In this document: piece after piece, positions 1-64,000 of the stretch
How positions within the stretch are numbered: position 1 is the stretch's first letter
Layout of the letters: each line of letters starts with the position of its first letter
Assembly: GCF_000238275.3 (NCBI RefSeq)
Contig: NZ_AHCF03000004.1
Location: 496,001-560,000 of the forward strand
Origin: Pseudoalteromonas undina
GTDB taxonomy: Bacteria; Pseudomonadota; Gammaproteobacteria; Enterobacterales; Alteromonadaceae
DNA: 64,000 nt
Direction of reading: 5' to 3'
Notes under the pieces: generated by a model
Told to the model about the DNA's origin: nothing
The model's input: the letters and a program-made list of their open reading frames with translations, nothing else
The model's database searches: none
Program-made: the position numbers and the translations under genes

Positions 1-282
1 TTCTTCAAGCTTTTTTTCTGGCATGTGCTGGTCGTTGTGTAATTGACCATTAAATATAATCACTTGAGCTATATCAACTTGCTGAGATTTTAACGACTCG
101 GTTAGCTCGTTTAGGCTTTGCGCTGAATAGTCGCTCTGAAAATAGTTTACGTTTATGTCGCTGTGATTAATGTTCGATGAGCTGACACAAATAATATTAA
201 ATTGTGTTGCTTGTTGGTTTAAGTGATTAACGTAAGATTGGGCAATGGCGCTACTGGCGCCAAATAAAATCACTGTTTTCAT
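1..282 (-). CDS. SDR-family oxidoreductase, N-terminal part (cut by window edge)
   Basis: Reading the minus strand from the ATG at 282 gives an open frame that runs off the window start, about 94 residues. It begins MKTVILFGASSAIAQSYVNH, a Rossmann beta-alpha-beta start with a degenerate nucleotide-binding glycine motif (GASSAIA), and later has a strand ending IIFNGQLHN that resembles the NNAG-type motif of short-chain dehydrogenases. Its ATG overlaps the stop of the upstream DUF393 gene (ATGA), so the two are translationally coupled. The SDR superfamily is clear; the substrate and the missing catalytic YxxxK cannot be seen. It resembles the C-factor (CsgA-like) SDR branch, an inference only. 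Confidence 0.75.
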   Translation of the reverse strand, partial: MKTVILFGASSAIAQSYVNHLNQQATQFNIICVSSSNINHSDINVNYFQSDYSAQSLNELTESLKSQQVDIAQVIIFNGQLHNDQHMPEKKLEE

Positions 283-677
283 TTTTCACCTTTGGTTTTG
301 ATATTACATTGACCTGAGTTGCACTGTGCATTAGGCATTAAAAAACGGCTAATGTGATGACGGTATTTTGCAAAAAAAGTATAAGCATGATCGGCAAAAA
401 AACGAATGACGGGCAAACGAATAATCTTGAGCCAAGGGTATTTGCCAACAGTATGCCAGGCTTGATAAGTCACGTCTAAGCCGTAAATTATCTGCCCATT
501 ATCAGTTTGGGCGTGCAGTATATTCATGGCGTATTGCTTATCGATTGCGGGAAAACGCTCACTAAAGTTATCAGAATTTAAATCTTCTAGTGTAATTTTA
601 TGATCAACATCGGCACGTTTTAAATGCTGCATCTCTGCATTGCAAAGGGGGCAATTAGCATCGTAAAAAATGATCAT
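279..677 (-). CDS. DUF393 / DCC-family thiol-disulfide oxidoreductase-like protein
   Basis: A 132-residue protein whose N-terminus carries the family hallmark D-x-x-C-P-L-C: Asp6, Cys9 and Cys12 in IIFYDANCPLC. This is the thioredoxin-like DUF393 (YuxK) family, thought to act on disulfides, although no member here has a defined substrate. Length is typical. No signal peptide, so it is probably cytoplasmic. The gene is followed with an ATGA overlap by the SDR gene, forming an operon that continues out of the window. Divergent from ppc; the roughly 120-bp gap must hold both promoters, but I see no convincing boxes. Confidence 0.85.
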   Translation of the reverse strand: MIIFYDANCPLCNAEMQHLKRADVDHKITLEDLNSDNFSERFPAIDKQYAMNILHAQTDNGQIIYGLDVTYQAWHTVGKYPWLKIIRLPVIRFFADHAYTFFAKYRHHISRFLMPNAQCNSGQCNIKTKGEK

Positions 678-797
678 GTCATCGCTTTGTGTTTATTTTA
701 CATATGGTTTTTTACGAGATGCTGTTGCAAATGGATCTATTAAATAAGTAAACATAATGATATTAATAGGCCTCAAAGAAACAAAGGAGAGCTAAAA

Positions 798-3443
798 ATG
801 AGTGAACAATATGCCGCCTTGCGAGGTAATGTAAATTTACTTGGGCAATTATTAGGACAAACTATTAAAGATGCTCAAGGACAAGATATTTTAGATAAAG
901 TAGAAGAAATTCGGGCTTTATCAAAATCATCTCGCAGTGGCAATGAAGCCGATCGTAAAGCGCTTATAGATGTACTGCATGCGCTTAGTGATGAAGAGCT
1001 TTTACCGGTTGCCCGTTCATTTAATCATTTTTTAAACTTAGCTAATGTTGCAGAACAGTTTCATACTGTATCACGTTTTAATGATGTTGGTTTTTGCCAA
1101 CTAAACCCTCTCACTCAAACATTAAAAACGTTAGCTGCAAAGGCCGAACAAGGTCAGCTTAATCATAATCATTTAGCTGAAACCCTCTCAAAACTCCACA
1201 TAAACTTAGTACTAACAGCACACCCAACCGAGGTGACTCGCCGTACTATTATTAATAAACATGTTGAACTTAGCGATTGTTTAGCATCGCTTGAGCGTAC
1301 CGACAATCTAGCGCAAGAACGCGAAGCAATCTTAAATCGTATTGCGCAGTTAATTAGTCAAGCATGGCATACTGACGATATTCGTCGTTCACGTCCAAGC
1401 CCTGTCGATGAGGCTAAATGGGGCTACGCAGTCATTGAAAACAGTTTGTGGGAAGCGGTGCCCCGTTTTCTACGAGAGTTTAGTCAGCATGTAAAACAGC
1501 ATTTAAGTTTGGAGTTGCCAGCAGATTACAGCCCGATAGAATTTACTTCTTGGATGGGGGGAGATCGTGATGGTAACCCGTTTGTAACCGCCGAAGTAAC
1601 CAAGCAAGTGCTCGACCATGGCCGTTGGATGGCACTGGATTTATACCAGCGTGATTTAGAAACGCTCTGTGCTGAACTTTCTATGTCGGATGCCAGCGAT
1701 GAGCTCATTAAATTGGCTGGGCAAGAGTTTGAACCGTACCGTGCTGTTTTGAAAGATGTTAAAAACCAAGTTGCAGAAACGGTGATGCATTTAAGCGCTA
1801 AAATTAAAAATAAGCGCACTGAATCTCAAGATTTAATCACCGATATTAATCAAATTAAGCACCCCATTGAAGTGTGTTATCGCTCTTTATTAAAGTGCAA
1901 CATGCAAGTAGTGGCCAATGGCTTACTACTGGATATGATCCACCGAGTAAATAGCTTTGGACTGCGTTTGGCAAAACTAGACGTGCGCCAAGATTCGTCG
2001 AGACACAGTGATGTATTTTCTGAGCTAACTCGTTACTTAGGTATTGGCGACTACAACCAATGGCAAGAGCAAGATAAGCAGGCTTTTTTACTTGCTGAGC
2101 TTAACTCTCGTCGTCCGCTTATTCCTAAGCATTGGCAACCCAGCCCTGAAGTGCAAGAGGTGCTCGACACCTTTGATGTTATTGCGCAGCAAGATGCAAA
2201 AACCTTTGGTTTATATATTATTTCTATGGCCCGAACTGCTTCTGATATTTTAGCGGTGCAGTTATTACTTAAAGAGTCAGGCTGCGGTTTTGAACTACCC
2301 GTGGCGCCCTTATTTGAGACCTTAGATGACTTAAACGATGGTCATAATGTTATTACTACATTGCTTAATAATGAGTGGTACCGAGGTCATATTAAAAATA
2401 CTCAAAATGTGATGATTGGTTATTCAGACTCAGCCAAAGATGCGGGTATGATGGCTGCTGGCTGGGCACAATATGAGGCAATGGACAAGTTAGTGCAACT
2501 GGCGGATGAACGCGGTATTGAGCTGGTTTTATTTCATGGTCGAGGAGGCACGGTTGGTCGAGGTGGTGCACCTGCTGCACAAGCTTTGCATTCGCAGCCA
2601 CCGGGTTCACTCAAAGGGGGCCTTAGGGTGACAGAGCAAGGCGAAATGATCCGCTTTAAATTTGGCTTACCCAATGTGGCATTGCAAAGCTTAAACATAT
2701 ACGCGGGTGCGGTGCTGCAAAGTAACTTATTACCACCGCCAGAGCCCAAAGATGAATGGCGCGAAGTTATGGCATTAATTAGTGATGTATCGTGCGAGCA
2801 CTACCGCAATGTGGTACGCCACGATGAAAACTTTGTACCTTACTTCAGAATGGCAACACCAGAATTGGAGCTATCTAAATTGCCATTAGGTTCAAGGCCA
2901 GCTAAACGTAATCCTAATGGTGGGGTAGAGAGCTTACGCGCTATTCCGTGGATATTTGCGTGGAGTCAAAATCGTTTAATGTTACCTGCATGGTTAGGCG
3001 CATTAAGTGGACTTAAAGCAGCGCTTGAAAAATATGGGATTGAAACCCTAAGCGAAATGAGTTTGCAATGGCCTTTCTTTCGAGCTCGTTTAGAAATGCT
3101 AGAAATGGTATTTAGTAAAGCGGATAGCTGGTTAAGTGAGCACTACGATAATGCGCTGGTGGAAGACATGTATAAACCTTTAGGTGTTGCCTTACGTGAG
3201 GAATTAGCTGAGGCGATAACCTTAGTGCAATCATTGAGCCCGCAAAAAAGTCTATTAGCCGACCAACCTTGGATCAAAGAGTCTATTGGGCTTAGAAATC
3301 CATACACAGATCCCCTTAACGTGTTACAAGTTGAGCTATTACGTCGCTCTCGTGGCGATGATAAAGGTAATGAAAGCGATATAGATAATGCCTTAATGAT
3401 CACCATGACGGGGATTGCAGCGGGTATGCGAAATACAGGTTAA
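798..3443 (+). CDS. ppc: phosphoenolpyruvate carboxylase
   Basis: Carboxylates phosphoenolpyruvate with bicarbonate to oxaloacetate, refilling the TCA cycle in the cytoplasm. The 881 residues match the bacterial enzyme length. Visible landmarks are the catalytic histidine in TAHPTEV (His142, equivalent to E. coli His138), the catalytic glycine-rich loop [14 protein letters not shown] near residues 579-592, [10 protein letters not shown] upstream of it, and the C-terminal [14 protein letters not shown], which ends in the conserved NTG. An AGGAGA SD sequence sits 7 nt before the ATG. It stands alone and ends in a strong hairpin terminator. Confidence 0.98.
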
Positions 3444-3463
3444 TCCAAAATTAGATTAGTTTT

Positions 3464-3494
3464 AAAGGGAACACGCGACGTGTTCCCTTTTTTT
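3464..3494 (+). terminator. Rho-independent terminator of ppc
   Basis: A perfect 12-bp stem (AAAGGGAACACG / CGTGTTCCCTTT) with a 3-nt loop CGA, followed by a T-run. It lies 20 nt after the ppc stop and separates ppc from cdd. Confidence 0.92.
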
Positions 3495-3565
3495 ACGCTG
3501 AATAGGCTGGTATTTCGTTTGCCAACCTTTTACACTACTTGGCCATTGAACAAATAAAAACTATT

Positions 3566-4495
3566 ATGGCTTCAGCAACTTTTAAAGTGCAACATAATAC
3601 AGCACTTAGCAATTCACACATCTCATTAAACGTAGCGCAAACCCAAGCATTACGTAGTCAATTAAAAACTCAACGCGGTATTTTACATTCAAGCGATATT
3701 AAAGCGCTTTGTACTGAACTTAATGTCAGCGAAGATACTTTATTGCAAGGCTTGGTGCCTATGGCTTCTGAATTTTCAGTTGCACCTATTTCCAAGTTTC
3801 ATGTCGGCGCAATTGTTAAAGGGCTTAATTCACAAGGAAATACCACTTTTTACTTTGGTGCCAATGCTGAGTTTGATCATCAAGCACTTAGTTTAGTGGT
3901 GCATGGTGAGCAATCAGCAATTAATAATGCGTGGTTAAATGGCGCTAAGAAAGTGCTGAAAATAGCCATTAGTGATGCACCATGTGGGTATTGCCGTCAG
4001 TTTATGAATGAATTGGCTGATGCAAAAGAGCTTGATATTTTACTGCCAGCACAAAACTTTAAATTAGCAGAGCTATTACCGCATTCATTTGGACCAACCG
4101 ATTTAGGCAATGAGCACAGCTTATTTAACCCAGCAGAGCAAACTAAGTGCTTTAAAGAGACAGACCTTGATGAAAAGCTGATGAGTTATGCTTTAGCGGC
4201 TTATGTTCCATACAGTCAAAATTACAGTGCGGTAAAAATAAGCACGTTAGAAAATGGTGACTTTTATGGCAGCTATGCTGAAAATGCAGCATACAGCCCG
4301 AGCTTATCGCCATTGCAAAGCGCGGTGAGTCAATTGTTTGTAGCAGGATTAAGTTTTGATAAGCAAACAGTAAAATCAATTACTTTATTAGAAACTGCTG
4401 GTCATGAAAACCAATCAGGGGTAGCAAAAGCAGTGTTAGCAAGCTTTGATAGCTTACCAACACTTGAGGTTATTAGCGCAACATTAGCCAAGTAA
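3566..4495 (+). CDS. cdd: cytidine deaminase (two-domain, E. coli type)
   Basis: Deaminates cytidine/deoxycytidine to uridine/deoxyuridine in pyrimidine salvage. About 309 residues with the two-domain layout of the dimeric E. coli enzyme: N-terminal catalytic domain and C-terminal broken copy containing [17 protein letters not shown]. Zinc ligands and catalytic acid are visible: His113 and Glu115 in HGEQSAI, Cys140 and Cys143 in [12 protein letters not shown]. The usual HAE motif is HGE here. The ATG at 3566 is preferred over an in-frame TTG at 3539, which lacks a ribosome site; the site for 3566 is also weak. It converges on udp, the next step of the pathway, with a 12-bp overlap of the 3' ends. 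Confidence 0.95.
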
Positions 4496-5239
4496 CACTT
4501 TAGCGGCTTCAAGCACCACGGCAACAGACTTTTTCTCAATCTCGCCGTGGTCCACGTTTGGAATTTCTTGACGTGTTCTATTTACTAATACACCTGCAAC
4601 ACAAGCGGCTTGTAAGCCAAGTGCGGCACACATGGTAAATAAAGTAGCTGATTCCATTTCATAGTTCATTACGCCCAATTTTTGCCATTCTTCACAGCTA
4701 CCTTGTAATGATTTAGGTACGTAGCCAGAATGCGTATCATAACGCTCTTGACCTGGGTAGAAGGTGTCGCTCGAAGCAGTTATACCAATATGGAAATCGA
4801 TATTAAGGTTTTCACAGGCTTTTACCATAGCTTGAGTAGCAAAAAAATCAGATACGGCAGGATAGCACAGCGGTGCAAAGTGCTGACTCGCGCCATCTAA
4901 TCGTACCGAAGCTTGGCTAATTAAAATATCGCCTTCGTTAATGTGCGGTTGAATTGCACCTGTTGTACCAATGCGAAGAAAGCTACGTACGCCTAGTTGT
5001 GCCAGTTCTTCAACGGCAATTGACGTTGAAGGGCCGCCAATACCGGTTGAGCATACCACTACAGAGTGACCGTTTAATTGGCCTAAATAAATGTGAAACT
5101 CACGCGTTTGAGCAAGGCAGGTTGGATTATCTAAGAACTGTGAAATACGTGCTGCACGATCTGGATCGCCTGGAACAATTGCCAGTTTTGCACCTTTTAA
5201 ATCATCAATACACAGTCCTAAGTGAAATACCTTTTCCAT
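4484..5239 (-). CDS. udp: uridine phosphorylase
   Basis: Cleaves uridine with phosphate to uracil and ribose-1-phosphate, directly after cytidine deaminase in salvage. The 251 residues match the hexameric NP-I family. Key parts are the phosphate-binding VPGDPDRA near residues 22-29, [10 protein letters not shown] around residue 90 (GTTG), and the nucleoside-binding [13 protein letters not shown] in the C-terminal half. An AAGG SD sequence lies upstream of the ATG. Tail-to-tail with cdd, overlapping by 12 bp, so the pair is functionally linked but separately transcribed. Confidence 0.96.
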
Positions 5240-5661
5240 AACTAAGCCTTTTTAATAAGAATTGTTGTCAATTTACCATGATTACGAGAAACATAAGTGA
5301 AGTACAGGACGGATGTCCGTATTGACTTAATTTGATTTATTCACCAACTCTGAATATTCAATCAATGGCAAAAATTACTAGAAAAATGAGCCAGTTGACT
5401 TGTTTGCTCAGACACTATATTCATACCTCATAGCAAACCAATAGCTAGGCTAAAGAGTCGTTAGCTATAATTTAAATTGTTTATATTCAATTGGTTAGTA
5501 AGTGGGTTTGGTTTTTATTTACCACTAACCTAAGAGAGCAAAACAAAGCGCCTTGTGATTTTTAGCATACTATGCAAATTATCTAAAATTAATTCAGCGT
5601 GCGATGTTTTGCATAACTACTCAATAATAGACAAGATATTCAGATTGAAAAAGGGTTTACA
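5240..5661. other. Intergenic region between udp and the ureohydrolase gene
   Basis: A 422-bp AT-rich gap between divergent genes, expected to carry both promoters. On the plus strand, TTGACT (5395-5400) and TATATT (5416-5421) are promoter-like, but their 15-bp spacing is short. A hairpin-forming repeat GGTTAG / CTAACC spans 5493-5530, and a small inverted repeat GGAC/GTCC lies at about 5307-5318. No coding frame or RNA gene could be recognised. Confidence 0.5.
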
Positions 5662-6771
5662 ATGAGCACACAATTTCAAGCATTTAAAGATAAAGTTGAA
5701 CACTGTTTATGTGCACCTGGCGACGGTGTTTTTACGGTCAATACGGCTAAAGAACGCAAAGCAGCGCTTAGAAATAAATTATATGGGCAAACTGAAAATG
5801 TCGATGTTTTATGGCGTGACTCACTTAACGAGCTACCTAATTCACCACATAAAGCAGTAATGCTAGGCATTAGCTCTGATTGCGGTGGTGGGATTTTACG
5901 TGGCGCTAACTGGGGGCCTTTATTTTTACGCTCAGCATTGATTGATCAACAAACACAGTGTCGTTCGTTTGATTTAGGTGATGTACGTGTAATACCGCAT
6001 TTATTACACGATAAGTATTTAAATGAGGCCACTATCACTAATTGCCAAAAGGCCCTATACGGAAATGACAATAACGATCATTATGTAAGCCCATTGTCTA
6101 TTACTGAAGATGTGTGTGATAGCTTTTATGCGACATTCCAAGACAAAGGTATTTTTGGTATTGGCGGCGACCACTCAATTAGCTACCCGTTAACAAAAGC
6201 GTATTTAAAAGCAAAACGCGAGCAAGGTAAACGTACGGCAATTATTCACTTTGATGCTCACACCGACTTACTCGTAGAGCGTTTGGGCATTGACTTATGT
6301 TTTGGCTCTTGGTGCACACATATTTTAGAATTCTTACCAGCGCCGCATCATTTAATTCAATTTGGTATTCGCTCAAGTGGCAAGCCTAAATCACATTGGG
6401 AAAGTACTTTTGGCGTAAAACAACATTGGGCTGCTGAAATTATAGAGCGTGGCGCAGCTGCGGTTGCGGCTGATGTTATTGCGCAATTAAAAGCAGACAA
6501 GGTCGATGAAGTGTATGTAAGCTTTGATATTGATGCCCTCGATGCCGAATTTGCATCAGCAACAGGTACACCCGAAGAAAATGGCTTAACGCCACAACAC
6601 GCACTTGATATTTTGTCAGCGATTGCTGATGAATTCCCTATAACGGGGGCTGATATGATGGAGATAGCTCCGTTTACTGACAGCTCTTTAGTGGGTCAAT
6701 CAAGCTCTGAGACGACACTGAGAGAAGGCGCTAAAATCTCAGCGTTTTTAATTAACGCAATGAACCGCTAA
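5662..6771 (+). CDS. arginase/agmatinase/formimidoylglutamase-family ureohydrolase
   Basis: A binuclear-manganese hydrolase of the ureohydrolase superfamily, 369 residues. All metal-binding motifs are present: GGDHS (His171), DAHTD (Asp198, His200, Asp202) and SFDIDALD (Asp289, Asp291). The family hydrolyses guanidino or formimino compounds, releasing urea or formamide. The substrate cannot be decided from sequence: no hut, arginine or polyamine genes are adjacent, and the N-terminal 90 residues are longer than in classical arginases. Monocistronic by spacing, with a weak AAGGG site before the ATG. Confidence 0.85.
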   Translation: MSTQFQAFKDKVEHCLCAPGDGVFTVNTAKERKAALRNKLYGQTENVDVLWRDSLNELPNSPHKAVMLGISSDCGGGILRGANWGPLFLRSALIDQQTQCRSFDLGDVRVIPHLLHDKYLNEATITNCQKALYGNDNNDHYVSPLSITEDVCDSFYATFQDKGIFGIGGDHSISYPLTKAYLKAKREQGKRTAIIHFDAHTDLLVERLGIDLCFGSWCTHILEFLPAPHHLIQFGIRSSGKPKSHWESTFGVKQHWAAEIIERGAAAVAADVIAQLKADKVDEVYVSFDIDALDAEFASATGTPEENGLTPQHALDILSAIADEFPITGADMMEIAPFTDSSLVGQSSSETTLREGAKISAFLINAMNR

Positions 6772-6800
6772 TTTCAAAAGCTAAAAATTGGCTATTTGCA

Positions 6801-6868
6801 AATAACCCGCTATATTTAATTGGCTTTTATTGAAAAGTGACGTCTTAAATTTAATAGAGCGGGTTATT
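6801..6868 (+). repeat. Inverted repeat abutting the start of the solute-binding protein gene
   Basis: An 11-bp perfect inverted repeat, AATAACCCGCT at 6801-6811 and AGCGGGTTATT at 6858-6868, with 46 bp between. The second arm ends at the base before the proposed GTG start at 6869, so in RNA it could occlude the ribosome site, or it could be an operator. Function unknown. Confidence 0.5.
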
Positions 6869-7570
6869 GTGATTAAGTGGTGTTTTGTATTATTACTCAT
6901 TGTAAGCCAACACTGCGCAGCTAAACTCACTGTTGTAACAGAGAATTTTGCACCTGCGCAGTATCTTGATGCGAACAACAATTTAGTCGGTGATGCTGCC
7001 GATATAGTACGATTAGTGCTTGATAATGCTGGGATTGATTATTCAATTTCAGTAAACGATTGGAGCATGACTTATAATATTGCATTAAGAGATCCTCAAA
7101 CCTGTATCTTCTCTATTTCTCGCTCACCTGAGCGTGAGAGTAGCTTTGTTTGGTTTGCTAAATTAGCTCAATTTGATACTAACTTCTACTCACTTAAGAG
7201 CAAAGGCATTGTGCTAACAAGCCTTGATCAGGCGAAGCAATATAGAATTGCAGTATTAAAAGATAATTACAGCCACCACTATTTACTCTCCCAAGGCTTT
7301 AAAGAAAACGAAAATTTAATGCTTTTTAATAGCTTTGATAATATTTTTAAAATAATTAGAGCGCGAAGTTCCAGCATTGATTTGGTTGTAATACCTGCAC
7401 AGAGAATAAATCATGAACAGTCCCACTTATTAAATGAACTACAGCTCGAGCCATTAATGCCCATCAACGTCAGCCAAGCTCCCTTATATTTTGCGTGTAA
7501 CAAAAACCTACCTAATAAATTAAAGCAGCAACTTAGCACGGCCTTTGCTTTGTATGAATCGCAACTATAA
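6869..7570 (+). CDS. orphan periplasmic solute-binding protein (SBP_bac_3-like)
   Basis: About 233 residues. The frame opens at a TTG at 6830, but the GTG at 6869 gives a clean signal peptide (IKWCFVLLLIVSQHCAA then KLTVVTE), so I prefer it. The mature protein looks like a small type-2 periplasmic binding fold of the amino-acid-binding family: LTVVTENFAPAQYLDANNNL at the start, then a segment like a ligand-gated lobe. No ABC permease or ATPase is nearby, as is common for such proteins in Alteromonadales. Ligand unknown; it may be a sensor or scavenging protein rather than a transporter part. Confidence 0.7.
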   Translation: MIKWCFVLLLIVSQHCAAKLTVVTENFAPAQYLDANNNLVGDAADIVRLVLDNAGIDYSISVNDWSMTYNIALRDPQTCIFSISRSPERESSFVWFAKLAQFDTNFYSLKSKGIVLTSLDQAKQYRIAVLKDNYSHHYLLSQGFKENENLMLFNSFDNIFKIIRARSSSIDLVVIPAQRINHEQSHLLNELQLEPLMPINVSQAPLYFACNKNLPNKLKQQLSTAFALYESQL

Positions 7571-7681
7571 ATATTAAAATATTAAGAAAATAATATTATA
7601 TAAATATCAATTGCCCTGTTTATAAAAGCGGCTATAATCCAGCTGCTTTTGCTAATAAAAGCGATTATTTTGGAGTTATAA

Positions 7682-8971
7682 ATGGGTGATTTAATCGGGA
7701 TTGCATTATTAATCTTGATGAGTGCGTTATTTGCGATGTCAGAAATTTCGATTGCCGCTTCACGCAAAATAAAGTTAAGAGTTATGGCCGACGAAGGAAA
7801 TGTGCAAGCGCTGGCGGTTTTAAAGCTGCAAGAGCAGCCCGGTGCTTTTTTTGCCATGATCCAAATTACGCTCAATGCGATTGCCATATTAGGTGGGATT
7901 GTTGGTGAGCAGGCATTATCGCCTTACGTGCAAGAAATACTGCAATTATTTTATCAGGGGCCGTTACTTGGTCAAATTAGCTTTTTACTGTCGTTTTTAA
8001 TTATTACCTCATTATTTATATTATTTGCTGATTTGCTCCCAAAGCGATTAGCAATGATTTTACCTGAAGCTGTTGCTGTGCGTGTAGTTACAATTATGCG
8101 ATGGGTGACTTTCGCGCTAACACCATTGGTATTATTTTTTAACGGCTTAACCAACATCGTATTGCGGGTGTTTAAAGTACCCAGTGAGCGTGAGGATATT
8201 GTTACTACTGAAGATATTGTTGCCATGATGGATGCTGGTGCTGAGTATGGCAGCCTTCAACAGCAGGAATATGACTTAATTGGTAATGTATTTGATTTAG
8301 AAGCGCGCTTTTTATCAAGCGTGATGTCGCCACGTGAGCAAATAGTTTACTTCGACATTGATGAGTCGAGTGAAGATATAGCCAATAAAATTATTGAGCA
8401 TCCACATAATCACTTTTTAGTGTGTAAAGGCAACCTTGATAAGTTAATTGGCTCGGTTGAGTCAAAAGATATTTTACGCCAAGTGCTTAAAGGTGAGGCG
8501 GCAAACATTAATGCGGGTATGCTAGATAAAGATATTTTTTACTTACCAGAAACACTGAGCTTATCTGAATCGCTAAATGCGTTTAAAACTGCGGTTCACC
8601 CTTTTGCTGTGGTGGTCAATGAATATGCGCTAGTGGTTGGAATCGTGACAGTTAAAGATTTAATGAAAGGCTTTATGGGTGATTTAATCACGCATCAAAG
8701 TGAGGAGCTAATCATTGAGCGTGATGCTAACTCTTGGTTGGTCGATGGTTTAACACCTATTGTTGAATTAGCCAAAGTACTGGAAATAGATGAGTTTCCA
8801 GATCAAAACCATTATGAAACGGTCGCCGGGTATTTAATTTACACCATGAAGCATATTCCTAAACGTGCAGAATTTATTGTATTTTCAGGCTTTAAATTTG
8901 AAGTAGTGGATGTAGAAGGCATTCGTATTGAGCAGTTACTCGTCTCTAGGATGAACCCTGAGAGCGAGTAA
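7682..8971 (+). CDS. CNNM/HlyC-CorC family membrane protein (DUF21, CBS pair, CorC_HlyC domain)
   Basis: 429 residues with the family domain order. An N-terminal DUF21 membrane domain, residues about 1-180, has four hydrophobic segments. A pair of CBS domains follows at about 200-330 (MSPREQIVYFDI..., LPETLSLSESL...), then a C-terminal CorC_HlyC domain at about 345-425 containing WLVDGLTPIVELAKVL and ETVAGYLIY. Such proteins are linked to Mg/Co resistance or, for the YtfL/PaeA branch, polyamine efflux; length and layout are closest to that branch, an inference. GGAG precedes the ATG and a strong terminator follows. Confidence 0.88.
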   Translation: MGDLIGIALLILMSALFAMSEISIAASRKIKLRVMADEGNVQALAVLKLQEQPGAFFAMIQITLNAIAILGGIVGEQALSPYVQEILQLFYQGPLLGQISFLLSFLIITSLFILFADLLPKRLAMILPEAVAVRVVTIMRWVTFALTPLVLFFNGLTNIVLRVFKVPSEREDIVTTEDIVAMMDAGAEYGSLQQQEYDLIGNVFDLEARFLSSVMSPREQIVYFDIDESSEDIANKIIEHPHNHFLVCKGNLDKLIGSVESKDILRQVLKGEAANINAGMLDKDIFYLPETLSLSESLNAFKTAVHPFAVVVNEYALVVGIVTVKDLMKGFMGDLITHQSEELIIERDANSWLVDGLTPIVELAKVLEIDEFPDQNHYETVAGYLIYTMKHIPKRAEFIVFSGFKFEVVDVEGIRIEQLLVSRMNPESE

Positions 8972-9000
8972 CAGTCGCTAAAATTAAATAATTGATTAAC

Positions 9001-9034
9001 GGCAGTCAATGTATTTGCATTGGCTGCCTTTTTT
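9001..9034 (+). terminator. Rho-independent terminator
   Basis: Stem GGCAGTCAATG / CATTGGCTGCC (11 bp, one G-T pair), loop of 6 nt, then six T. It ends the CNNM-family gene. Confidence 0.9.
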
Positions 9035-9147
9035 ATGGAGGTCACTGATATAGTTTAACTATTGTTTGAGTTAATTTTGTGACAACTATAATCAATTGTA
9101 AAAATGTGTAAATGTTGCCCATTAGCTATTTTTAATTGTTGTACTAT

Positions 9148-9175
9148 AGTTTAGAATGATCGTTCATTCTAAACT
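9148..9175. promoter_or_regulatory. 28-bp palindromic operator before the RND efflux operon
   Basis: AGTTTAGAATGA (9148-9159), a 4-nt centre TCGT, then TCATTCTAAACT (9164-9175): 12-bp arms, perfectly complementary. It overlaps a -10-like TATAGT at 9145-9150 and ends 14 bp before the acrA-like start. Size and position are typical of a TetR/AcrR repressor site, and a TetR gene closes the locus at 15035. Repressor identity is inferred. Confidence 0.82.
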
Positions 9176-9189
9176 AAAAGGTATTTAAC

Positions 9190-10353
9190 ATGCAGCGTTC
9201 CCGCATCGCTTTTTTTGTATTTTCAGCCCTCGTTGGTTCTGTTGCTTTAAGTGGATGTGATCAGGTAGCTGAGCAACCTAAGGCTTCTGCTCCTGCAGCA
9301 ACACCCGTTGGTGTTGTCACATTAAACAGCCAAGCAATTACACTTAAAAAAGAATTACCTGGTCGTGTAAGTGCGTTTCAAATTGCTGAAATTCGTCCTC
9401 AGGTAAGTGGAATTGTGCAATCACGCTTATTTGAAGAGGGGACTCAGGTTGAGAAAGGCCAAGCACTTTACCAAATTAATCCCGATATTTTTGAAGCCGA
9501 ATTAGCAGCCAGCAGAGCGGCGGTTGCTCGCGCAGAAGCCAGTATAGCCAGTAGTAAATCTAAAGCGTCGCGTTATAAAGAATTATTAGCAATTAAAGCT
9601 GTAAGCCAGCAAGATTTTGACGAAGCCGATGCAGCTTCTAAGCAAGCCTCTGCAGAATTATTAACGGCACAAGCGCAATTAAAAAGTGCGCAAATCAACC
9701 TTGATTATAGCCATGTTTCTTCGCCAATTAGCGGCCAAATTAGTAAATCAAGCGTTACTGTAGGTGCATTAGTTAGCGCAGGTCAAACAAGCGCGCTGGC
9801 AACAGTTACACAGCTTGATCCTATCTATGTAGATTTAACCCAATCAAGTAATGAGTTAACTAAACTCAAAAGAGCGCTGGCATCAGGTGCTTTAGGTGTC
9901 GACTCTACAACACAAACCGATGTAGAACTAATAATGGAAGATGGCTCAGTATATCCTCATAAAGGTACATTACAGTTCTCTGAAGTAACGGTTGATCCTA
10001 GTACTGGGTCAGTGACTTTACGTGCTAAATTTCCAAACCCTGAAAAGCTATTACTACCAGGTATGTATGTGCGTGCTGAGGTGGTTGAAGGTGTTAAGTC
10101 AGACGCAATATTAGCTCCTCAACGTGGTGTGAGCCGTAATACCAAAGGTGAACCTACAGCTATGGTTGTTAGCAAAAACAATACAGTTGAAAGCCGTGTA
10201 TTAAAAGTAGAGCGTACTTTAGGCGCAAATTGGTTGGTGAGCGAAGGCTTAGCCGATGGCGACCAATTGATTGTGGAAGGGCTACAAAAGATTCGCCCAG
10301 GTGCACCAGTTACGGCAACCGCTGCACAGTCTTCTGCAAATAACAGCCAATAA
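9190..10353 (+). CDS. acrA: RND efflux periplasmic adaptor subunit (AcrA/MexA type)
   Basis: The membrane-fusion protein linking the inner-membrane pump to the outer-membrane channel. 387 residues, with a lipoprotein signal ending ALSGC (Cys23), so lipid-anchored in the periplasm. The lipoyl half-motif [20 protein letters not shown] and the later [15 protein letters not shown] flank a coiled-coil hairpin (residues about 95-165, Ala/Glu/Ser rich), followed by beta-barrel and membrane-proximal domains. An AAAAGG site lies 9 nt before the ATG. First gene of the operon, 11 bp from the pump gene, directly behind the palindromic operator. Confidence 0.93.
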
Positions 10354-10364
10354 CGGAGAGTTTT

Positions 10365-13300
10365 ATGTCACGATTTTTTATCGATAGGCCTATTTTTGCT
10401 TGGGTATTGGCAATTGTTGTTATGCTTGCGGGTATTATTGCCGTTAAAAGCCTACCCGTTGCCCAATATCCGTCTATTGCGCCGCCAGCGGTTACCATTA
10501 CAGCTAACTATCCTGGTGCATCTGCACGTACTTTAGAAGACTCGGTGACTCAGGTTATTGAGCAAAAAATGAAAGGCTTAGATGGCTTGTTATATATGTC
10601 ATCAACCTCACAGTCGAGCGGATCAGCAACACTGACGCTAACATTTGATGCCGAGACCGATCCAGACATTGCCCAAGTACAAGTGCAAAATAAGTTAGCG
10701 ACCGCTACGCCATTATTGCCTGAAGAAGTACAGCGCCAAGGTGTGGTAGTGGCCAAATCATCATCAAGCTTTTTACTGGTTGTTGGTTTTGTGTCGCAAG
10801 ATGGCAGTATGACTAATATTGATATTGGAGACTATGTATCGTCGAATGTGCAAGACATTGTGTCGCGTGTAGACGGTGTAGGTGAAGTGGAGCTGTTTGG
10901 CTCTCAATATGCAATGCGTATTTGGCTCGATCCGGCTAAATTACAAAACTATAAGCTAACCCCTAGCGATGTATCAGCAGCAATTAAAGCACAAAATGCA
11001 CAGGTGTCAGCAGGTCAGCTAGGTGGTATGCCGTCACTTGCTGGACAGCAGCTTAATGCGACTGTCACTGCGCAAAGTCGATTACAAAAACCAGAGCAGT
11101 TCAGAGATATTTTAGTAAAAACTAACAGCGATGGTTCGGTTGTTCGCTTACAAGATGTTGCCGAAGTTGAACTGGGCGGTGAAAGCTACGGTGTGGTTGC
11201 TCGTTTTAATGGTAAACCAGCATCGGGACTCGGTGTAAAGTTAGCCAGTGGCGCTAATGCACTTGATACCGCACAAGGAGTAAAGGATGCACTTGAAGAG
11301 CTTAAGCCTTTCTTCCCACAAGGGCTTGAAGCGGTTGTGCCTTATGACACGACTCCCTTTGTTGCACTTTCAATTGAAAAAGTAGTACATACTTTAATAG
11401 AAGCCGTAGTACTAGTGTTTGTTGTTATGTACTTATTTTTACAAAACTTTAGAGCAACTATTATCCCGACTATAGCCGTTCCTGTGGTACTGCTAGGTAC
11501 GTTTGGCGTTCTATTTACCTTTGGGTATTCAATTAATACGCTCACTATGTTTGCGATGGTATTGGCCATTGGTTTGCTGGTAGATGATGCGATAGTGGTA
11601 GTTGAAAACGTAGAACGTTTAATGACTGAAGAAAAACTCTCTGCAGTCGAAGCAACTCGAAAGTCTATGGACGAAATTAAGGGCGCGCTTGTGGGTATTG
11701 CCATGGTGCTGTCGGCGGTATTTATTCCTATGGCATTCTTTAGTGGCTCTACAGGGGTTATTTACCGTCAGTTCTCTATAACGCTGGTAACAGCAATGGG
11801 GTTATCGGTATTAGTGGCGCTTATTTTAACACCTGCACTGTGTGCTACGTTATTAAAACCGAGTCATGTGCATACTGATGGTAGCTTTATAGGTCGTTTT
11901 TTCTCAGGCTTCAACCGTGGTTTTGATAAAACTAATAGAGGTGCACAAGGCTTTGTTGGGCGAATGATCAAACACTCTAAACGTTATTTGCTTAGTTATG
12001 TTTTGATTGTCGGTGGTATGGTCACTATTTTTTCAAGCTTACCCACCGCGTTCTTACCGGACGAAGACCAAGGTATTTTGTTTAGCCAAGTAATGCTGCC
12101 AGCAGGTTCTACAACAGAGCAAACGCTTGAAGTGGTTAAAAAAGTAGAAAACCACTATTTAGAAGAACAATCTGAAGCTGTTGCATCAATTTTCACGGTT
12201 ACCGGCTTTAGCTTTGCAGGCTCAGGACAAAACTCAGCCATTGGCTTTGTGAGCTTAAAGCACTGGGATGAGCGCCAACGTGACGACTTATCAGTGGGAG
12301 CGGTTGCAGGAAAAGGCATGGGCTATTTTTCAACGATAAAAGAGGCGCTTGTGTTTGCATTCCCACCTCCGGCAATTATTGAACTTGGCACTGCAAACGG
12401 CTTTAATATGTTTTTACAAGACCGGGTTGGTTTAGGTCATGACGAGCTATTAAAGGCGCGTAATCAGTTATTGGGTATGGCTAGTCAAAGTCCAATACTG
12501 GCAGGTGTTCGTCCAAACGGGCAAGAAGATATGCCTGAATTACAACTGGATATTGATCTTGCAAAAGCAGAAGCCCTTGGTGTATCACAAGGTGATATTA
12601 ACAGTACGCTTTCTACTGCTTGGGGTAGTAGTTATGTGAACGATTTTATCGACCGTGGCCGTGTTAAAAAGGTATATCTGCAAAGTAAGGCCGATGCGCG
12701 CATGGTGCCTGAAGATCTCAATAAATGGTATGTGCGAAATAAAAGCGGCGACATGGTGCCATTCTCAGCGTTTGCTAGTTCATATTGGTCATATGGTTCG
12801 CCTCGTTTAGAGCGCTATAACGGCTTTTCAGCTATGGAAATTCAAGGTAGTGCTGCGCCTGGTTACAGTACAGGTGAGGCTATGGATGAAATGGAGCGCT
12901 TAGTTAAGCAGTTACCTAATGGGATTTCCTCTGAATGGACTGGTATTTCATTCCAAGAACGTTCGAGTGGTGGTCAAGCGCCGCTTCTTTATGGTCTTTC
13001 ACTATTATTTGTATTTTTGTGTTTAGCAGCACTTTATGAAAGTTGGTCTATCCCATTTGCAGTAATGATGATTGTACCTCTGGGTATATTGGGGGCTGTT
13101 ATGGCTGCTTTCTTAGGTAACTTATCAAATGATATTTACCTTCAAGTTGGCTTATTAACCACCATAGGGCTTGCCTCTAAAAATGCGATATTAATTGTTG
13201 AATTTGCTACTCATAAAATGGATGAAGGCTTAAGTTTGGTAGATTCAGCTATTGCAGCTGTACGACTTCGTTTACGTCCTATTTTAATGACCTCAATGGC

Positions 13301-13496
13301 ATTTATCTGTGGTGTTTTACCGCTTGCAATAGCCTCGAGTGCAGGCTCTGGTGCTCAAAACGCCTTAGGTATTTCAATTATAGGCGGAACACTTGCTGCT
13401 TCATCACTGGTGGTGATTTTTGTACCGTTGTTTTTTGTTTTAGTACGTAGACTGTTTTCAGGTAAAGCTAAAACCACCTCGCAGGAGGAAGTTTAA
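10365..13496 (+). CDS. acrB: RND multidrug efflux pump, inner-membrane subunit (AcrB/MexB type, HAE1)
   Basis: Proton-driven trimeric exporter, 1043 residues as expected. The N-terminus [20 protein letters not shown] is diagnostic of hydrophobe/amphiphile RND pumps. TM4 carries the proton-relay aspartate pair in [16 protein letters not shown] near residues 403-418. Twelve TM segments are inferred from two repeats, with two large periplasmic loops. GGAG precedes the ATG. The stop overlaps the start of the outer-membrane factor gene (TAATG), indicating translational coupling. Substrate range cannot be read from sequence. Confidence 0.96.
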
Positions 13497-14905
13497 TGAG
13501 TGTAAGAACAATTAGTTTTAGTGCTTTAACTTTAGCCATTTTATCTGGATGTCAGTTAGCTCCTCAGCAAGAAACACTTAATTTACCTGTCCCTGATGCG
13601 TATGCATCAGAGGCAGGCAAAGGACAAGTTTCGTCACTAAAATGGCAGCAGTTTTTTAATGATGAAAAGCTCAAAGCACTGATATCATTAAGCCTCGAGC
13701 ACAATAAAGACCTGCAAATAGCAGCACTTAATGTGCAACGAGTGCGTGGTTTATATCAGATCGAAGATTCAGCGCTATATCCTTCGCTTGATTTCAATGC
13801 ATCAGGCAGTCGTCAGCGCTTGCCAGCTAATTTATCAGCCAGCAGTCAGCCTCAAATTAGCTCCCAATACAGCGCAACTGTGGGTATGACCGCTTATGAG
13901 TTAGATTTATGGGGCAAAGTGCGTAATCAATCAGAGCAAGCATTACAAACGCTTTACTCTACGCAGCTTAGTGAATATAGCATGCAGGTATCGTTAATTT
14001 CTGAGCTGGCAAATGCGTGGCTTAATTATGCGACCGATCAGCAATTACTTGCTTTAGCTCAAGAGACATTGTCATCGCAGCAAGCTTCTTTATCTTTAAC
14101 GCAAAAAAGTGTTGATTTAGGTGCGGCCTCTGAAATTACCCTAGAGCAATTAAAAAGTACCGTAGCTACTGCAAAGGTTGATATTGCAAAGTATAAGCGT
14201 TTATTAAAACGTGATAAAAATGCGCTTGATTTATTAGTAGGTAATCCGGTGGGGCAGGACTTACTACCGACTAAAGAGTTGAACTCATTACTTGATTTAC
14301 CCGCTGTTCCTGTCGGCCTTCCGTCTGATTTACTAACACAGCGTCCTGATATAAAAGCGGCCGAGCACCAATTATTTGCCGCAAATGCCAATATAGGGAT
14401 TGCTCGTGCAGCGTTTTACCCAAGTATTAGTTTAACAGCCAATGCAGGAACAGCATCACGTGATTTAAGTAATTTATTTGATGCAGGGTCAGGTACGTGG
14501 AGTTTTATGCCGTCGGTAAATTTGCCTATTTTTAATATGGGACGTAACCAAGCTAATTTAGATGTCGCTAATGCAGAGCAACAAGTTGCTGTAGCAACGT
14601 ATCAGCAAAAAATTCAGCAAGCGTTTCGTGAAGTTGCAGACGTGCTTGCTGATAGAGAAGGTTACAACGCGCAATTAAGTGCACTTGAACAGCTACTACA
14701 AAGCCGAAAAATAACCTATGACTTGTCACAGGCGCGATACGATAAAGGGGTCGATAGCTTTTTACAAGTGCTTGATGCTCAGCGAACTTGGTATAGCGCA
14801 AAGCAACAACTGATTACCGGTCAACAAGCTTTGCTTGCAAGTCAAATTAACTTGTACAAAGCCGTTGGTGGTGGATGGGAAGTAACTACCGATCAAAGTA
14901 ATTAG
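13496..14905 (+). CDS. outer-membrane efflux lipoprotein (NodT/OprM family)
   Basis: Outer-membrane channel of the tripartite pump, 469 residues. The lipobox LAILSGC gives a lipidated Cys19. Two OEP repeats are visible: about residues 50-240 (WQQFFNDEKLKALISLSLEH start) and 265-465 (LLTQRPDIKAAEHQL, a NodT signature), both largely alpha-helical with periodic hydrophobics. An AGGAGG SD sequence lies inside the end of acrB. Having its own dedicated channel in the operon resembles MexAB-OprM rather than E. coli AcrAB, which borrows TolC. Confidence 0.93.
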   Translation: MSVRTISFSALTLAILSGCQLAPQQETLNLPVPDAYASEAGKGQVSSLKWQQFFNDEKLKALISLSLEHNKDLQIAALNVQRVRGLYQIEDSALYPSLDFNASGSRQRLPANLSASSQPQISSQYSATVGMTAYELDLWGKVRNQSEQALQTLYSTQLSEYSMQVSLISELANAWLNYATDQQLLALAQETLSSQQASLSLTQKSVDLGAASEITLEQLKSTVATAKVDIAKYKRLLKRDKNALDLLVGNPVGQDLLPTKELNSLLDLPAVPVGLPSDLLTQRPDIKAAEHQLFAANANIGIARAAFYPSISLTANAGTASRDLSNLFDAGSGTWSFMPSVNLPIFNMGRNQANLDVANAEQQVAVATYQQKIQQAFREVADVLADREGYNAQLSALEQLLQSRKITYDLSQARYDKGVDSFLQVLDAQRTWYSAKQQLITGQQALLASQINLYKAVGGGWEVTTDQSN

Positions 14906-14957
14906 TATGCATTAAACCAGTGAGTTATGGCTGGTTTATCTGTAGTAAAGTAATACC

Positions 14958-14999
14958 GTTTAACGTTTATCTTTTTATTATCAAGGGTAAACGTTAAAC
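14958..14999. promoter_or_regulatory. 12-bp inverted repeat upstream of the TetR gene
   Basis: GTTTAACGTTTA (14958-14969) and TAAACGTTAAAC (14988-14999) are perfect complements separated by 18 bp; each arm has an AACGTT core. It lies between the efflux operon and the TetR start. It lacks GC content and a T-run, so an operator or RNA element is likelier than a terminator. It differs from the acrA palindrome. Confidence 0.5.
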
Positions 15000-15002
15000 A
15001 TT

Positions 15003-15020
15003 TCGAGTCTAGTGACTCGA
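15003..15020. repeat. Short palindrome just upstream of the TetR start
   Basis: TCGAGTC-TAGT-GACTCGA, 7-bp arms with a 4-nt loop, located 14 bp before the ATG at 15035. In mRNA this hairpin would sit just ahead of the GGAG ribosome site. Possible operator half or leader hairpin. Confidence 0.4.
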
Positions 15021-15034
15021 TAATGGAGTTTCGA

Positions 15035-15658
15035 ATGAATTCTAAAAATAAAAAACACCTTGATCCGGTGCAAGCACAAGCGCGTCGTGAACAGGTATTA
15101 ACAGCGGCTGCTGATTGTTTTCATCGCAAAGGTTACCATGGCGCAGGTATGGCTGAAATAGCAAGAACAGCAGGCATGAGTGCAGGCCATATTTATAATT
15201 ATTTTGATAGTAAAGAAGCAATAATCGAAAGTATTATTGAAAAAGATATGGAAGAAATGTTCTCCATATTTCAAGAGTTTGAAGATCAACCTGGTGATAT
15301 TTTAACAGTATTACTTGATGGTCTACATCATGGCGTACAGCGTCATATGGACACGGGCGCCTGCGTTATTGACCTAGATATGATGGCAGAGGCTAGTAGA
15401 AACAAAAAAGTTGCTTTACTACTACGTGAGGCTGATACGCAAGCACGTAACAGAATGCGGGATTTATTAGTGAGTGAAAGTAGTTTAATAAAATCACATT
15501 CAGAACAAGAATTAGAGAGCCGTATTAATGTGATTTTTTCAGTGATGGCAGGATTGTTATTACGAAAAATGCTGTTTCCTGAGTTAACAGAAGAAACCGT
15601 GCTTATTGCACTGCGTCCAGCGATGAAAACATTACTTATGCCATTTGATAAAAATTAG
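15035..15658 (+). CDS. TetR/AcrR family transcriptional regulator (likely efflux operon repressor)
   Basis: About 207 residues. N-terminal TetR HTH: VLTAAADCFHRKGYHGAGMAEIARTAGMSAGHIYNYFDSKEAIIE contains the conserved helix-turn-helix with IYNYFxSKE. The C-terminal ligand domain is variable. An in-frame ATG at 15023 is 12 nt earlier, but GGAG at 15025-15028 is correctly spaced for the ATG at 15035, so I use that. Placed just after the RND operon on the same strand; the 28-bp palindrome ahead of that operon is its probable target. Inducers unknown. Confidence 0.9.
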   Translation: MNSKNKKHLDPVQAQARREQVLTAAADCFHRKGYHGAGMAEIARTAGMSAGHIYNYFDSKEAIIESIIEKDMEEMFSIFQEFEDQPGDILTVLLDGLHHGVQRHMDTGACVIDLDMMAEASRNKKVALLLREADTQARNRMRDLLVSESSLIKSHSEQELESRINVIFSVMAGLLLRKMLFPELTEETVLIALRPAMKTLLMPFDKN

Positions 15659-15680
15659 AATAAGAATGAGCAGAGGAAAA

Positions 15681-15710
15681 TTAGGCTAACCTTTTTGTGG
15701 GTTAGCCTAA
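15681..15710. terminator. Bidirectional hairpin terminator
   Basis: TTAGGCTAACC / GGTTAGCCTAA, a perfect 11-bp stem with an 8-nt loop, between the convergent TetR and HupE-like genes. On the minus strand TTTT follows the stem; on the plus strand the T-run is poor. Confidence 0.75.
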
Positions 15711-15720
15711 ATGTTATTCA

Positions 15721-16821
15721 TTAATAACGTTCTATTGACCATTGCAGAGCGATTAGAGCAATCAAGATTGAACCTGAAGGCATTAACCACTTTTGATACC
15801 AATTATAGTTTCTTAGGTAAATAAGTATTGGTAAACTGAGACACAAAATACTCAGTTGACCCAATTCAACACCGAGGTTAAAAGCAATAATACTTAGCAG
15901 CTGGTAGTCTTCTGACAAGCCTAGTTCACCGAGGACACTTGCAAATCCCATCCCATGAAGTAATCCAAAACCAAAAGTAAGCCAGCCTAAACGTATTACG
16001 ACGGGCCAAACATTATTAAGTGCTGCAAACAATACTGACACTGCAATTCCTAATTCTACCCAGCGACTATTTGGGGAGACAAGGTTCATAGCTGTGGCTG
16101 TAAGCGTAATAGAGTGTGCCAGTGTGAACGCGGTGACTATCCATGCAGTGTGTTTTATGATTTTTATTTTAGAGCTACTTCTTTGCCATGTTTTATCTCG
16201 TCTTACCAACACGCAAGTAAGTAACAATACAATTAAAAATAAAATATGGTCTATACCAATCCAAATATGTAACACGCCTTGGTAAACATATTGATTGAAG
16301 GTTTCTAGGTAGCTTGTTTGTTCAAAATTAAATGCTTGTTTTTGGTTATGATAGTCAAATACACGCGACACACCGTTGATGTTAACGATAGATTTATGGC
16401 TAGCATCGCGGTTAAAAAAAGCTGAGTATGTAAGTAAGGTTGTAGTGTTATTATCGCAATAAAAGCGAATAGGAATTTGCAAATAAGGTTGATTAAAGTG
16501 AGTATCGAGCTTAAACGGGCCTTCATTATTTAAAAGGCAGGCTTTTAAGTCTTGGGTAAAACTTATGTTTTGTTCAACAAATTGAGTAAGTGAGCTACGT
16601 TTTGCTTTTATTTCGGCCCATGTAATTTGCCCATCGTTGTTTAAATCAAGTGCTACTGCATGTTCCAAGTCAGCGATACTGATTTGCCAGTGACCAATAT
16701 ATTGCGTTTTATCTATATTGTTATTTAACACGATATAACTGGTACTTAACTGGTGTGCAAAGCCATTGTTTGTAAAAGCGAACAAACATAAAGCGAAAAA
16801 ACATAGATAAGTTGATCTCAT
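15721..16821 (-). CDS. EF-hand/HupE-UreJ-like membrane protein
   Basis: 366 residues: signal peptide (1-22, ending GFAHQ), a periplasmic N-terminal domain, then six or so TM segments from about residue 180. The membrane part (LHIWIGIDHILFLIVLLL, then FGFGLLHGMGFASVLGELGL) matches the HupE/UreJ family, members of which are proposed metal (nickel/cobalt) permeases. Residues 59-70 form a canonical EF-hand calcium loop, D-x-N-x-D-G-x-I-x-x-x-E. The last gene of the DUF4331 operon; its ATG overlaps the stop of the TPR gene (ATGA). The transported substrate, if any, is unknown. Confidence 0.8.
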   Translation of the reverse strand: MRSTYLCFFALCLFAFTNNGFAHQLSTSYIVLNNNIDKTQYIGHWQISIADLEHAVALDLNNDGQITWAEIKAKRSSLTQFVEQNISFTQDLKACLLNNEGPFKLDTHFNQPYLQIPIRFYCDNNTTTLLTYSAFFNRDASHKSIVNINGVSRVFDYHNQKQAFNFEQTSYLETFNQYVYQGVLHIWIGIDHILFLIVLLLTCVLVRRDKTWQRSSSKIKIIKHTAWIVTAFTLAHSITLTATAMNLVSPNSRWVELGIAVSVLFAALNNVWPVVIRLGWLTFGFGLLHGMGFASVLGELGLSEDYQLLSIIAFNLGVELGQLSILCLSLPILIYLRNYNWYQKWLMPSGSILIALIALQWSIERY

Positions 16822-17843
16822 AGCTTACCTCGTGGCATAGCTTGTGCATCTTTAAGTAACTGCTGATCCATACTCATCTTTGCTTGTTGCCAATTAATGT
16901 TTGCCCAGTACAATGCTTTGTCGGGGTTTGGCTGAATATTAATGTAATATTTAGCTAGATCACTGGCGTGGAAAGTATCTTGGCGAATTTCGCGTAAAGA
17001 GACTCTTTCAGCCATCATTTTTTGCCATTTTTGCCCGTGTGTTTTTAGATCTTTTTCTGCAATAGCTAGCCTAAGCAACAGCGCATCCTCTAAATTAGTA
17101 TTATCGTCAATCAATGCGCTTAGGCTGTTAATAATATGCTCAGAGTTATTAAGTCTAAGCTGAATATCAGCCCATAAAACAACAAGGCTCACAGGCATAT
17201 TCGATAATTTTATATGATTAATATGAGAGAGTGCTTTTTTATAGTGACCCATTCGGTAACTCATTTCACTTAACACATGCTTGGTTGCAAGATTTGTTTC
17301 TTTGTTATCAACTATTTTTAATAGCGATTGATAGCTTTGTTGAACATTTTTGTGTTGGCTTTGTATATCAAGCACACAGGTACTTGCAGTGAGGGTACTT
17401 ACCAAACCAATTAAAGATATACAGTGTTTTGTTGCTGCTTCAAAACGCCCTTGCGTCATAAAAATATTTGCTAGTAGTAAATGGCTATTAACATGGTTAG
17501 GATCGTCATCTATTGCCTCTTTTGCAATATTTATGGTTTGCTCGAATAAATGTTCTTTTTGTAATATACGTGCATACAGATAGCTTACTTCTGAAGTGGG
17601 GTTTTCCTGATATAGCTTTACCAAATGTGTTTTAAGGACCCCTTGTAACCGCTCAGATTGGCCTGAGAATTGACTGTTGTCGAGTAAGTTCTTTATCTCT
17701 TCAACAGAAAGAGATGCTTTTAATTTAGTGTTACTAGTTGCAATAACTGCATCATCCTTTGGTACAAAAGGTGCGCCTTGTAGAGTGAGCGGCATTAAAA
17801 AGACAGCGATAAAAGTGAATGGCAAATATAAAGGTAAGTGCAT
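16818..17843 (-). CDS. periplasmic TPR-repeat protein
   Basis: 341 residues with an N-terminal signal peptide (hydrophobic 5-22, likely cleaved after LQGA). TPR-like helical repeats run from about residue 75 to 215: SEVSYLYARILQKEHLFEQ, NHVNSHLLLANIFMTQGRFEAA, KHVLSEMSYRMGHYKKA. Such repeats form protein-binding scaffolds; the partner is not evident but is probably among the operon's envelope proteins. An AGGAG SD sequence precedes the ATG. The gap to the cadherin-like gene is 46 bp and the 3' end overlaps the HupE-like gene by 4 bp. Confidence 0.75.
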   Translation of the reverse strand: MHLPLYLPFTFIAVFLMPLTLQGAPFVPKDDAVIATSNTKLKASLSVEEIKNLLDNSQFSGQSERLQGVLKTHLVKLYQENPTSEVSYLYARILQKEHLFEQTINIAKEAIDDDPNHVNSHLLLANIFMTQGRFEAATKHCISLIGLVSTLTASTCVLDIQSQHKNVQQSYQSLLKIVDNKETNLATKHVLSEMSYRMGHYKKALSHINHIKLSNMPVSLVVLWADIQLRLNNSEHIINSLSALIDDNTNLEDALLLRLAIAEKDLKTHGQKWQKMMAERVSLREIRQDTFHASDLAKYYINIQPNPDKALYWANINWQQAKMSMDQQLLKDAQAMPRGKL

Positions 17844-17889
17844 TATTTTCTCCTAAAAGTTAGCCTTCCTTGGCTAGTCAGTTGATTGA

Positions 17890-18399
17890 TTAATTTCCGT
17901 TTGCTGAAATCAGATCACCAACATCAGTATCTGTATTGGTAAATACTCTACCATTCACAGACAATGGCTCAGCCGTAGGCTGTTGATTTAAAGCATCCGT
18001 GGCAAACTGTGCAAATTCAACTTGCAACGCTTCAATAGTGATGCTCACAGTGGCGTTTACTTGTGAACTTATGCCATCGCTTACGCCAAACATAAAGCTG
18101 TCTGTACCTGTTGTCTCTTTATTAGGGGTGTAAGTAAAACTACCATCGCTATTTACTTCAACAACACCTAACGTAGGCTCACTTGATAGTGAGTAACTTA
18201 ATGTGTCGCCATCTATATCAGTGGCTCTGAGCATATCAGAGATACTGACCTCTGTTTGAGTGGTGAGTATTACATCACTTGCTGAGGGCGCAGAGTTGGT
18301 TATAGTTGGTGATTTATTTTTGTCGTCATCGTTACTGCATGCTGCCATAATCAGGCTTACAGATAGTATACAGACATGACGTAAATTTAGATTATGCAT
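17890..18399 (-). CDS. cadherin/VCBS-type lipoprotein
   Basis: 169 residues. Lipobox-like SLIMAAC gives a lipidated Cys near 21, then an Asp-rich linker and one cadherin-like (VCBS/Big) beta-sandwich at about 37-125. The signature is ATDIDGDTLSYSLSSEPTLG, SDGSFTYTPN and DSFMFGVSDG, with the usual calcium-binding acidic residues. The C-terminal 45 residues are not assignable. It starts 11 bp after the DUF4331 gene, so is cotranscribed and possibly forms a surface complex with it. Role unknown beyond an envelope-exposed adhesion or assembly module. Confidence 0.75.
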   Translation of the reverse strand: MHNLNLRHVCILSVSLIMAACSNDDDKNKSPTITNSAPSASDVILTTQTEVSISDMLRATDIDGDTLSYSLSSEPTLGVVEVNSDGSFTYTPNKETTGTDSFMFGVSDGISSQVNATVSITIEALQVEFAQFATDALNQQPTAEPLSVNGRVFTNTDTDVGDLISANGN

Positions 18400-18410
18400 T
18401 AGTTCACTCC

Positions 18411-20003
18411 TTATTTAGAGCCTGCAAGCGGCGTTGCAAGGTAAGGGAATGTGGCATTCATCATTGATGCATTAACAGGTGCGCCATCAGTAAATGGCAC
18501 AGTGCCTACGTTTGCATCTTCTGGAGTACACAGCCCTAAATCAGTATCTGTACCTGCAACGGGGATAGGGTGGCACAAACGCCCCATTACAACTCGTAGC
18601 GCAATATCTACAACATCATCACCAGGGCGTCGTCCATTCGGGAAACCAGCTAAGTCGTCACCTGCAACGCCAAATGCTGATTGGTCGGCCTGCGCAGTCG
18701 CTGCAATAGCGGTATTTAGACGCAGCATTTCTGAAGGTGTTACCGTTGCTTGTTGGTTTACCCCTGCAAAGCCTGTCAAAAATGCAGTAATTAAATCTGT
18801 GCGTGGAAAATTAGTGGGCGCAAGAGTCTCTAGGCTAGCACCTAGTGTTGTATTAACCGCATCTTTAAATAAGATATTCAGAAGCTCGGGTAAAGAGGGG
18901 TGTGATACATAATCTAAAAATTGTCCATCGTCTTTAGGGTGAGATGTTGAGAATGTATCTTTATCTTTAATGCCAATTACAAGCTCATTGACTAGCGGGT
19001 TACCTAATCGAGAAACCTGAGTCAATGCCCCTCCATTAACCGCATTATTTGCAAATTTTGCATTAGGGTTAAGCACGCGAGCTTGAGGTAAACTAGCTGT
19101 TGTCCACGAACCAATGACTTGATTACCTTCGCCTACAATGCAGGCTTTTGGTACTTCAATAGCTATTGACGTAACATTTTTGTCTGCGAGATCATCATTA
19201 TCGGCTGATTGGGTTATACCGCCTGGGAAACCTCCACCATCGGCTGCCCCTGGCGAGCTGTCACCTTCAACTGGAACATAATTAACTAAATCAAAAGTTT
19301 TACCTAAGTTAACTACAAATGGGTCTTTACGTTGACCGACAAAAACTCTCGCCATGCCTTCACAGTCGGGTATGGCAACTTGATAGACAAACTGATCAGC
19401 ATAGGCTTGATATTCTGTCATCGATCCAAAGGTTTTATTACCTACATAATCAAGTGGTTTAGAGAACGAGCTAGAGTTTGTAGTGGTATTATTTAGGGTT
19501 GTGGTAGTGCCAGTTCGTTGTGGTCCGCTGATCATGGTCATACTGTAGGACTCGCTAAAGTTTACAGCAGCGTCATTACCTGCAGAGATGCCGCCAACAT
19601 TTTTAAGAGGTACTGAAACGGTCCGCTGATTACCCTCTGGTCCTACAGTCAGTTGTACCCCTTGATTATCATTTGGCAGCATACTTTCAAAGTTAAACGC
19701 AAATGTAATATCTTCTATAGCGTCTCCATCATTGTCAATGTGGATGCTATAAGTAGCATCAGGGTCCATTGCAAAGTAATTTGGGCCACCATAAGCATCT
19801 TGTAAAGGAATGTAGTTTGCGATGAGGGTTACGTAATCGCCTCGGCCTTGCTCATAACTATTAAATATATAAAAATCGGTAGAGTCTAAAGTTGGGAAGC
19901 GGCTTATATTTGGTGCTTCTCTATGGCTAGATGCTTCACTTGGTGCACTTATAAATGTACTGCATACCATTACTGCAAGTATTGATGGAGTAAAAGCTTT
20001 CAT
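18411..20003 (-). CDS. DUF4331 family secreted protein
   Basis: 530 residues with a signal peptide (ILAVMVCSTFISAPSEAS). The mature start SSHREAPNISRFPTLDSTDF is the hallmark of DUF4331 (SHREAP, then DxTDFYIF), followed by IANYIPLQDAYGGPNYFAMD. The function of this family is not established. The N-terminal half is acidic and the C-terminal half includes FPNGRRPGDDVVDIALRVVM, also typical of the family. It is the first gene of a four-gene minus-strand operon, with an ECF-type promoter motif 39-73 nt before its ATG that matches the one before the sigma gene. Confidence 0.88.
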   Translation of the reverse strand: MKAFTPSILAVMVCSTFISAPSEASSHREAPNISRFPTLDSTDFYIFNSYEQGRGDYVTLIANYIPLQDAYGGPNYFAMDPDATYSIHIDNDGDAIEDITFAFNFESMLPNDNQGVQLTVGPEGNQRTVSVPLKNVGGISAGNDAAVNFSESYSMTMISGPQRTGTTTTLNNTTTNSSSFSKPLDYVGNKTFGSMTEYQAYADQFVYQVAIPDCEGMARVFVGQRKDPFVVNLGKTFDLVNYVPVEGDSSPGAADGGGFPGGITQSADNDDLADKNVTSIAIEVPKACIVGEGNQVIGSWTTASLPQARVLNPNAKFANNAVNGGALTQVSRLGNPLVNELVIGIKDKDTFSTSHPKDDGQFLDYVSHPSLPELLNILFKDAVNTTLGASLETLAPTNFPRTDLITAFLTGFAGVNQQATVTPSEMLRLNTAIAATAQADQSAFGVAGDDLAGFPNGRRPGDDVVDIALRVVMGRLCHPIPVAGTDTDLGLCTPEDANVGTVPFTDGAPVNASMMNATFPYLATPLAGSK

Positions 20004-20041
20004 GACTTTGTCCTTTAGTTTTGTTTGAAGTCATAGCTAAT

Positions 20042-20076
20042 AACGGACAGGATAGTTAAGTGGATGCAAAAAAGTT
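20042..20076 (-). promoter_or_regulatory. Predicted ECF-sigma promoter of the DUF4331 operon
   Basis: On the minus strand, AACTTTTTTGCATC (20076-20063), then 17 nt, then CGTT (20045-20042). The same AACTTTTT-GCATC-N17-CGTT arrangement precedes the ECF sigma gene. A -35-like GCATC and a -10-like CGTT fit ECF-type promoters in general. The CGTT lies 39 nt before the DUF4331 ATG. The site is inferred by comparing only these two upstream regions. Confidence 0.72.
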
Positions 20077-20104
20077 AAAAGTATTTATTTTTTGTTACTT
20101 TTTA

Positions 20105-20134
20105 TGCTGATCGCTTGAAGTAAAGCGACCAGCA
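20105..20134 (-). repeat. Hairpin between anti-sigma and DUF4331 genes
   Basis: TGCTGATCGCTT and AAGCGACCAGCA form a 12-bp stem with one A-C mismatch and a 6-nt loop, 6 bp after the anti-sigma stop. No T-run follows on the minus strand, so it may weaken rather than end read-through, or protect the 3' end of the mRNA. Confidence 0.6.
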
Positions 20135-20139
20135 TCAGT

Positions 20140-20823
20140 TTATAAAAGTACTAATTCTGTGGTGTATAGTACCTCAGTAGGTAAACCATTCGGTGAACCG
20201 CCAACGGGTTCTAAACTAACCGCTAATAATGTTATGTCGGTTGCTTTAAATAGTTTACTTTTGAGAATAGTTTTATCGCCATTTTTGGGTAATAAACCAA
20301 GGGAGACAGGTGTATCTTGCCCTTTAAGTATCATCCACAGTTCGTAGTCTCTATCTGTTCGCGCTATTAGTTGGTTACTCGCTTTAATAGAGAGCTCATG
20401 GTTACTTACATTTATAAACCACAACGGTTGCTCAGTTTGATTTTTTACTAAAGCTATTTGTTGTGTCTGCTTACTGTTGGTAGTAGCTTGAGTAACTAAA
20501 ACAGCTAAAATAATACATGCGGCGGTCGCTAAAAATGACCATGCACGCCAAATAGAAGGTTTTATTATTAGCTGTGATTTTTCTAATTGTGGTTTATGTT
20601 CGATACGCCGCATTATCTCATGCCATGTGGCATCTGATGGTGTTTGTGGGCTAATAGCACTCGCTAGGTTATTAAGATTTTGCTCCCATATATTGGTCGC
20701 TTCTCTCGCTTTATTTGAAACTAGCATGAGTCGCTGAAAACGTTTACGCGCCAAGCCGGTTAATGTGCCAAGTACATACTCTGCAGCAAGCGAGTTAAGT
20801 AATTCTGGTTTGTTATAGTTCAT
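20140..20823 (-). CDS. RskA-like membrane anti-sigma factor
   Basis: About 227 residues. The N-terminal cytoplasmic part (ELLNSLAAEYVLGTLTGLARKRFQRLM, ending in a W-x-x-x-L segment) resembles the anti-sigma helical domain of the ChrR/RskA type. One TM segment follows (WSFLATAACIILAVLVTQA, about 95-113), then a periplasmic RskA domain with YELWMILKGQDTPVSLGLLP. The ATG at 20823 overlaps the sigma stop (ATGA) and is preferred over an upstream GTG at 20835. Expected to hold the ECF sigma inactive until a periplasmic signal; the signal is unknown. Confidence 0.88.
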   Translation of the reverse strand: MNYNKPELLNSLAAEYVLGTLTGLARKRFQRLMLVSNKAREATNIWEQNLNNLASAISPQTPSDATWHEIMRRIEHKPQLEKSQLIIKPSIWRAWSFLATAACIILAVLVTQATTNSKQTQQIALVKNQTEQPLWFINVSNHELSIKASNQLIARTDRDYELWMILKGQDTPVSLGLLPKNGDKTILKSKLFKATDITLLAVSLEPVGGSPNGLPTEVLYTTELVLL

Positions 20824-21344
20824 ATTGTTAAACACCTTTGTAACTGTACTAAACCTCTGCGAATCCAGCTTTTAACTGTTCCTAATGGTGTGTCAATATG
20901 ATTCACGAGTTCTCTATGGCTTAACCCTTTGTAGTAGGCAAGGTGGATAGCATGCTTTTGTTGTGGTTCTAGTTGTTCGATACAGTCGACTAATTTAGTG
21001 TTTTCATCATAATTGACATCAACGGTGTGAGTATCTTGTTGATCCTCAGCTAAAGGTTCTTCCTTACGGACTTTATAATACCTGAGTAGATCAAGGCTTC
21101 TGTAGCGAATAATACTAATCATCCAGCTTATTACAGTTCCTTTGGAGGCGTTATACTCAGACGCATTATGCCAAACTTTAATAAACGCATCTTGTAGTGC
21201 TTCTTCAGCATGAGCTCTGTTAGACAACATATTAAAACTAATTGCAAAGAGTTTGCCGCTCGTTTTCTGATATAAACGTGAAAAAGCATGTTTGTCTCCT
21301 TGTGCTGTTGCACACAGCAAAGAAAGTAATTCGTTATTTTCCAT
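20820..21344 (-). CDS. ECF-family RNA polymerase sigma factor (SigK-like)
   Basis: 174 residues. Region 2 is ISFNMLSNRAHAEEALQDAF then IKVWHNASEY and a WMISIIRYRSLDLLR segment; region 4 is ECF type: LEPQQKHAIHLAYYKGLSHR, ELVNHIDTPLGTVKSWIRRG. No region 1 or 3, as expected for ECF sigmas. Translationally coupled to the RskA-like anti-sigma. Its own upstream region has the same GCATC-N17-CGTT motif as the DUF4331 operon, implying autoregulation and a local regulon. The stress or ligand it reports is unknown. Confidence 0.93.
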   Translation of the reverse strand: MENNELLSLLCATAQGDKHAFSRLYQKTSGKLFAISFNMLSNRAHAEEALQDAFIKVWHNASEYNASKGTVISWMISIIRYRSLDLLRYYKVRKEEPLAEDQQDTHTVDVNYDENTKLVDCIEQLEPQQKHAIHLAYYKGLSHRELVNHIDTPLGTVKSWIRRGLVQLQRCLTI

Positions 21345-21665
21345 AATTATCCTATTTTTTATTATTAGTATTAGAACGAGTAAACACGATATTTAGATGC
21401 AAAAAGTTGAAAATTAAAATTTATCAAAATTTTTTATATAGATAGCAATCAAAGAGCATAGTATGCTTTTATCATACTGTGAATAATTTATTCGATGAGA
21501 TGTAAAAACTGCATACCATGTTAATCTTTCTTATGTTGATTTAACTTAGAACTATCGATGCAGAGCAGGTAGCTAGCTAAGTTACTACCTAAGTTTACTA
21601 ATGGCATAATGATTGCTGGATATGATGATCATTTAAAAGTGTAACACCAATAAAAAGGAAAAATT
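21345..21665. other. Intergenic region between the ECF sigma and phosphatase/kinase genes
   Basis: 321 bp of AT-rich divergent spacer. Its left part has the ECF-type promoter described separately. The right part should contain the promoter of the plus-strand fusion gene, but I see no confident boxes; AAAAGGA just before 21666 is its ribosome site. No small ORF or RNA gene recognised. Confidence 0.5.
21375..21408 (-). promoter_or_regulatory. Predicted autoregulatory ECF promoter of the sigma gene
   Basis: On the minus strand, AACTTTTTGCATC (21408-21396), a 17-nt spacer and CGTT (21378-21375), 31 nt before the sigma ATG. It shares the flank, both boxes and exact spacing with the site before the DUF4331 gene, while the spacers are unrelated, which argues for selection rather than duplication. 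Confidence 0.72.
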
Positions 21666-23294
21666 ATGTGGGCTGCAGTAAGTTATCTTGTAACAGCATT
21701 GGTATTTATAGTATTGGGATTAACGGTTAACTCCATTTACTTTGCAGTTGCGTTTTTTTGGACCGCACTTTCGCTACTATTAGTCAGCGGCGCTTATTTT
21801 TTCAACGCAGGGAAAGTATTTAGAAAACGCGAAAATGGCGTTATCCCTTTTTACATTCGCTGGGCCTTTGTGCCTTTTTTATTAGGTGCGCAAATTTATA
21901 ATGCGTGGTCACGTAAGCGTGACAAAGTACCGCCTATTCAGCAAATAAATGATAACCTATTTTTAGCATGTCGTTTATTCCCCTCTGATATAGACACATT
22001 GAAAGAAAATGGCATTACCGCTATTTTGGACGTTACCTGTGAATTTGATGGCCTTGAATGGACATCTACCCAAGAAAATATCGATTATTTAAATATTCCT
22101 GTTCTTGATCACAGTGTGCCTACACACTCACAGTTAAACCAAGCCATTAACTGGATACATCATCATATTAAAAAAGACCGTCGTGTTGTGGTGCATTGTG
22201 CATTAGGGCGTGGACGCTCGGTGTTTGTTATGGCGGCATATTTATTGAGTCAAAATAAAGATGCGGATGTGCATGATATTCTTGCACAAATAAAAGAAAC
22301 ACGTGAAACTGCGAACCTTAACAAACGCCAATTACGCCATTTAGTTAAGCGCCACCGTAAGGGGGAGCTACTGATAAAAAACAAAGCGTACTTAATTGCT
22401 AATCCGGTTTCAGGCACTAAGTTGTGGTCTGAAAAAGAGCATTTAATTGTTGCGCGTTTATCTGCGTATTACGATTTAACCATTTTAAAAACTACGCCAG
22501 AACAAAATGGCATTACATTGGCTAAACAGGCTATAGAAAGCCACCCCGATATTATTATTGCTTGTGGTGGCGATGGAACTGTAACTGAGGTTGCCAGTGT
22601 GTTGATAGGTACTTCTTGTCGATTAGGAATAATACCACTGGGCACAGCAAATGCACTCGCTCATGTATTAATGGGGATAAAATCTAAATTTATTCCTGTT
22701 GAGCAAGCATGTGATTTAATCATTGATGGTCAAGCTAACCTTATTGATACCGCGTATTGTAATGATGAGCTGATGCTATTATTAATTGGTATTGGCTTTG
22801 AGCATGCAATGATTGAAAAAGCGGATCGAGAGTCTAAAAATAAATCAGGTCAACTTGCTTATTTAAATGGTTTTTTACACTCATTTGGCGAAAATAAAGC
22901 GCAACAGCTAATAGTTAAATTAGATGATAATGAGCCTGAGACTATTAATACAAATAGTTTTATTGTGGCAAATGCTGCGCCATTTACTACGTTATTAGCA
23001 CAAGGGGGCGGGCAACCCGATCACCGCGATGGGTTATTGGATGTAAATTGGTTAACGCCAAACAAAGATAATGAAACCACGGTATTAAGTATTGCTGAGC
23101 TGATGTTTAGCAGTATTACGCAAACGCATCTTGCTATTAACTCGCATTATACCAATGCAAAACGTGTAGAAATAAGCGCAGGTGAAACGCTAAATTACGT
23201 GATTGATGGCGAGGTTAAATCTGCAGATAAAGTGGTGGTGAGCATTAACCCTGCGTCGTTAAATGTAATATGCCAAGAGCAAACACCTGATTAG
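21666..23294 (+). CDS. dual-specificity phosphatase / diacylglycerol kinase fusion protein
   Basis: 542 residues. Two TM segments at the N-terminus (about 5-25 and 28-48), then a DSP-type phosphatase domain (about 90-235) with the full active-site CX5R: His177-Cys178-A-L-G-R-G-Arg184-Ser185. The C-terminal half (about 240-540) is a DAGK catalytic domain: IANPVSGTK, IIACGGDGTVTEVAS (GGDGT 301-305) and LGIIPLGTANALA. The kinase family phosphorylates lipids such as diacylglycerol or sphingoid bases; which lipid, and what the phosphatase acts on, is unknown. An AAGGA SD sequence supports the start. Confidence 0.88.
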   Translation: MWAAVSYLVTALVFIVLGLTVNSIYFAVAFFWTALSLLLVSGAYFFNAGKVFRKRENGVIPFYIRWAFVPFLLGAQIYNAWSRKRDKVPPIQQINDNLFLACRLFPSDIDTLKENGITAILDVTCEFDGLEWTSTQENIDYLNIPVLDHSVPTHSQLNQAINWIHHHIKKDRRVVVHCALGRGRSVFVMAAYLLSQNKDADVHDILAQIKETRETANLNKRQLRHLVKRHRKGELLIKNKAYLIANPVSGTKLWSEKEHLIVARLSAYYDLTILKTTPEQNGITLAKQAIESHPDIIIACGGDGTVTEVASVLIGTSCRLGIIPLGTANALAHVLMGIKSKFIPVEQACDLIIDGQANLIDTAYCNDELMLLLIGIGFEHAMIEKADRESKNKSGQLAYLNGFLHSFGENKAQQLIVKLDDNEPETINTNSFIVANAAPFTTLLAQGGGQPDHRDGLLDVNWLTPNKDNETTVLSIAELMFSSITQTHLAINSHYTNAKRVEISAGETLNYVIDGEVKSADKVVVSINPASLNVICQEQTPD

Positions 23295-23334
23295 AAAGGC
23301 GTATGTATTACGCCATTGTTATTTTATGAGCCTT

Positions 23335-23652
23335 TTATTTTTTAATAGAAGGCCATACAAAACCTGATGTATCAGGTTGTGAGGATTCTGACTGCTTAGT
23401 CGGTTTATTTCTAGGCTTACGTAACGGCTTGTTATTAATGGTATGGATATAAAGCGCTTCTACTTTATCTCTTGCCCAAGGCGTTTTACGTAAAAATTTT
23501 AAGCTTGATTTTATACTTGGCGAATCTGTAAAACATTTGATATTTACTTGCTCGCCCATTGCTTTGAAGCCTAAACGTTGTTCTAGTTCAACAAGAATTT
23601 GCTCTAAAGTTACCCCATGAAGCGGGTTTTTTGGTTGATTATTCATAGTCAC
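23335..23652 (-). CDS. VF530-family (DUF2132) putative DNA-binding protein
   Basis: 105 residues. NPLHGVTLEQILVELEQRLG at residues 8-27 and CFTDSPSIKSSLKFLRKTPW are the conserved core of the VF530 family, a small helical fold whose structure from Vibrio fischeri suggested DNA binding. The tail is basic (KPLRKPRNKPTKQ). A second ATG two codons in (23646) is an alternative start. Single gene; biological role unestablished. Confidence 0.85.
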   Translation of the reverse strand: MTMNNQPKNPLHGVTLEQILVELEQRLGFKAMGEQVNIKCFTDSPSIKSSLKFLRKTPWARDKVEALYIHTINNKPLRKPRNKPTKQSESSQPDTSGFVWPSIKK

Positions 23653-23743
23653 ACTGCTTTTTTAAACTGCATGTATTGTAGCGTATCCCACCGCATCTTA
23701 ATAGTTTAGAGATGGCTGACAAATCCCAGATTGTTAATCTTGA

Positions 23744-24046
23744 TTAATTTACAGTAATAGTAGAGGGCTTCTTAGGATAAATAAGGTTACCTTGTTTATC
23801 GAGCTTTAGCCAAATTAACTGACTGTTGTTATGTTGGGGGTATTTAGCAGCACAAATAAGGGTAACAGAATGAACTTGCAGTATGGCACCTTCGCTATAG
23901 CGTTTATTATCATACCAGCACTCAGTATTAGTGTTTATAAGCTGGGTAACATCAACAATAGGAAGCGTTTGTATTGTGTTAGCGTAGCTTAAAGCTGAAA
24001 AACACAAGCATAAAACAGCAATCATAAAAGTAAAATAATAACGCAT
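23744..24046 (-). CDS. DUF1496-like secreted small protein
   Basis: 100 residues from the ATG at 24046, which follows a well-spaced GAGG; the longer frame to 24085 has no such site. Signal peptide RYYFTFMIAVLCLCFSALSYA, then a mature domain with two cysteines in ECWYDNKRYSEGAILQV and LICAAKYP. The CWYDxKxYSxGA core is typical of DUF1496 proteins, periplasmic and of unknown function. The two cysteines could form a disulfide. Confidence 0.75.
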   Translation of the reverse strand: MRYYFTFMIAVLCLCFSALSYANTIQTLPIVDVTQLINTNTECWYDNKRYSEGAILQVHSVTLICAAKYPQHNNSQLIWLKLDKQGNLIYPKKPSTITVN

Positions 24047-24150
24047 GAATAACCTCAAGGTGTTTAAAATAACTACACTTAGCAAAAAAACATGCTAGGG
24101 TAAGTAAGACAACTTTAGTAAAACACAGAACAATAAAAAGGTGAACACAT

Positions 24151-24384
24151 ATGCTATTTAATCAAACGATGATTGACGAATTTACACTACTTGCCAAATT
24201 CCCACGCGAAAGCAAAATGCAGGGCATTAAACTCCATTCAGATGCTGAACCCGCTTTACTGAGCGCAGCACAACGTTTGTTTGATAAAGGCGTTATTGAT
24301 AGCCCAGATGGTGGTTATTTAACTGATCTGGGCTTAGACTTAATTGAGCACGTCACTGTAATACACAGTGCGTTAAAAAGTTAG
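24151..24384 (+). CDS. TIGR02647-family small protein
   Basis: 77 residues starting MLFNQTMIDEFTLLAKFPRE and ending in a helical LTDLGLDLIEHVTVIHSALK. This matches the TIGR02647 family of small gammaproteobacterial proteins, sometimes labelled DNA-binding but without a shown function. An AAAAAGG ribosome site precedes the ATG. Its last 4 bp overlap the end of maiA on the other strand. Confidence 0.8.
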   Translation: MLFNQTMIDEFTLLAKFPRESKMQGIKLHSDAEPALLSAAQRLFDKGVIDSPDGGYLTDLGLDLIEHVTVIHSALKS

Positions 24385-25010
24385 TTTGCGTCGGGTTGAT
24401 TTTCTGGGGCTGCATCAATAAAGGCGGCCAACTCATTACAACGCTGATAAACGGCTGCTATTTTAGGGTAGGCAGCCATATCTACTTTAAAACGAATGGC
24501 ATTAAATACCTGCGGCACTAAACATACATCAGCTAAGCTTGGCGACTCGCCTGCGCAAAATGTATTTTTGCTATCAAGCATGCGTTCTATTTTTTCAAAA
24601 CCAACTTCAACCCAGTGTCGGTACCACTTATTTTTTGCTTCATCATCGACATTGAGTTCACTACTTAAATATTTTAGCACCCGTAAATTATCAATAGGAT
24701 GAATATCACAGGCAATTGCATAACTTAAATTGCGAATGTGTGCTTTTTGCCATGCATTACCTTGCAATAATGGTGTTTCAGGGTATTGCTCTTCAAGGTA
24801 CTCTAAAATTGCTAGAGATTGACCTAATACGCCGTCTTCTGTTTCTAAAGCCGGTAACAGCCCTTGAGGGTTTTTCTGTAAGTAATCTGTGCTTTGTTGT
24901 TCTGATTTTAATAAGTTAACAGGTACCAATTGATGATCAATATTTTTTAGATTTAATGCGATTCGAACACGATACGCTGCAGATGAGCGAAAATAAGTAT
25001 AAAGCTTCAT
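24381..25010 (-). CDS. maiA: maleylacetoacetate isomerase
   Basis: Glutathione-dependent cis-trans isomerisation of maleylacetoacetate to fumarylacetoacetate in tyrosine breakdown. 209 residues of the zeta-class GST fold: active-site SSAAYRVRIALNLK near residues 8-21 and thioredoxin-like PQGLLPALE around 50, with a helical C-terminal half. The ATG at 25010 is used, 7 nt after the hmgA stop; the longer frame to 25034 would overlap hmgA. An AAGGA site at the end of hmgA serves it. Forms an operon with hmgA; no fumarylacetoacetase gene is in the window. Confidence 0.93.
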   Translation of the reverse strand: MKLYTYFRSSAAYRVRIALNLKNIDHQLVPVNLLKSEQQSTDYLQKNPQGLLPALETEDGVLGQSLAILEYLEEQYPETPLLQGNAWQKAHIRNLSYAIACDIHPIDNLRVLKYLSSELNVDDEAKNKWYRHWVEVGFEKIERMLDSKNTFCAGESPSLADVCLVPQVFNAIRFKVDMAAYPKIAAVYQRCNELAAFIDAAPENQPDAN

Positions 25011-25017
25011 AATCTTA

Positions 25018-26319
25018 TTATCCTTGATTGCCATTAAAGTATTTTTTGATTGTGCGCCAGCAATCAGTGTAATTAGCTTGACGCTCTTTACCTTCTAATG
25101 CGTATTTAGTCGGCGATATTACATAACGTGACTCAAACATAAACGCCAACGTATTATCGTAGCGTTGTGGCTCTAAATCGGCGTTTGACGCTTTTTCAAA
25201 TACGTCTGCTTCAGGACCATGCGGCGACATACAGTTATGTAAGCTCATGCCACCTGGCACAAAGCCATGCTCTTTTGCATCATATACCCCTTCTATTAAG
25301 CCCATAAACTCACTCATAATATTACGGTGATAGTAAGGCGGGCGGAAAGTGTTTTCAGCCACCATCCAACGCGGTGGGAAAATAGCAAAATCGATATTTG
25401 CAACGCCTTCAGTACCCGATGGTGAAGTGAGTACGGTAAAAATTGAAGGGTCGGGGTGATCAAAGCTAACGGTATTCATGACATTAAAGCGAGCTAAGTC
25501 GTATTTATAAGGCGCACTATTGCCTGTCCAAGCAACAACATCCAGAGGAGAATGACCAATATCACAACGAAACATATTGCCATTAAATTTAGCAATCAGT
25601 TCAAAATCACCCTCAATATCTTCAAAAGCCGCTACTGGATAGTGAAAGTCACGATCATTCGCATAACCGTTGGCACCCACAGGGCCGCGCTCAGCAAGGA
25701 CATAGGCATGGCCGTAGTTTTCACAAATATAGCCACGGGCAGTGTCGGTTAGTAACATTACTTGAAATTTAATACCACGCGGAATAACGGCAATTTCGCC
25801 GGCTTTAATAGTTAAATGCCCAAGTTCTGTTTTAAGTAGTAGTTCACCTTGTTGCGGTACAAATAACATTTCTCCATCGGCATTATAAAAAAAGCGCTTG
25901 TCCATGGATTTATTGGCGACATACACATGAATACCAATACCGGCTTGCCCATTCGCGCTGCCATTGGCAGCCATAGTGATTAAGCCATCGATAAAGTCAG
26001 TGGGTTCTGCTGGTATATCAATTGGATCCCAGCGGAGCATAGTTGGTGGAGTCGGTACTTCGGTAATGGGAGCGGTTCTAATTAAGCCATTGTCTATGGC
26101 TGTATAATCGCCTTGCACAACCGATGGGCGAATACGATACATCCAAGTGCGGCGGTTATCAGAGCGCGGAGCGGTAAATGCAGTGGTACTGAATTGCTCC
26201 GCGTATAAATCATATTTTACTTTTTGCGGACTGAATTGCCCAATCGGTAATGCACCAGGCAGCGCTTCGGTTTCAAATTCATTGCCAAAGCCGGTCATGT
26301 AGTTTAATCGTGTCGCCAT
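25018..26319 (-). CDS. hmgA: homogentisate 1,2-dioxygenase
   Basis: Iron-dependent ring cleavage of homogentisate to maleylacetoacetate in tyrosine/phenylalanine catabolism. 433 residues as expected. Characteristic segments are [20 protein letters not shown] at the start, [15 protein letters not shown], and the C-terminal [20 protein letters not shown] with the cupin iron ligands and [10 protein letters not shown]. An AGGAG SD sequence sits before the ATG. It heads the hmgA-maiA operon, divergent from a MarR regulator; loss of this enzyme is known to cause pyomelanin in many bacteria. Confidence 0.97.
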
Positions 26320-26376
26320 TACAGACTCCTGTGAAAGTGGGGGAGTGTTATGTTTTTGTTATTTACGCTAAGATAC

Positions 26377-26388
26377 TCTCAAGTGAGA
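26377..26388. promoter_or_regulatory. Small palindrome in the hmgA/marR divergent promoter region
   Basis: TCTCA-AG-TGAGA, 5-bp arms, 58 bp before the hmgA start and 84 bp before the MarR gene. It could be a MarR site, but the arms are short. Confidence 0.3.
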
Positions 26389-26471
26389 CTAATATCAAAT
26401 ACACTGCTTATGACCGTTGTAAATAAAAGTGAACAGATAAAAGTCGTATGTAAATAAATAAGTGATTCAAT

Positions 26472-26903
26472 ATGAAAATAGATTTAACGACATTTTTACC
26501 CTATCAAATAACACACTTAGCAACACAGGTAAGTAATGATTTTTCGAGTATTTATAAAAAAGAGTTTGATTTAACTATTCCTCAGTGGCGAATAATGGCT
26601 AATTTAGCGCACTCAGGCCAAAGCACAGCAAAACAGTTATGTATTCAAGCAGATATGGATAAGTCGACAGTATCAAGGGCAGTAAAAACGCTAATAGATG
26701 AAGGGCTTATTTATAGTGAGTTAAATAAGTATGATAAGCGCGCTGCATTTTTAATGTTAACTGATAAGGGCATGGCTTTGTATGAAAAAATAACGCCACA
26801 GGCATTGCAGTGGGAGCGTGCATTATTAAGCTGCTTGTCGGATGATGAACAAAGCCAGTTAATCGCTATTTTTGAAAAATTAAAAAATAAATTACAGGCA
26901 TAA
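26472..26903 (+). CDS. MarR family transcriptional regulator
   Basis: 143 residues with a winged-helix MarR core: PQWRIMANLAHSGQSTAKQL, then IQADMDKSTVSRAVKTLIDE as the HTH recognition region and SELNKYDKRAAFLMLTDKG as the wing with its DxR. It is divergent from hmgA-maiA, and MarR/HmgR-type regulators of homogentisate genes are known, so it probably represses that operon in the absence of a tyrosine catabolite. Weak ribosome site. Followed by a strong terminator. Confidence 0.88.
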   Translation: MKIDLTTFLPYQITHLATQVSNDFSSIYKKEFDLTIPQWRIMANLAHSGQSTAKQLCIQADMDKSTVSRAVKTLIDEGLIYSELNKYDKRAAFLMLTDKGMALYEKITPQALQWERALLSCLSDDEQSQLIAIFEKLKNKLQA

Positions 26904-26926
26904 AAAAGCCCACAAAGTGGGCTTTT
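26904..26926 (+). terminator. Rho-independent terminator of the MarR gene
   Basis: AAAAGCCCAC-AAA-GTGGGCTTTT, a 10-bp perfect stem right at the stop codon. Symmetric A/T tails let it also serve the opposing TonB receptor gene. Confidence 0.9.
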
Positions 26927-26951
26927 AAATAGACTAATTTAATTAATCAAA

Positions 26952-29900
26952 TTAGAACGTGTAACGAACACCTACACGCATTTCCCATAAAGAGGCATCG
27001 CGTTGTACAGATTGCTCAGCACTACGTGCACTGAAGTCTGAGTAGACGTATTGACCTTGATCATTCGTTTTAACTTTAAGCATTCTATTACCTACGAATG
27101 AGCCTTTTCTTAATACACCCCAGTCATCGTTTAACATATTAGTTAAGTTATCGATTACGAAGAATGCTTCACCTTTATGGCCGTCCATAAAGCCTGGTAA
27201 CTCTTGAGTAATTTTAAAGTTAAATTTAACGAACCAATCAGAGTTCTGTTGGTTACGACCTGCGATTTCACCACGCTTAAGACCTTCAGATGCGATAAAG
27301 TCGTTAAACTCGTTGATTTCATCAGCACTCATGTCGTAGATCACATTAGGATCGTTTTCAAGCGGTACATATAGCAATTGACGCGAGCGATTAGAGTTTG
27401 CGTCACCAAATGCACTATCGCTTCCGTTAAATGTGAAGCTATAAGGTAAACCTTTGTATGCTTCACCAAATAGGTTGAAGCGAGTGTTATAACCATCAAA
27501 GAACTCATGCTTATAACCTAGGTTTAATGTAAAGCGATGTGGGATTTCGTAATCAGATGAAGCCACGCCAGGGTTACCCGGGTTTGATGTTGCTAGGTTA
27601 CCGTAGTTTGAGCTGGCTACAGAACTAGTCATTGGGTTTACATCATCAGCATCAGTGTAAGCGTAAGAGAACTGCATACTTACGCCGTTATCGAATGCTT
27701 TGCTTACTGCTGCTGAAATAATTGATGATGAACCGCTATCACCGTTAACATTAGTTAATAATAGCTCGCCATCACGACCTTCAATTGATTCATACAAAGG
27801 ACGACCGTCAAAACTTACTTCACCAGTAGGGCGAAGTGCGATATCTCGTAATGTCGCTGCATCGCGCTTATCAGTGTAAAGGTAATCTAGAGCAATTACA
27901 TAATCGTTTTCAGTAGTGTAGGTTGCACCAATCGAATATTTCCATTCTGATGGAATTTCAAAGTTAGGATCTACTGCATTTGTTGTAGCATCACCTGAAC
28001 CAATTTCAGTATTCGCTACTTTATCAAACATATCTTGTGGAACGTCATAACCTGGCGTACCACCGTTTACATTCGGTGTATCAAATAAATCTACAAATGT
28101 TTTAGCATCGTCACCAGTACCTACTACGTAAGAGTTACTGATATCGCCAATTCTAGCTCCGATATTTGTGATGCCATCATTTGAATATGAGTTAGACAAC
28201 CATACATTTGGGTTACCGCCTGAGAACAAGCCAACACCTGCACGCACTTCTAGTGCATCGGTTGCATACCACTCAAAACCTACACGTGGTTGAATTAAAT
28301 CAATACCGTCAAACGTTGACTGGTTACTAAAACCGTAGCGATCAGTATAGTTTTGGTTTAATGCTGGTTTGTCATCGCTTGAATAACTATCATAACGAAG
28401 ACCAAATGTTAATGATGCATCGATATCTGAAAAGCTATATTCATCTTGTACATAGAATGTATTTTGTGAGTAAGCGAAGTTAGCAGCTGCATCTGTTGGA
28501 TCATTTGTGCCTGCTGCATTATTGTAATACACAGCACTTGCTATACCTTCCTTGTAATCATCGATAGATGCAAAACGCCACTCACCCTCAGTATGCTGTA
28601 CGAATTGATTAAATACTTCTAACTTCTCATACTCAAAACCAGCAGTAATCGTGTGTTGATCAAGGTAGTAAGTACCTGAGAACTTAGCTGTTGTGGTGTC
28701 GTAGTTTAAATCATTTGATTGACGAGAGTCATCAGGACCTACGTAAACAGTGGCAGCTTTAGTATTGATTTGGAACTCACCAAAGCTGCTTGCCGCGTCT
28801 AAAGATTGAACACGAGCGTCAAGCTCTGATTTACCTAAGCGAACTTCAGTTGAGAAATCATCATTCCAATCAGAGTAAAGTGATGCAACAATTGAAGTAA
28901 ACTCAGCACCTTGCTCATAAAAGTGGCTGTCGAATGCAAGCTCATCACCATCTGCATCTGATTGCGATAAGGTAAAGCCATCATTGTAGTTATAAATTAG
29001 GTTAGCACGGTGATCATCGTTGATGTTCCAATCTAATTTTACTAAGATTTTTTCATCTTCTACTGGTGAGCTTGCTGGTGTAGCACCGGCTTCGTAACCG
29101 TAAACATCACGTGTAATCTGTCTAATTTCATCAATTTCTGCAGAAGACACTAAAGATGAATAGTTAAACTGTTTAACACCTTCAAGTTTTTCGTAAGAGG
29201 TGAATAAGAAAAGCGTATCATTGATTAGTGGTAAGCCAACGTTGAAACCATAACGCTTTTCACTGAAGTCACCGTTATCAACGTCATTACCTTCAATCTT
29301 ATCGCCTTTCATTGAATCGTTAGTGTAATCGTAGAATACACCACCGTGAATGTCGTTGCCGCCAGATTTGGTAACTGCATTGATGTTACATGATGTAAAA
29401 CCACCATATTGAACATCAAATGGTGCTAATTCTACTGCTACTTGCTCGATTGAATCAAAAGAGAATGGAGCGCGAATTGTAGGGTAACCGTTTGAGCTTA
29501 AGCCAAAGTTATCGTTCATGCGAACGCCATCAAGGGTTAAGCTGTTAAAGCGTGGGTTACCACCACCACAGTTGATTGAACCACGGCTATCATCGATAGC
29601 AACACGAGGGTCAATACGAATAATATCTTTTAAATCACGGTTAATAGCTGGTTGATTTTCAAGATCGCTTAACGTAAATGTTGAAGCAGGACCCGTACCA
29701 CCAGACATAGTGCTGATAGGGCGACCTGTAACAACAATTTGCTCAATATCTGAGATATTTTCAAGTGAAGTATTAACAGGGTAGTCGCTACCAATGTTCA
29801 AAATAATATTATTGAACTCTTGGTCAGCGTAGATGTCTGAGTCTACGATTACTTTGTAAGGGCCGCCAACACGAAGACCTTTAGCAGTAAAGTAACCAGC

Positions 29901-30101
29901 GTCATTTACTTGCGTTGTTTTAACAGAGCCAGAAGGCACATGTAAAATTGTTACTTTAGTGCCGGCAGCAGGGTTACCGTTAGGGCCCATAATCTGCCCT
30001 TTAATTGCAGAAGTTGTTTCGTTTGCAATTGCAGCACCACTCACACCAACACATGCTGCTATAGCAAGTGACAGAGCTGTTTTGCGAAGTTGAATTTTCA
30101 T
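26952..30101 (-). CDS. Oar-like TonB-dependent outer-membrane receptor
   Basis: 1049 residues. Signal peptide (ALSLAIAACVGVSGAAIA), then a carboxypeptidase-regulatory-like beta domain (about 30-115: AIKGQIMGPNGNPAAGTKVT), a TonB plug (about 120-245, with RDLKDIIRIDPRVAIDDSRG and INAVTKSGGNDIHGGVFYDY) and a long 22-strand-type barrel ending in a C-terminal Phe (RVGVRYTF). Such receptors, common in Alteromonadales and Bacteroidetes, import large ligands using TonB energy, but the ligand here is unknown. A paralogue lies immediately upstream, separated by a terminator, so they are separately expressed. Confidence 0.92.
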   Translation of the reverse strand: MKIQLRKTALSLAIAACVGVSGAAIANETTSAIKGQIMGPNGNPAAGTKVTILHVPSGSVKTTQVNDAGYFTAKGLRVGGPYKVIVDSDIYADQEFNNIILNIGSDYPVNTSLENISDIEQIVVTGRPISTMSGGTGPASTFTLSDLENQPAINRDLKDIIRIDPRVAIDDSRGSINCGGGNPRFNSLTLDGVRMNDNFGLSSNGYPTIRAPFSFDSIEQVAVELAPFDVQYGGFTSCNINAVTKSGGNDIHGGVFYDYTNDSMKGDKIEGNDVDNGDFSEKRYGFNVGLPLINDTLFLFTSYEKLEGVKQFNYSSLVSSAEIDEIRQITRDVYGYEAGATPASSPVEDEKILVKLDWNINDDHRANLIYNYNDGFTLSQSDADGDELAFDSHFYEQGAEFTSIVASLYSDWNDDFSTEVRLGKSELDARVQSLDAASSFGEFQINTKAATVYVGPDDSRQSNDLNYDTTTAKFSGTYYLDQHTITAGFEYEKLEVFNQFVQHTEGEWRFASIDDYKEGIASAVYYNNAAGTNDPTDAAANFAYSQNTFYVQDEYSFSDIDASLTFGLRYDSYSSDDKPALNQNYTDRYGFSNQSTFDGIDLIQPRVGFEWYATDALEVRAGVGLFSGGNPNVWLSNSYSNDGITNIGARIGDISNSYVVGTGDDAKTFVDLFDTPNVNGGTPGYDVPQDMFDKVANTEIGSGDATTNAVDPNFEIPSEWKYSIGATYTTENDYVIALDYLYTDKRDAATLRDIALRPTGEVSFDGRPLYESIEGRDGELLLTNVNGDSGSSSIISAAVSKAFDNGVSMQFSYAYTDADDVNPMTSSVASSNYGNLATSNPGNPGVASSDYEIPHRFTLNLGYKHEFFDGYNTRFNLFGEAYKGLPYSFTFNGSDSAFGDANSNRSRQLLYVPLENDPNVIYDMSADEINEFNDFIASEGLKRGEIAGRNQQNSDWFVKFNFKITQELPGFMDGHKGEAFFVIDNLTNMLNDDWGVLRKGSFVGNRMLKVKTNDQGQYVYSDFSARSAEQSVQRDASLWEMRVGVRYTF

Positions 30102-30151
30102 TTTATTTTCCCGTGTAGTTAAATAAACTTTTAATAGCTTTTTTATTTTAA

Positions 30152-30190
30152 TTTTGGACTAAGCGACCGCAAAATACACTTAATCCAAAA
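30152..30190 (-). promoter_or_regulatory. Leader inverted repeat upstream of the TonB-dependent receptor gene
   Basis: TTTTGGACTAAG (30152-30163) and CTTAATCCAAAA (30179-30190), 12-bp arms with a single mismatch and a 15-nt loop, 51 bp before the receptor start. It is either an operator or an mRNA leader hairpin. No known riboswitch was recognised. Confidence 0.5.
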
Positions 30191-30361
30191 TACTTACATA
30201 GTGTACCTTATTTGTTTGTTACAAATAAAATACAACTGTAATTTTTTTATTATAAAACACTTTATTTTTGAAATTTAGCATTTTATCTATGTTTCAATAT
30301 TTTACCGTGCAGATAGTAAGTAGTTTTTATGACAAACAGATGAAAAGTTATTTTTTCCATA

Positions 30362-30395
30362 AAAAAAGCCATTACATGCATGTAATGGCTTTTTT
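30362..30395 (-). terminator. Palindromic terminator after the upstream TonB receptor gene
   Basis: A perfect 34-bp palindrome: six A, GCCATTACATG, then its complement CATGTAATGGC and six T. It lies 34 bp after the receptor stop and has the T-run on either strand, so would terminate transcription from both directions. Confidence 0.92.
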
Positions 30396-30428
30396 AATTT
30401 TATGAGCTTTTGATGTGCAAGTTATAGG

Positions 30429-33400
30429 TTAAAACTTATAGCTAACACCGATTTTAGCTTGCCAAGCTGATGAGCTAGTTTGATATTGGCTATAGTTACG
30501 AACATCAGCGCCATTAAATCTGCTATCAATTATATAACGACCTTGATCGTCTAAGCCGCCAAAGTCGTAAACTGCTTGGTCAGAGAAACCTAAGCGCTTT
30601 TCTACGCCCCAGTCACTGTTTAATAAGTTGGCAAAGTTATCAATCATAAAGTAAACCTCACCGCTATGACCTTTTGCAAAACCTGGGATCTCTTGTTTAA
30701 CGCTAATATCCATAGTGGTAACCCATGGTTGCGTGCCTGAGTTACGGTCTAAGATTTGACCTCGCTCAGAAATACCCGCTCTATTAAGTAGTGTCTCAAG
30801 TTCACTCCATGATAGCCCTGATTCATCCCAGTTTACGTTTGCATCATCTGCACCAGTTGGAATATACGCTAAATAAGCTGAGCTTGAATAAAAGTCACGC
30901 GTATCACCTAAGTCACTATCTTGATACATACCCATAGTATAGCTAAATGGACGACCAGAGCGACGTTCAAAATACACATTAAATCTTGTGGCATAGCCAC
31001 TGAAGAACTCAGTGTTATACGCTAAATTAACTTTAAAGCTATGCTCTACTTCATATGCACCACGGGCAGCAAAGTCTTCATTTCGGCTCTTAGTGATATT
31101 GTACTGATAGTTGCTTTGTGCACGTGATGAAGAACCTGAAGACGCTTCTGTTACATCTTGATGTGCATAGCTTGCTGAAATATAAAGGCCATTTTCCCAC
31201 TCTTTAGCAAGTGCTGTTGAAATAATAACAGAACGACCATCATCAGTTGAGTTAGTCATTGCGATATCGAAGTTATCAGCTAAGTCACCGCTGTAAATAC
31301 TTTCATAGATAATACGTTCGCCGTCTGCCGCTACACCTACAGGTTTAATGGCGGTGTTATGCCACACAGCTTCGTTTTCTTTTTTGTGATAAGCAATTTC
31401 TGCTTGCCATTTAAAGCCTTCACCTAATAACTCAGAATCAAAGTCGTACTCAAAACCAAGTTGTGCACGGATGCTTGACGGTAGTTCAAAATTTGGGTCA
31501 ACATAGTTTGTGCTACCTGCACCTTGAACTAAAGTGCCTTTTATGGCATCTGGTACTTGAGTGATATCAGCTTGATTATTAGCATAATAATCGTTAATAG
31601 CACTTTGAGGTGCATCTACAAAAGTAATGCCATCGTTTTGGAATGAGTTATTGTACCAAACGTTAGGGATACCACCTTGGAAACGACCTACACCACCGTT
31701 AACTGTTAATGCTTCTGTAGCGTAATACTTAAAGCCAATACGCGGTAGAATAATATCTAACCCATCGAGGTTTTCTTGATTGCTAAAGCCATAGGTGTTT
31801 AAAAAGTTTTCGTTGAGTGTTGGTTTATCATCAGAAGATAAACGCTCATAACGAACACCTGCTGTTACTTCTAAATCATCACCAACATAAAAAGTATCTT
31901 CAATGTAAAGTGCTAATTGATTACGGGTTGCGTCGTAAGCGGTGTCATTAGGGTTATTTGTAAAGGCATTGCTGTAGCTAAAATCGTACTTTCCTTTGTA
32001 GTTACCTACTTCACGATTTTCGAAACCATTAAAGTTATCAAATTCCCATGAACCGAGTGAGTTAGCTGCAAAAAGGTTGTATAAGTTTAACGACTCATAT
32101 TGCATACCAAAGTTAATTTCATGCTCGTCCATTAAATAAGTGGCATCAAGAGAAAGTGTTAAATTTTCTGTTGCTGAGCTATTTGCATGGCGAAACTCAT
32201 CGGTACCAAAGTTATAAGAAGGTCCGCGGAAGTATTCTTCAACTTTAACGCTACCAATATCAGAATTTGTTAAACTTCTCGATGATACATCTTTGTATGC
32301 AATACCGATTTCAGTTGAAAAGTCTTCGTTCCAATCTGAATATAGCTTGGTAGCAAAGTTATTAAACTTGGTTGCGTAGGTATAACGACTTGATGCAAAC
32401 TGAACTGATGTGCCACCAGTACCAAAGTTTGTTTCATCTTTGTCATCTTGCCACTGATAGGTAAAATCTAAGCGATGATCATCAGCAATGTTCCAGCTTA
32501 ATTTTACAAGTAATGTTTCGTTGGTGTCTTTAGGGTCGCCTCCAAGAGAGTCTGTTAAGCCGTATTCGTTATTTAGAATATTAAGGAAACGGTTATAGCT
32601 TTCTTCACTCACATCGTATTCGTTGGTTGCGCCTGAACCTTCAAAACCATAATCTAAATCTAGTTCGCTTGACCATTTATTGTAGTTAACAAAGTAAAAT
32701 AAGGTATCGTCTATAAGTGGGCCGCCAACATTAAAACCGTAGCGTTTTTCAGTTTGGTTAGGTTCTACTTGTTCAACGATGTATGTACGGTGACCATCGT
32801 CATCTAAAACAGGGCGGTTATCAGCAAACACTTGAGAAATACTGTCTACATCGCCAGCAATATCTGGTGTTGATGTTTCGTAAAAACCAGAAAACTTAAG
32901 TTCGTTAGTACCTGACTTAGTTACCGCGTTAATAGTACCACCACCAAAGTTGCCTTTAGAGGCTGAAAATGGAGAAACATCAACAGAGATCTGCTCAATC
33001 GCATCAAGGGCTACAGGGGGCTGAGAAGTAGGGTAGCCGCCGTAACTTAAACCAAAGTCGTCATTTTGGCCAATACCATCTACGGTTAAACCATTTGTAC
33101 GTGGGTTGCTACCGGCAAAGGTTAGCTCGCCGCTACCATTAATACTAGCAAGTGGGTTTAAACGTGCGATGTCTTTAATGTCACGATTAAAGCTAGGCAT
33201 GTTGTTGATGGTATCTTCACCAAACGTGCTGCTAGAACCACCCGATTGTTGGACAATTTTATAACCAGACACTTCAATTTTTTCAATATTGAGTGGTGCT
33301 AATTGCGACGTTAATCGGTAAGTTTCGCCAAGGTTTAAAAAGATGTTTTCAACGGTGGTATCGTTAAACGTATCAGAGTCGATGATCACTGTATATGGTC

Positions 33401-33635
33401 CACCAACACGTAAACCATTGGCTATAAAAGTACCACTTTCATTGGTGGTTAGCTCACTGATTGTGCCGGTAGGCTGATGAACGACCTTAATTTTAACGTT
33501 TGCAGCGCTCGCACCTGAAGGTGTGGTTATTTTACCACGCATTGCAGACGAGGTGTCAGCAGCCATAGCGCTTGTTGAAACTCCTAGAGCAAGAATTACT
33601 GCTCCAGTTAATTTCGAAAGGCGAAGCTTAGTCAT
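30429..33635 (-). CDS. Oar-like TonB-dependent outer-membrane receptor (paralogue)
   Basis: 1068 residues with the same architecture as its neighbour: signal peptide (AVILALGVSTSAMA), carboxypeptidase-regulatory-like domain (AMRGKITTPSGASAANVKIK), plug (FNRDIKDIARLNPLASINGS; GGGTINAVTKSGTNELKFSG) and a barrel ending with Phe (KIGVSYKF). It shares order and many motifs with the 26952-30101 protein but diverges clearly in the barrel loops, so it is an old duplication. It follows an S1/P1 nuclease gene by 43 bp on the same strand, suggesting co-expression and a nucleic-acid-derived ligand; this is inference. Confidence 0.92.
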   Translation of the reverse strand: MTKLRLSKLTGAVILALGVSTSAMAADTSSAMRGKITTPSGASAANVKIKVVHQPTGTISELTTNESGTFIANGLRVGGPYTVIIDSDTFNDTTVENIFLNLGETYRLTSQLAPLNIEKIEVSGYKIVQQSGGSSSTFGEDTINNMPSFNRDIKDIARLNPLASINGSGELTFAGSNPRTNGLTVDGIGQNDDFGLSYGGYPTSQPPVALDAIEQISVDVSPFSASKGNFGGGTINAVTKSGTNELKFSGFYETSTPDIAGDVDSISQVFADNRPVLDDDGHRTYIVEQVEPNQTEKRYGFNVGGPLIDDTLFYFVNYNKWSSELDLDYGFEGSGATNEYDVSEESYNRFLNILNNEYGLTDSLGGDPKDTNETLLVKLSWNIADDHRLDFTYQWQDDKDETNFGTGGTSVQFASSRYTYATKFNNFATKLYSDWNEDFSTEIGIAYKDVSSRSLTNSDIGSVKVEEYFRGPSYNFGTDEFRHANSSATENLTLSLDATYLMDEHEINFGMQYESLNLYNLFAANSLGSWEFDNFNGFENREVGNYKGKYDFSYSNAFTNNPNDTAYDATRNQLALYIEDTFYVGDDLEVTAGVRYERLSSDDKPTLNENFLNTYGFSNQENLDGLDIILPRIGFKYYATEALTVNGGVGRFQGGIPNVWYNNSFQNDGITFVDAPQSAINDYYANNQADITQVPDAIKGTLVQGAGSTNYVDPNFELPSSIRAQLGFEYDFDSELLGEGFKWQAEIAYHKKENEAVWHNTAIKPVGVAADGERIIYESIYSGDLADNFDIAMTNSTDDGRSVIISTALAKEWENGLYISASYAHQDVTEASSGSSSRAQSNYQYNITKSRNEDFAARGAYEVEHSFKVNLAYNTEFFSGYATRFNVYFERRSGRPFSYTMGMYQDSDLGDTRDFYSSSAYLAYIPTGADDANVNWDESGLSWSELETLLNRAGISERGQILDRNSGTQPWVTTMDISVKQEIPGFAKGHSGEVYFMIDNFANLLNSDWGVEKRLGFSDQAVYDFGGLDDQGRYIIDSRFNGADVRNYSQYQTSSSAWQAKIGVSYKF

Positions 33636-33678
33636 AATGTTGATTTCCCATTTAGATGATTTAAGTTAGAAACTGAAT

Positions 33679-34533
33679 TTATTTTTTGGTTTGCTGTGTT
33701 AAAGCCATTTTTGATTTCTTGTTAGTAGGATCAAATAATGTATTTAACAATCCAGCTAAGCGAATACCAGCTTGTTGCAAGCGGGTTTTCACAATAGGGG
33801 TGTTAGTGAAAATATAGTCGTAGCTAATATTCTCATCTGTTGATTTGTATATTTGTAAAGCAAGGTTATGTGACTCTTCAAGCCAACTTGTTGGCGTACT
33901 GTGTAAATACTCGCTAATTAGTTCGCTGTTATTGGTATTTATAAATTGAGCATATTCAGTAAAAGATAAATTTTCATTTTCTACTAGCTTAGTATCCCAC
34001 AAGCTATGAAGATTGGTTTGTTGGTTGAAGAAAGAAACCTTAATGCGATTACCGCCTCTATCTTCAGCCCTACCTGCATGAAATGGTTGATGGCTGTCGC
34101 CGACTAAGTGCACTAAAAAACGTAAACTAAACTGCTTGGCTGCAAGGCTTGCTTTGTCATCCTTCAATACTTTAATTGAATAGTGAATGCCTTCTAATAT
34201 GTTTGTTACTGATTCTTTATGTTCAGTGTGTTCGTGGTTAAAGCTGAATTTTGCATCGTCATCTGCGTTAATATAGTGCCAGCGTGATGATTTTTTTTGC
34301 CAAAAATCACCTGGTGCAGAGCGCATTTCATCTGGCCATGTTGAAACCTGTGCTAAAGATTCACCATTAAGATAAGGAATAAGTGCAGTTTTAGTGTTTT
34401 CGCTTATGTGCGACTCTGCAATTTTCCCAACGACGCGGTGGCCATTTTGCCCCCAAGCATTACAGTCTGTGCTTGCAAATATTGCACTAATTAATAGTGT
34501 TAATGAAAGCGAATATTTTACATTTATCTGCAT
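33679..34533 (-). CDS. S1/P1-type secreted nuclease
   Basis: Zinc-dependent, single-strand-preferring nuclease/3'-nucleotidase family; acts outside the cytoplasm. 284 residues with a signal peptide ending TDCNA, so that the mature protein begins WGQNGHRVVGKIAE. The family needs Trp as the first residue, whose amino group binds zinc. Other ligands are visible in HLVGDSHQPFHAGRAEDRGG (HxxGDxHQPxH) and NLHSLWD. It is 43 bp upstream of a TonB-dependent receptor gene and near ushA, giving a plausible nucleic-acid scavenging set. Confidence 0.93.
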   Translation of the reverse strand: MQINVKYSLSLTLLISAIFASTDCNAWGQNGHRVVGKIAESHISENTKTALIPYLNGESLAQVSTWPDEMRSAPGDFWQKKSSRWHYINADDDAKFSFNHEHTEHKESVTNILEGIHYSIKVLKDDKASLAAKQFSLRFLVHLVGDSHQPFHAGRAEDRGGNRIKVSFFNQQTNLHSLWDTKLVENENLSFTEYAQFINTNNSELISEYLHSTPTSWLEESHNLALQIYKSTDENISYDYIFTNTPIVKTRLQQAGIRLAGLLNTLFDPTNKKSKMALTQQTKK

Positions 34534-34718
34534 CGAGGCATCCTAGTAAGTGTGATATCTAATTTGTAAAAGCTTATAAGGTCAATTGTCCTCACTTTTC
34601 ATCATGATAGAAAGGACTCAATAAAATTCATACTTTCCTATTTAATGCTCTTTAAAATCAATATCTTGAGTTTGATGGGTAAAATTACCTATTGTAATAA
34701 GTAAATAAAATTGTTCAA

Positions 34719-35639
34719 ATGAGTTATTACTCTATTTTAAATCGGTGTTTTTTGAATATTAAAAAGTTAATGTTGCATAAAACGGCAATTGTTACATTTA
34801 TGTTTATAGCACTGTTGTTTAGTTGGTTTGCAGGTCACTTAGTTGTGGGTGAAAAAGAAATAGTCTTTCCTGTGATGATAAAAACATCAACGACATGTCA
34901 AACAACGACAACAGCTAATCAAAATCAGCTTATAGTATTTACCCCCTCAAAGTATGTTGCTCAATTGCTCACTCAAAACCTGTGTGACGATAAAGTCGTG
35001 GCAAAGCAATATGGGTCTGTGATTGGTTATTGGGGCTACAGAACAGTGGATAGCTTAGAGTTTGTAGGAAAAGGTATTGCGGATTTAATTTTAGCTAAAA
35101 ATAATATTATGGAAGCGTTTAGAGCTGAGACTACTTACAATTATCAACCCGTGGTGGGCTTTTCAGATTACACCGCGTTCTTTATATCTTCAAAAGAAAA
35201 GCCACTGATCACTAAACAGTATTTTTTAGACAAAAGAATAGGCCTGCTAGATTATCCAACTAGCCGCTCTGGGCATATTTTACCAAAACAAACATTTAAG
35301 CAATTAGGGCTTAATATTGCTCAGCTAAAAATAACCTATGCCAGCTCACATAATGAATTGAGGGAATTATTGGCGAACGGGCAAGTTGATCTTATTGCCT
35401 CCTTTTGGAGAGAAAATGATAGTAAGCGCTTCTCAAAAAATTATATTACCCCTATAAGCAGTAATGTTGCAGGTACCCGTTGGTACTTAAAAATGCAGCA
35501 TAACAATACCGATTTACTATGTGCTGTGCAGTCTCACTTACTAAGTATGTCTAAAGAACAATCGTTTCGATACTATCAAGATGTTGAGCCATATTGGCAA
35601 TGTAATAATTACCCCGTTACCTTTATAGGGGAGTCGTAA
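34719..35639 (+). CDS. PhnD-like periplasmic binding protein with N-terminal membrane anchor
   Basis: 306 residues. A hydrophobic segment at about 24-45 is a signal anchor, followed by a type-2 periplasmic binding domain. IVFTPSKYVAQLLTQNLCDD, VGFSDYTAFFISSKE, KRIGLLDYPTSRSGHILPKQ and LLANGQVDLIASFWREN resemble the phosphate/phosphonate (PhnD) binding superfamily, with the Tyr/Ser/His pattern loosely kept. An ATG at 34770 is an alternative start. No ABC permease or ATPase follows; instead its stop overlaps a two-TM protein gene (TAATG), so it may feed a sensor rather than a transporter. Confidence 0.68.
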   Translation: MSYYSILNRCFLNIKKLMLHKTAIVTFMFIALLFSWFAGHLVVGEKEIVFPVMIKTSTTCQTTTTANQNQLIVFTPSKYVAQLLTQNLCDDKVVAKQYGSVIGYWGYRTVDSLEFVGKGIADLILAKNNIMEAFRAETTYNYQPVVGFSDYTAFFISSKEKPLITKQYFLDKRIGLLDYPTSRSGHILPKQTFKQLGLNIAQLKITYASSHNELRELLANGQVDLIASFWRENDSKRFSKNYITPISSNVAGTRWYLKMQHNNTDLLCAVQSHLLSMSKEQSFRYYQDVEPYWQCNNYPVTFIGES

Positions 35640-36583
35640 TGAGAAAGCTTGTATCGTCATTAGGTGTTTTTATATTATTCATCGTTTTTTCTGTCGTGTT
35701 TTATATTTCAACAACACATAAACAGCAACAGGTAAACAAGTTACAAATAACCCAAATAGAAAAACAAATCGCTTTAGACTTACCTTTGCTCGATTTATCA
35801 AATGAGCTGCTTAAGCACTCGGGTAATAAAGCGGCTTTACAGCATTATATTCAAACAGTAAATGCTCAGATTCAAGGTACGGGTATACAGGTGATTTCGA
35901 TAGTGCCAAAGCACGAGTTTAACTTATCCTTGAAAGCCGATGAGTTTATTCGAAAACTAAATAGTAATAATAGCGTGGTGTTTATTGTTTTATCTTTAAA
36001 GCAAGCATATTTTTCGGCTGATGTAGTGACTATTTATATACTACTTTTTGGTATTAGTGTATTACTTATGTTCATGATGAAGCAGAGTATTACTTATCAA
36101 AAAAATAAAAAACTAGGTACTGAGCAAGACTCAATTGCCCCAGAATCAAAGTCATTAACACTCGTGATTGATTTAAAAAGTAAAACATTATCCAATAGTT
36201 ATTATCCTGATCAACAAGTAGCCTTAGCAAATAAGCCACTATGTTTTTATTTAGCACTTGTTGAATTTTGTACTAATAATCCAGAGGTTAAACTTAACCA
36301 TAATAAAAATGTGCCCGAGGAGTTGCTAGAACTTGCAAATAAGTACTTTTATCGGTTAGTTGAACTCGGGCATACTATTAGAAAACGGCCAAACTTTAAT
36401 AACAGTTTAGAAAAAACCTTAAGCGAAATACGTGCGGCGCTAGATGATGTATTAAATGATTGCCCAGAGCAGAAGGAGTTGTATTATCCGCCAAAGGCAT
36501 TTGGAGAGGGCTCTCGTTCACGGATGCACAGCTATGGCTTAGTAAATGTTAGCCAAGGCAATATAGAAATAATAGGAAAGTAA
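35639..36583 (+). CDS. two-TM membrane protein of unknown function with basic cytoplasmic C-terminal domain
   Basis: 314 residues, not recognised as a named family. TM1 (about 7-24) and TM2 (about 128-148) enclose a roughly 100-residue periplasmic domain. The cytoplasmic remainder has LVIDLKSKTLSN, CFYLALVEFC and a basic stretch RKRPNFNNSLEKTLSEIRAA, then YYPPKAFGEGSRSRMHSYGL. Helical composition with basic patches looks like a possible winged-helix nucleic-acid-binding region. Start codon overlaps the stop of the PhnD-like gene, so they are coupled. A sensor/regulator pairing is plausible but unproven. Confidence 0.6.
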   Translation: MRKLVSSLGVFILFIVFSVVFYISTTHKQQQVNKLQITQIEKQIALDLPLLDLSNELLKHSGNKAALQHYIQTVNAQIQGTGIQVISIVPKHEFNLSLKADEFIRKLNSNNSVVFIVLSLKQAYFSADVVTIYILLFGISVLLMFMMKQSITYQKNKKLGTEQDSIAPESKSLTLVIDLKSKTLSNSYYPDQQVALANKPLCFYLALVEFCTNNPEVKLNHNKNVPEELLELANKYFYRLVELGHTIRKRPNFNNSLEKTLSEIRAALDDVLNDCPEQKELYYPPKAFGEGSRSRMHSYGLVNVSQGNIEIIGK

Positions 36584-36663
36584 TTTAGTTTTATCGTTTA
36601 GGGTGAGTGATTTGTGGGCTGAAATGTTTGATTAACTAGCTTTGCTCTCACATAAAGTTTAAT

Positions 36664-36697
36664 GAAGAGTGTCATTAGCATTTTAATGACACTCTTC
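36664..36697. terminator. Bidirectional hairpin between convergent genes
   Basis: GAAGAGTGTCATTA / TAATGACACTCTTC, a perfect 14-bp stem with a 6-nt loop, between the membrane-protein gene and ushA. No long T-run on either side, so efficiency is uncertain. Confidence 0.75.
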
Positions 36698-36712
36698 GCT
36701 GTTCACATTAGA

Positions 36713-38332
36713 TTATTTAGGTGCAAATTCACGAGCATCAACGGGGCTATGTTCAGCAAAAAATCGCTTTAAAGCTTGCGAGTCAGTTTCATCAGTGCTT
36801 ACAAAACCTGCCATTTGTGTAATTTTTGGATAACTATCGCCACCTGAAGCGTTATATTCATTAATACTCATGCGGTATGTTTTGCTTATATCAAGCGGTT
36901 TTCCAGCAATGAACACGTTAGTTACCTGCTCACCTTTCAATTCAAATGCTAAGTTATGATATTGCATGTAAGCCCCAGAGTCGGGTGGAAAACGTGTCAC
37001 AACGTTTAAATAGGTTAAAATATCACTGCCTTTGAAGTCGATATAGGCGACACGATTTTTGAAAGGTTGTACTTTAAGTATATCTTTATAGCTCACGTCA
37101 CCTGCATTAATGCTATCGCGAACACCGCCACCACTAATAATACCAAAATCCGCACCCACGGTGTTTATTTGTGCTTGGATGATGACGCGCGCAAGGTTTG
37201 TTTGTTCAAAGCGTACTTTGTTGCGATCTCCCTCAAGTCTGTCATTGACGAAGCCAATTTTACCCTCAATTTGCTTTGCTCCTTTTTGTTGGTACGCCGC
37301 TAAAAAGGTTTGCAGTTCTGGATCTGGTTTAATGTAATTTGCTGAAAGTACGGATTTTACGCTCCCGTCTTTTTGCTTTTTATCTACGTATAAATTAACG
37401 GGTAATAATTGATAACTGAGCAGTGATAATTGGCCACTTTCCAATTTAAACTCCGCTTTTCCCACATACTTGCCCCATTCATGGGCTTGCATTATCCATG
37501 TTCCATTTTGCTGATCTGGTTTACAGGCTAAACCCGGTTTAAAGTGCTCATCAGTAACATTTTCAGCAGCCATACACACTGGCTCTTGGGAATGGCCACC
37601 AATAATCATATCAAGGGCGTTTTTATCTAAAGAACGAGCAAGTGTGACATCACCAGGGGCATTGATCCCATAATTAGCATCTACATAATGGCCCATATGC
37701 GTTACCGCAATGGTAATGTCAGGGTTATATTTTGTTTTTAATGTTTGTGTAAGTGAGGCGGTTATTTCAACCGGATCTTTAAAATCTAAGTGACCAATGT
37801 ATTGCGGGTTACCAATTTTAGCAGTGTCTGTGGTTGTTAAACCAATAACGGCAATGGTTAAGCCGCCTTTATTAAATATTTTATAGCGCTCAAAAATAGT
37901 TTCGTTAGTTTGTTTATCGAAAATATTGGCAGATAAAAGAGGGAAGTTAGCCCATTGCTGTTGTTGTTTTAATACACTTAATGGATTATCAAACTCGTGG
38001 TTACCTAATGCCATTGCGTCATAGCCAATTTTCGACATGCCTTTAAAATCGGGCTCAGCAAATTGCAGGTCTGATTCAGGGATGCCGGTATTAATATCGC
38101 CACCTGATAATAATAACACCTGATGTCCTTGTGCCTTTGCATCTGCTCTTAGCTGGTCAATTAAAGTTTTACGCGCAGCCATACCATATTCGCCTTTTTC
38201 GTTATGCCAAAAGCGACCATGGTTATCATTGGTATGAAGAACTGTTAAATATTGTGCTGCAGGTTTATTGACAGAGTCGCTGGCACAGCCAGATAAACCA
38301 AGGAAAAAAACAAGAAAAATAAGTGTACGCAT
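36713..38332 (-). CDS. ushA: 5'-nucleotidase/UDP-sugar hydrolase (UshA type), lipoprotein
   Basis: Periplasmic hydrolysis of nucleotides to nucleosides and phosphate, and of UDP-sugars. 539 residues: lipobox LGLSGC (Cys16), metallophosphoesterase domain (about 28-345) with LHTNDNHGRF, LLLSGGDINTG, ALGNHEFDNP and IIGGHSQEP metal ligands, and a C-terminal 5'-nucleotidase domain (about 360-530) with GIISGGGVRDSINAGDV and NEYNASGGDSYP. Lipidation differs from E. coli UshA, which is soluble, but is frequent in marine bacteria. Monocistronic. Its product nucleosides could feed udp and cdd. Confidence 0.93.
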   Translation of the reverse strand: MRTLIFLVFFLGLSGCASDSVNKPAAQYLTVLHTNDNHGRFWHNEKGEYGMAARKTLIDQLRADAKAQGHQVLLLSGGDINTGIPESDLQFAEPDFKGMSKIGYDAMALGNHEFDNPLSVLKQQQQWANFPLLSANIFDKQTNETIFERYKIFNKGGLTIAVIGLTTTDTAKIGNPQYIGHLDFKDPVEITASLTQTLKTKYNPDITIAVTHMGHYVDANYGINAPGDVTLARSLDKNALDMIIGGHSQEPVCMAAENVTDEHFKPGLACKPDQQNGTWIMQAHEWGKYVGKAEFKLESGQLSLLSYQLLPVNLYVDKKQKDGSVKSVLSANYIKPDPELQTFLAAYQQKGAKQIEGKIGFVNDRLEGDRNKVRFEQTNLARVIIQAQINTVGADFGIISGGGVRDSINAGDVSYKDILKVQPFKNRVAYIDFKGSDILTYLNVVTRFPPDSGAYMQYHNLAFELKGEQVTNVFIAGKPLDISKTYRMSINEYNASGGDSYPKITQMAGFVSTDETDSQALKRFFAEHSPVDAREFAPK

Positions 38333-38412
38333 AAAATACCTATCGATGAATAAAAGCTCAATCTAGTAGGTGGCTAGTTTAAACTAGTTCGAGGTTAAAA
38401 AAACGCACTTCT

Positions 38413-38604
38413 TTATGTTTTTTCAGCCAGCGAGGCTTCACGCTGTTGTTCTACAACTCTGTTTCTTCGTGCTAGTTCATCTCGTGCATATTGAGATTTT
38501 TGATGATTAACATCAATCATCCACTTCAAAAAGCTAACGGGCAATTGGGTGTAAGGTTCACCTTGGTGTAGTCCAAAGTCACAAATAGTCGTGTTGTTAG
38601 TCAT
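38413..38604 (-). CDS. DUF3820 family small protein
   Basis: 63 residues from the ATG at 38604, chosen because AGGAG lies 8 nt upstream; the longer frame to 38643 lacks a site. The core CDFGLHQGEPYTQLPVSFLK then WMIDVNHQKSQYARDELARR matches DUF3820 (called putative quorum-sensing-regulated virulence factor in some annotations). The D-F-G-x-H-x-G-x-P-Y/W pattern resembles a nucleotide or nucleic-acid contact seen in other exonuclease-associated domains. Role unknown. Confidence 0.82.
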   Translation of the reverse strand: MTNNTTICDFGLHQGEPYTQLPVSFLKWMIDVNHQKSQYARDELARRNRVVEQQREASLAEKT

Positions 38605-38898
38605 TATATTTACTCCTATCACTTTGTGAGTTGATAATAACAAAAAAAAAGTGATTGATAAGGGGCTTTTTAAGTACCTTGCTAGGTTTAAAATTCATTA
38701 GAAAGAGTAACCGTGATGCACACTAGGGCACTCAGGCAATTAACTACCCATAACATGTTTAAAATTAAAATGTAAACAGTTGTAACTATGGTGTAATTGA
38801 TTTGCTATGAATTGTAGCGTTAAGTACTTATGTATCGATTTATAAAATGAATAACACTACTCTATGACGCCTAATGACAATAAAAAATAGGAAAAATA

Positions 38899-39642
38899 AT
38901 GAAGAAGCTTATCTTAGCGTCAATTTTAACTGCAGCAAGTTTTTCAACCGTAGCAACCATAGTCGAAATGCAGACGAGCCAAGGAACGATAGAAATTAAC
39001 TTGTTTGATCAACAAACACCTAAAACAGTAGAAAACTTCCTAAGTTATGTTGATGATGCCGCCTACAATCAAACGGTTATACATCGCTCTGTTGATAAGT
39101 TTGTTATTCAAGGAGGGGGTTTTACTTTTTCTGATGAAATGGATCCAATTACAACTAAGCCTGCGGTAATAAACGAACCTGTTTATTCAAACGTTAAAGG
39201 GACAATTGCTATGGCAAAGCAGGGCGGTAATGAAAACAGCGCTACTAGCCAATGGTTTTTTAACATGAGTGATAATAGCCAAAACTTAGATTTGCAAAAT
39301 GGTGGATTTACAGTATTCGGACAAGTCACTGCGCAAAGCCAAGAAACCTTAGATAAAATTGCTGCCTTAGTTCATTGTTCTCAGATGCCATTAGTTGGTG
39401 TTACTAAAGAGCAATGTTCAGATGAAAACTTAATCATTAGTAATGAAAACTTGGTATCAATTCAAAGTGTGGTTGTGCTTGATGATGATCCTAATTCAGC
39501 ACAAAACTTAACACCAAAAGAGAATACATTAATTGATAACGTTGAAGTTACACCACCAAAAACGTCAGACTCTAGTGGCAGTATGGCATGGTTATTAGGT
39601 GCACTATTGCTAGTAGCACCTCGCTTAAAACGTGCTAAGTAA
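38899..39642 (+). CDS. cyclophilin-type peptidyl-prolyl isomerase with GlyGly-CTERM tail
   Basis: 247 residues. A signal peptide (1-20) precedes a cyclophilin domain, about 22-175: NFLSYVDDAAYNQTVIHRSV, then FVIQGGGFTF, IAMAKQGGNENSATSQWFFN and GGFTVFGQV. After a short linker the C-terminus is SSGSMAWLLGALLLVAPRLK then RAK, a hydrophobic helix plus basic end. This matches the GlyGly-CTERM sorting signal processed by rhombosortase, seen in proteins sent to the cell surface by type II secretion. A surface foldase is therefore inferred. A terminator follows. Confidence 0.85.
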   Translation: MKKLILASILTAASFSTVATIVEMQTSQGTIEINLFDQQTPKTVENFLSYVDDAAYNQTVIHRSVDKFVIQGGGFTFSDEMDPITTKPAVINEPVYSNVKGTIAMAKQGGNENSATSQWFFNMSDNSQNLDLQNGGFTVFGQVTAQSQETLDKIAALVHCSQMPLVGVTKEQCSDENLIISNENLVSIQSVVVLDDDPNSAQNLTPKENTLIDNVEVTPPKTSDSSGSMAWLLGALLLVAPRLKRAK

Positions 39643-39652
39643 ACTTTAAAAA

Positions 39653-39688
39653 AATAACGGCGAATTATTAAATTCGCTGTTATTTTTT
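39653..39688 (+). terminator. Rho-independent terminator after the cyclophilin gene
   Basis: AATAACGGCGAATT / AATTCGCTGTTATT, 14-bp stem with one G-T pair, 4-nt loop, then a T-run. It also faces the end of the MAPEG gene on the other strand. Confidence 0.88.
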
Positions 39689-40106
39689 AGTTTAAAAGTA
39701 CACCCAGCAATAGCAAAAACCACATTACAAATACAGATAAGCAGCCTAGTAAAAATACTCTAAAACGGGCTCTTAAATGATTACTACCAAGGTGAATGAG
39801 GCTATGAATAATGCGTGTGGCTACAAATATACACGCCAATACTGCGATAGGGACACTTGCCATATTAAGCTGTAAAGCAAGTAAACATCCCGCATAAAAA
39901 AGCACAGGTATTTCAAATTGATTGCTAAAATTACGATCCGCTACTCTCACATGATCGCCTGCATTATCGAGGCGCATAGCAGCAAAGTCGCTTAACTGTA
40001 TTTGTTTATTTTTAGCCGCTGCAAAACGACGTTTTCCCATAACCACCATAACAACTAATGAAAGTGTTACCTGCACAAACATGGCCATTATTATTATCTT
40101 TTCCAT
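39687..40106 (-). CDS. MAPEG family membrane protein
   Basis: 139 residues with four hydrophobic helices, the topology of the MAPEG family (membrane-associated proteins in eicosanoid and glutathione metabolism). Typical elements are DRNFSNQFEIPVLFYAGCLL (N-x-x-E/F-x-x-P motif) and ATRIIHSLIHLGSNHLRARF. Bacterial members are mostly uncharacterised; enzymatic activity cannot be claimed. An AAGG site lies 6 nt upstream of the ATG. Single gene. Confidence 0.85.
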   Translation of the reverse strand: MEKIIIMAMFVQVTLSLVVMVVMGKRRFAAAKNKQIQLSDFAAMRLDNAGDHVRVADRNFSNQFEIPVLFYAGCLLALQLNMASVPIAVLACIFVATRIIHSLIHLGSNHLRARFRVFLLGCLSVFVMWFLLLLGVLLN

Positions 40107-40270
40107 AACTTACCTTATTATTTTCTTTGAGTATTCGATTGTTATTCACAATGTGTTACATAATTAAGTGCTAATTAGTAGCATAGTATTAATTGATAGT
40201 GGTAGTTTATAGCTGATTTAGTCTTTTTAAAACGCTAATACCTTATTCTACGATAACGGATAAAACTAAA

Positions 40271-43153
40271 ATGAAACACATCATCGGCTTAAGTGCAATT
40301 GCACTAGCAATATTAAGCGGTTGTTCAAATACCGCCACTCTTTCTCAATCACCACAAACCTCACTTTTATCACCAACGCTCGTTGTAAGCCCTAACGATA
40401 ATCGTGAATATAAAACACTAAAGCTTGCTAACGATATTGAAGTGATTTTAGTCTCTGATCCAAGCGCAGAAAAATCAGCGGCTTCACTTAGTGTAGGTGT
40501 AGGTCTGTTACACGACCCAATGAGCCAGCAAGGTATGGCGCATTATCTAGAGCACATGCTGTTTTTAGGTACTGAGCGATACCCTGACACTAAAGGGTAC
40601 TCCGATTTTATGACTAAAAACGGCGGCGCGCATAATGCTTACACTTGGCTCGATATTACTAACTACATGTTTAAAATTAATAACGATGCGTTTGATGAAG
40701 GCTTAGACCGCTTTTCAGACTTTTTTAAAGCCCCTAAGCTTTACCCAGAATACACAGAAAAAGAAAAAAATGCAGTAAATGCTGAATGGTCAATGCGTCG
40801 TGAAATGGACTTTTTCGGCCAATTTAAACTTGCACGTAAAATGATGGGTGAGCATCCGGCTAACCGATTCTTAATTGGTAACCTTGAAACCCTAGGCGAT
40901 AAAACTGATAGTTCATTACACAAAGAAACGGTTGATTTTTATAATAAATATTACTCATCAAATATTATGAAAGTGGCGCTGATTTCGAACTTACCAATTT
41001 CAGAAATGCAGAAAAAAGCACAAAAATACTTTGCTGACATTGAAAATAAAAATATTGAAAAGCCAAGTGTTACTGCTAGCTTAGATTTTGATAATGCCGG
41101 TGGTAAACGTGTTTTTTACTCACCAAATGAAGACGTAAAACAATTACAACTCGGTTTCACAATTACTAATAACCAAAATGAATTTGCAGTAAAACCTAAT
41201 CGCTTTGTTGCCTATTTACTTAGTAATGAAATGCCAGGTAGTCCAGCGCAAATATTACGTGATAAAGGGTGGGTATCTCAGTTATCAGCCTCTGCCTCTC
41301 CAAATCAATATGGCAACTACGGTTCTTTGAACGTGAATATAGAGCTGACTGATGAGGGTATGAAAAACCGCGAATCAATTGTCGCGACAATCATGCAATA
41401 CATTGACTTGATTAAGCGTGAGGGCGTTAATAGTAAGTACTTTAATGAAATTCGCACTTCTTTAAATAATCAGTTCAAATTTTTAGAAAAGGGCGATGAG
41501 TTTAACTATGTCAGTGCGTTGACTCAAAGCATGCAAGATTACCCGTTAAACCATGCGATAAACGCACCGTACTACTATGCTCAATTTGATGCTGATGCGG
41601 TGAACAATGTACTTAAGCAACTTAATGCCGATACACTTCGCATCTGGTATATTTCTCAACAGGAAGATACAGATTCTGAGCTGCATTTTTACGATGGCAA
41701 ATATAAAATTAACGATATTAGCGATGCAGAAATTGCCAGCTGGGAAAAACCAAGTGATTTTAATTTAGCATTGCCAAGTGTTAACAATTTACTACCAGAG
41801 AGTTTTGCTATTAAAACGCAAGCTTTTAAAGAGCAGAAGCATCCTGAGCTTAGCTATGATAAAAACGGCGTAAAAATTTGGCGCCAAGCAAGTCAGCAGT
41901 TTGCAGAGCAGCCTAAAGGTTTAGTTGAGGTGTATATCAACACGCAAACAGGTTTGCATGATATTAACTCAACCGTACTTTATTCTGTTTGGGCTGATCT
42001 GTATAACACTCAATTAAGTCAGTTACGAACTGAAGCTGCCATTGCTGGCATGAACGTTAATTTAAGCTCAAGTAATGGATTGGTGCTATCGTTAAGTGGC
42101 TTTACCGATAAACAAGATATTTTACTTAAACAAGCGTTAGCTGGGTTTGATGCTGAAATTTCAGCACAAGCGTTTAATCAAGCGATTGACCGTTATCAGC
42201 GAGATTTACTGAATCAACAAAAACAGTTCCCTTATGCACAAGCATTTGGTGAGTATTCAAAGCTGACTCGTACTGGCAGTTTCGATACAGAAGCGCTAAT
42301 TAAGGCTGCAAAAACACTAACGCTTGCTGATTTACACGCTTTAAAGCAAAGCACCTTAGCGAATAATAACTTACGTGTATTTAGCTACGGTAACTACAAC
42401 CAAAAAGACATTGATGCTATTGCTGCTGAGTTAGCGGCTATCTTACCAAGCAAACATACTCAAACGGAGTTTGCACGCAGTAAAGCGTGGTTACCGCAAC
42501 CGGGTGAAGCGCGTGTATTACACAAAGATATTGATGTCGCCGATGTAGCTGTGGTCGATATGACCATTCACCCAACTCCTGGTTACAAACAAAAAGCACA
42601 GGCAGCTGTATTGCAAGGTCACTTTAGAACAATCGCGTTTGATAAAATGCGTACTGAAGAGCAACTTGCTTATGCAGTAGGCGCATTAGCGCGTCCTATT
42701 GAAGATTACTCAGGTATTGGTTTATTTATCCAAACACCAGTGAAAGGGCCGAAAGACATTCAAGTGCGCTTTGACAAGTTTAAAAAAGAGTACGCTTCTG
42801 AGCTTAATGCCATGAGTGAGGAAACATTTGCACAGCTTAAAAATGCAACTTTGGTTTCGTTAAAAGAACAGCCAAAGAATTTAAGCGACGAAATGAGTCC
42901 ATTGATTAACGATTGGTATCGTGAAAACTTTGATTTTGATTCAAGACAAAAATTAATTGCAGAGGTGGAAAAAGTCACGCTTGCTGATATTAAAGATTAC
43001 TACCAGCAAACAATGTTAAACCCAAAAGCAGCACGTTTAAATGTGCAGCTACGCGGCACTAAGTTTAATGATAGCGAGTTTGCTGATTTGCCAAATCAAA
43101 CTAAAGTGACGAGTTTAGATGCTTACTACAGCGATATAAAATTGCAAAAGTAA
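40271..43153 (+). CDS. ptrA: M16 zinc metallopeptidase, pitrilysin (protease III)-like lipoprotein
   Basis: 960 residues, close to E. coli pitrilysin. The inverted zinc motif HYLEHMLFLGTERYP (HxxEH, near residue 94) and a downstream glutamate in NAVNAEWSMRREMD complete the active site. Four M16 half-domains are expected and the length fits. N-terminal lipobox AILSGC (Cys18) anchors it in the periplasm, unlike the soluble E. coli protein. Degrades small peptides such as insulin-like chains in the family. Separate transcription unit closed by a strong terminator. Confidence 0.9.
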   Translation: MKHIIGLSAIALAILSGCSNTATLSQSPQTSLLSPTLVVSPNDNREYKTLKLANDIEVILVSDPSAEKSAASLSVGVGLLHDPMSQQGMAHYLEHMLFLGTERYPDTKGYSDFMTKNGGAHNAYTWLDITNYMFKINNDAFDEGLDRFSDFFKAPKLYPEYTEKEKNAVNAEWSMRREMDFFGQFKLARKMMGEHPANRFLIGNLETLGDKTDSSLHKETVDFYNKYYSSNIMKVALISNLPISEMQKKAQKYFADIENKNIEKPSVTASLDFDNAGGKRVFYSPNEDVKQLQLGFTITNNQNEFAVKPNRFVAYLLSNEMPGSPAQILRDKGWVSQLSASASPNQYGNYGSLNVNIELTDEGMKNRESIVATIMQYIDLIKREGVNSKYFNEIRTSLNNQFKFLEKGDEFNYVSALTQSMQDYPLNHAINAPYYYAQFDADAVNNVLKQLNADTLRIWYISQQEDTDSELHFYDGKYKINDISDAEIASWEKPSDFNLALPSVNNLLPESFAIKTQAFKEQKHPELSYDKNGVKIWRQASQQFAEQPKGLVEVYINTQTGLHDINSTVLYSVWADLYNTQLSQLRTEAAIAGMNVNLSSSNGLVLSLSGFTDKQDILLKQALAGFDAEISAQAFNQAIDRYQRDLLNQQKQFPYAQAFGEYSKLTRTGSFDTEALIKAAKTLTLADLHALKQSTLANNNLRVFSYGNYNQKDIDAIAAELAAILPSKHTQTEFARSKAWLPQPGEARVLHKDIDVADVAVVDMTIHPTPGYKQKAQAAVLQGHFRTIAFDKMRTEEQLAYAVGALARPIEDYSGIGLFIQTPVKGPKDIQVRFDKFKKEYASELNAMSEETFAQLKNATLVSLKEQPKNLSDEMSPLINDWYRENFDFDSRQKLIAEVEKVTLADIKDYYQQTMLNPKAARLNVQLRGTKFNDSEFADLPNQTKVTSLDAYYSDIKLQK

Positions 43154-43174
43154 GTTTGAAATTACTCTAAAACC

Positions 43175-43206
43175 AAAAAACCCAGTCATTGTTGACTGGG
43201 TTTTTT
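43175..43206 (+). terminator. Rho-independent terminator after the M16 protease gene
   Basis: Six A, CCCAGTCA, loop TTGT, then TGACTGGG and T7: a 14-bp stem with a strong T-run 22 bp after the stop. Confidence 0.93.
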
Positions 43207-43247
43207 TAATGTCGTTAAATTATAGTATTGGACACCAAGGAGTTATT

Positions 43248-43751
43248 TTGAATATTGCTTTTAAAACTGAACGTTTACTTATACGCTTCGCACAAATAGC
43301 AGATGCGGCGGAGTTAGTTAAGTTAGTTAATCAGGCCAACTTTATTAAATACATTGGTGATAAAGGTATTTACACTTTAGACGACGCTAAAAAATACATC
43401 AAAGACAGTTTTATATCTGCCCACAAAGAACACGGTTTTGGGCCTTATATAATCACACTTCATGATGAAACGGTTATTGGTATTGTTGGTTTTTATCAGC
43501 GAGCGACTATGCAACATCCCGATTTAGGGTTTGCGTTAAAAGACGGCTTTGAAAAAAAGGGATATATTTTTGAAGCAGCTACAATACTTTTAAATAACAG
43601 ACATAAATTAGGTATAAAAGATGTATGCGCAATTACTTCAACGGCTAATTTAGGATCTCAAAATGTACTATATAAACTAGGTTTTACTGAGGTAGGTAAG
43701 GCATTCATCAATGCTGATAAAGCCACTATCAAAGTGTTTATTTATGATTGA
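43248..43751 (+). CDS. GNAT family N-acetyltransferase (RimJ/RimL-like)
   Basis: 167 residues from a TTG at 43248 that has an AAGGAG site 5 nt before it, giving the typical start NIAFKTERLLIRFAQIADAA. The longer frame from ATG 43209 begins in the terminator T-run and has no ribosome site. GNAT motifs: IIGVVGFYQR-type strand (TVIGIVGFYQRATM), an acetyl-CoA-loop region FEKKGYIFEAATILLN and CAITSTANLGSQNVLYKLGF (N-x-x-S-x-x-x-x-x-x-x-GF). Substrate unknown, perhaps an amino acid, antibiotic or protein N-terminus. Convergent on pqiC, with 14-bp overlap. Confidence 0.85.
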   Translation: MNIAFKTERLLIRFAQIADAAELVKLVNQANFIKYIGDKGIYTLDDAKKYIKDSFISAHKEHGFGPYIITLHDETVIGIVGFYQRATMQHPDLGFALKDGFEKKGYIFEAATILLNNRHKLGIKDVCAITSTANLGSQNVLYKLGFTEVGKAFINADKATIKVFIYD

Positions 43752-44355
43752 GTCTTGTTTTTTCAATTTCTTTTGCCGCAAGAATGTTGATTTGTTGCCA
43801 CATTTTTTCAAGAGTCGCCACCAATGAATCATAGCCATCATCATCGATTGGCATAACAGATGAAAAATTATGGATGCTTAGTAAACGTCTACCTGATTCT
43901 GGGTGAGTGTAGTATAAACGCCATAGCCCTGAAATATCTGCATTACCTTGCAGATCACCGTTAAAGTGGTGTAGTTCGTATTCTAATTCGTAAAATGTTT
44001 GTTGCTGTTGGTCGGTAATGACCGGCAATCCTTTAATAACCATCCAGTTGGTCATGGTATTAAATAATGTTTGCTGCGCGCTGGCACTCAGCATAACATC
44101 AGGTGATTCCCCCCATAGATGATAATTAGCAGCATGAATTTGATTACTATCTACTTTCATCGCAATACCCCGATTATTCAATGCCCCTCTTAAGGTAACT
44201 GTTTGCACTCTGAGTTGTGCCTGTGTATCTTGCACATTACGAGAAGAGTCATTAATGGGTTGCTCAAACTGGTAATATTGAGTTGCAGTTTGAATAGCCG
44301 AACTACAACCACTGATAAAGAGCACACTTGTTAAAAGTAAAAATAGTGCTTTCAT
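43738..44355 (-). CDS. pqiC: PqiC-like intermembrane transport lipoprotein
   Basis: 205 residues with a lipobox VLFISGC (Cys17), so anchored in the outer membrane or periplasm. It has the ABC-type transport auxiliary fold pattern (YYQFEQP..., VTLRGALNNRGIAMKVDSNQ, INAADYHLWGES-like region NQIHAANYHLWGES). In the Pqi system PqiC caps the PqiB needle at the outer membrane. Its ATG overlaps the pqiB stop by 1 bp. Last gene of pqiABC. Confidence 0.85.
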   Translation of the reverse strand: MKALFLLLTSVLFISGCSSAIQTATQYYQFEQPINDSSRNVQDTQAQLRVQTVTLRGALNNRGIAMKVDSNQIHAANYHLWGESPDVMLSASAQQTLFNTMTNWMVIKGLPVITDQQQQTFYELEYELHHFNGDLQGNADISGLWRLYYTHPESGRRLLSIHNFSSVMPIDDDGYDSLVATLEKMWQQINILAAKEIEKTRLNHK

Positions 44356-46010
44356 TATTGTTTCCTCGGTTGCGGGTCACTAGGCAGTGACTTATCAAAA
44401 ATGAGCGTGTTAGGCTGTTCGTTTAAACCACGAGTAAGTGGTTGGAATTCTTCAGATAAACGTTTAATTTGTAGCAGTGTTTGTTCAAGCTGGTGGTGCA
44501 TTTGAGATCCTGCTTGGTAGCTTGCCATTGTTTTATCGAATTGACGCATGGTTATTTCAAACTGTTCCATGCTTTTGGTTATTTTTTCGAGATTACGATT
44601 AAAGTCACCGGGTAAATTTTGGGTATCAGGTTTACTTAATAATATGCGCATCTCGCTGGCCAATGCCTGATACTCGCTAAAGGTTGTTTGCATTTTTGCC
44701 AAGCTGTCTTCAATTTTTAAATTATTTACTTTATTCAGTACATCAGACACTTGGTCAGCAAGCACGGTTATCCCGCTCGATACACTAGGAAATACATCAT
44801 ATTGAGCAAGCTTTTTAAGTTCGCTTTTAGGGGTGTCGGTATAAAAGTCAAAATCAACATAAACTGCACCGGTTAACAAATTCCCTGGCTTTAATGATGC
44901 CCTCATACCATTTTTTATCCACTCGATTATGCTTGATTTCCAATACTCTTTAGCTAAGGCGTTGTTGTGGTATAAACGTCCATATTCGACTTTGATCAAT
45001 ACAGGGACAGCGGTGTTTTTAGCACGAAAGTGAGCGGGTTTGCCATCTATTATTACGTTCGCGGGAGCTTCAACTACAGTACCTATGCGTGTACCGCGAT
45101 ATTCTACTGGCGCACCTACACGTAACCCACGAATGGATTGTTCAAATTCGATAAGGTAATAATCAAAGTCATAAAAGCGTTCTTCTAGAGCTTGTTTGTA
45201 ACTTTGACTTAAAGAAAAGCTATGACCGTCTTTTGCCAAATCGCCGGGAGCTTGCTGGTCAGGTAGACCAACAGAAATACCACCTTTTAATAACTTGCTC
45301 AGTGAACCGGTGTTAATATTTATGCCATCAGCAGAAAGATCTATTTCTATTCCTGAGTTAACCCAAAAAATAGAGTTTAAGGTGATCAAGTTCTCGTAGG
45401 GAGCTTTAATAAAAATACCGTATTGCATTGCTTGGTTTTTCCAATCAAAGGTGGCGGTTTCTATTTGGCCTATTTTATAGTTTTTAAAAAATATGCCAGT
45501 ACTCACATCGAGTACTTCTGCATTGTAACTGAGCAACTTAAAGCGTCCACCTTGTACATCTTTGCCTATTAATGCAGGCTCTTCTTGAAGTTTAAACTGC
45601 TTCTTTAATTGTTTGCTCTCGCCTGGTGAAAACTCTAAATAAACCCCTGAAAGTAAAGTACTCATACCAGTAATGCCGGTTTCATCTATGCGCGGTTTTA
45701 CAACCCAAATGCTGGCATCTTCGGTAAGTAAATTATCGTAATTTTTATCTATTTGTGCCCGAGCTATTACGCTGTCTTGGCTGTCGGAAAGGCGTATATG
45801 ATCTATTTGACCTATTTTTACACTACGCACTTTAATTTCTGTTTTACCAGCAATAATGCCCTCGGCTTGCGGCATAGTGATGTAGATTGTTTGCCCTTTA
45901 TTTAATTGATACTGATAAAGCATCCAAATACCAACAAATAAGGCAACCGCTGGAATAATCCAAATCGCAGAAATCCGTGTTTTTTGTGCTACGTTGGCTG
46001 TTTTAGTCAT
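44355..46010 (-). CDS. pqiB: PqiB intermembrane lipid-transport protein (MCE domains)
   Basis: 551 residues. One N-terminal TM (about 14-31: IWIIPAVALFVGIWMLYQYQ), then three MCE/MlaD domains (about 38-135, 155-245, 285-400; see ITMPQAEGIIAGKTEIKVRS, LRVGAPVEYRGTRIGTVVEA) and a C-terminal coiled-coil helix region (about 425-540) forming the needle. Hexameric MCE tube bridging inner and outer membranes for lipid traffic. Overlaps pqiA by 4 bp (ATGA). Confidence 0.93.
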   Translation of the reverse strand: MTKTANVAQKTRISAIWIIPAVALFVGIWMLYQYQLNKGQTIYITMPQAEGIIAGKTEIKVRSVKIGQIDHIRLSDSQDSVIARAQIDKNYDNLLTEDASIWVVKPRIDETGITGMSTLLSGVYLEFSPGESKQLKKQFKLQEEPALIGKDVQGGRFKLLSYNAEVLDVSTGIFFKNYKIGQIETATFDWKNQAMQYGIFIKAPYENLITLNSIFWVNSGIEIDLSADGININTGSLSKLLKGGISVGLPDQQAPGDLAKDGHSFSLSQSYKQALEERFYDFDYYLIEFEQSIRGLRVGAPVEYRGTRIGTVVEAPANVIIDGKPAHFRAKNTAVPVLIKVEYGRLYHNNALAKEYWKSSIIEWIKNGMRASLKPGNLLTGAVYVDFDFYTDTPKSELKKLAQYDVFPSVSSGITVLADQVSDVLNKVNNLKIEDSLAKMQTTFSEYQALASEMRILLSKPDTQNLPGDFNRNLEKITKSMEQFEITMRQFDKTMASYQAGSQMHHQLEQTLLQIKRLSEEFQPLTRGLNEQPNTLIFDKSLPSDPQPRKQ

Positions 46011-47236
46011 GCTTTATTCTCTGCGTTTTTATTTTTAGGTGAATCCCACAGTAAACGAGGGTCAAATGCGTGTGCTGCCATCATTTGGCATAATACCATA
46101 ACAGTAAAAAAGACGATGCCTAAACCCGGTATAACCGACATTAAGTTTCCTAACTGCACAAGGGCGACTAATATAGCCACAACAAATACATCAATCATAG
46201 ACCACTTTCCTATAAATTCAGTTAGTTGGTACACTTTTGTGTAACCTTTTGTATAAAGGTTGGCGGGCTTTGTAACCATAATGCACAAAAAGCTTAAAAT
46301 AAGCGCCTTGGCTAATGGCACCACTACACTTGCAAAAAATATAATCAGCGCAATAGGGTATGAGCCACTATTCCATAAGGTAATTACACCGGAAATAAGG
46401 GTTGCAGGAGTTTCATCCCCTAGGCTAATAGTGTACATAATGGGCAGTAAATTTGCTGGGATATAACAAATAAGTGAAGTAACTAACCATGCCGCTGCCT
46501 TTTGTACGCTGTAGGGGTTTCTTAAATATGTTTTACTATGACAACGAGGGCAGGTGGATTCGATACTTAGTTGGTGGCAAACATGACAGGCTTTTATATT
46601 GTCATCTATCGCACGCTCTATGCCAGCACTACCTTCAAGTCGAGTTGCAGGGCTTACCTGAGACCATAACCGGGCACGATTTAACCGTGTTAACGCACTA
46701 ACATATAAAACTACAAATCCCACATAGGCAAAAAAGCTAGTGCCAAAACTAACATCAGCTAATGACATTATTTTAACCATACTAACCAAAACACCAATCA
46801 AAAATATTTCTGACATGATCCAAGGTTCAAGTGCCAGGGTAAATTTTAATAGTCTTCTTGCAATTGCTTGCGGAAGTGTTTTAAGTGCTCCTAAGTGCAA
46901 TGGGATTAAAATAATGAGCAAGCTCATAGGTAAAATAATAATGCTGATATCAATAAATAGGCCAAGTAGGTCACTATCATAATTAAATAAAATACGAGCA
47001 GCGTCAGGTAGGGTAATCGTTTGGGTAATACCGTTGCTACTAAAAGAAATAAATGGATAAAACATACTGCTGAGCAACATCAGCAGTGCGCTGAGGCTCA
47101 GGGCGACTATTTCGATGTCATTATTAACATTAATACCGCGAATCTTATGGTTGCAGCGAGGGCACAGTGCGACTTGCTTTGCATCAATGTCGGGAATATC
47201 AATGATAAGATCACAGCTTGGGCAGGCAGTTTGCAA
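46007..47236 (-). CDS. pqiA: PqiA inner-membrane protein of the Pqi lipid-transport system
   Basis: 409 residues with two PqiA repeats, each led by a rubredoxin-like zinc ribbon (CPSCDLIIDI...CPRCNHKI near 5-31; CHVCHQLSIESTCPRCHSK near 214-233) and followed by four TM segments. Works with PqiB/PqiC in membrane lipid homeostasis; stress-induced via SoxS in E. coli. The start is uncertain: the frame begins with TTG at 47236, an in-frame stop lies just upstream, and no clear ribosome site is seen. First gene of the operon. Confidence 0.9.
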   Translation of the reverse strand: MQTACPSCDLIIDIPDIDAKQVALCPRCNHKIRGINVNNDIEIVALSLSALLMLLSSMFYPFISFSSNGITQTITLPDAARILFNYDSDLLGLFIDISIIILPMSLLIILIPLHLGALKTLPQAIARRLLKFTLALEPWIMSEIFLIGVLVSMVKIMSLADVSFGTSFFAYVGFVVLYVSALTRLNRARLWSQVSPATRLEGSAGIERAIDDNIKACHVCHQLSIESTCPRCHSKTYLRNPYSVQKAAAWLVTSLICYIPANLLPIMYTISLGDETPATLISGVITLWNSGSYPIALIIFFASVVVPLAKALILSFLCIMVTKPANLYTKGYTKVYQLTEFIGKWSMIDVFVVAILVALVQLGNLMSVIPGLGIVFFTVMVLCQMMAAHAFDPRLLWDSPKNKNAENKA

Positions 47237-47376
47237 AATGTTAGCTTATAGTTAATTCAATAATTTAAATATTGCTATAATTAATAGCTAAATACAAACA
47301 CTGCGGCTAAATTACTAACAATATAATAAGAAAAGTAACCCCAACAACTGAAAATAAAAACGGATTAGGTGATAGT

Positions 47377-48147
47377 GTGAAAGTGGTATTTTTATTAGCC
47401 TTAGTGTGTTTATGTGGCGATAGCTTGGCATTTGTTAAAGGTATTAATCAGCAGCGAGTTACTATTGCTGCTAACCCTACAGTTGCACCTTATGTAATAA
47501 GTGAAAATGATTCAGGTATTCAGCTCGAGATTGTAAAAGCAGCACTTAGTAACCAAAATATAAATAAGGTTGATGTGCAATATATGTCAAATCAGCGTGC
47601 CGATGCCTTATTGAATCGAGGGCATGTCGATATTGCATTAAATTATTCGGGTATTTTAATTACTGGCATATATCGAAGCCAATCTGTTGTCAGTTATGAG
47701 AATGTAGTGGTGAGTCTTAAAAAGAGTAACTTCACTATTAATACGATTTACGATCTGGCCACTAAAAGCGTTTTAGCATTTCAAAACGCACCCGCTTATT
47801 TACCAAAAGAGTTTGGCCACAACTTAGAGAACTTGAGAGGGTACGAAGAAGTACTTAATCAACAAGCGCAGATTCACCATTTAATGGCAGGCTGGGTTGA
47901 TACGATTATTCTCGATAGACGCATATTCCTTTACTACTTAAAGGAATATCAAAAAACCAATGCCACAAAAGATTTTGTTATCCATGCTATTTTTCCATCT
48001 GCGGCAAGGCCTGCGTACTTTAATAATGATTTGCTGAGACAGCAGTTTGACAAAGGCTTAGCCAACATAATTCAAAGCGGTGAATATCGCACCATAATGC
48101 TTAATTTAGATAAACAATATACTCAGCGCGACTTCACTCGTTTTTAG
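47377..48147 (+). CDS. orphan periplasmic amino-acid-type binding protein (SBP_bac_3-like)
   Basis: 256 residues starting from GTG at 47377 behind an AGGTGA site. Signal peptide KVVFLLALVCLCGDSLA, mature VKGINQQRVTIAANPTVAPY with a type-2 binding fold (EIVKAALSNQNINKVDVQYM; RADALLNRGHVDIALNYSGI). No ABC permease or ATPase nearby; divergent from pqiA and 3 bp from the convergent thioesterase gene. Similar in size and layout to the orphan at 6869 but not obviously a recent copy. Ligand unknown. Confidence 0.75.
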   Translation: MKVVFLLALVCLCGDSLAFVKGINQQRVTIAANPTVAPYVISENDSGIQLEIVKAALSNQNINKVDVQYMSNQRADALLNRGHVDIALNYSGILITGIYRSQSVVSYENVVVSLKKSNFTINTIYDLATKSVLAFQNAPAYLPKEFGHNLENLRGYEEVLNQQAQIHHLMAGWVDTIILDRRIFLYYLKEYQKTNATKDFVIHAIFPSAARPAYFNNDLLRQQFDKGLANIIQSGEYRTIMLNLDKQYTQRDFTRF

Positions 48148-48150
48148 TTG

Positions 48151-48960
48151 TTAATCAAATAACGCCACGGTTTGGCGAGTTAAGGCTATAAGCTCTCCTG
48201 ATTGCGACCAAATACAGCCATCTTCAAGACCATACCCATCTTTTGAATGATGAGTGATTGCTTCAAACCCCAGCCATTCACCTGGCGCTAAGTTAGGCGC
48301 TTGTACAAACTCTAAATACCACGACATGCTACTTGCCGGTGCTGGTTGTTTAAACATTTGCAGCAATGTTGGCGGCCATGCGTCAGTAAGAGCAATAACA
48401 TGGGCTTCAGTAATTTCTTCTGGCGCATGTTTAAAACGCATCCAACCACCTAAATGAGAGGTCTCAGCACTGCTAAACGGCATGGCTCCTTGTTGAGGGC
48501 ACAAATCAACATGTTGAAAAAACTCTGGCATTTGCCCAGGCACAAACCCTAAGCAGTGACGTTCGTTCACAGGGTGTAAGCTTAGCGACTTTGATACCGG
48601 TACATTAATTGATGAATTACGATTTTTAGCAAAACAGGCCTGCACAATTACGCATACTGAATCATCCTGAATTGCTTTGGCGAGCACTTGGGTGCTGCTT
48701 TTCCCTTCACGTAATATTTCTACCGACAAAGAAAATGGCTTTTCAGCCAACAAAGGGCCTACAAAGTTTGTGCTTAAAGAAAGCAGTCGTCTTGTTGAAT
48801 CAACTTTATTGCGCATTGCTTGATAAAGAAGCGCCGCAGAGAGTCCGCCAAAAGCCGTTCTACCTTGGCACCAATTAGCAGGGAACTGCATAGTATTGGT
48901 TTCTGGGCCTGTTTTCTGACTTACTTGAGAGGCGAGTTGTAATAATTGTTCAAAGTGCAC
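48151..48960 (-). CDS. TesB-like acyl-CoA thioesterase
   Basis: About 269 residues from GTG at 48960, which has an AAAGGA site 8 nt upstream; the longer frame to 49047 has neither site nor homologous N-terminus. Two tandem hotdog domains: GRTAFGGLSAALLYQAMRNK (first), and LGGWMRFKHAPEEITEAHVI then DAWPPTL (second), plus SSMSWYLEFVQ, as in 4HBT_3/TesB-type thioesterases. Likely hydrolyses acyl-CoA in fatty acid turnover; chain-length preference unknown. Confidence 0.85.
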   Translation of the reverse strand: MHFEQLLQLASQVSQKTGPETNTMQFPANWCQGRTAFGGLSAALLYQAMRNKVDSTRRLLSLSTNFVGPLLAEKPFSLSVEILREGKSSTQVLAKAIQDDSVCVIVQACFAKNRNSSINVPVSKSLSLHPVNERHCLGFVPGQMPEFFQHVDLCPQQGAMPFSSAETSHLGGWMRFKHAPEEITEAHVIALTDAWPPTLLQMFKQPAPASSMSWYLEFVQAPNLAPGEWLGFEAITHHSKDGYGLEDGCIWSQSGELIALTRQTVALFD

Positions 48961-49125
48961 AAATAATGTCCTTTTGATGTTATTTACTAAATTTATATCA
49001 CACACAAACTCATCAGACCAGATAATAAAGGTCCTCTTAAATAACAAAAAATGAGCAATCCTTACTCTTTTTAGGGTTATTTAGTAAATAAATTAAAAAA
49101 AATGAATTTTTTTTCATTTTTACAG

Positions 49126-49153
49126 TTGAATTAAGTTTGTAGCATCCCTATTA
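49126..49153 (+). promoter_or_regulatory. Sigma-32-like heat-shock promoter of dnaK
   Basis: TTGAA at 49126-49130, a 15-nt spacer, then CCCTATTA at 49146-49153, matching the heat-shock consensus TTGAA-N13-16-CCCCATnT closely. It lies 47 bp before the dnaK ATG. An AT hairpin (AAAAATGAA / TTCATTTTT, 49098-49121) sits just before it. Confidence 0.7.
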
Positions 49154-49199
49154 ACTAGTCATCGAACGTATTAACGAATTTAGAAGTTGGAGAAGATTC

Positions 49200-51119
49200 A
49201 TGGGTAGAATTATTGGAATCGATTTAGGTACTACTAACTCTTGTGTTGCAGTACTTGATGGTGACAAAGCACGTGTTATTGAAAATGCGGAAGGCGATCG
49301 CACAACCCCGTCTATTATTGCTTACACGCAAGACGGTGAAACGTTAGTAGGTCAACCTGCAAAACGTCAAGCGGTAACTAACCCAACAAACACATTGTTT
49401 GCAATTAAGCGTTTAATTGGTCGTCGTTTTGAAGACGAAGAAGTACAACGTGATATCGGCATCATGCCTTTCAAAATTATCAAAGCTGATAATGGCGACG
49501 CATGGGTTGAAGCGGGCGGCGAAAAACGCGCTGCACCACAAATCTCTGCTGAAGTACTGAAAAAAATGAAGAAAACAGCTGAAGACTTCTTAGGTGAAGA
49601 AGTAACTGAAGCGGTAATCACAGTACCAGCATACTTTAACGATTCACAACGCCAAGCAACCAAAGATGCTGGCCGTATCGCGGGTCTTGAAGTAAAACGT
49701 ATTATTAATGAGCCAACGGCTGCAGCTCTTGCATACGGTATGGATAAAAACCGTGGCGAAAACGTAGTAGCGGTATATGACTTAGGTGGTGGTACTTTCG
49801 ATTTATCAATCATTGAAATTGATGAAGTTGAAGGCGAGCACACATTTGAAGTTCTAGCGACTAACGGTGACACTCACTTAGGTGGTGAAGATTTCGATAA
49901 CCGTGTTATCAACTACTTAGTAGCTGAATTTAAGAAAGATCAAGGTATTGATTTACAAACTGACCCACTTGCTATGCAACGTGTTAAAGAAGCAGCAGAG
50001 AAAGCAAAAATTGAGCTTTCATCAGCACAATCTACAGAAGTAAACCTTCCGTATGTAACCGCTGATGCGTCAGGCCCTAAGCACATGAACGTTAAACTAA
50101 CACGTGCTAAGCTTGAGTCACTAGTTGAAGACTTAGTAACTAAGTCAATTGAACCGCTTAAACGCGCACTTGCTGATGCTGACCTATCTGTGAACGATAT
50201 CAACGATATCATTCTTGTGGGTGGTCAAACTCGTATGCCACTTGTTCAAAAAACAGTAGCGGAATTCTTCGGTAAAGAGCCACGTAAAGACGTTAACCCT
50301 GATGAAGCAGTTGCAGTAGGTGCAGCGATTCAAGGTGGTGTACTTGCTGGCGACGTGAAAGACGTACTATTACTAGACGTATCACCATTATCTCTAGGTA
50401 TTGAGACGATGGGTTCAGTAATGACGGCACTGATTGAGAAAAACACTACGATTCCTACTAAGAAATCGCAAACATTCTCAACAGCAGAAGATAACCAGTC
50501 TGCGGTAACCATTCATGTGCTACAAGGTGAGCGTAAACGTTCAAGCGACAATAAATCTCTAGGTCAATTTAACCTAGAAGGTATTCGCCCAGCACAACGT
50601 GGTACACCACAAATCGAAGTAACATTCGATGTGGATGCTGACGGTATCTTACATGTATCTGCTAAAGATAAAGACACAGGTAAAGAGCAAAAAATCACTA
50701 TTCAAGCATCTTCAGGTCTAAGTGATGAAGAAGTTGAAAAAATGGTTCGTGATGCAGAAGCACATGCTGAAGACGATAAAAAGTTTGAAGAGTTAGTAGC
50801 TGCACGTAACCAAGCTGACGCACTTGTTCACGGTACACGTAAACAAATTGAAGAAGCGGGTGATGAACTACCAAGCGAAGACAAAGAAGCGATTGAAGCG
50901 GCTGTTGTTGACCTTGAAGGCGCTATTAAGAGCGACGACAAAGCAGAAATTGAAGCTAAAACACAAGCACTTGCTGAAAAGTCTCAAAAACTAATGGAAA
51001 TTGCCCAAGCTAAAGCACAACAAGCGGGTGGTGATGCCGGTGCAGAGCAACAACAGTCTGCTAAGCAAGACGACGATGTTGTTGATGCAGAGTTCGAAGA
51101 AGTTAAAGACGACAAGTAA
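49200..51119 (+). CDS. dnaK: molecular chaperone DnaK (Hsp70)
   Basis: ATP-driven chaperone for nascent and stressed proteins, cytoplasmic. 639 residues. Signatures are [20 protein letters not shown] at the start, [17 protein letters not shown] and [20 protein letters not shown]. The ATPase domain spans about 1-380, the substrate domain about 390-505 with the linker [13 protein letters not shown], and the acidic lid ends EEVKDDK (EEV-x-D tail). GGAG upstream. No grpE precedes it; dnaJ follows after about 215 bp, with a hairpin between that could adjust their ratio. Confidence 0.99.
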
Positions 51120-51191
51120 TTGTTACTAACGCTTCTCGCTAACCGAAAACACCATGACTACATTGTGTGTTTAAGTTAGGATGAACACCTG

Positions 51192-51220
51192 AGGCGCGTA
51201 GGCTAAAGCTTAACGCGCCT
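51192..51220 (+). terminator. Hairpin between dnaK and dnaJ (partial terminator)
   Basis: AGGCGCGT / ACGCGCCT, an 8-bp GC-rich stem with inner GGCT/AGCT pairing, followed by only a short TTTT stretch. It may attenuate transcription between the two chaperone genes. Confidence 0.6.
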
Positions 51221-51263
51221 TTTGCATGTAAGAGATGCAAGTAAAGTGCTTTAAAAATTCAAT

Positions 51264-51284
51264 GATAAATCGATATGATTTATC
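51264..51284 (+). repeat. AT-rich inverted repeat in the dnaK-dnaJ spacer
   Basis: GATAAATC-GATAT-GATTTATC, 8-bp arms, about 50 bp before the dnaJ start. Could be an mRNA hairpin or chance in AT-rich DNA. Confidence 0.35.
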
Positions 51285-51334
51285 GGTTTGTCCAGCAGCT
51301 AGCGCTGCACATAGAAAAGAGTAGTGTGATAGAT

Positions 51335-52474
51335 ATGTCAAAACGCGATTATTACGAAGTCCTCGGCGTAAGCAAAGATGCGAGTGAGCGAGACATAAAA
51401 AAAGCGTATAAACGCTTAGCGATGAAATATCATCCAGATCGTACCGCCGGTGATAAAGACCTTGAAACCAAGTTTAAGGAAGTAAAGGACGCTTATGAAG
51501 TGTTAACTGACTCGCAAAAACGTCAAATGTATGACCAATACGGCCATGCTGCCTTCGAACAAGGTGGTGGCGGTGGTCACGGTGGCTTTGGTGGCGGTCA
51601 AGGTGATTTTGGTGATATTTTTGGTGATGTATTCGGTGATATTTTTGGAGGCGGCGGTGGCCGACGCCAATCTCGCCAGCAGCGTGGTTCAGATTTACGT
51701 TACAACATGGATTTAAGCTTAGAAGAAGCGGTTCGTGGTAAAGACGTTGAAATTAAAGTACCGACTTGGGTTAGTTGTGACCCGTGTGATGGCAGTGGTG
51801 CCAAAGCGGGTTCTAAGCCAAAAACATGTACAACATGTCACGGTGCTGGCCAAGTACAAATGCGCCAAGGCTTTTTTGCCGTACAACAAACATGTCCAAC
51901 ATGTCATGGACAAGGTCAAATTATTTCAGATCCTTGTAACAAATGTCATGGCCAAGGCCGTGTAGAGAAAACCAAAACACTATCGGTAAAAATTCCAGCA
52001 GGTGTTGATACAGGTGACCGTATTCGTTTATCTGGCGAAGGTGAAGCTGGTATGCACGGCGCACCAGCAGGTGATTTGTATGTTCAAGTGTCGGTTCGTG
52101 AACATAAGATATTTGTTCGTGAAGCGAACAACTTATACTGTGAAGTGCCTATTAGCTTTACTACAGCAGGCCTTGGCGGTGAAATTGAAGTGCCAACATT
52201 AGATGGCCGTGCGAAACTTAAAATACCTTCAGAAACACAAACGGGCAAAATGTTCCGTATGCGTGGTAAAGGTGTTAAGTCTGTACGTAGTGGTGCTCAA
52301 GGTGACTTAATTTGTAAAGTGGTGATTGAGACACCTGTGAATCTTAACGAGCGTCAACGCGACCTGCTTACTGAACTTGAAGAAAGCATGGGCAAAGATA
52401 GCTCAAAAAATCGTCCAAAAGAGCAAGGCTTTTTTGATGGCGTTAAAAAGTTTTTTGATGACCTGACTAAGTAA
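51335..52474 (+). CDS. dnaJ: molecular chaperone DnaJ (Hsp40)
   Basis: Co-chaperone that delivers substrates and stimulates the ATPase of DnaK. 379 residues from the ATG at 51335 ([19 protein letters not shown]); a frame from 51275 adds 20 unrelated residues. J domain about 1-70 with HPD (YHPDRTA), Gly/Phe linker about 75-125 ([15 protein letters not shown]), four zinc CxxCxGxG repeats at about 150-210 ([32 protein letters not shown]) and C-terminal substrate domains. A strong terminator follows. Confidence 0.98.
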
Positions 52475-52499
52475 TTATTAGGGTTAACAGAACTTAGGT

Positions 52500-52531
52500 A
52501 AAAACGGCGCTTTTTTAAGCGCCGTTTTTTT
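52500..52531 (+). terminator. Rho-independent terminator of dnaJ
   Basis: AAAAACGGCGCTT / AAGCGCCGTTTTT, 13-bp stem with a 4-nt loop and a T7 run, 26 bp after the stop. Confidence 0.93.
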
Positions 52532-52576
52532 GTTTAATATGGTAAGTTATCAGAAATTTATTAAGGACAATATCAG

Positions 52577-53038
52577 ATGACCCCTGCAATAGAACAGCTA
52601 AAAAAATCCCGAATTAAATTTGATATACTCAGCTATGAGCACGATGTAAACAATACTAATTATGGCCTTGAAGCAGTTGAAAAGCTAAATCTTAATAGCG
52701 CTCAAGTATTTAAAACATTGGTGTTAGAAACCTCAGAACAACAACTAATTGTTGCTGTGACGCCAGTTACTCAGCAGATTAATTTAAAGCAATTGGCTAA
52801 GCTCTGTGTAGTAAAAAAAGTAATGCTGGCAGAGCCGCAAAAAGTACAGGCAAGTACAGGATATATTTTGGGAGGCGTTAGTCCTCTTGGACAAAAAAAG
52901 CGCTTAAAGACCTACATACACTCAAGCGCATTAGACTTTGATACTATTTATGTGAGCGCAGGTAAGCGAGGACTTGAAATTACACTCAGCCCAGCATGCT
53001 TAGCTGAGCTTATTCAAGCTTCGTTTGGTAATTTCTAA
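52577..53038 (+). CDS. ybaK: Cys-tRNA(Pro)/Cys-tRNA(Cys) deacylase YbaK
   Basis: Clears Cys mischarged onto tRNA-Pro. 153 residues of the YbaK/EbsC family: start TPAIEQLKKSRIKFDILSYE, conserved QVFKTLVLE, the invariant lysine-rich KKVMLAEPQKVQASTGYILG and GGVSPLGQKKRLKTYI, and ITLSP near the end. AAGGA ahead of the ATG. Length matches E. coli YbaK (159). It follows the dnaJ terminator as an independent gene. Confidence 0.93.
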   Translation: MTPAIEQLKKSRIKFDILSYEHDVNNTNYGLEAVEKLNLNSAQVFKTLVLETSEQQLIVAVTPVTQQINLKQLAKLCVVKKVMLAEPQKVQASTGYILGGVSPLGQKKRLKTYIHSSALDFDTIYVSAGKRGLEITLSPACLAELIQASFGNF

Positions 53039-53190
53039 TGCTGACTTAATTATCAAACTTGCGTCGTGTAAATAAAACTGATTATTTGCTTCAACAGCTT
53101 TAGTTAACTAATGTAAATACTACCTATAGCAGTTTTTGTTAATTCATTTTAATGAAGATTTGTTTGTACCTACTTTGGTTAATCATTCGT

Positions 53191-53559
53191 ATGAGAATAT
53201 TAGTTGTTGATGACATGCCATTAATGCGTCATGTGCTCATTAATATGTTGAGGCAGTTAGATTATAAAGACATTGTTGAAGCAACCGATGGTCTGCAAGC
53301 GTTAACTATACTTAAAAATCAACTTATAGATTTGGTTATAACAGATCTACATATGCCAAAAATGGATGGCCTTACCCTACTGGATGCTATTAGAAAGGAT
53401 ACTGAGCATGCTCAGCTCCCCGTACTTATGGTGACTTGTGAAGACAGCTCTGAGACTGTAAAAAAGATAATTAATGCAAAGGTATCAGGGTTTATTATAA
53501 AGCCCTTTAGTATGAATGTGCTGTCAGCTCAATTAACACGTTTAGCTAATAAAGTTTAA
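53191..53559 (+). CDS. stand-alone CheY-like response regulator receiver
   Basis: 122 residues from the ATG at 53191, in-frame with a longer frame from 53152 whose 13 extra hydrophobic residues do not fit a receiver. All receiver residues are present: VVDDMP (acidic pair), phospho-acceptor Asp in VITDLHMPKMDG, Thr in MVTCED and Lys in IKPFS. No output domain and no neighbouring kinase or chemotaxis gene, so the partner is unknown. Ribosome site weak. Confidence 0.85.
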   Translation: MRILVVDDMPLMRHVLINMLRQLDYKDIVEATDGLQALTILKNQLIDLVITDLHMPKMDGLTLLDAIRKDTEHAQLPVLMVTCEDSSETVKKIINAKVSGFIIKPFSMNVLSAQLTRLANKV

Positions 53560-53690
53560 TCGCACAATATTTTTAATCTAATTACTTAATAAACATAACT
53601 CTGATTATTAATTCCTACGCCCATCAATTTCTTTTCTATCATGTGATAGCATATGCTATTAACTAATCAAAAAGTAATGATTGAGGAAGT

Positions 53691-53942
53691 ATGGCTAAGC
53701 CCAATAAAAAAGGGCCTACAAAAACGGTCGATATATTTTGTTCTGCGTGTAAGGCACCGTTATTCAAATACCGTAAAGGGGGGAAAGGTGCTTTAGTAAA
53801 ATGCTTTATAGAAAGAATAACCCAAGATCACACCCATACTGAATGCGTATGTCCAGGCTGTGAGCGGCCTTTTGCTCGCCCAGCGACTATAAGAGGGACT
53901 GCAGCTTATAAAATGATAGGTGGTAAAGTCACTTTTAAATAA
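53691..53942 (+). CDS. small zinc-ribbon-like protein of unknown function
   Basis: 83 residues with two CxxC pairs spaced as in a zinc ribbon: Cys17/Cys20 in IFCSACKAPL and Cys55/Cys58 in CVCPGCERPF; Cys39 and Cys53 are extra. Basic N-terminus (KPNKKGPTK). GAGGAAG directly before the ATG gives a strong start. Not recognised as a named family; a nucleic-acid or protein-binding role is possible. Confidence 0.7.
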   Translation: MAKPNKKGPTKTVDIFCSACKAPLFKYRKGGKGALVKCFIERITQDHTHTECVCPGCERPFARPATIRGTAAYKMIGGKVTFK

Positions 53943-54103
53943 AGTAGCTATTTAACCCAAACTATCAAGAGGCGGACATAAGCCCTTGTTTGCTTTTTTT
54001 TCACTGGTAAACTTCGCTGGTTTTGCTGTTTCAATGATTGAAAAAAACCCTCCCCATGGATTGGGCCAGTCAGTTGGGTTTTAAAATGGAAAAGGATAGA
54101 CGT

Positions 54104-54367
54104 GTGATTGCACTTTTATTTGATATTGTTGGTATGAGTGGCACTTTTTTAGTGGTTGGTTCGTTTTTTTTACTGCAACTAAATAAAGTATCGCCAAAAA
54201 GTTTGACGTATAATTTAATGAATTTAAGTGGCGCTATTTTGTTACTTATTAGTCTTTGCTATAACTTTAACTTAGCGAGTTTTGTAATTGAAATATTCTG
54301 GATCGCAGCCTCATTAATTGGTTTGTATAAGTACTTCAAAGACAAGCCAGCGCTTGCAAAAGCGTAG
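54104..54367 (+). CDS. CBU_0592-like small membrane protein
   Basis: About 87 residues from GTG at 54104, which has AAAGGA 7 nt upstream; the longer TTG frame at 54038 and the ATGs at 54056 and 54086 lack sites. Three TM helices: IALLFDIVGMSGTFLVVGSF, LTYNLMNLSGAILLLISLCY and SFVIEIFWIAASLIGLYKYF. This is the architecture of the CBU_0592-type domain. Function unknown. Terminator follows. Confidence 0.7.
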   Translation: MIALLFDIVGMSGTFLVVGSFFLLQLNKVSPKSLTYNLMNLSGAILLLISLCYNFNLASFVIEIFWIAASLIGLYKYFKDKPALAKA

Positions 54368-54401
54368 ATTAAGCTAAAACAGCATCCCCTTGCAGGGAAT
54401 T

Positions 54402-54437
54402 AAACCGTGAGATATTTTTAGTTTCACGGTTTTTTAG
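54402..54437 (+). terminator. Rho-independent terminator
   Basis: AAACCGTGA / TCACGGTTT, 9-bp stem with a 13-nt AT-rich loop, then a T-run up to about 54437, following the small membrane protein gene. Confidence 0.75.
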
Positions 54438-54539
54438 TTTTAATACACTTGTTAACAAAAAGTTTCTTCTGCAAAGACCTATAAATCGATACAATAGTGG
54501 CTATTACTTATTATTGGCACCTTGGTGTCATAGGCGTTT

Positions 54540-56270
54540 ATGTTCTCCATCCCTAAAAAAATTATTTTTGCTTGTATTCTGTTAGTGCTGTTATTAGTGG
54601 TTACATTTTCATTTGGCCGTGCTTATGATTTAGGCCAAGCTAAAATTCAAGCTGACCAACAGGTCATTCAATTAAATAATTATATTGATAATGAACTCGC
54701 GCGCTTTGCAGCTATTCCTCAGCTCCTTACTGAAAATAATTTATTGATTCGTTTTACTAATAATGAATCACAACACTTCAATGCAATTAATAATTACTTG
54801 GCTGATATTCAACAAGCCAGCGGTGCCTCAGATGTATATATATTAGATACTCATGGCGACGTTATTGCCAGTAGCAACTGGCAAACCGACTATACGTTTT
54901 TAGGGAGCAACTTTGCATTCCGGCCTTACTTTAAACAAGCTTTTGCCGGAGAAAAGGTCGCCTACTTTGCTCTTGGACAACGCTCGAAAGAACGCGGAAT
55001 ATACTTCTCGCAGGCTATTTACCAAGATGGCAAAGCCATTGGCGTTGTGGCACTAAAAATTAATGTGGCTAAATTTGAAAACGATCGTTCGTTATTAAAT
55101 ACTTCAAAAGGCAGTCATTTTTATTTACAGCTTGCGGATAAAATTATTGCTATGTCAGATGAGCCAGCATGGCGTTTAAACACGTTTACAGAGCTTGATA
55201 TTACTACACGTCGCGATATTAAACAGCGCCGTGCTTACTTAGATCATCAACCGTTACAAATAAAGCAGCAGCGCTACAAAAGTCAGGGCATTGAGCAATT
55301 TAAAATTGCTAAAGATGAATATGTTGCCGCTTCAAGACCACTGACACACCTAAATGCAACCATGACGGTATTGGTTGATATTTCAAGCATAAATGCATTA
55401 CAGGTGCCCAGATTGTTATGGCTGGTGTTGTTTTATTGGGTATTTATTTTTGTCGGATATAGCTTATTGGCACGCTTTGCCGGATATAAAAAATTACTGT
55501 ACTCGCGTCACAGTTTAGAACTTGAAGTATTAGAGCGCACCCAAGCGCTTGAAAAAGCGCAAACAGCACTAGTACAGTCGGCAAAATTAGCCACAATAGG
55601 GCAACTAAGTGCGGGTATTAATCATGAAATTAACCAGCCACTGAGCGCCATGAACACTTATTTGGCAAGCGCTAAAATTTTCCTCAAAAAGGGGAAACTC
55701 AATGCATTAAGTGAAAATTTAATTATTATTGAGAATTTGGTAGAGCGGGTGCATAAAATAGTGGCGCAGCTTAAACACTTTAGTAAGCCGGCGACAATGC
55801 AATTGCGACCACATCCACTGTCGGCGTTACTAAACAATGCGTTGATGATCACCCACCCGCAACTTAAACAAGACGATGTTAACGTCAGTGCTCCGCAGTT
55901 TTCGCAAGAGATCACGGTGTGGGTTGATGCATTAAAATTTGAACAAGTACTGGTTAATGTGATCACCAATGCGTCACAAGCAATGAAAGGTGAGCCTAAA
56001 CGAGAGCTTAGTTTCGATGTTGAGTGTTTTGAGGAGCGCGTTAAGCTTTCTATTTTAGATAGTGGTCCAGGTATTGAACACCATGTGCTGGGATCTATTT
56101 TTGAACCCTTTTACAGTACCAAGTCAAGTAATGGTTTAGGGCTGGGCTTATCAATATCAAAGCAAATTATTGATTCATTTAATGGTTACTTAACGGCGCA
56201 CAATCGCCCTCAAGGCGGTGCACAGTTTATTATTAGTTTATCAAGCATAGAGGCCCCAAAAAATGATTGA
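54540..56270 (+). CDS. dctB: C4-dicarboxylate sensor histidine kinase DctB
   Basis: Senses C4-dicarboxylates in the periplasm and phosphorylates DctD. 576 residues: TM1 about 7-26, a double-PAS periplasmic domain (about 30-290; RPYFKQAFAGEKVAYFALGQ, RGIYFSQAIYQDGKAIGVVA as in DctB), TM2 about 293-312, coiled coil, H-box INHEINQPLSAM with His362, N box NVITNASQAM, G1 DSGPGIEHHV, and G2 GLGLGLSIS. Overlaps dctD by 8 bp. The whole downstream set fits dicarboxylate uptake. Confidence 0.93.
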   Translation: MFSIPKKIIFACILLVLLLVVTFSFGRAYDLGQAKIQADQQVIQLNNYIDNELARFAAIPQLLTENNLLIRFTNNESQHFNAINNYLADIQQASGASDVYILDTHGDVIASSNWQTDYTFLGSNFAFRPYFKQAFAGEKVAYFALGQRSKERGIYFSQAIYQDGKAIGVVALKINVAKFENDRSLLNTSKGSHFYLQLADKIIAMSDEPAWRLNTFTELDITTRRDIKQRRAYLDHQPLQIKQQRYKSQGIEQFKIAKDEYVAASRPLTHLNATMTVLVDISSINALQVPRLLWLVLFYWVFIFVGYSLLARFAGYKKLLYSRHSLELEVLERTQALEKAQTALVQSAKLATIGQLSAGINHEINQPLSAMNTYLASAKIFLKKGKLNALSENLIIIENLVERVHKIVAQLKHFSKPATMQLRPHPLSALLNNALMITHPQLKQDDVNVSAPQFSQEITVWVDALKFEQVLVNVITNASQAMKGEPKRELSFDVECFEERVKLSILDSGPGIEHHVLGSIFEPFYSTKSSNGLGLGLSISKQIIDSFNGYLTAHNRPQGGAQFIISLSSIEAPKND

Positions 56271-57630
56271 AGCCGTTGTTTGTAAGCAAGTGGTTGTTAT
56301 TGATGATGAGGCGATGATCCGTGATTCGTTAAATCAGCTTTTAACCCTCGAAGGGTATGAGGTGCAGTGCTTTAGTGATGCGAGTATTGCTTTAAGCCGT
56401 TTAAGTCGCAATTTTTATGGCGTTGTCCTCAGTGATATAAATATGCCAACTATGGATGGTTTAACTTTTATTGAGCAGGTAAAAGCATTCGACAGTGAAC
56501 TTCCGGTAATATTTTTAACAGGTTATGCCGATGTTTCTGTGGCGGTTAGAGCAATGCAGTTAGGTGCTTATGATCTATTTGAAAAACCCCTGAACGAAAA
56601 TTTATTAGATTGCATTGCTAGGGCCTCAGACAAACGTGCTTTAGTTATGGAAAACAGAGCTCTGAAGCGTGCGGTTGAAAAGACCTCCGCGCCCGGTGTG
56701 CGCATTTTAGGCGAGACCCTTAAAATGCAGCACATGATGAACTTACTCAACACAGTGATTGATACACCCGCAGATGTATTAATTGAAGGTGAAACTGGAA
56801 CAGGTAAAGAATTGGTTGCCCGTTACTTACATGATCATAGTAACCGTTCAAGCTGTCAGTTTGTGGCTATTAACTGTGGCGCGGTGCCTGAGCAACTAAT
56901 AGAAAGTGAATTGTTTGGTGCTGTTAGTGGTGCATATACCGGCGCAACACAAGATCGCAAAGGCAAGTTTGAGTTTGCACAAGGCGGCACGGTTTTTTTA
57001 GATGAAATTGAAAGCACTCCCTTGTCACTACAAGTTAAATTACTACGGGTGCTTGAAGAGCGAAAAGTTACCCCTGTAGGGGCAAATAAAGCCATTGACC
57101 TTGATATTCGTATTGTTGCGGCCACCAAGGTCGATTTACTTTCGTTAGTAGAAAAAGGTGAGTTTAGAGCCGATTTATATTATCGATTGAGTTTAGTTAA
57201 AGTGAGTATTCCCGCATTAAGAGATAGAAAAGCCGATATTCCTTTGTTGTTTAAGTACTTTAGCTCTATTGCGGCCACTCGTTTTCATAAACCTTTGGGT
57301 GCGCTTAATATTGAGTTACAACAGCGCCTACTTGCGCATGATTGGCCTGGCAATGTTCGTGAATTAAGAAACCAGGCTGAACGAGCGGTATTACTTGGCC
57401 CCGATCTGGCTTTTGCACAGAGTGACTCAAGCAGTAGTGGCTCTTCGTTATCATTGGATTTAAGCCTTGCAGAAAAGGTCAGCTTTTATGAACAGTCTTT
57501 AATTGAAGAAGCCTTAGAGCTTAATCATGGCAGTATTAAAGACACCATGGCAACGTTGCAAATCGCGCGCAAAACCCTCTACGATAAAATGAGTAAATAT
57601 AACCTTAATCGAGATATGTTTACCGATTAG
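56263..57630 (+). CDS. dctD: sigma-54-dependent response regulator DctD
   Basis: 455 residues: receiver (1-120; Asp58 in LSDINMPTMDG, Lys in FEKPLNEN), AAA+ activator domain about 145-385 (Walker A GETGTGKE, GAVSGAYTGATQ, Walker B GGTVFLDEIEST, WPGNVRELRNQ) and a Fis-type HTH at the end (HGSIKDTMATLQIARKTLYD). The usual GAFTGA loop reads GAYTGA, a natural variant. It would activate RNA polymerase with sigma-54 at the porin-transporter promoter. Coupled to dctB. Confidence 0.94.
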   Translation: MIEAVVCKQVVVIDDEAMIRDSLNQLLTLEGYEVQCFSDASIALSRLSRNFYGVVLSDINMPTMDGLTFIEQVKAFDSELPVIFLTGYADVSVAVRAMQLGAYDLFEKPLNENLLDCIARASDKRALVMENRALKRAVEKTSAPGVRILGETLKMQHMMNLLNTVIDTPADVLIEGETGTGKELVARYLHDHSNRSSCQFVAINCGAVPEQLIESELFGAVSGAYTGATQDRKGKFEFAQGGTVFLDEIESTPLSLQVKLLRVLEERKVTPVGANKAIDLDIRIVAATKVDLLSLVEKGEFRADLYYRLSLVKVSIPALRDRKADIPLLFKYFSSIAATRFHKPLGALNIELQQRLLAHDWPGNVRELRNQAERAVLLGPDLAFAQSDSSSSGSSLSLDLSLAEKVSFYEQSLIEEALELNHGSIKDTMATLQIARKTLYDKMSKYNLNRDMFTD

Positions 57631-57662
57631 TGGGTGGAAATGGTGAAAGTAGGTATTTAAAG

Positions 57663-57680
57663 TGTGTGGAAATCCGCACA
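57663..57680 (+). promoter_or_regulatory. Predicted DctD enhancer (UAS) palindrome
   Basis: TGTGTGGA-AA-TCCGCACA type repeat (57663-57680), 18 bp with a single T-G mismatch in the arms, 64 bp before the sigma-54 -24 box. Position and symmetry fit an enhancer for a Fis-HTH activator. Binding by DctD is inferred. Confidence 0.68.
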
Positions 57681-57742
57681 TTTCAAAGCTTTTTATCATG
57701 GTTTTATTTTTTAAGTCACTGAAATTTATTGTTATTATCTAG

Positions 57743-57759
57743 TTGGTCATGTTCTTGCT
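57743..57759 (+). promoter_or_regulatory. Sigma-54 (-24/-12) promoter of the porin-transporter operon
   Basis: TTGGTCATGTTCTTGCT at 57743-57759, against consensus TTGGCACG-N4-TTGCW. The invariant GG (57745-46) and GC (57757-58) have the required 10-nt gap. It lies 45 bp before the porin ATG, directly downstream of the DctD gene. Confidence 0.88.
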
Positions 57760-57804
57760 CTACAGTTGTAGACAACAAGTAACATCACATAATTAGGATA
57801 CATA

Positions 57805-58761
57805 ATGAAAAATAATCTATTCCAAGGTTCAGTACTTGCTGCGTTATGCAGTGCTGCCACACTACCTGTAACAGCGTTTGCTGCAGATTACACTGTGTAT
57901 GGTAAAGCCGAAGTACAAATTGCCAACACCGATACTGGCATTATGCGTTACGCAGATGAAGGCACACAAATAGATGCCCCTTTTTCGCGTATTGGTATTA
58001 AAGGGGACCATAAATTAAATGAGTATTTTACTGCCGTATTTAAATACGAGGTTCAAGTAAAAGGTTTTGAACACGACGATACCAATGAGCCTTTTGCAGC
58101 ACGTAATACTTACCTTGGCCTAAAAGGTGCGTTTGGTGAAGTGGTCGTAGGGCGAAACGACACTCGCTTTAAATATTCAGAAGGCAAGCTTGATAACTTT
58201 AACGAAACCCAAGCAGATATTTCACAAGTTATTGCCGGACAAGACCGATTAGGCGACACCATTACTTATACCTCTAAATACTGGCACAATGCACAGTTTT
58301 CATTTACCTATGCGCCAAAAGATGACAACAAAGATAACGAAGCAGGATTTGCGGCAACCCTGATTTATGGTGACCGTAGTTTAAATAAAACACCTTACTC
58401 TATTTCAATTAGCCATGTTGACTCACTTAATAACATTAAAGCAAGTCGTGTTGCAGGCGTGTATAAATTTGAAAAGCTAAAATTAGGTGCGTTATACCAA
58501 CATTCAGAATCAATTGATGGTACTAAATCAGGGAATGGTTATGTGTTAAGTGCAAGTTACAAGCTCGATAAATGGGTTCCTAAAGTACAATTTGCAAAAG
58601 ATGATTCAAAACTACGTCAAGCATCAGACGCTACTCAGTGGACTACTGGTGTAGACTACATCTTTGATAAGCAAACTACCGCTTACCTTTTATATACTGA
58701 CCTCGACCTAGAAGAGAATGCTGATAACAGTGTTGCGCTTGGTCTTAAATATAAATTTTAA
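57805..58761 (+). CDS. outer-membrane general porin (Gram-negative trimeric type)
   Basis: 318 residues. Signal peptide to FAA, mature protein DYTVYGKAEVQIANTDTGIM. The 16-strand porin pattern shows in NTYLGLKGAFGEVVVGRNDT, the loop with ETQADISQVIAGQDR, and a C-terminal Phe (VALGLKYKF). Provides a diffusion path across the outer membrane; sharing the sigma-54 promoter with the DASS transporter implies it admits dicarboxylates. TAGGA precedes the ATG. Gap to the transporter is 11 bp. Confidence 0.9.
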   Translation: MKNNLFQGSVLAALCSAATLPVTAFAADYTVYGKAEVQIANTDTGIMRYADEGTQIDAPFSRIGIKGDHKLNEYFTAVFKYEVQVKGFEHDDTNEPFAARNTYLGLKGAFGEVVVGRNDTRFKYSEGKLDNFNETQADISQVIAGQDRLGDTITYTSKYWHNAQFSFTYAPKDDNKDNEAGFAATLIYGDRSLNKTPYSISISHVDSLNNIKASRVAGVYKFEKLKLGALYQHSESIDGTKSGNGYVLSASYKLDKWVPKVQFAKDDSKLRQASDATQWTTGVDYIFDKQTTAYLLYTDLDLEENADNSVALGLKYKF

Positions 58762-58772
58762 AGGCTGTTAAT

Positions 58773-60248
58773 ATGACAAAACGTATTTTAGAAAATAACG
58801 CCAATAAAAAGCCGTTTATGCAATGGCTGTTGTTGTTACTTGGTCCATGTGTAATGTTACTGACCTGCTTAGTTGAGCCGCCAGTAGGAATGTCGGTTGC
58901 TGCTTTTAAAACTGCAGGCTTAGCATTTTGGATGGCGTCGTGGTGGGTAAGTGAAGTTGTGCCCATTCCTGCTACCGCATTACTTCCTTTAGTGATTTCG
59001 CCTATCGTAGATATAGCGGCTATAAAAAGTGTTGCAGCTCCTTATGCGCATCCATTGATCTTTTTATTTTTAGGCGGTTTTTTAATATCAATTGCTATGG
59101 AGCGTTGGGGGTTACACAAGCGTATTGCATTAAGAACTATGCTTTATGCAGGTAAAAAACCAAGCTTACAAATTTTAGCCATGATGTTAGTGACTGCATT
59201 TTTATCAATGTGGATGTCTAATACCGCTACCGCAGTAATGATGTTGCCTATTGCCTTATCTATCACTCATTTAGTTAAAAGCTCAGATCCTAGTAATGAG
59301 GGGTTTGGTAAAGCACTTTTACTATCTATTGCTTATGGTGCGAGTATTGGTGGTATTGCTACTTTAATTGGTACTCCTCCGAATGCATTAATGGCTGCAT
59401 ACCTATCAGATAGCTACCAGATTGAAATTGGCTTTGCCCAGTGGATGATAGTTGGTGTGCCATTAGCACTTGGCATGTTAATCATCAGCTGGATTTGGCT
59501 AACTAAATTTACCTACAAAGTTGATGCGAATGTACAAGCAAACAAGCGAATTGATACTAAAGCGGTATTCTCTTCGCAGCTAAAAGAATTAGGTGAAATG
59601 CAACGTGCTGAAAAGGGCGTGTTGTTTGTATTTGCGTTTGCAGCTATTTGTTGGATATTTAGACCATTACTAGGCGATGTAACCGGCCTTAAAATTTCAG
59701 ATACGGGTATTGCTATTGCAGCGGCATTATTATTATTTGTACTACCTGCAAATAAAGGCAGTGATGAGCGAATTTTAGATTGGGAAAGTGCAGCTAAAGT
59801 ACCTTGGGGTGTGTTGCTTTTATTTGGGGGTGGCTTGACGCTAGCCTCGCAAATTAAATCATCTGGATTAGCTGTCTACATTGCCAACATGATTGAGGGT
59901 GCCAGTGCAATTCCTTTAGTTATGAGCATTCTTGTGGTGGTGGCACTCATTACTTTCTTAACGGAAATTACCAGTAATACGGCAACAGCCGCAGGCTTTT
60001 TACCATTGCTGGGGCCTGTTGCTGAGTCAATAACTGGCAGTCCGTTAGTGTGGGTTATTCCAGCTGCGATTGCGTGTAGTTGTGCGTTTATGATGCCAGT
60101 AGCCACACCACCCAATGCGATTGTGTTTGGCTCGGGTGAAATTAAAATGAAAGACATGATCCGTGCTGGCTGTGTGTTAAATATTGTCGCTATAGTTTTA
60201 ATTACCTTAGTAACAATGACCATAGCAGCCCAGGTTTTTGGCTTTTAA
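58773..60248 (+). CDS. DASS-family (SLC13) anion:sodium symporter
   Basis: 491 residues with about 11-12 TM segments. SNTATAVMMLPIALSITH (residues about 149-165) and SNTATAAGFLPLLGPVAE (about 408-425) are the paired S-N-T substrate/sodium motifs of the divalent anion:sodium symporters, along with IGGIATLIGTPPNALMAAYL and MPVATPPNAIVFGSG. Likely imports succinate, malate or fumarate with sodium, from the family and from the dctBD context. Cotranscribed with the porin; a hairpin follows. Confidence 0.92.
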   Translation: MTKRILENNANKKPFMQWLLLLLGPCVMLLTCLVEPPVGMSVAAFKTAGLAFWMASWWVSEVVPIPATALLPLVISPIVDIAAIKSVAAPYAHPLIFLFLGGFLISIAMERWGLHKRIALRTMLYAGKKPSLQILAMMLVTAFLSMWMSNTATAVMMLPIALSITHLVKSSDPSNEGFGKALLLSIAYGASIGGIATLIGTPPNALMAAYLSDSYQIEIGFAQWMIVGVPLALGMLIISWIWLTKFTYKVDANVQANKRIDTKAVFSSQLKELGEMQRAEKGVLFVFAFAAICWIFRPLLGDVTGLKISDTGIAIAAALLLFVLPANKGSDERILDWESAAKVPWGVLLLFGGGLTLASQIKSSGLAVYIANMIEGASAIPLVMSILVVVALITFLTEITSNTATAAGFLPLLGPVAESITGSPLVWVIPAAIACSCAFMMPVATPPNAIVFGSGEIKMKDMIRAGCVLNIVAIVLITLVTMTIAAQVFGF

Positions 60249-60280
60249 TAACCCACTTTAATCAACTAACAAAACAGATA

Positions 60281-60309
60281 ACCGATGCACATAAAAGCTG
60301 TGCATCGGT
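60281..60309 (+). terminator. Hairpin after the DASS transporter gene
   Basis: ACCGATGCACA / TGTGCATCGGT, a perfect 11-bp stem with a 7-nt loop 33 bp after the stop. It lacks a T-run, so termination is likely weak or Rho-dependent. Confidence 0.65.
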
Positions 60310-60436
60310 ATGAGTTCCAACCAACCTTATGAGTGTTTTTGCAACGCTTTTCATTATGTTGCAAAATCACTCTTTATTGCTCGTGTAACAGATCAAGGTT
60401 ATAGTCTTGAAAACGTTATAAATCGAGTAGCCTATT

Positions 60437-61855
60437 TTGACCACTGATACATTATCTACAGGGACTTTGCGTTCACAATTTAATGAACTAAAGCACTCTT
60501 TTGAAAACACCCCTTACTTACCCATTGAGCAACGCCTTGCTTTACTCAAGAAAGTACGCGCTAACATTGTAACGCTAGAGCAAGACTTAATTGCTGCAGT
60601 ATCTAAAGATTTTGGTTACCGAACGGCCTTTGATACCTTAGTAGGTGATATTTTGCCCACCATGCAGGGGCTTGCACATATTATTAAAAAGTTACCTCGC
60701 TGGTCTAAGCCTAGTCATCGCAGCGCGGGGTTAAGCTTATGGCCCTCAAAAGTAAGTGTAACCTATCAGCCTATTGGCGTGGTGGGTGTGATTGCACCGT
60801 GGAACTATCCTATTCAATTGGCATTGGTGCCGGTCATCACCGCGATTGCAGCGGGCAACAGGGTTATGCTAAAGCTCAGTGAATTTACGCCTAATACCAA
60901 TGCGGTTCTTGAAAAAATATTTATAGGTGAATTAAGCCAACACTGCACCATTATTCAAGGTGGCAGCGAGGTGGCGAGTGAGTTTTCATCATTACCCTTT
61001 GCACATTTATTATTTACTGGCTCAACAGCGGTCGGTAAGTTGGTCATGGGCGCAGCGAGTAAAAATTTAACACCAGTCACTTTAGAACTAGGCGGAAAAT
61101 CGCCAGTCATTGTGTTAGAAAAAGCAGACGTAAATAAAGCCGCTCGTGCTCTATTATTTGGCAAAATGGCCAATGCAGGGCAAATATGTGTGGCTCCTGA
61201 CTACGTATTTGTTCCTAAAGCACTAGAACATCAGTTTATTAAAGCTTTGTGCACACTTTATAAAAAGCACTTTAAGCAAGGTGTTGAAGGGAAAAACCTG
61301 ACCTCTATTATTAGTCCAGCTCATTATCAACGTCTGCTAGGTTATTTAGAACAAGCACAACAACAAGGCGCTAAAATAACAAAGCCACTTGAGCAAAATC
61401 AACAAGATGCTGAAAAACACCGGATGGGTCTGCATATTGTGACGCATGTCACCGACGAGATGCAATTAATGCAAGAAGAGTTATTTGGGCCTATTTTACC
61501 GATTATGAGTTATGACAAATTAGATGATGCGCTTAATTATATTCGACTACGCCATCATCCATTAGCGGTTTATATTTTGGGCCAAGACAAGCAAGCGCAA
61601 CAGTACATTATTAAGCAAACACTTAGCGGAACCGTTGCCGTTAACGATACATTAATACAAGTAGCTGCCGATGATGTACCATTTGGCGGGGTGGGTCATT
61701 CAGGAATGGGGCATTATCATGCTAAAGAAGGCTTTTTAACCTTTAGCCATGCAAAAAATACCTTAGTATCAGGCTCGTTTAATCCGCGTATAGGTTTATT
61801 ACTTAAACAAAATAAATTACTGATCAAAGTGCTAAAGTGGCTTTATGTAAAATAG
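60437..61855 (+). CDS. coniferyl aldehyde dehydrogenase-type ALDH
   Basis: NAD(P)-dependent aldehyde oxidation. 472 residues from a TTG at 60437. ALDH landmarks: IGVVGVIAPWNYPIQLALVP, cofactor loop FTGSTAVGKLVMGAA, base Glu in LELGGKSPVIVLE and nucleophile Cys in GQICVAPDYVFV; EELFGPILPIM near the end. The short N-terminus and hydrophobic C-terminal tail (GLLLKQNKLLIKVLKWLYVK) resemble CalB-like enzymes. Activity on coniferyl aldehyde versus other aldehydes is not decidable. Separate unit with its own terminator. Confidence 0.88.
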   Translation: MTTDTLSTGTLRSQFNELKHSFENTPYLPIEQRLALLKKVRANIVTLEQDLIAAVSKDFGYRTAFDTLVGDILPTMQGLAHIIKKLPRWSKPSHRSAGLSLWPSKVSVTYQPIGVVGVIAPWNYPIQLALVPVITAIAAGNRVMLKLSEFTPNTNAVLEKIFIGELSQHCTIIQGGSEVASEFSSLPFAHLLFTGSTAVGKLVMGAASKNLTPVTLELGGKSPVIVLEKADVNKAARALLFGKMANAGQICVAPDYVFVPKALEHQFIKALCTLYKKHFKQGVEGKNLTSIISPAHYQRLLGYLEQAQQQGAKITKPLEQNQQDAEKHRMGLHIVTHVTDEMQLMQEELFGPILPIMSYDKLDDALNYIRLRHHPLAVYILGQDKQAQQYIIKQTLSGTVAVNDTLIQVAADDVPFGGVGHSGMGHYHAKEGFLTFSHAKNTLVSGSFNPRIGLLLKQNKLLIKVLKWLYVK

Positions 61856-61872
61856 CCTGTAGTACTTAAAAT

Positions 61873-61908
61873 AAAAAAGCTGAATGAATCACTTCATTCA
61901 GCTTTTTT
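61873..61908 (+). terminator. Rho-independent terminator
   Basis: Six A, GCTGAATGAA / TTCATTCAGC and T-run: 16-bp stem with loop TCAC, after the aldehyde dehydrogenase gene. It can also serve the Sel1-repeat gene coming from the other side. Confidence 0.93.
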
Positions 61909-61923
61909 AGTTATTCTTTTGGC

Positions 61924-62649
61924 TTAAAACATTCGCCCTTCACCCGCATAAGTACCCGCTAAAATTTTATTATAAATAGCATCGGCTTTTTCTTTAGCCT
62001 CAGCGACTTCCTTAGGGAGCATAGTGCGTTCATCAAGTTTACGACTGTGACTAGCTTGCATATTACCGTTATACTCAGCAATGGTATTCCACACATACGA
62101 CATTTCAAGGTTTTTTGGCATTCCTAAGCCTTCGAAATACATCAGTGCTAAATTAAATTGTGCAAGAGTGTAATTATTTGCGGCGGCTTTTTCATACCAT
62201 GTTCTGGCGGCTTTATAATCTTGGCTCACGCCATCGCCGTTGGCGTACATTACCCCTAAATTATACTGTGCAGCAGGAAGGTTTTTATTGGCTGCTTTCT
62301 CAAATAAGCTAATAGCCATTTGTTTGTCTAACTTTACGCCATTGCCTTCGTCATACAATACTGCAAGTGCAAACATCGAATCTACATGATTCTTTTTAAC
62401 TGCTTGTTGATAAAGCTCTGCAGCTTTGTAGTAGTCGCGAGTAACTCCATGTCCGCCCTCGTACAACTTACCTAGTTCGTAAATACCTGGGGCATAGCCT
62501 TTGTCTGCAAGGTAATTAAACTCTTTTAGTGCTTCCTCAAATTGCCCTGCGTTTGCAGCTATTATGCCTTCCTCAAGCCCTGCATAAGCATAAGGTGTAG
62601 CAAGTATAATGCCCGCAAAGAACATTGCTTTTAAATTAGACTGTGACAT
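61924..62649 (-). CDS. secreted Sel1-like repeat protein
   Basis: About 241 residues from the ATG at 62649, where GGAG is 8 nt upstream; the ATG at 62655 is too close to it. Signal peptide (LKAMFFAGIILATPYAYA), then about five Sel1-type repeats of 36 residues (GYAPGIYELGKLYEGGHGVT, HVDSMFALAVLYDEGNGVKL, LPAAQYNLGVMYANGDGVSQ, YTLAQFNLALMYFEGLGMPK). Periplasmic scaffold for protein interaction; partners unknown. Confidence 0.88.
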   Translation of the reverse strand: MSQSNLKAMFFAGIILATPYAYAGLEEGIIAANAGQFEEALKEFNYLADKGYAPGIYELGKLYEGGHGVTRDYYKAAELYQQAVKKNHVDSMFALAVLYDEGNGVKLDKQMAISLFEKAANKNLPAAQYNLGVMYANGDGVSQDYKAARTWYEKAAANNYTLAQFNLALMYFEGLGMPKNLEMSYVWNTIAEYNGNMQASHSRKLDERTMLPKEVAEAKEKADAIYNKILAGTYAGEGRMF

Positions 62650-62960
62650 ATGCATGTCTCCAAATTAGTTATCGTTGTTGGTAAGCATCATAACGATTAA
62701 TCATTTACTTCTTACTCGAGTAGCTAATAAATTATGAGCTAAATCAATAACGCCAACGTTTATAAATTAGATATACAAACGTATTAACAAGTAGCTTTAA
62801 CTATAGCTCAAAAATTCTAAACTTAAGCACATAGCTATGATATAAATTGCGTTAGCTTGCGATTCTATAGAAAAATGAAAAAAATAAAAGCAAGCAGTAG
62901 CTTACATAATTACTTATGATGATTTTTGGCAACCAAAGCATCATACAACGGGGTCTTTTC
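62650..62960. other. Intergenic region between Sel1-repeat and DUF6279 genes
   Basis: About 310 bp of AT-rich DNA between divergent genes. It must carry both promoters, but I found no convincing boxes, repeats or RNA genes. The beginning of a longer frame for the DUF6279 gene (62916) falls within it and is not favoured. Confidence 0.4.
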
Positions 62961-63824
62961 ATGTTAAATAATTTAAAAAATATAAAACTAGGCAAAATTA
63001 TTTTTATAACCAGTTTGTTATTTATTACCAGCTGTTCAACGACATTTGCCTATAACAACCTAGGTTGGTTATCGTCATTTTGGATAGATGATTACGTTGA
63101 TCTTAATAAAAGCCAATCTAAGCAGTTAAAAGCGATTATTAACGACACCCGAGATTGGCATCGTGAAGTTGAATTACCAAAATATAAAGCCGATTTACTC
63201 GACCTAAGACAATTGCTAAACAATGAAGCCGATACTGCGCAGTTGATGGATAAAATAACCCAAGTGAAGCAGCATTGGCGAAACTTGCTGTTGCATACTA
63301 GTGACCCTTTAATTGAGTTAGCGCTGACCTTAACCCCATCACAGCGAAGTGAAATGGTAGAAAATATTCGCGAGCAAATTAATGATGAAATCCAAGAGCA
63401 CGCTTCATTAGCTAAAGAGGAGCACCAACAACAACGCTTAGAGAGGCAACTAGATTATTACAAGCAGTGGCTTGGCAAACTCACTTCTGAGCAGCAAACG
63501 CTCATATCACAAGCCAATAGTGGGCATATCTCTACCAGTGATTTATGGTACGACTATAAACTAACGCGTTTAGCCGCACTTGAAGCCCTTTTTAGCCAGC
63601 AAACACTTAGCGAGGCAGAGTTTACCCAGCAATTACACACCATTATCACTGAGCGTGAGCAATATATGAGTAATGAGCTGCTTGAGCAAAATGAACAAAA
63701 TTTAAAAGCTTATGCGCATTTGCTACTCAAGTTAAATAAAACGCTGAGCGTTAAACAGTTAGCGCATGTTGACGAAGAATTTGCAGATTTAGTGGGTACT
63801 GTTAATGACTTGCTTACAGATTGA
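62961..63824 (+). CDS. DUF6279 family lipoprotein
   Basis: About 287 residues from ATG 62961, giving a lipobox LLFITSC (Cys near 20); the ATG at 62916 adds 15 residues that spoil the signal. The core WIDDYVDLNKSQSKQLKAII, then RDWHREVELPKYKADLLDLR, matches DUF6279. Mostly alpha-helical with several Gln/Glu-rich heptads, suggesting a coiled coil. Function unestablished. Confidence 0.85.
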   Translation: MLNNLKNIKLGKIIFITSLLFITSCSTTFAYNNLGWLSSFWIDDYVDLNKSQSKQLKAIINDTRDWHREVELPKYKADLLDLRQLLNNEADTAQLMDKITQVKQHWRNLLLHTSDPLIELALTLTPSQRSEMVENIREQINDEIQEHASLAKEEHQQQRLERQLDYYKQWLGKLTSEQQTLISQANSGHISTSDLWYDYKLTRLAALEALFSQQTLSEAEFTQQLHTIITEREQYMSNELLEQNEQNLKAYAHLLLKLNKTLSVKQLAHVDEEFADLVGTVNDLLTD

Positions 63825-63876
63825 GGTTGTTTTCTAATTCTTTTTGCTTGTTTTTACTGGCTTATTTAGCTGAAAA

Positions 63877-63905
63877 TTGTGATTTTTGCATTTCAGGGGT
63901 ATTAT
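63877..63905 (+). promoter_or_regulatory. Sigma-70-type promoter near the window end
   Basis: TTGTGA (63877-63882), 17-nt spacer, TATTAT (63900-63905), close to the consensus. It lies 28 bp before the ATG at 63934 and supports a gene starting there. Confidence 0.65.
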
Positions 63906-63933
63906 AAGCCATCAAAAATATTTTAAGTTATCC

Positions 63934-64000
63934 ATGGATATAGCTGCTCTTAATAGTACAAAAACGCTACGCAAGCACGTTCTTAAATGGATGTGTATTT
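63934..64000 (+). CDS. possible start of a gene cut by the window edge
   Basis: The ATG at 63934 opens a frame without stop to the window end, 22 codons (DIAALNSTKTLRKHVLKWMC...). A good sigma-70 promoter stands 28 bp upstream, but the ribosome site is weak. Too short to assign a product. Confidence 0.4.
   Translation, partial: MDIAALNSTKTLRKHVLKWMCI

Follow-up and report, generated by a model that had tools for sequence, protein, structure and literature searches.

A SigK-like sigma factor and a DUF4331–anglerase operon predicted to capture and import a transition metal in Pseudoalteromonas undina

A six-gene locus of Pseudoalteromonas undina encodes an ECF sigma factor, an RskA-type anti-sigma factor and an operon of four envelope proteins. 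Together with an unlinked gene for a TonB-dependent receptor, the sigma pair and the operon appear to make up a switchable path for the capture and import of a transition metal, probably copper, a reading that we regard as moderately probable. The locus lies in a window of 64,000 nucleotides, the whole stretch of DNA that was analysed. A first-pass annotation had suggested a system for envelope stress or metal handling, and it is the latter half of that guess that is better supported.

Organization and conservation of the locus

As the first-pass annotation proposed, all six genes are found on the minus strand, in the order sigma, anti-sigma, DUF4331, lipoprotein, TPR and HupE_UreJ_2 (open reading frame calls and Pfam matches). 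The features, in the direction of transcription, are as follows.

21375..21402, minus strand: TTGCATCTA-N15-CGTT, the predicted sigma-dependent promoter that precedes the start codon of the sigma gene by 30 nt
20820..21344, minus strand: ECF sigma factor, SigK-like, 174 aa (Pfam Sigma70_r2, Sigma70_r4_2)
20140..20823, minus strand: RskA-type anti-sigma factor, ATG at 20823 (RskA_C, PF10099)
20042..20069, minus strand: TTGCATCCA-N15-CGTT, the predicted sigma-dependent promoter for the DUF4331 operon, 38 nt ahead of its start codon
18411..20003, minus strand: DUF4331 protein, 530 aa, with a signal peptide and predicted mature N-terminus SSHREAP (PF14224)
19923..19931, minus strand: Ser-Ser-His at the predicted mature N-terminus, which may chelate Cu(II)/Ni(II) as an NH2-X-X-His site
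17890..18399, minus strand: small lipoprotein with a Big_9/Cadherin_5 domain, 169 aa (Pfam; lipobox MAAC read by eye)
16818..17843, minus strand: secreted TPR protein, 341 aa (TPR_19 and ANAPC3 above cut-off)
15721..16821, minus strand: Ang-1-HupE/UreJ-2 ('anglerase') membrane protein, 366 aa (PF13795, 152.2 bits)
16318..16755, minus strand: residues 23-168 of the HupE protein, an extracytoplasmic Ang-1-like domain, with His23 the predicted first mature residue

The sigma stop and anti-sigma start overlap in an ATGA at 20820-20823, as had been noted, while the mechanical call of the anti-sigma reading frame is longer, starting at a GTG at 20835. A second coupling of this kind, the ATGA at 16818-16821, joins the TPR stop to the HupE start.

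Co-conservation of the six genes, without which the first-pass reading would fall, was run as a check, and the complete set was recovered at 37 of 78 DUF4331 loci (80 less L184 and L192, dropped as lacking a DUF4331 ORF call). Sigma, anti-sigma and DUF4331 genes are co-linear at 57 of the 78 and divergent at 3; the lipoprotein gene comes next at 64, and the TPR and HupE genes are present in order at 67 and 55, respectively. These counts are lowered by contig ends and missed short ORFs as well as by real differences, and they are not independent, many of the loci being congeneric. The six-gene arrangement is far beyond chance and recurs in many marine bacteria. At no fewer than 13 of these loci the permease slot is occupied by a short gene without a permease domain.

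The sigma and anti-sigma factors

The sigma factor has regions 2 and 4 (PF04542 and PF08281, both above cut-off), and its best relative of solved structure is Mycobacterium tuberculosis SigK (4nqw, E 1.3e-23). Its cysteines C121 and C171 both align to cysteines of 4nqw, and are kept in 66 and 65, respectively, of 68 aligned sigma sequences. Cysteines equivalent to SigK C133/C183 are given for 94% of ECF18, 56% of ECF19 and <2% of sequences elsewhere (PMC7509140, section 11). The NCBIfam SigK model PRK09646 is not reached (137.1 bits against a cut-off of 226), and the higher scores given by two further sigma models (151.9 and 142.7) also fall short of their own cut-offs; the protein is therefore called SigK-like rather than SigK. 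The anti-sigma factor scores 68.2 bits against RskA_C (PF10099, cut-off 29.4) and just misses the NCBIfam antisigma model NF052375 (94.8 against 100). It is termed RskA-type for its RskA_C domain and its coupling to the sigma gene.

The pair resembles the SigK-RskA systems (ECF18/ECF19) of Mycobacterium and Yersinia in combining a SigK relative, the cysteine pair and an adjacent RskA_C anti-sigma factor (PMC7509140). It differs in its targets: that paper lists eleven genes controlled by SigK, mpt70 and mpt83 among them, whereas here the DUF4331 operon and the TonB receptor are predicted. The SigK/RskA group would thereby gain a metal-type regulon. The signal that induces SigK/RskA is described there as still unknown (PMC7509140).

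A shared promoter motif and an unlinked receptor

Control of the operon by the pair was proposed at first pass, and the two share one promoter motif. Its consensus is TTGCATC[C/T]A-N15-CGTW, and the promoters are predicted from motif matches and a spacing test. In a set of 76 loci (L145 and L190, with <150 nt upstream, were excluded), the motif occurs at 53 of the 66 with a sigma gene and at 5 of the 10 without one, a weak association (Fisher p 0.05). The counts of 53 and 5 admit CGG in place of CGT (2 loci); at several loci, L117 and L118 among them, the motif falls within the 5' end of the ORF as called, where it is visible but was missed by a stricter count. The sigma counts at other spacings include L190, one locus more than the 66. 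Co-loss with the anti-sigma was seen in a further genome set, in a count that left out L073, L083 and L084 (no complete DUF4331 ORF) as well as a looser match in L078 (N18, CGAG) at -396.

With one mismatch allowed, the P. undina genome contains 43 matches to the motif against 37 in a reversed control. This is background, so the regulon is not readable from the motif alone. Exact matches outside the sigma, DUF4331 and receptor genes are about as frequent as with the reversed pattern (10 against 7), so the predicted regulon is put at a few genes.

The motif is also borne by an unlinked gene of the same genome that encodes a TonB-dependent receptor, and at 16 of the 78 loci a receptor gene directly follows the permease-slot gene. 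This does not support the earlier description of the system as self-contained. No gene besides the receptor recurs in the operon, most flanking genes having been judged by length and strand only. The receptor is present in 10 of 26 DUF4331 genomes, and DUF4331 is absent from 14 of 24 receptor genomes; within the organism's own family the two overlap in 6 genomes where about 4 are expected, which is not above chance. The motif lies upstream of the receptor in only 3 of 7 genomes with DUF4331, receptor and anti-sigma, in one of them at -203. In one genome with no DUF4331 match, G152, a receptor of the family lies inside a cobalamin/CbtA cluster.

An ECF sigma factor, an anti-sigma factor and a TonB receptor in one predicted regulon recall FecI/FecR signalling. 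However, the anti-sigma factor here matches RskA_C and not FecR, and two receptors scanned, one of them partial, gave only Plug and barrel-type matches, with no signalling domain.

The anglerase-type permease and the DUF4331 protein

The transmembrane part of the HupE protein matches HupE_UreJ_2 (PF13795), and the top PDB match of its AlphaFold2 model (pLDDT 88.9) is 9gce, a match to the Ang-1 fold. It belongs to the same membrane family as HupE of Rhizobium, a nickel permease reportedly described by Brito in 2010, and differs from it in having an extra Ang domain and in a genome that gave no hydrogenase or urease match. The HX5DH motif is a further shared feature. His23 directly follows the predicted signal peptide in 36 of 36 aligned sequences, with cleavage judged by eye. 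A strict pattern of Ala or Ser before the His holds for 43 of 47 full-length proteins; of the four exceptions, three carry Pro or Gly at -1 and the fourth differs in the residue after the His.

The N-terminal His and the HupE_UreJ_2 permease are shared with the published Anglerase-1-HupE/UreJ-2 protein RbAng-1a (9GCE), as is the predicted beta-sandwich, in which helices separate strands 2 and 3 (PMC12537917). Binding of Cu and Ni has been published for RbAng-1a, and Ang-1 prefers Cu (PMC12537917). The description of the system as unnamed has to be tempered, since the HupE protein fits this class, named 'anglerase' in 2025; DUF4331 is not named in the main text of that paper, where the neighbours of anglerases are said to be mostly of unknown function (section 8; PMC12537917). 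A single protein is described there, whereas here its gene closes an operon that also encodes the DUF4331, lipoprotein and TPR proteins, lies behind a sigma pair and is linked to a receptor.

The DUF4331 protein matches PF14224 over its full length (516.5 bits, 1-421). To our knowledge, this large family has no known function, and a fold search gave no confident relative. SSHRE is invariant in 53 of 53 aligned DUF4331 proteins, and the preceding residue is Ala at 77 of 78 loci and Ser at the other. In Adhaeribacter (Bacteroidota), no signal-peptidase site lies ahead of SSHREAP, so a chelating N-terminus is not universal in the family. A loop of the D-x-D-G-D-A-x-E-D kind is conserved in the alignment.

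Two calcium-type proteins had been proposed. Relatives of the HupE protein do largely keep its EF-hand-like loop, DLNNDGQITWAE, but the cadherin match is to a generic bacterial Ig/cadherin-like domain. A calcium theme is not supported; what stands out is that two of the proteins have a metal-chelating sequence at their predicted mature N-termini.

A predicted metal import pathway and its alternatives

In the pathway that we propose, an extracytoplasmic or redox signal would cause the RskA-type anti-sigma factor to free the SigK-like sigma factor, which would then drive transcription from TTGCATC[C/T]A-N15-CGTW promoters at three places: the operon that encodes it, the DUF4331 operon and the gene for the receptor. 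Carriage of the metal through the outer membrane, bare or in a complex, would fall to the receptor. DUF4331, through Ser-Ser-His, and the N-terminal-His Ang domain may bind the metal outside the cytoplasm, and the TPR protein and the lipoprotein are putative scaffolds. The HupE/UreJ-2 permease would then move the metal inward.

The same parts could serve defence, with the operon sequestering or exporting excess copper or nickel in the envelope under metal or oxidant stress. NicO and related families include exporters, ECF/anti-sigma pairs often respond to excess metal or oxidants, the sigma factor retains the SigK-type cysteine pair, and the P. undina genome gave no match to four markers of nickel or cobalt use (urease alpha, NiFe-hydrogenase, Ni-SOD and CbiC). 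TonB-dependent receptors are importers by family, however, and one that shares the motif adjoins the permease-slot gene in other genomes; we consider defence rather unlikely, although an efflux partner may lie among the flanking genes, most of which were judged by length and strand only. Those missing markers also count against uptake of nickel (or cobalt) for nickel enzymes or cobalamin. HupE/UreJ and NicO are known nickel/cobalt permeases, one DUF4331 carrier (G172) has urease genes about 2 kb beyond the operon, three Shewanella carriers have NiFe-hydrogenase, and there is the receptor of the cobalamin/CbtA cluster. On the other side, the 26 genomes searched gave urease in 3, Ni-SOD in 1 (partial) and NiFe-hydrogenase in 4 (one weak), and CbiC was found in none of 24 DUF4331 carriers searched. 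With the published preference of Ang-1 for Cu (PMC12537917), this makes a nickel or cobalt regulon improbable.

A general response to envelope stress or to calcium, with targets that are envelope proteins only by coincidence, would suit the extracytoplasmic domain of the anti-sigma factor and the EF-hand-like loop. It is very unlikely, given a predicted regulon of a few genes that have metal-type N-termini and permeases in common.

Within the favoured reading of metal capture and import, DUF4331 gains a first proposed role, a regulated predicted pathway, a partner class in the anglerases and a testable motif. A bolder and quite doubtful version makes it a secreted protein metallophore, in which mature Ser-Ser-His would chelate Cu(II)/Ni(II) outside the cell, dock on the co-regulated receptor and pass the metal via the N-terminal-His Ang domain to the HupE/NicO permease. 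If so, protein-based metal acquisition would span Pseudomonadota and Actinomycetota. At least 7,999 DUF4331 relatives scored in the protein search, and a TPR gene follows DUF4331 in Actinomycetota and Bacteroidota as well.

Conservation of the six-gene unit

The six-gene locus is a real, conserved and sigma-linked unit. In the window (C4:496001-560000, from a genome of 4.03 Mb) all six genes, including those for the sigma and anti-sigma factors, lie on the minus strand, and profile matches and a check of the sequence bore out the gene families, as well as the ATGA overlap, described in the first-pass annotation. The contig holding the window is 774 kb long, and Pseudoalteromonas second replicons bearing the same genes are roughly 800 kb. 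Among the matches listed, the closest named relatives of the DUF4331 protein, at about 90%, are also from Pseudoalteromonas. Adjoining the sigma gene is a gene (window:21666-23294) encoding a dual-specificity phosphatase domain fused to a diacylglycerol-kinase/YegS-like domain.

DUF4331 is distributed sporadically. Of the 295 genomes sampled from the order 26 carry it, representing 12 of 99 genera, with fragments only in two; where it is present the six-gene order is mostly kept, whilst the flanks vary. A named set, comprising the best 80 loci of a longer list, spans Pseudoalteromonas, Alteromonas, Paraglaciecola, Colwellia, Shewanella, Rheinheimera, Arsukibacterium, Kangiella, Gilvimarinus, Photobacterium, Idiomarina and others, and yielded a DUF4331 ORF in 78. 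The sigma, anti-sigma and DUF4331 genes share one orientation and order in 57 of these 78 loci, whereas 3 have a divergent arrangement, and the co-conservation anticipated at first pass extends to the complete six-gene set in 37. In Photobacterium halotolerans the sigma/anti-sigma pair is placed after the HupE gene.

Outside this group the core is smaller. It consists of DUF4331-TPR-HupE in Marinobacter and on a Comamonadaceae plasmid, where the TPR matches are weak; the same three slots are occupied in Lichenicola, with a middle gene giving no Pfam TPR match. Miltoncostaea and Adhaeribacter have DUF4331-TPR, the latter with a divergent TonB receptor gene. On Paracoccus, Sulfitobacter and Jannaschia plasmids no TPR or HupE gene adjoins DUF4331. 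A Streptomyces locus has a fasciclin-domain gene (L198:11295-11948) downstream of its DUF4331-TPR-NicO genes; the fasciclin-type proteins MPT70/MPT83 are SigK targets in mycobacteria.

The sigma factor and its promoter motif

The closest solved relative of the sigma factor is Mycobacterium tuberculosis SigK. Of 68 sigma sequences, 66 retain the first and 65 the second of the two SigK cysteines, which according to section 11 of PMC7509140 mark ECF18/ECF19. As the protein falls below the NCBIfam SigK cut-off, it is termed SigK-like.

A motif read by eye from the regions upstream of the sigma and DUF4331 genes is common to both: TTTTTGCATC[C/T]A...CGTT, with 17 bases separating GCATC from CGTT. 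The exact form, TTTGCATC-N17-CGTT, occurs three times in the genome, two of these before the sigma and DUF4331 genes. With one mismatch allowed, matches are at background (43, against 37 in a reversed control). A motif match at C3:1355640 of this genome lies 47 nt before the gene for a TonB-dependent receptor of 671 aa, whose plug is His-rich. The decisive control is spacing. GCATC-N17-CGT precedes DUF4331 in 56 of 76 upstream regions, with N18 in three, N13 in one and none at the 17 other spacings in the range 8 to 27; before sigma it occurs in 42 of 66, and any other spacing at most once.

A stricter pattern gave 32 matches across the 26 genomes, versus 7 for its reversed control. Thirteen are at DUF4331, seven at the sigma/anti-sigma pair (the anti-sigma ORF alone being the basis for this in genome G292, and a second sigma copy in G272 being included), two at the receptor and ten elsewhere, with no sigma, DUF4331 or receptor gene. 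Three of these ten lie 5' of other genes, one of them primase-like (genome G208) and two in genome G090, a DUF4331 carrier:

Genes of G090 preceded by the motif
L217:5047-7278, collagen-like/NHL-repeat lipoprotein, 707 aa; motif about 80 nt upstream
L218:5623-6164, penicillinase-repressor-type gene, divergent from a TonB receptor gene; motif about 76 nt upstream

From its upstream sequence the lipoprotein is a possible extra regulon member, and the regulon is predicted to be small. In G272 the motif also precedes both a second, more divergent DUF4331 copy and the second sigma gene (L077, G272:C11:42000-57000), which suggests a duplicated regulon.

The motif and the anti-sigma gene are lost together. 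Among nine Kangiella genomes with DUF4331, three keep the sigma/anti-sigma pair and the motif; the other six have no anti-sigma match genome-wide and no motif before DUF4331. Over sampled genomes with a readable locus, scored on genome-wide anti-sigma matches, the motif is present in 16/16 with an anti-sigma match versus 0/6 without, these six being from one genus and therefore not independent. The named loci show a weak association (53/66 with sigma in the locus versus 5/10 without; p 0.05), partly because a sigma gene beyond the 8 kb flank or the contig is invisible. A link between the sigma and the unit through this predicted promoter is very probable.

The TonB-dependent receptor

Genes of the receptor family directly follow the gene in the HupE slot in 16 of the 78 named loci. 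These slot genes (12 with a HupE match, four assigned by position only) all encode an Ala-His-x-x-Ser-Thr start. In three Alteromonas loci the receptor gene is upstream of sigma, each time with its own motif. The receptor is present in 24 of 295 genomes, including 10 of the 26 on the DUF4331 list, a co-occurrence above chance across the order (Fisher p 4e-6) that relatedness confounds; within the family of the host, overlap is not above chance (6 with both versus about 4 expected, of 24).

Twelve receptor regions outside the DUF4331 context were examined. The receptor adjoins a DUF6702 metal-binding protein in one genome (G273), lies inside a cobalamin/CbtA cluster in another (G152), and is beside a penicillinase-repressor-type regulator in G194 and likewise in G090; the other regions have no recognised metal-related neighbour. 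These neighbours point to metals in general, not to a single metal.

Metal handling and the choice of metal

A role in metal handling is likely. The sequence SSHRE is invariant in an alignment of 53 DUF4331 proteins, of which 30 belong to the window or the named loci and the other 23 are related to a Miltoncostaea query, and is preceded by Ala in 77 of 78 named loci and Ser in one. The mature NH2-Ser-Ser-His terminus predicted for DUF4331 would form an ATCUN-type chelate with Cu(II) or Ni(II). The Adhaeribacter protein has no cleavage context before SSHREAP, which must therefore have another role too. The putative mechanism is anchored by one structural match of a model, to a domain whose binding of copper/nickel has been measured. 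Genes in the HupE slot of Rheinheimera/Arsukibacterium (L166:11217-11729 and similar) encode the Ang-like domain alone, with no permease and a TonB receptor gene next, and are a natural split of the anglerase; one such protein tested gave a weak DUF6702 match, below the cut-off.

Copper is the best single guess, because the host genome was negative for the nickel and cobalt clients searched (urease alpha, Ni-SOD, NiFe-hydrogenase and CbiC) and Ang-1 prefers Cu (PMC12537917). In the 26 genomes, urease was found in three, Ni-SOD in one (partial) and NiFe-hydrogenase in four (one weak), and CbiC in none of 24 DUF4331 carriers. Against copper, however, ureG- and ureF-like genes, read by eye, lie about 2 kb past the HupE gene in genome G172 (L063:13632-14964), with a urease alpha match nearby. 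The assignment to copper specifically is tentative; for the direction of transport we lean towards import.

The structure model of DUF4331 (pLDDT 82.5, with a low-confidence N-terminus) had no confident match in the PDB. On the Paracoccus, Sulfitobacter and Jannaschia plasmids (L196, L201, L213), DUF4331 and a small protein adjoin a type II secretion cluster, which is consistent with secretion of DUF4331 outside the cell.
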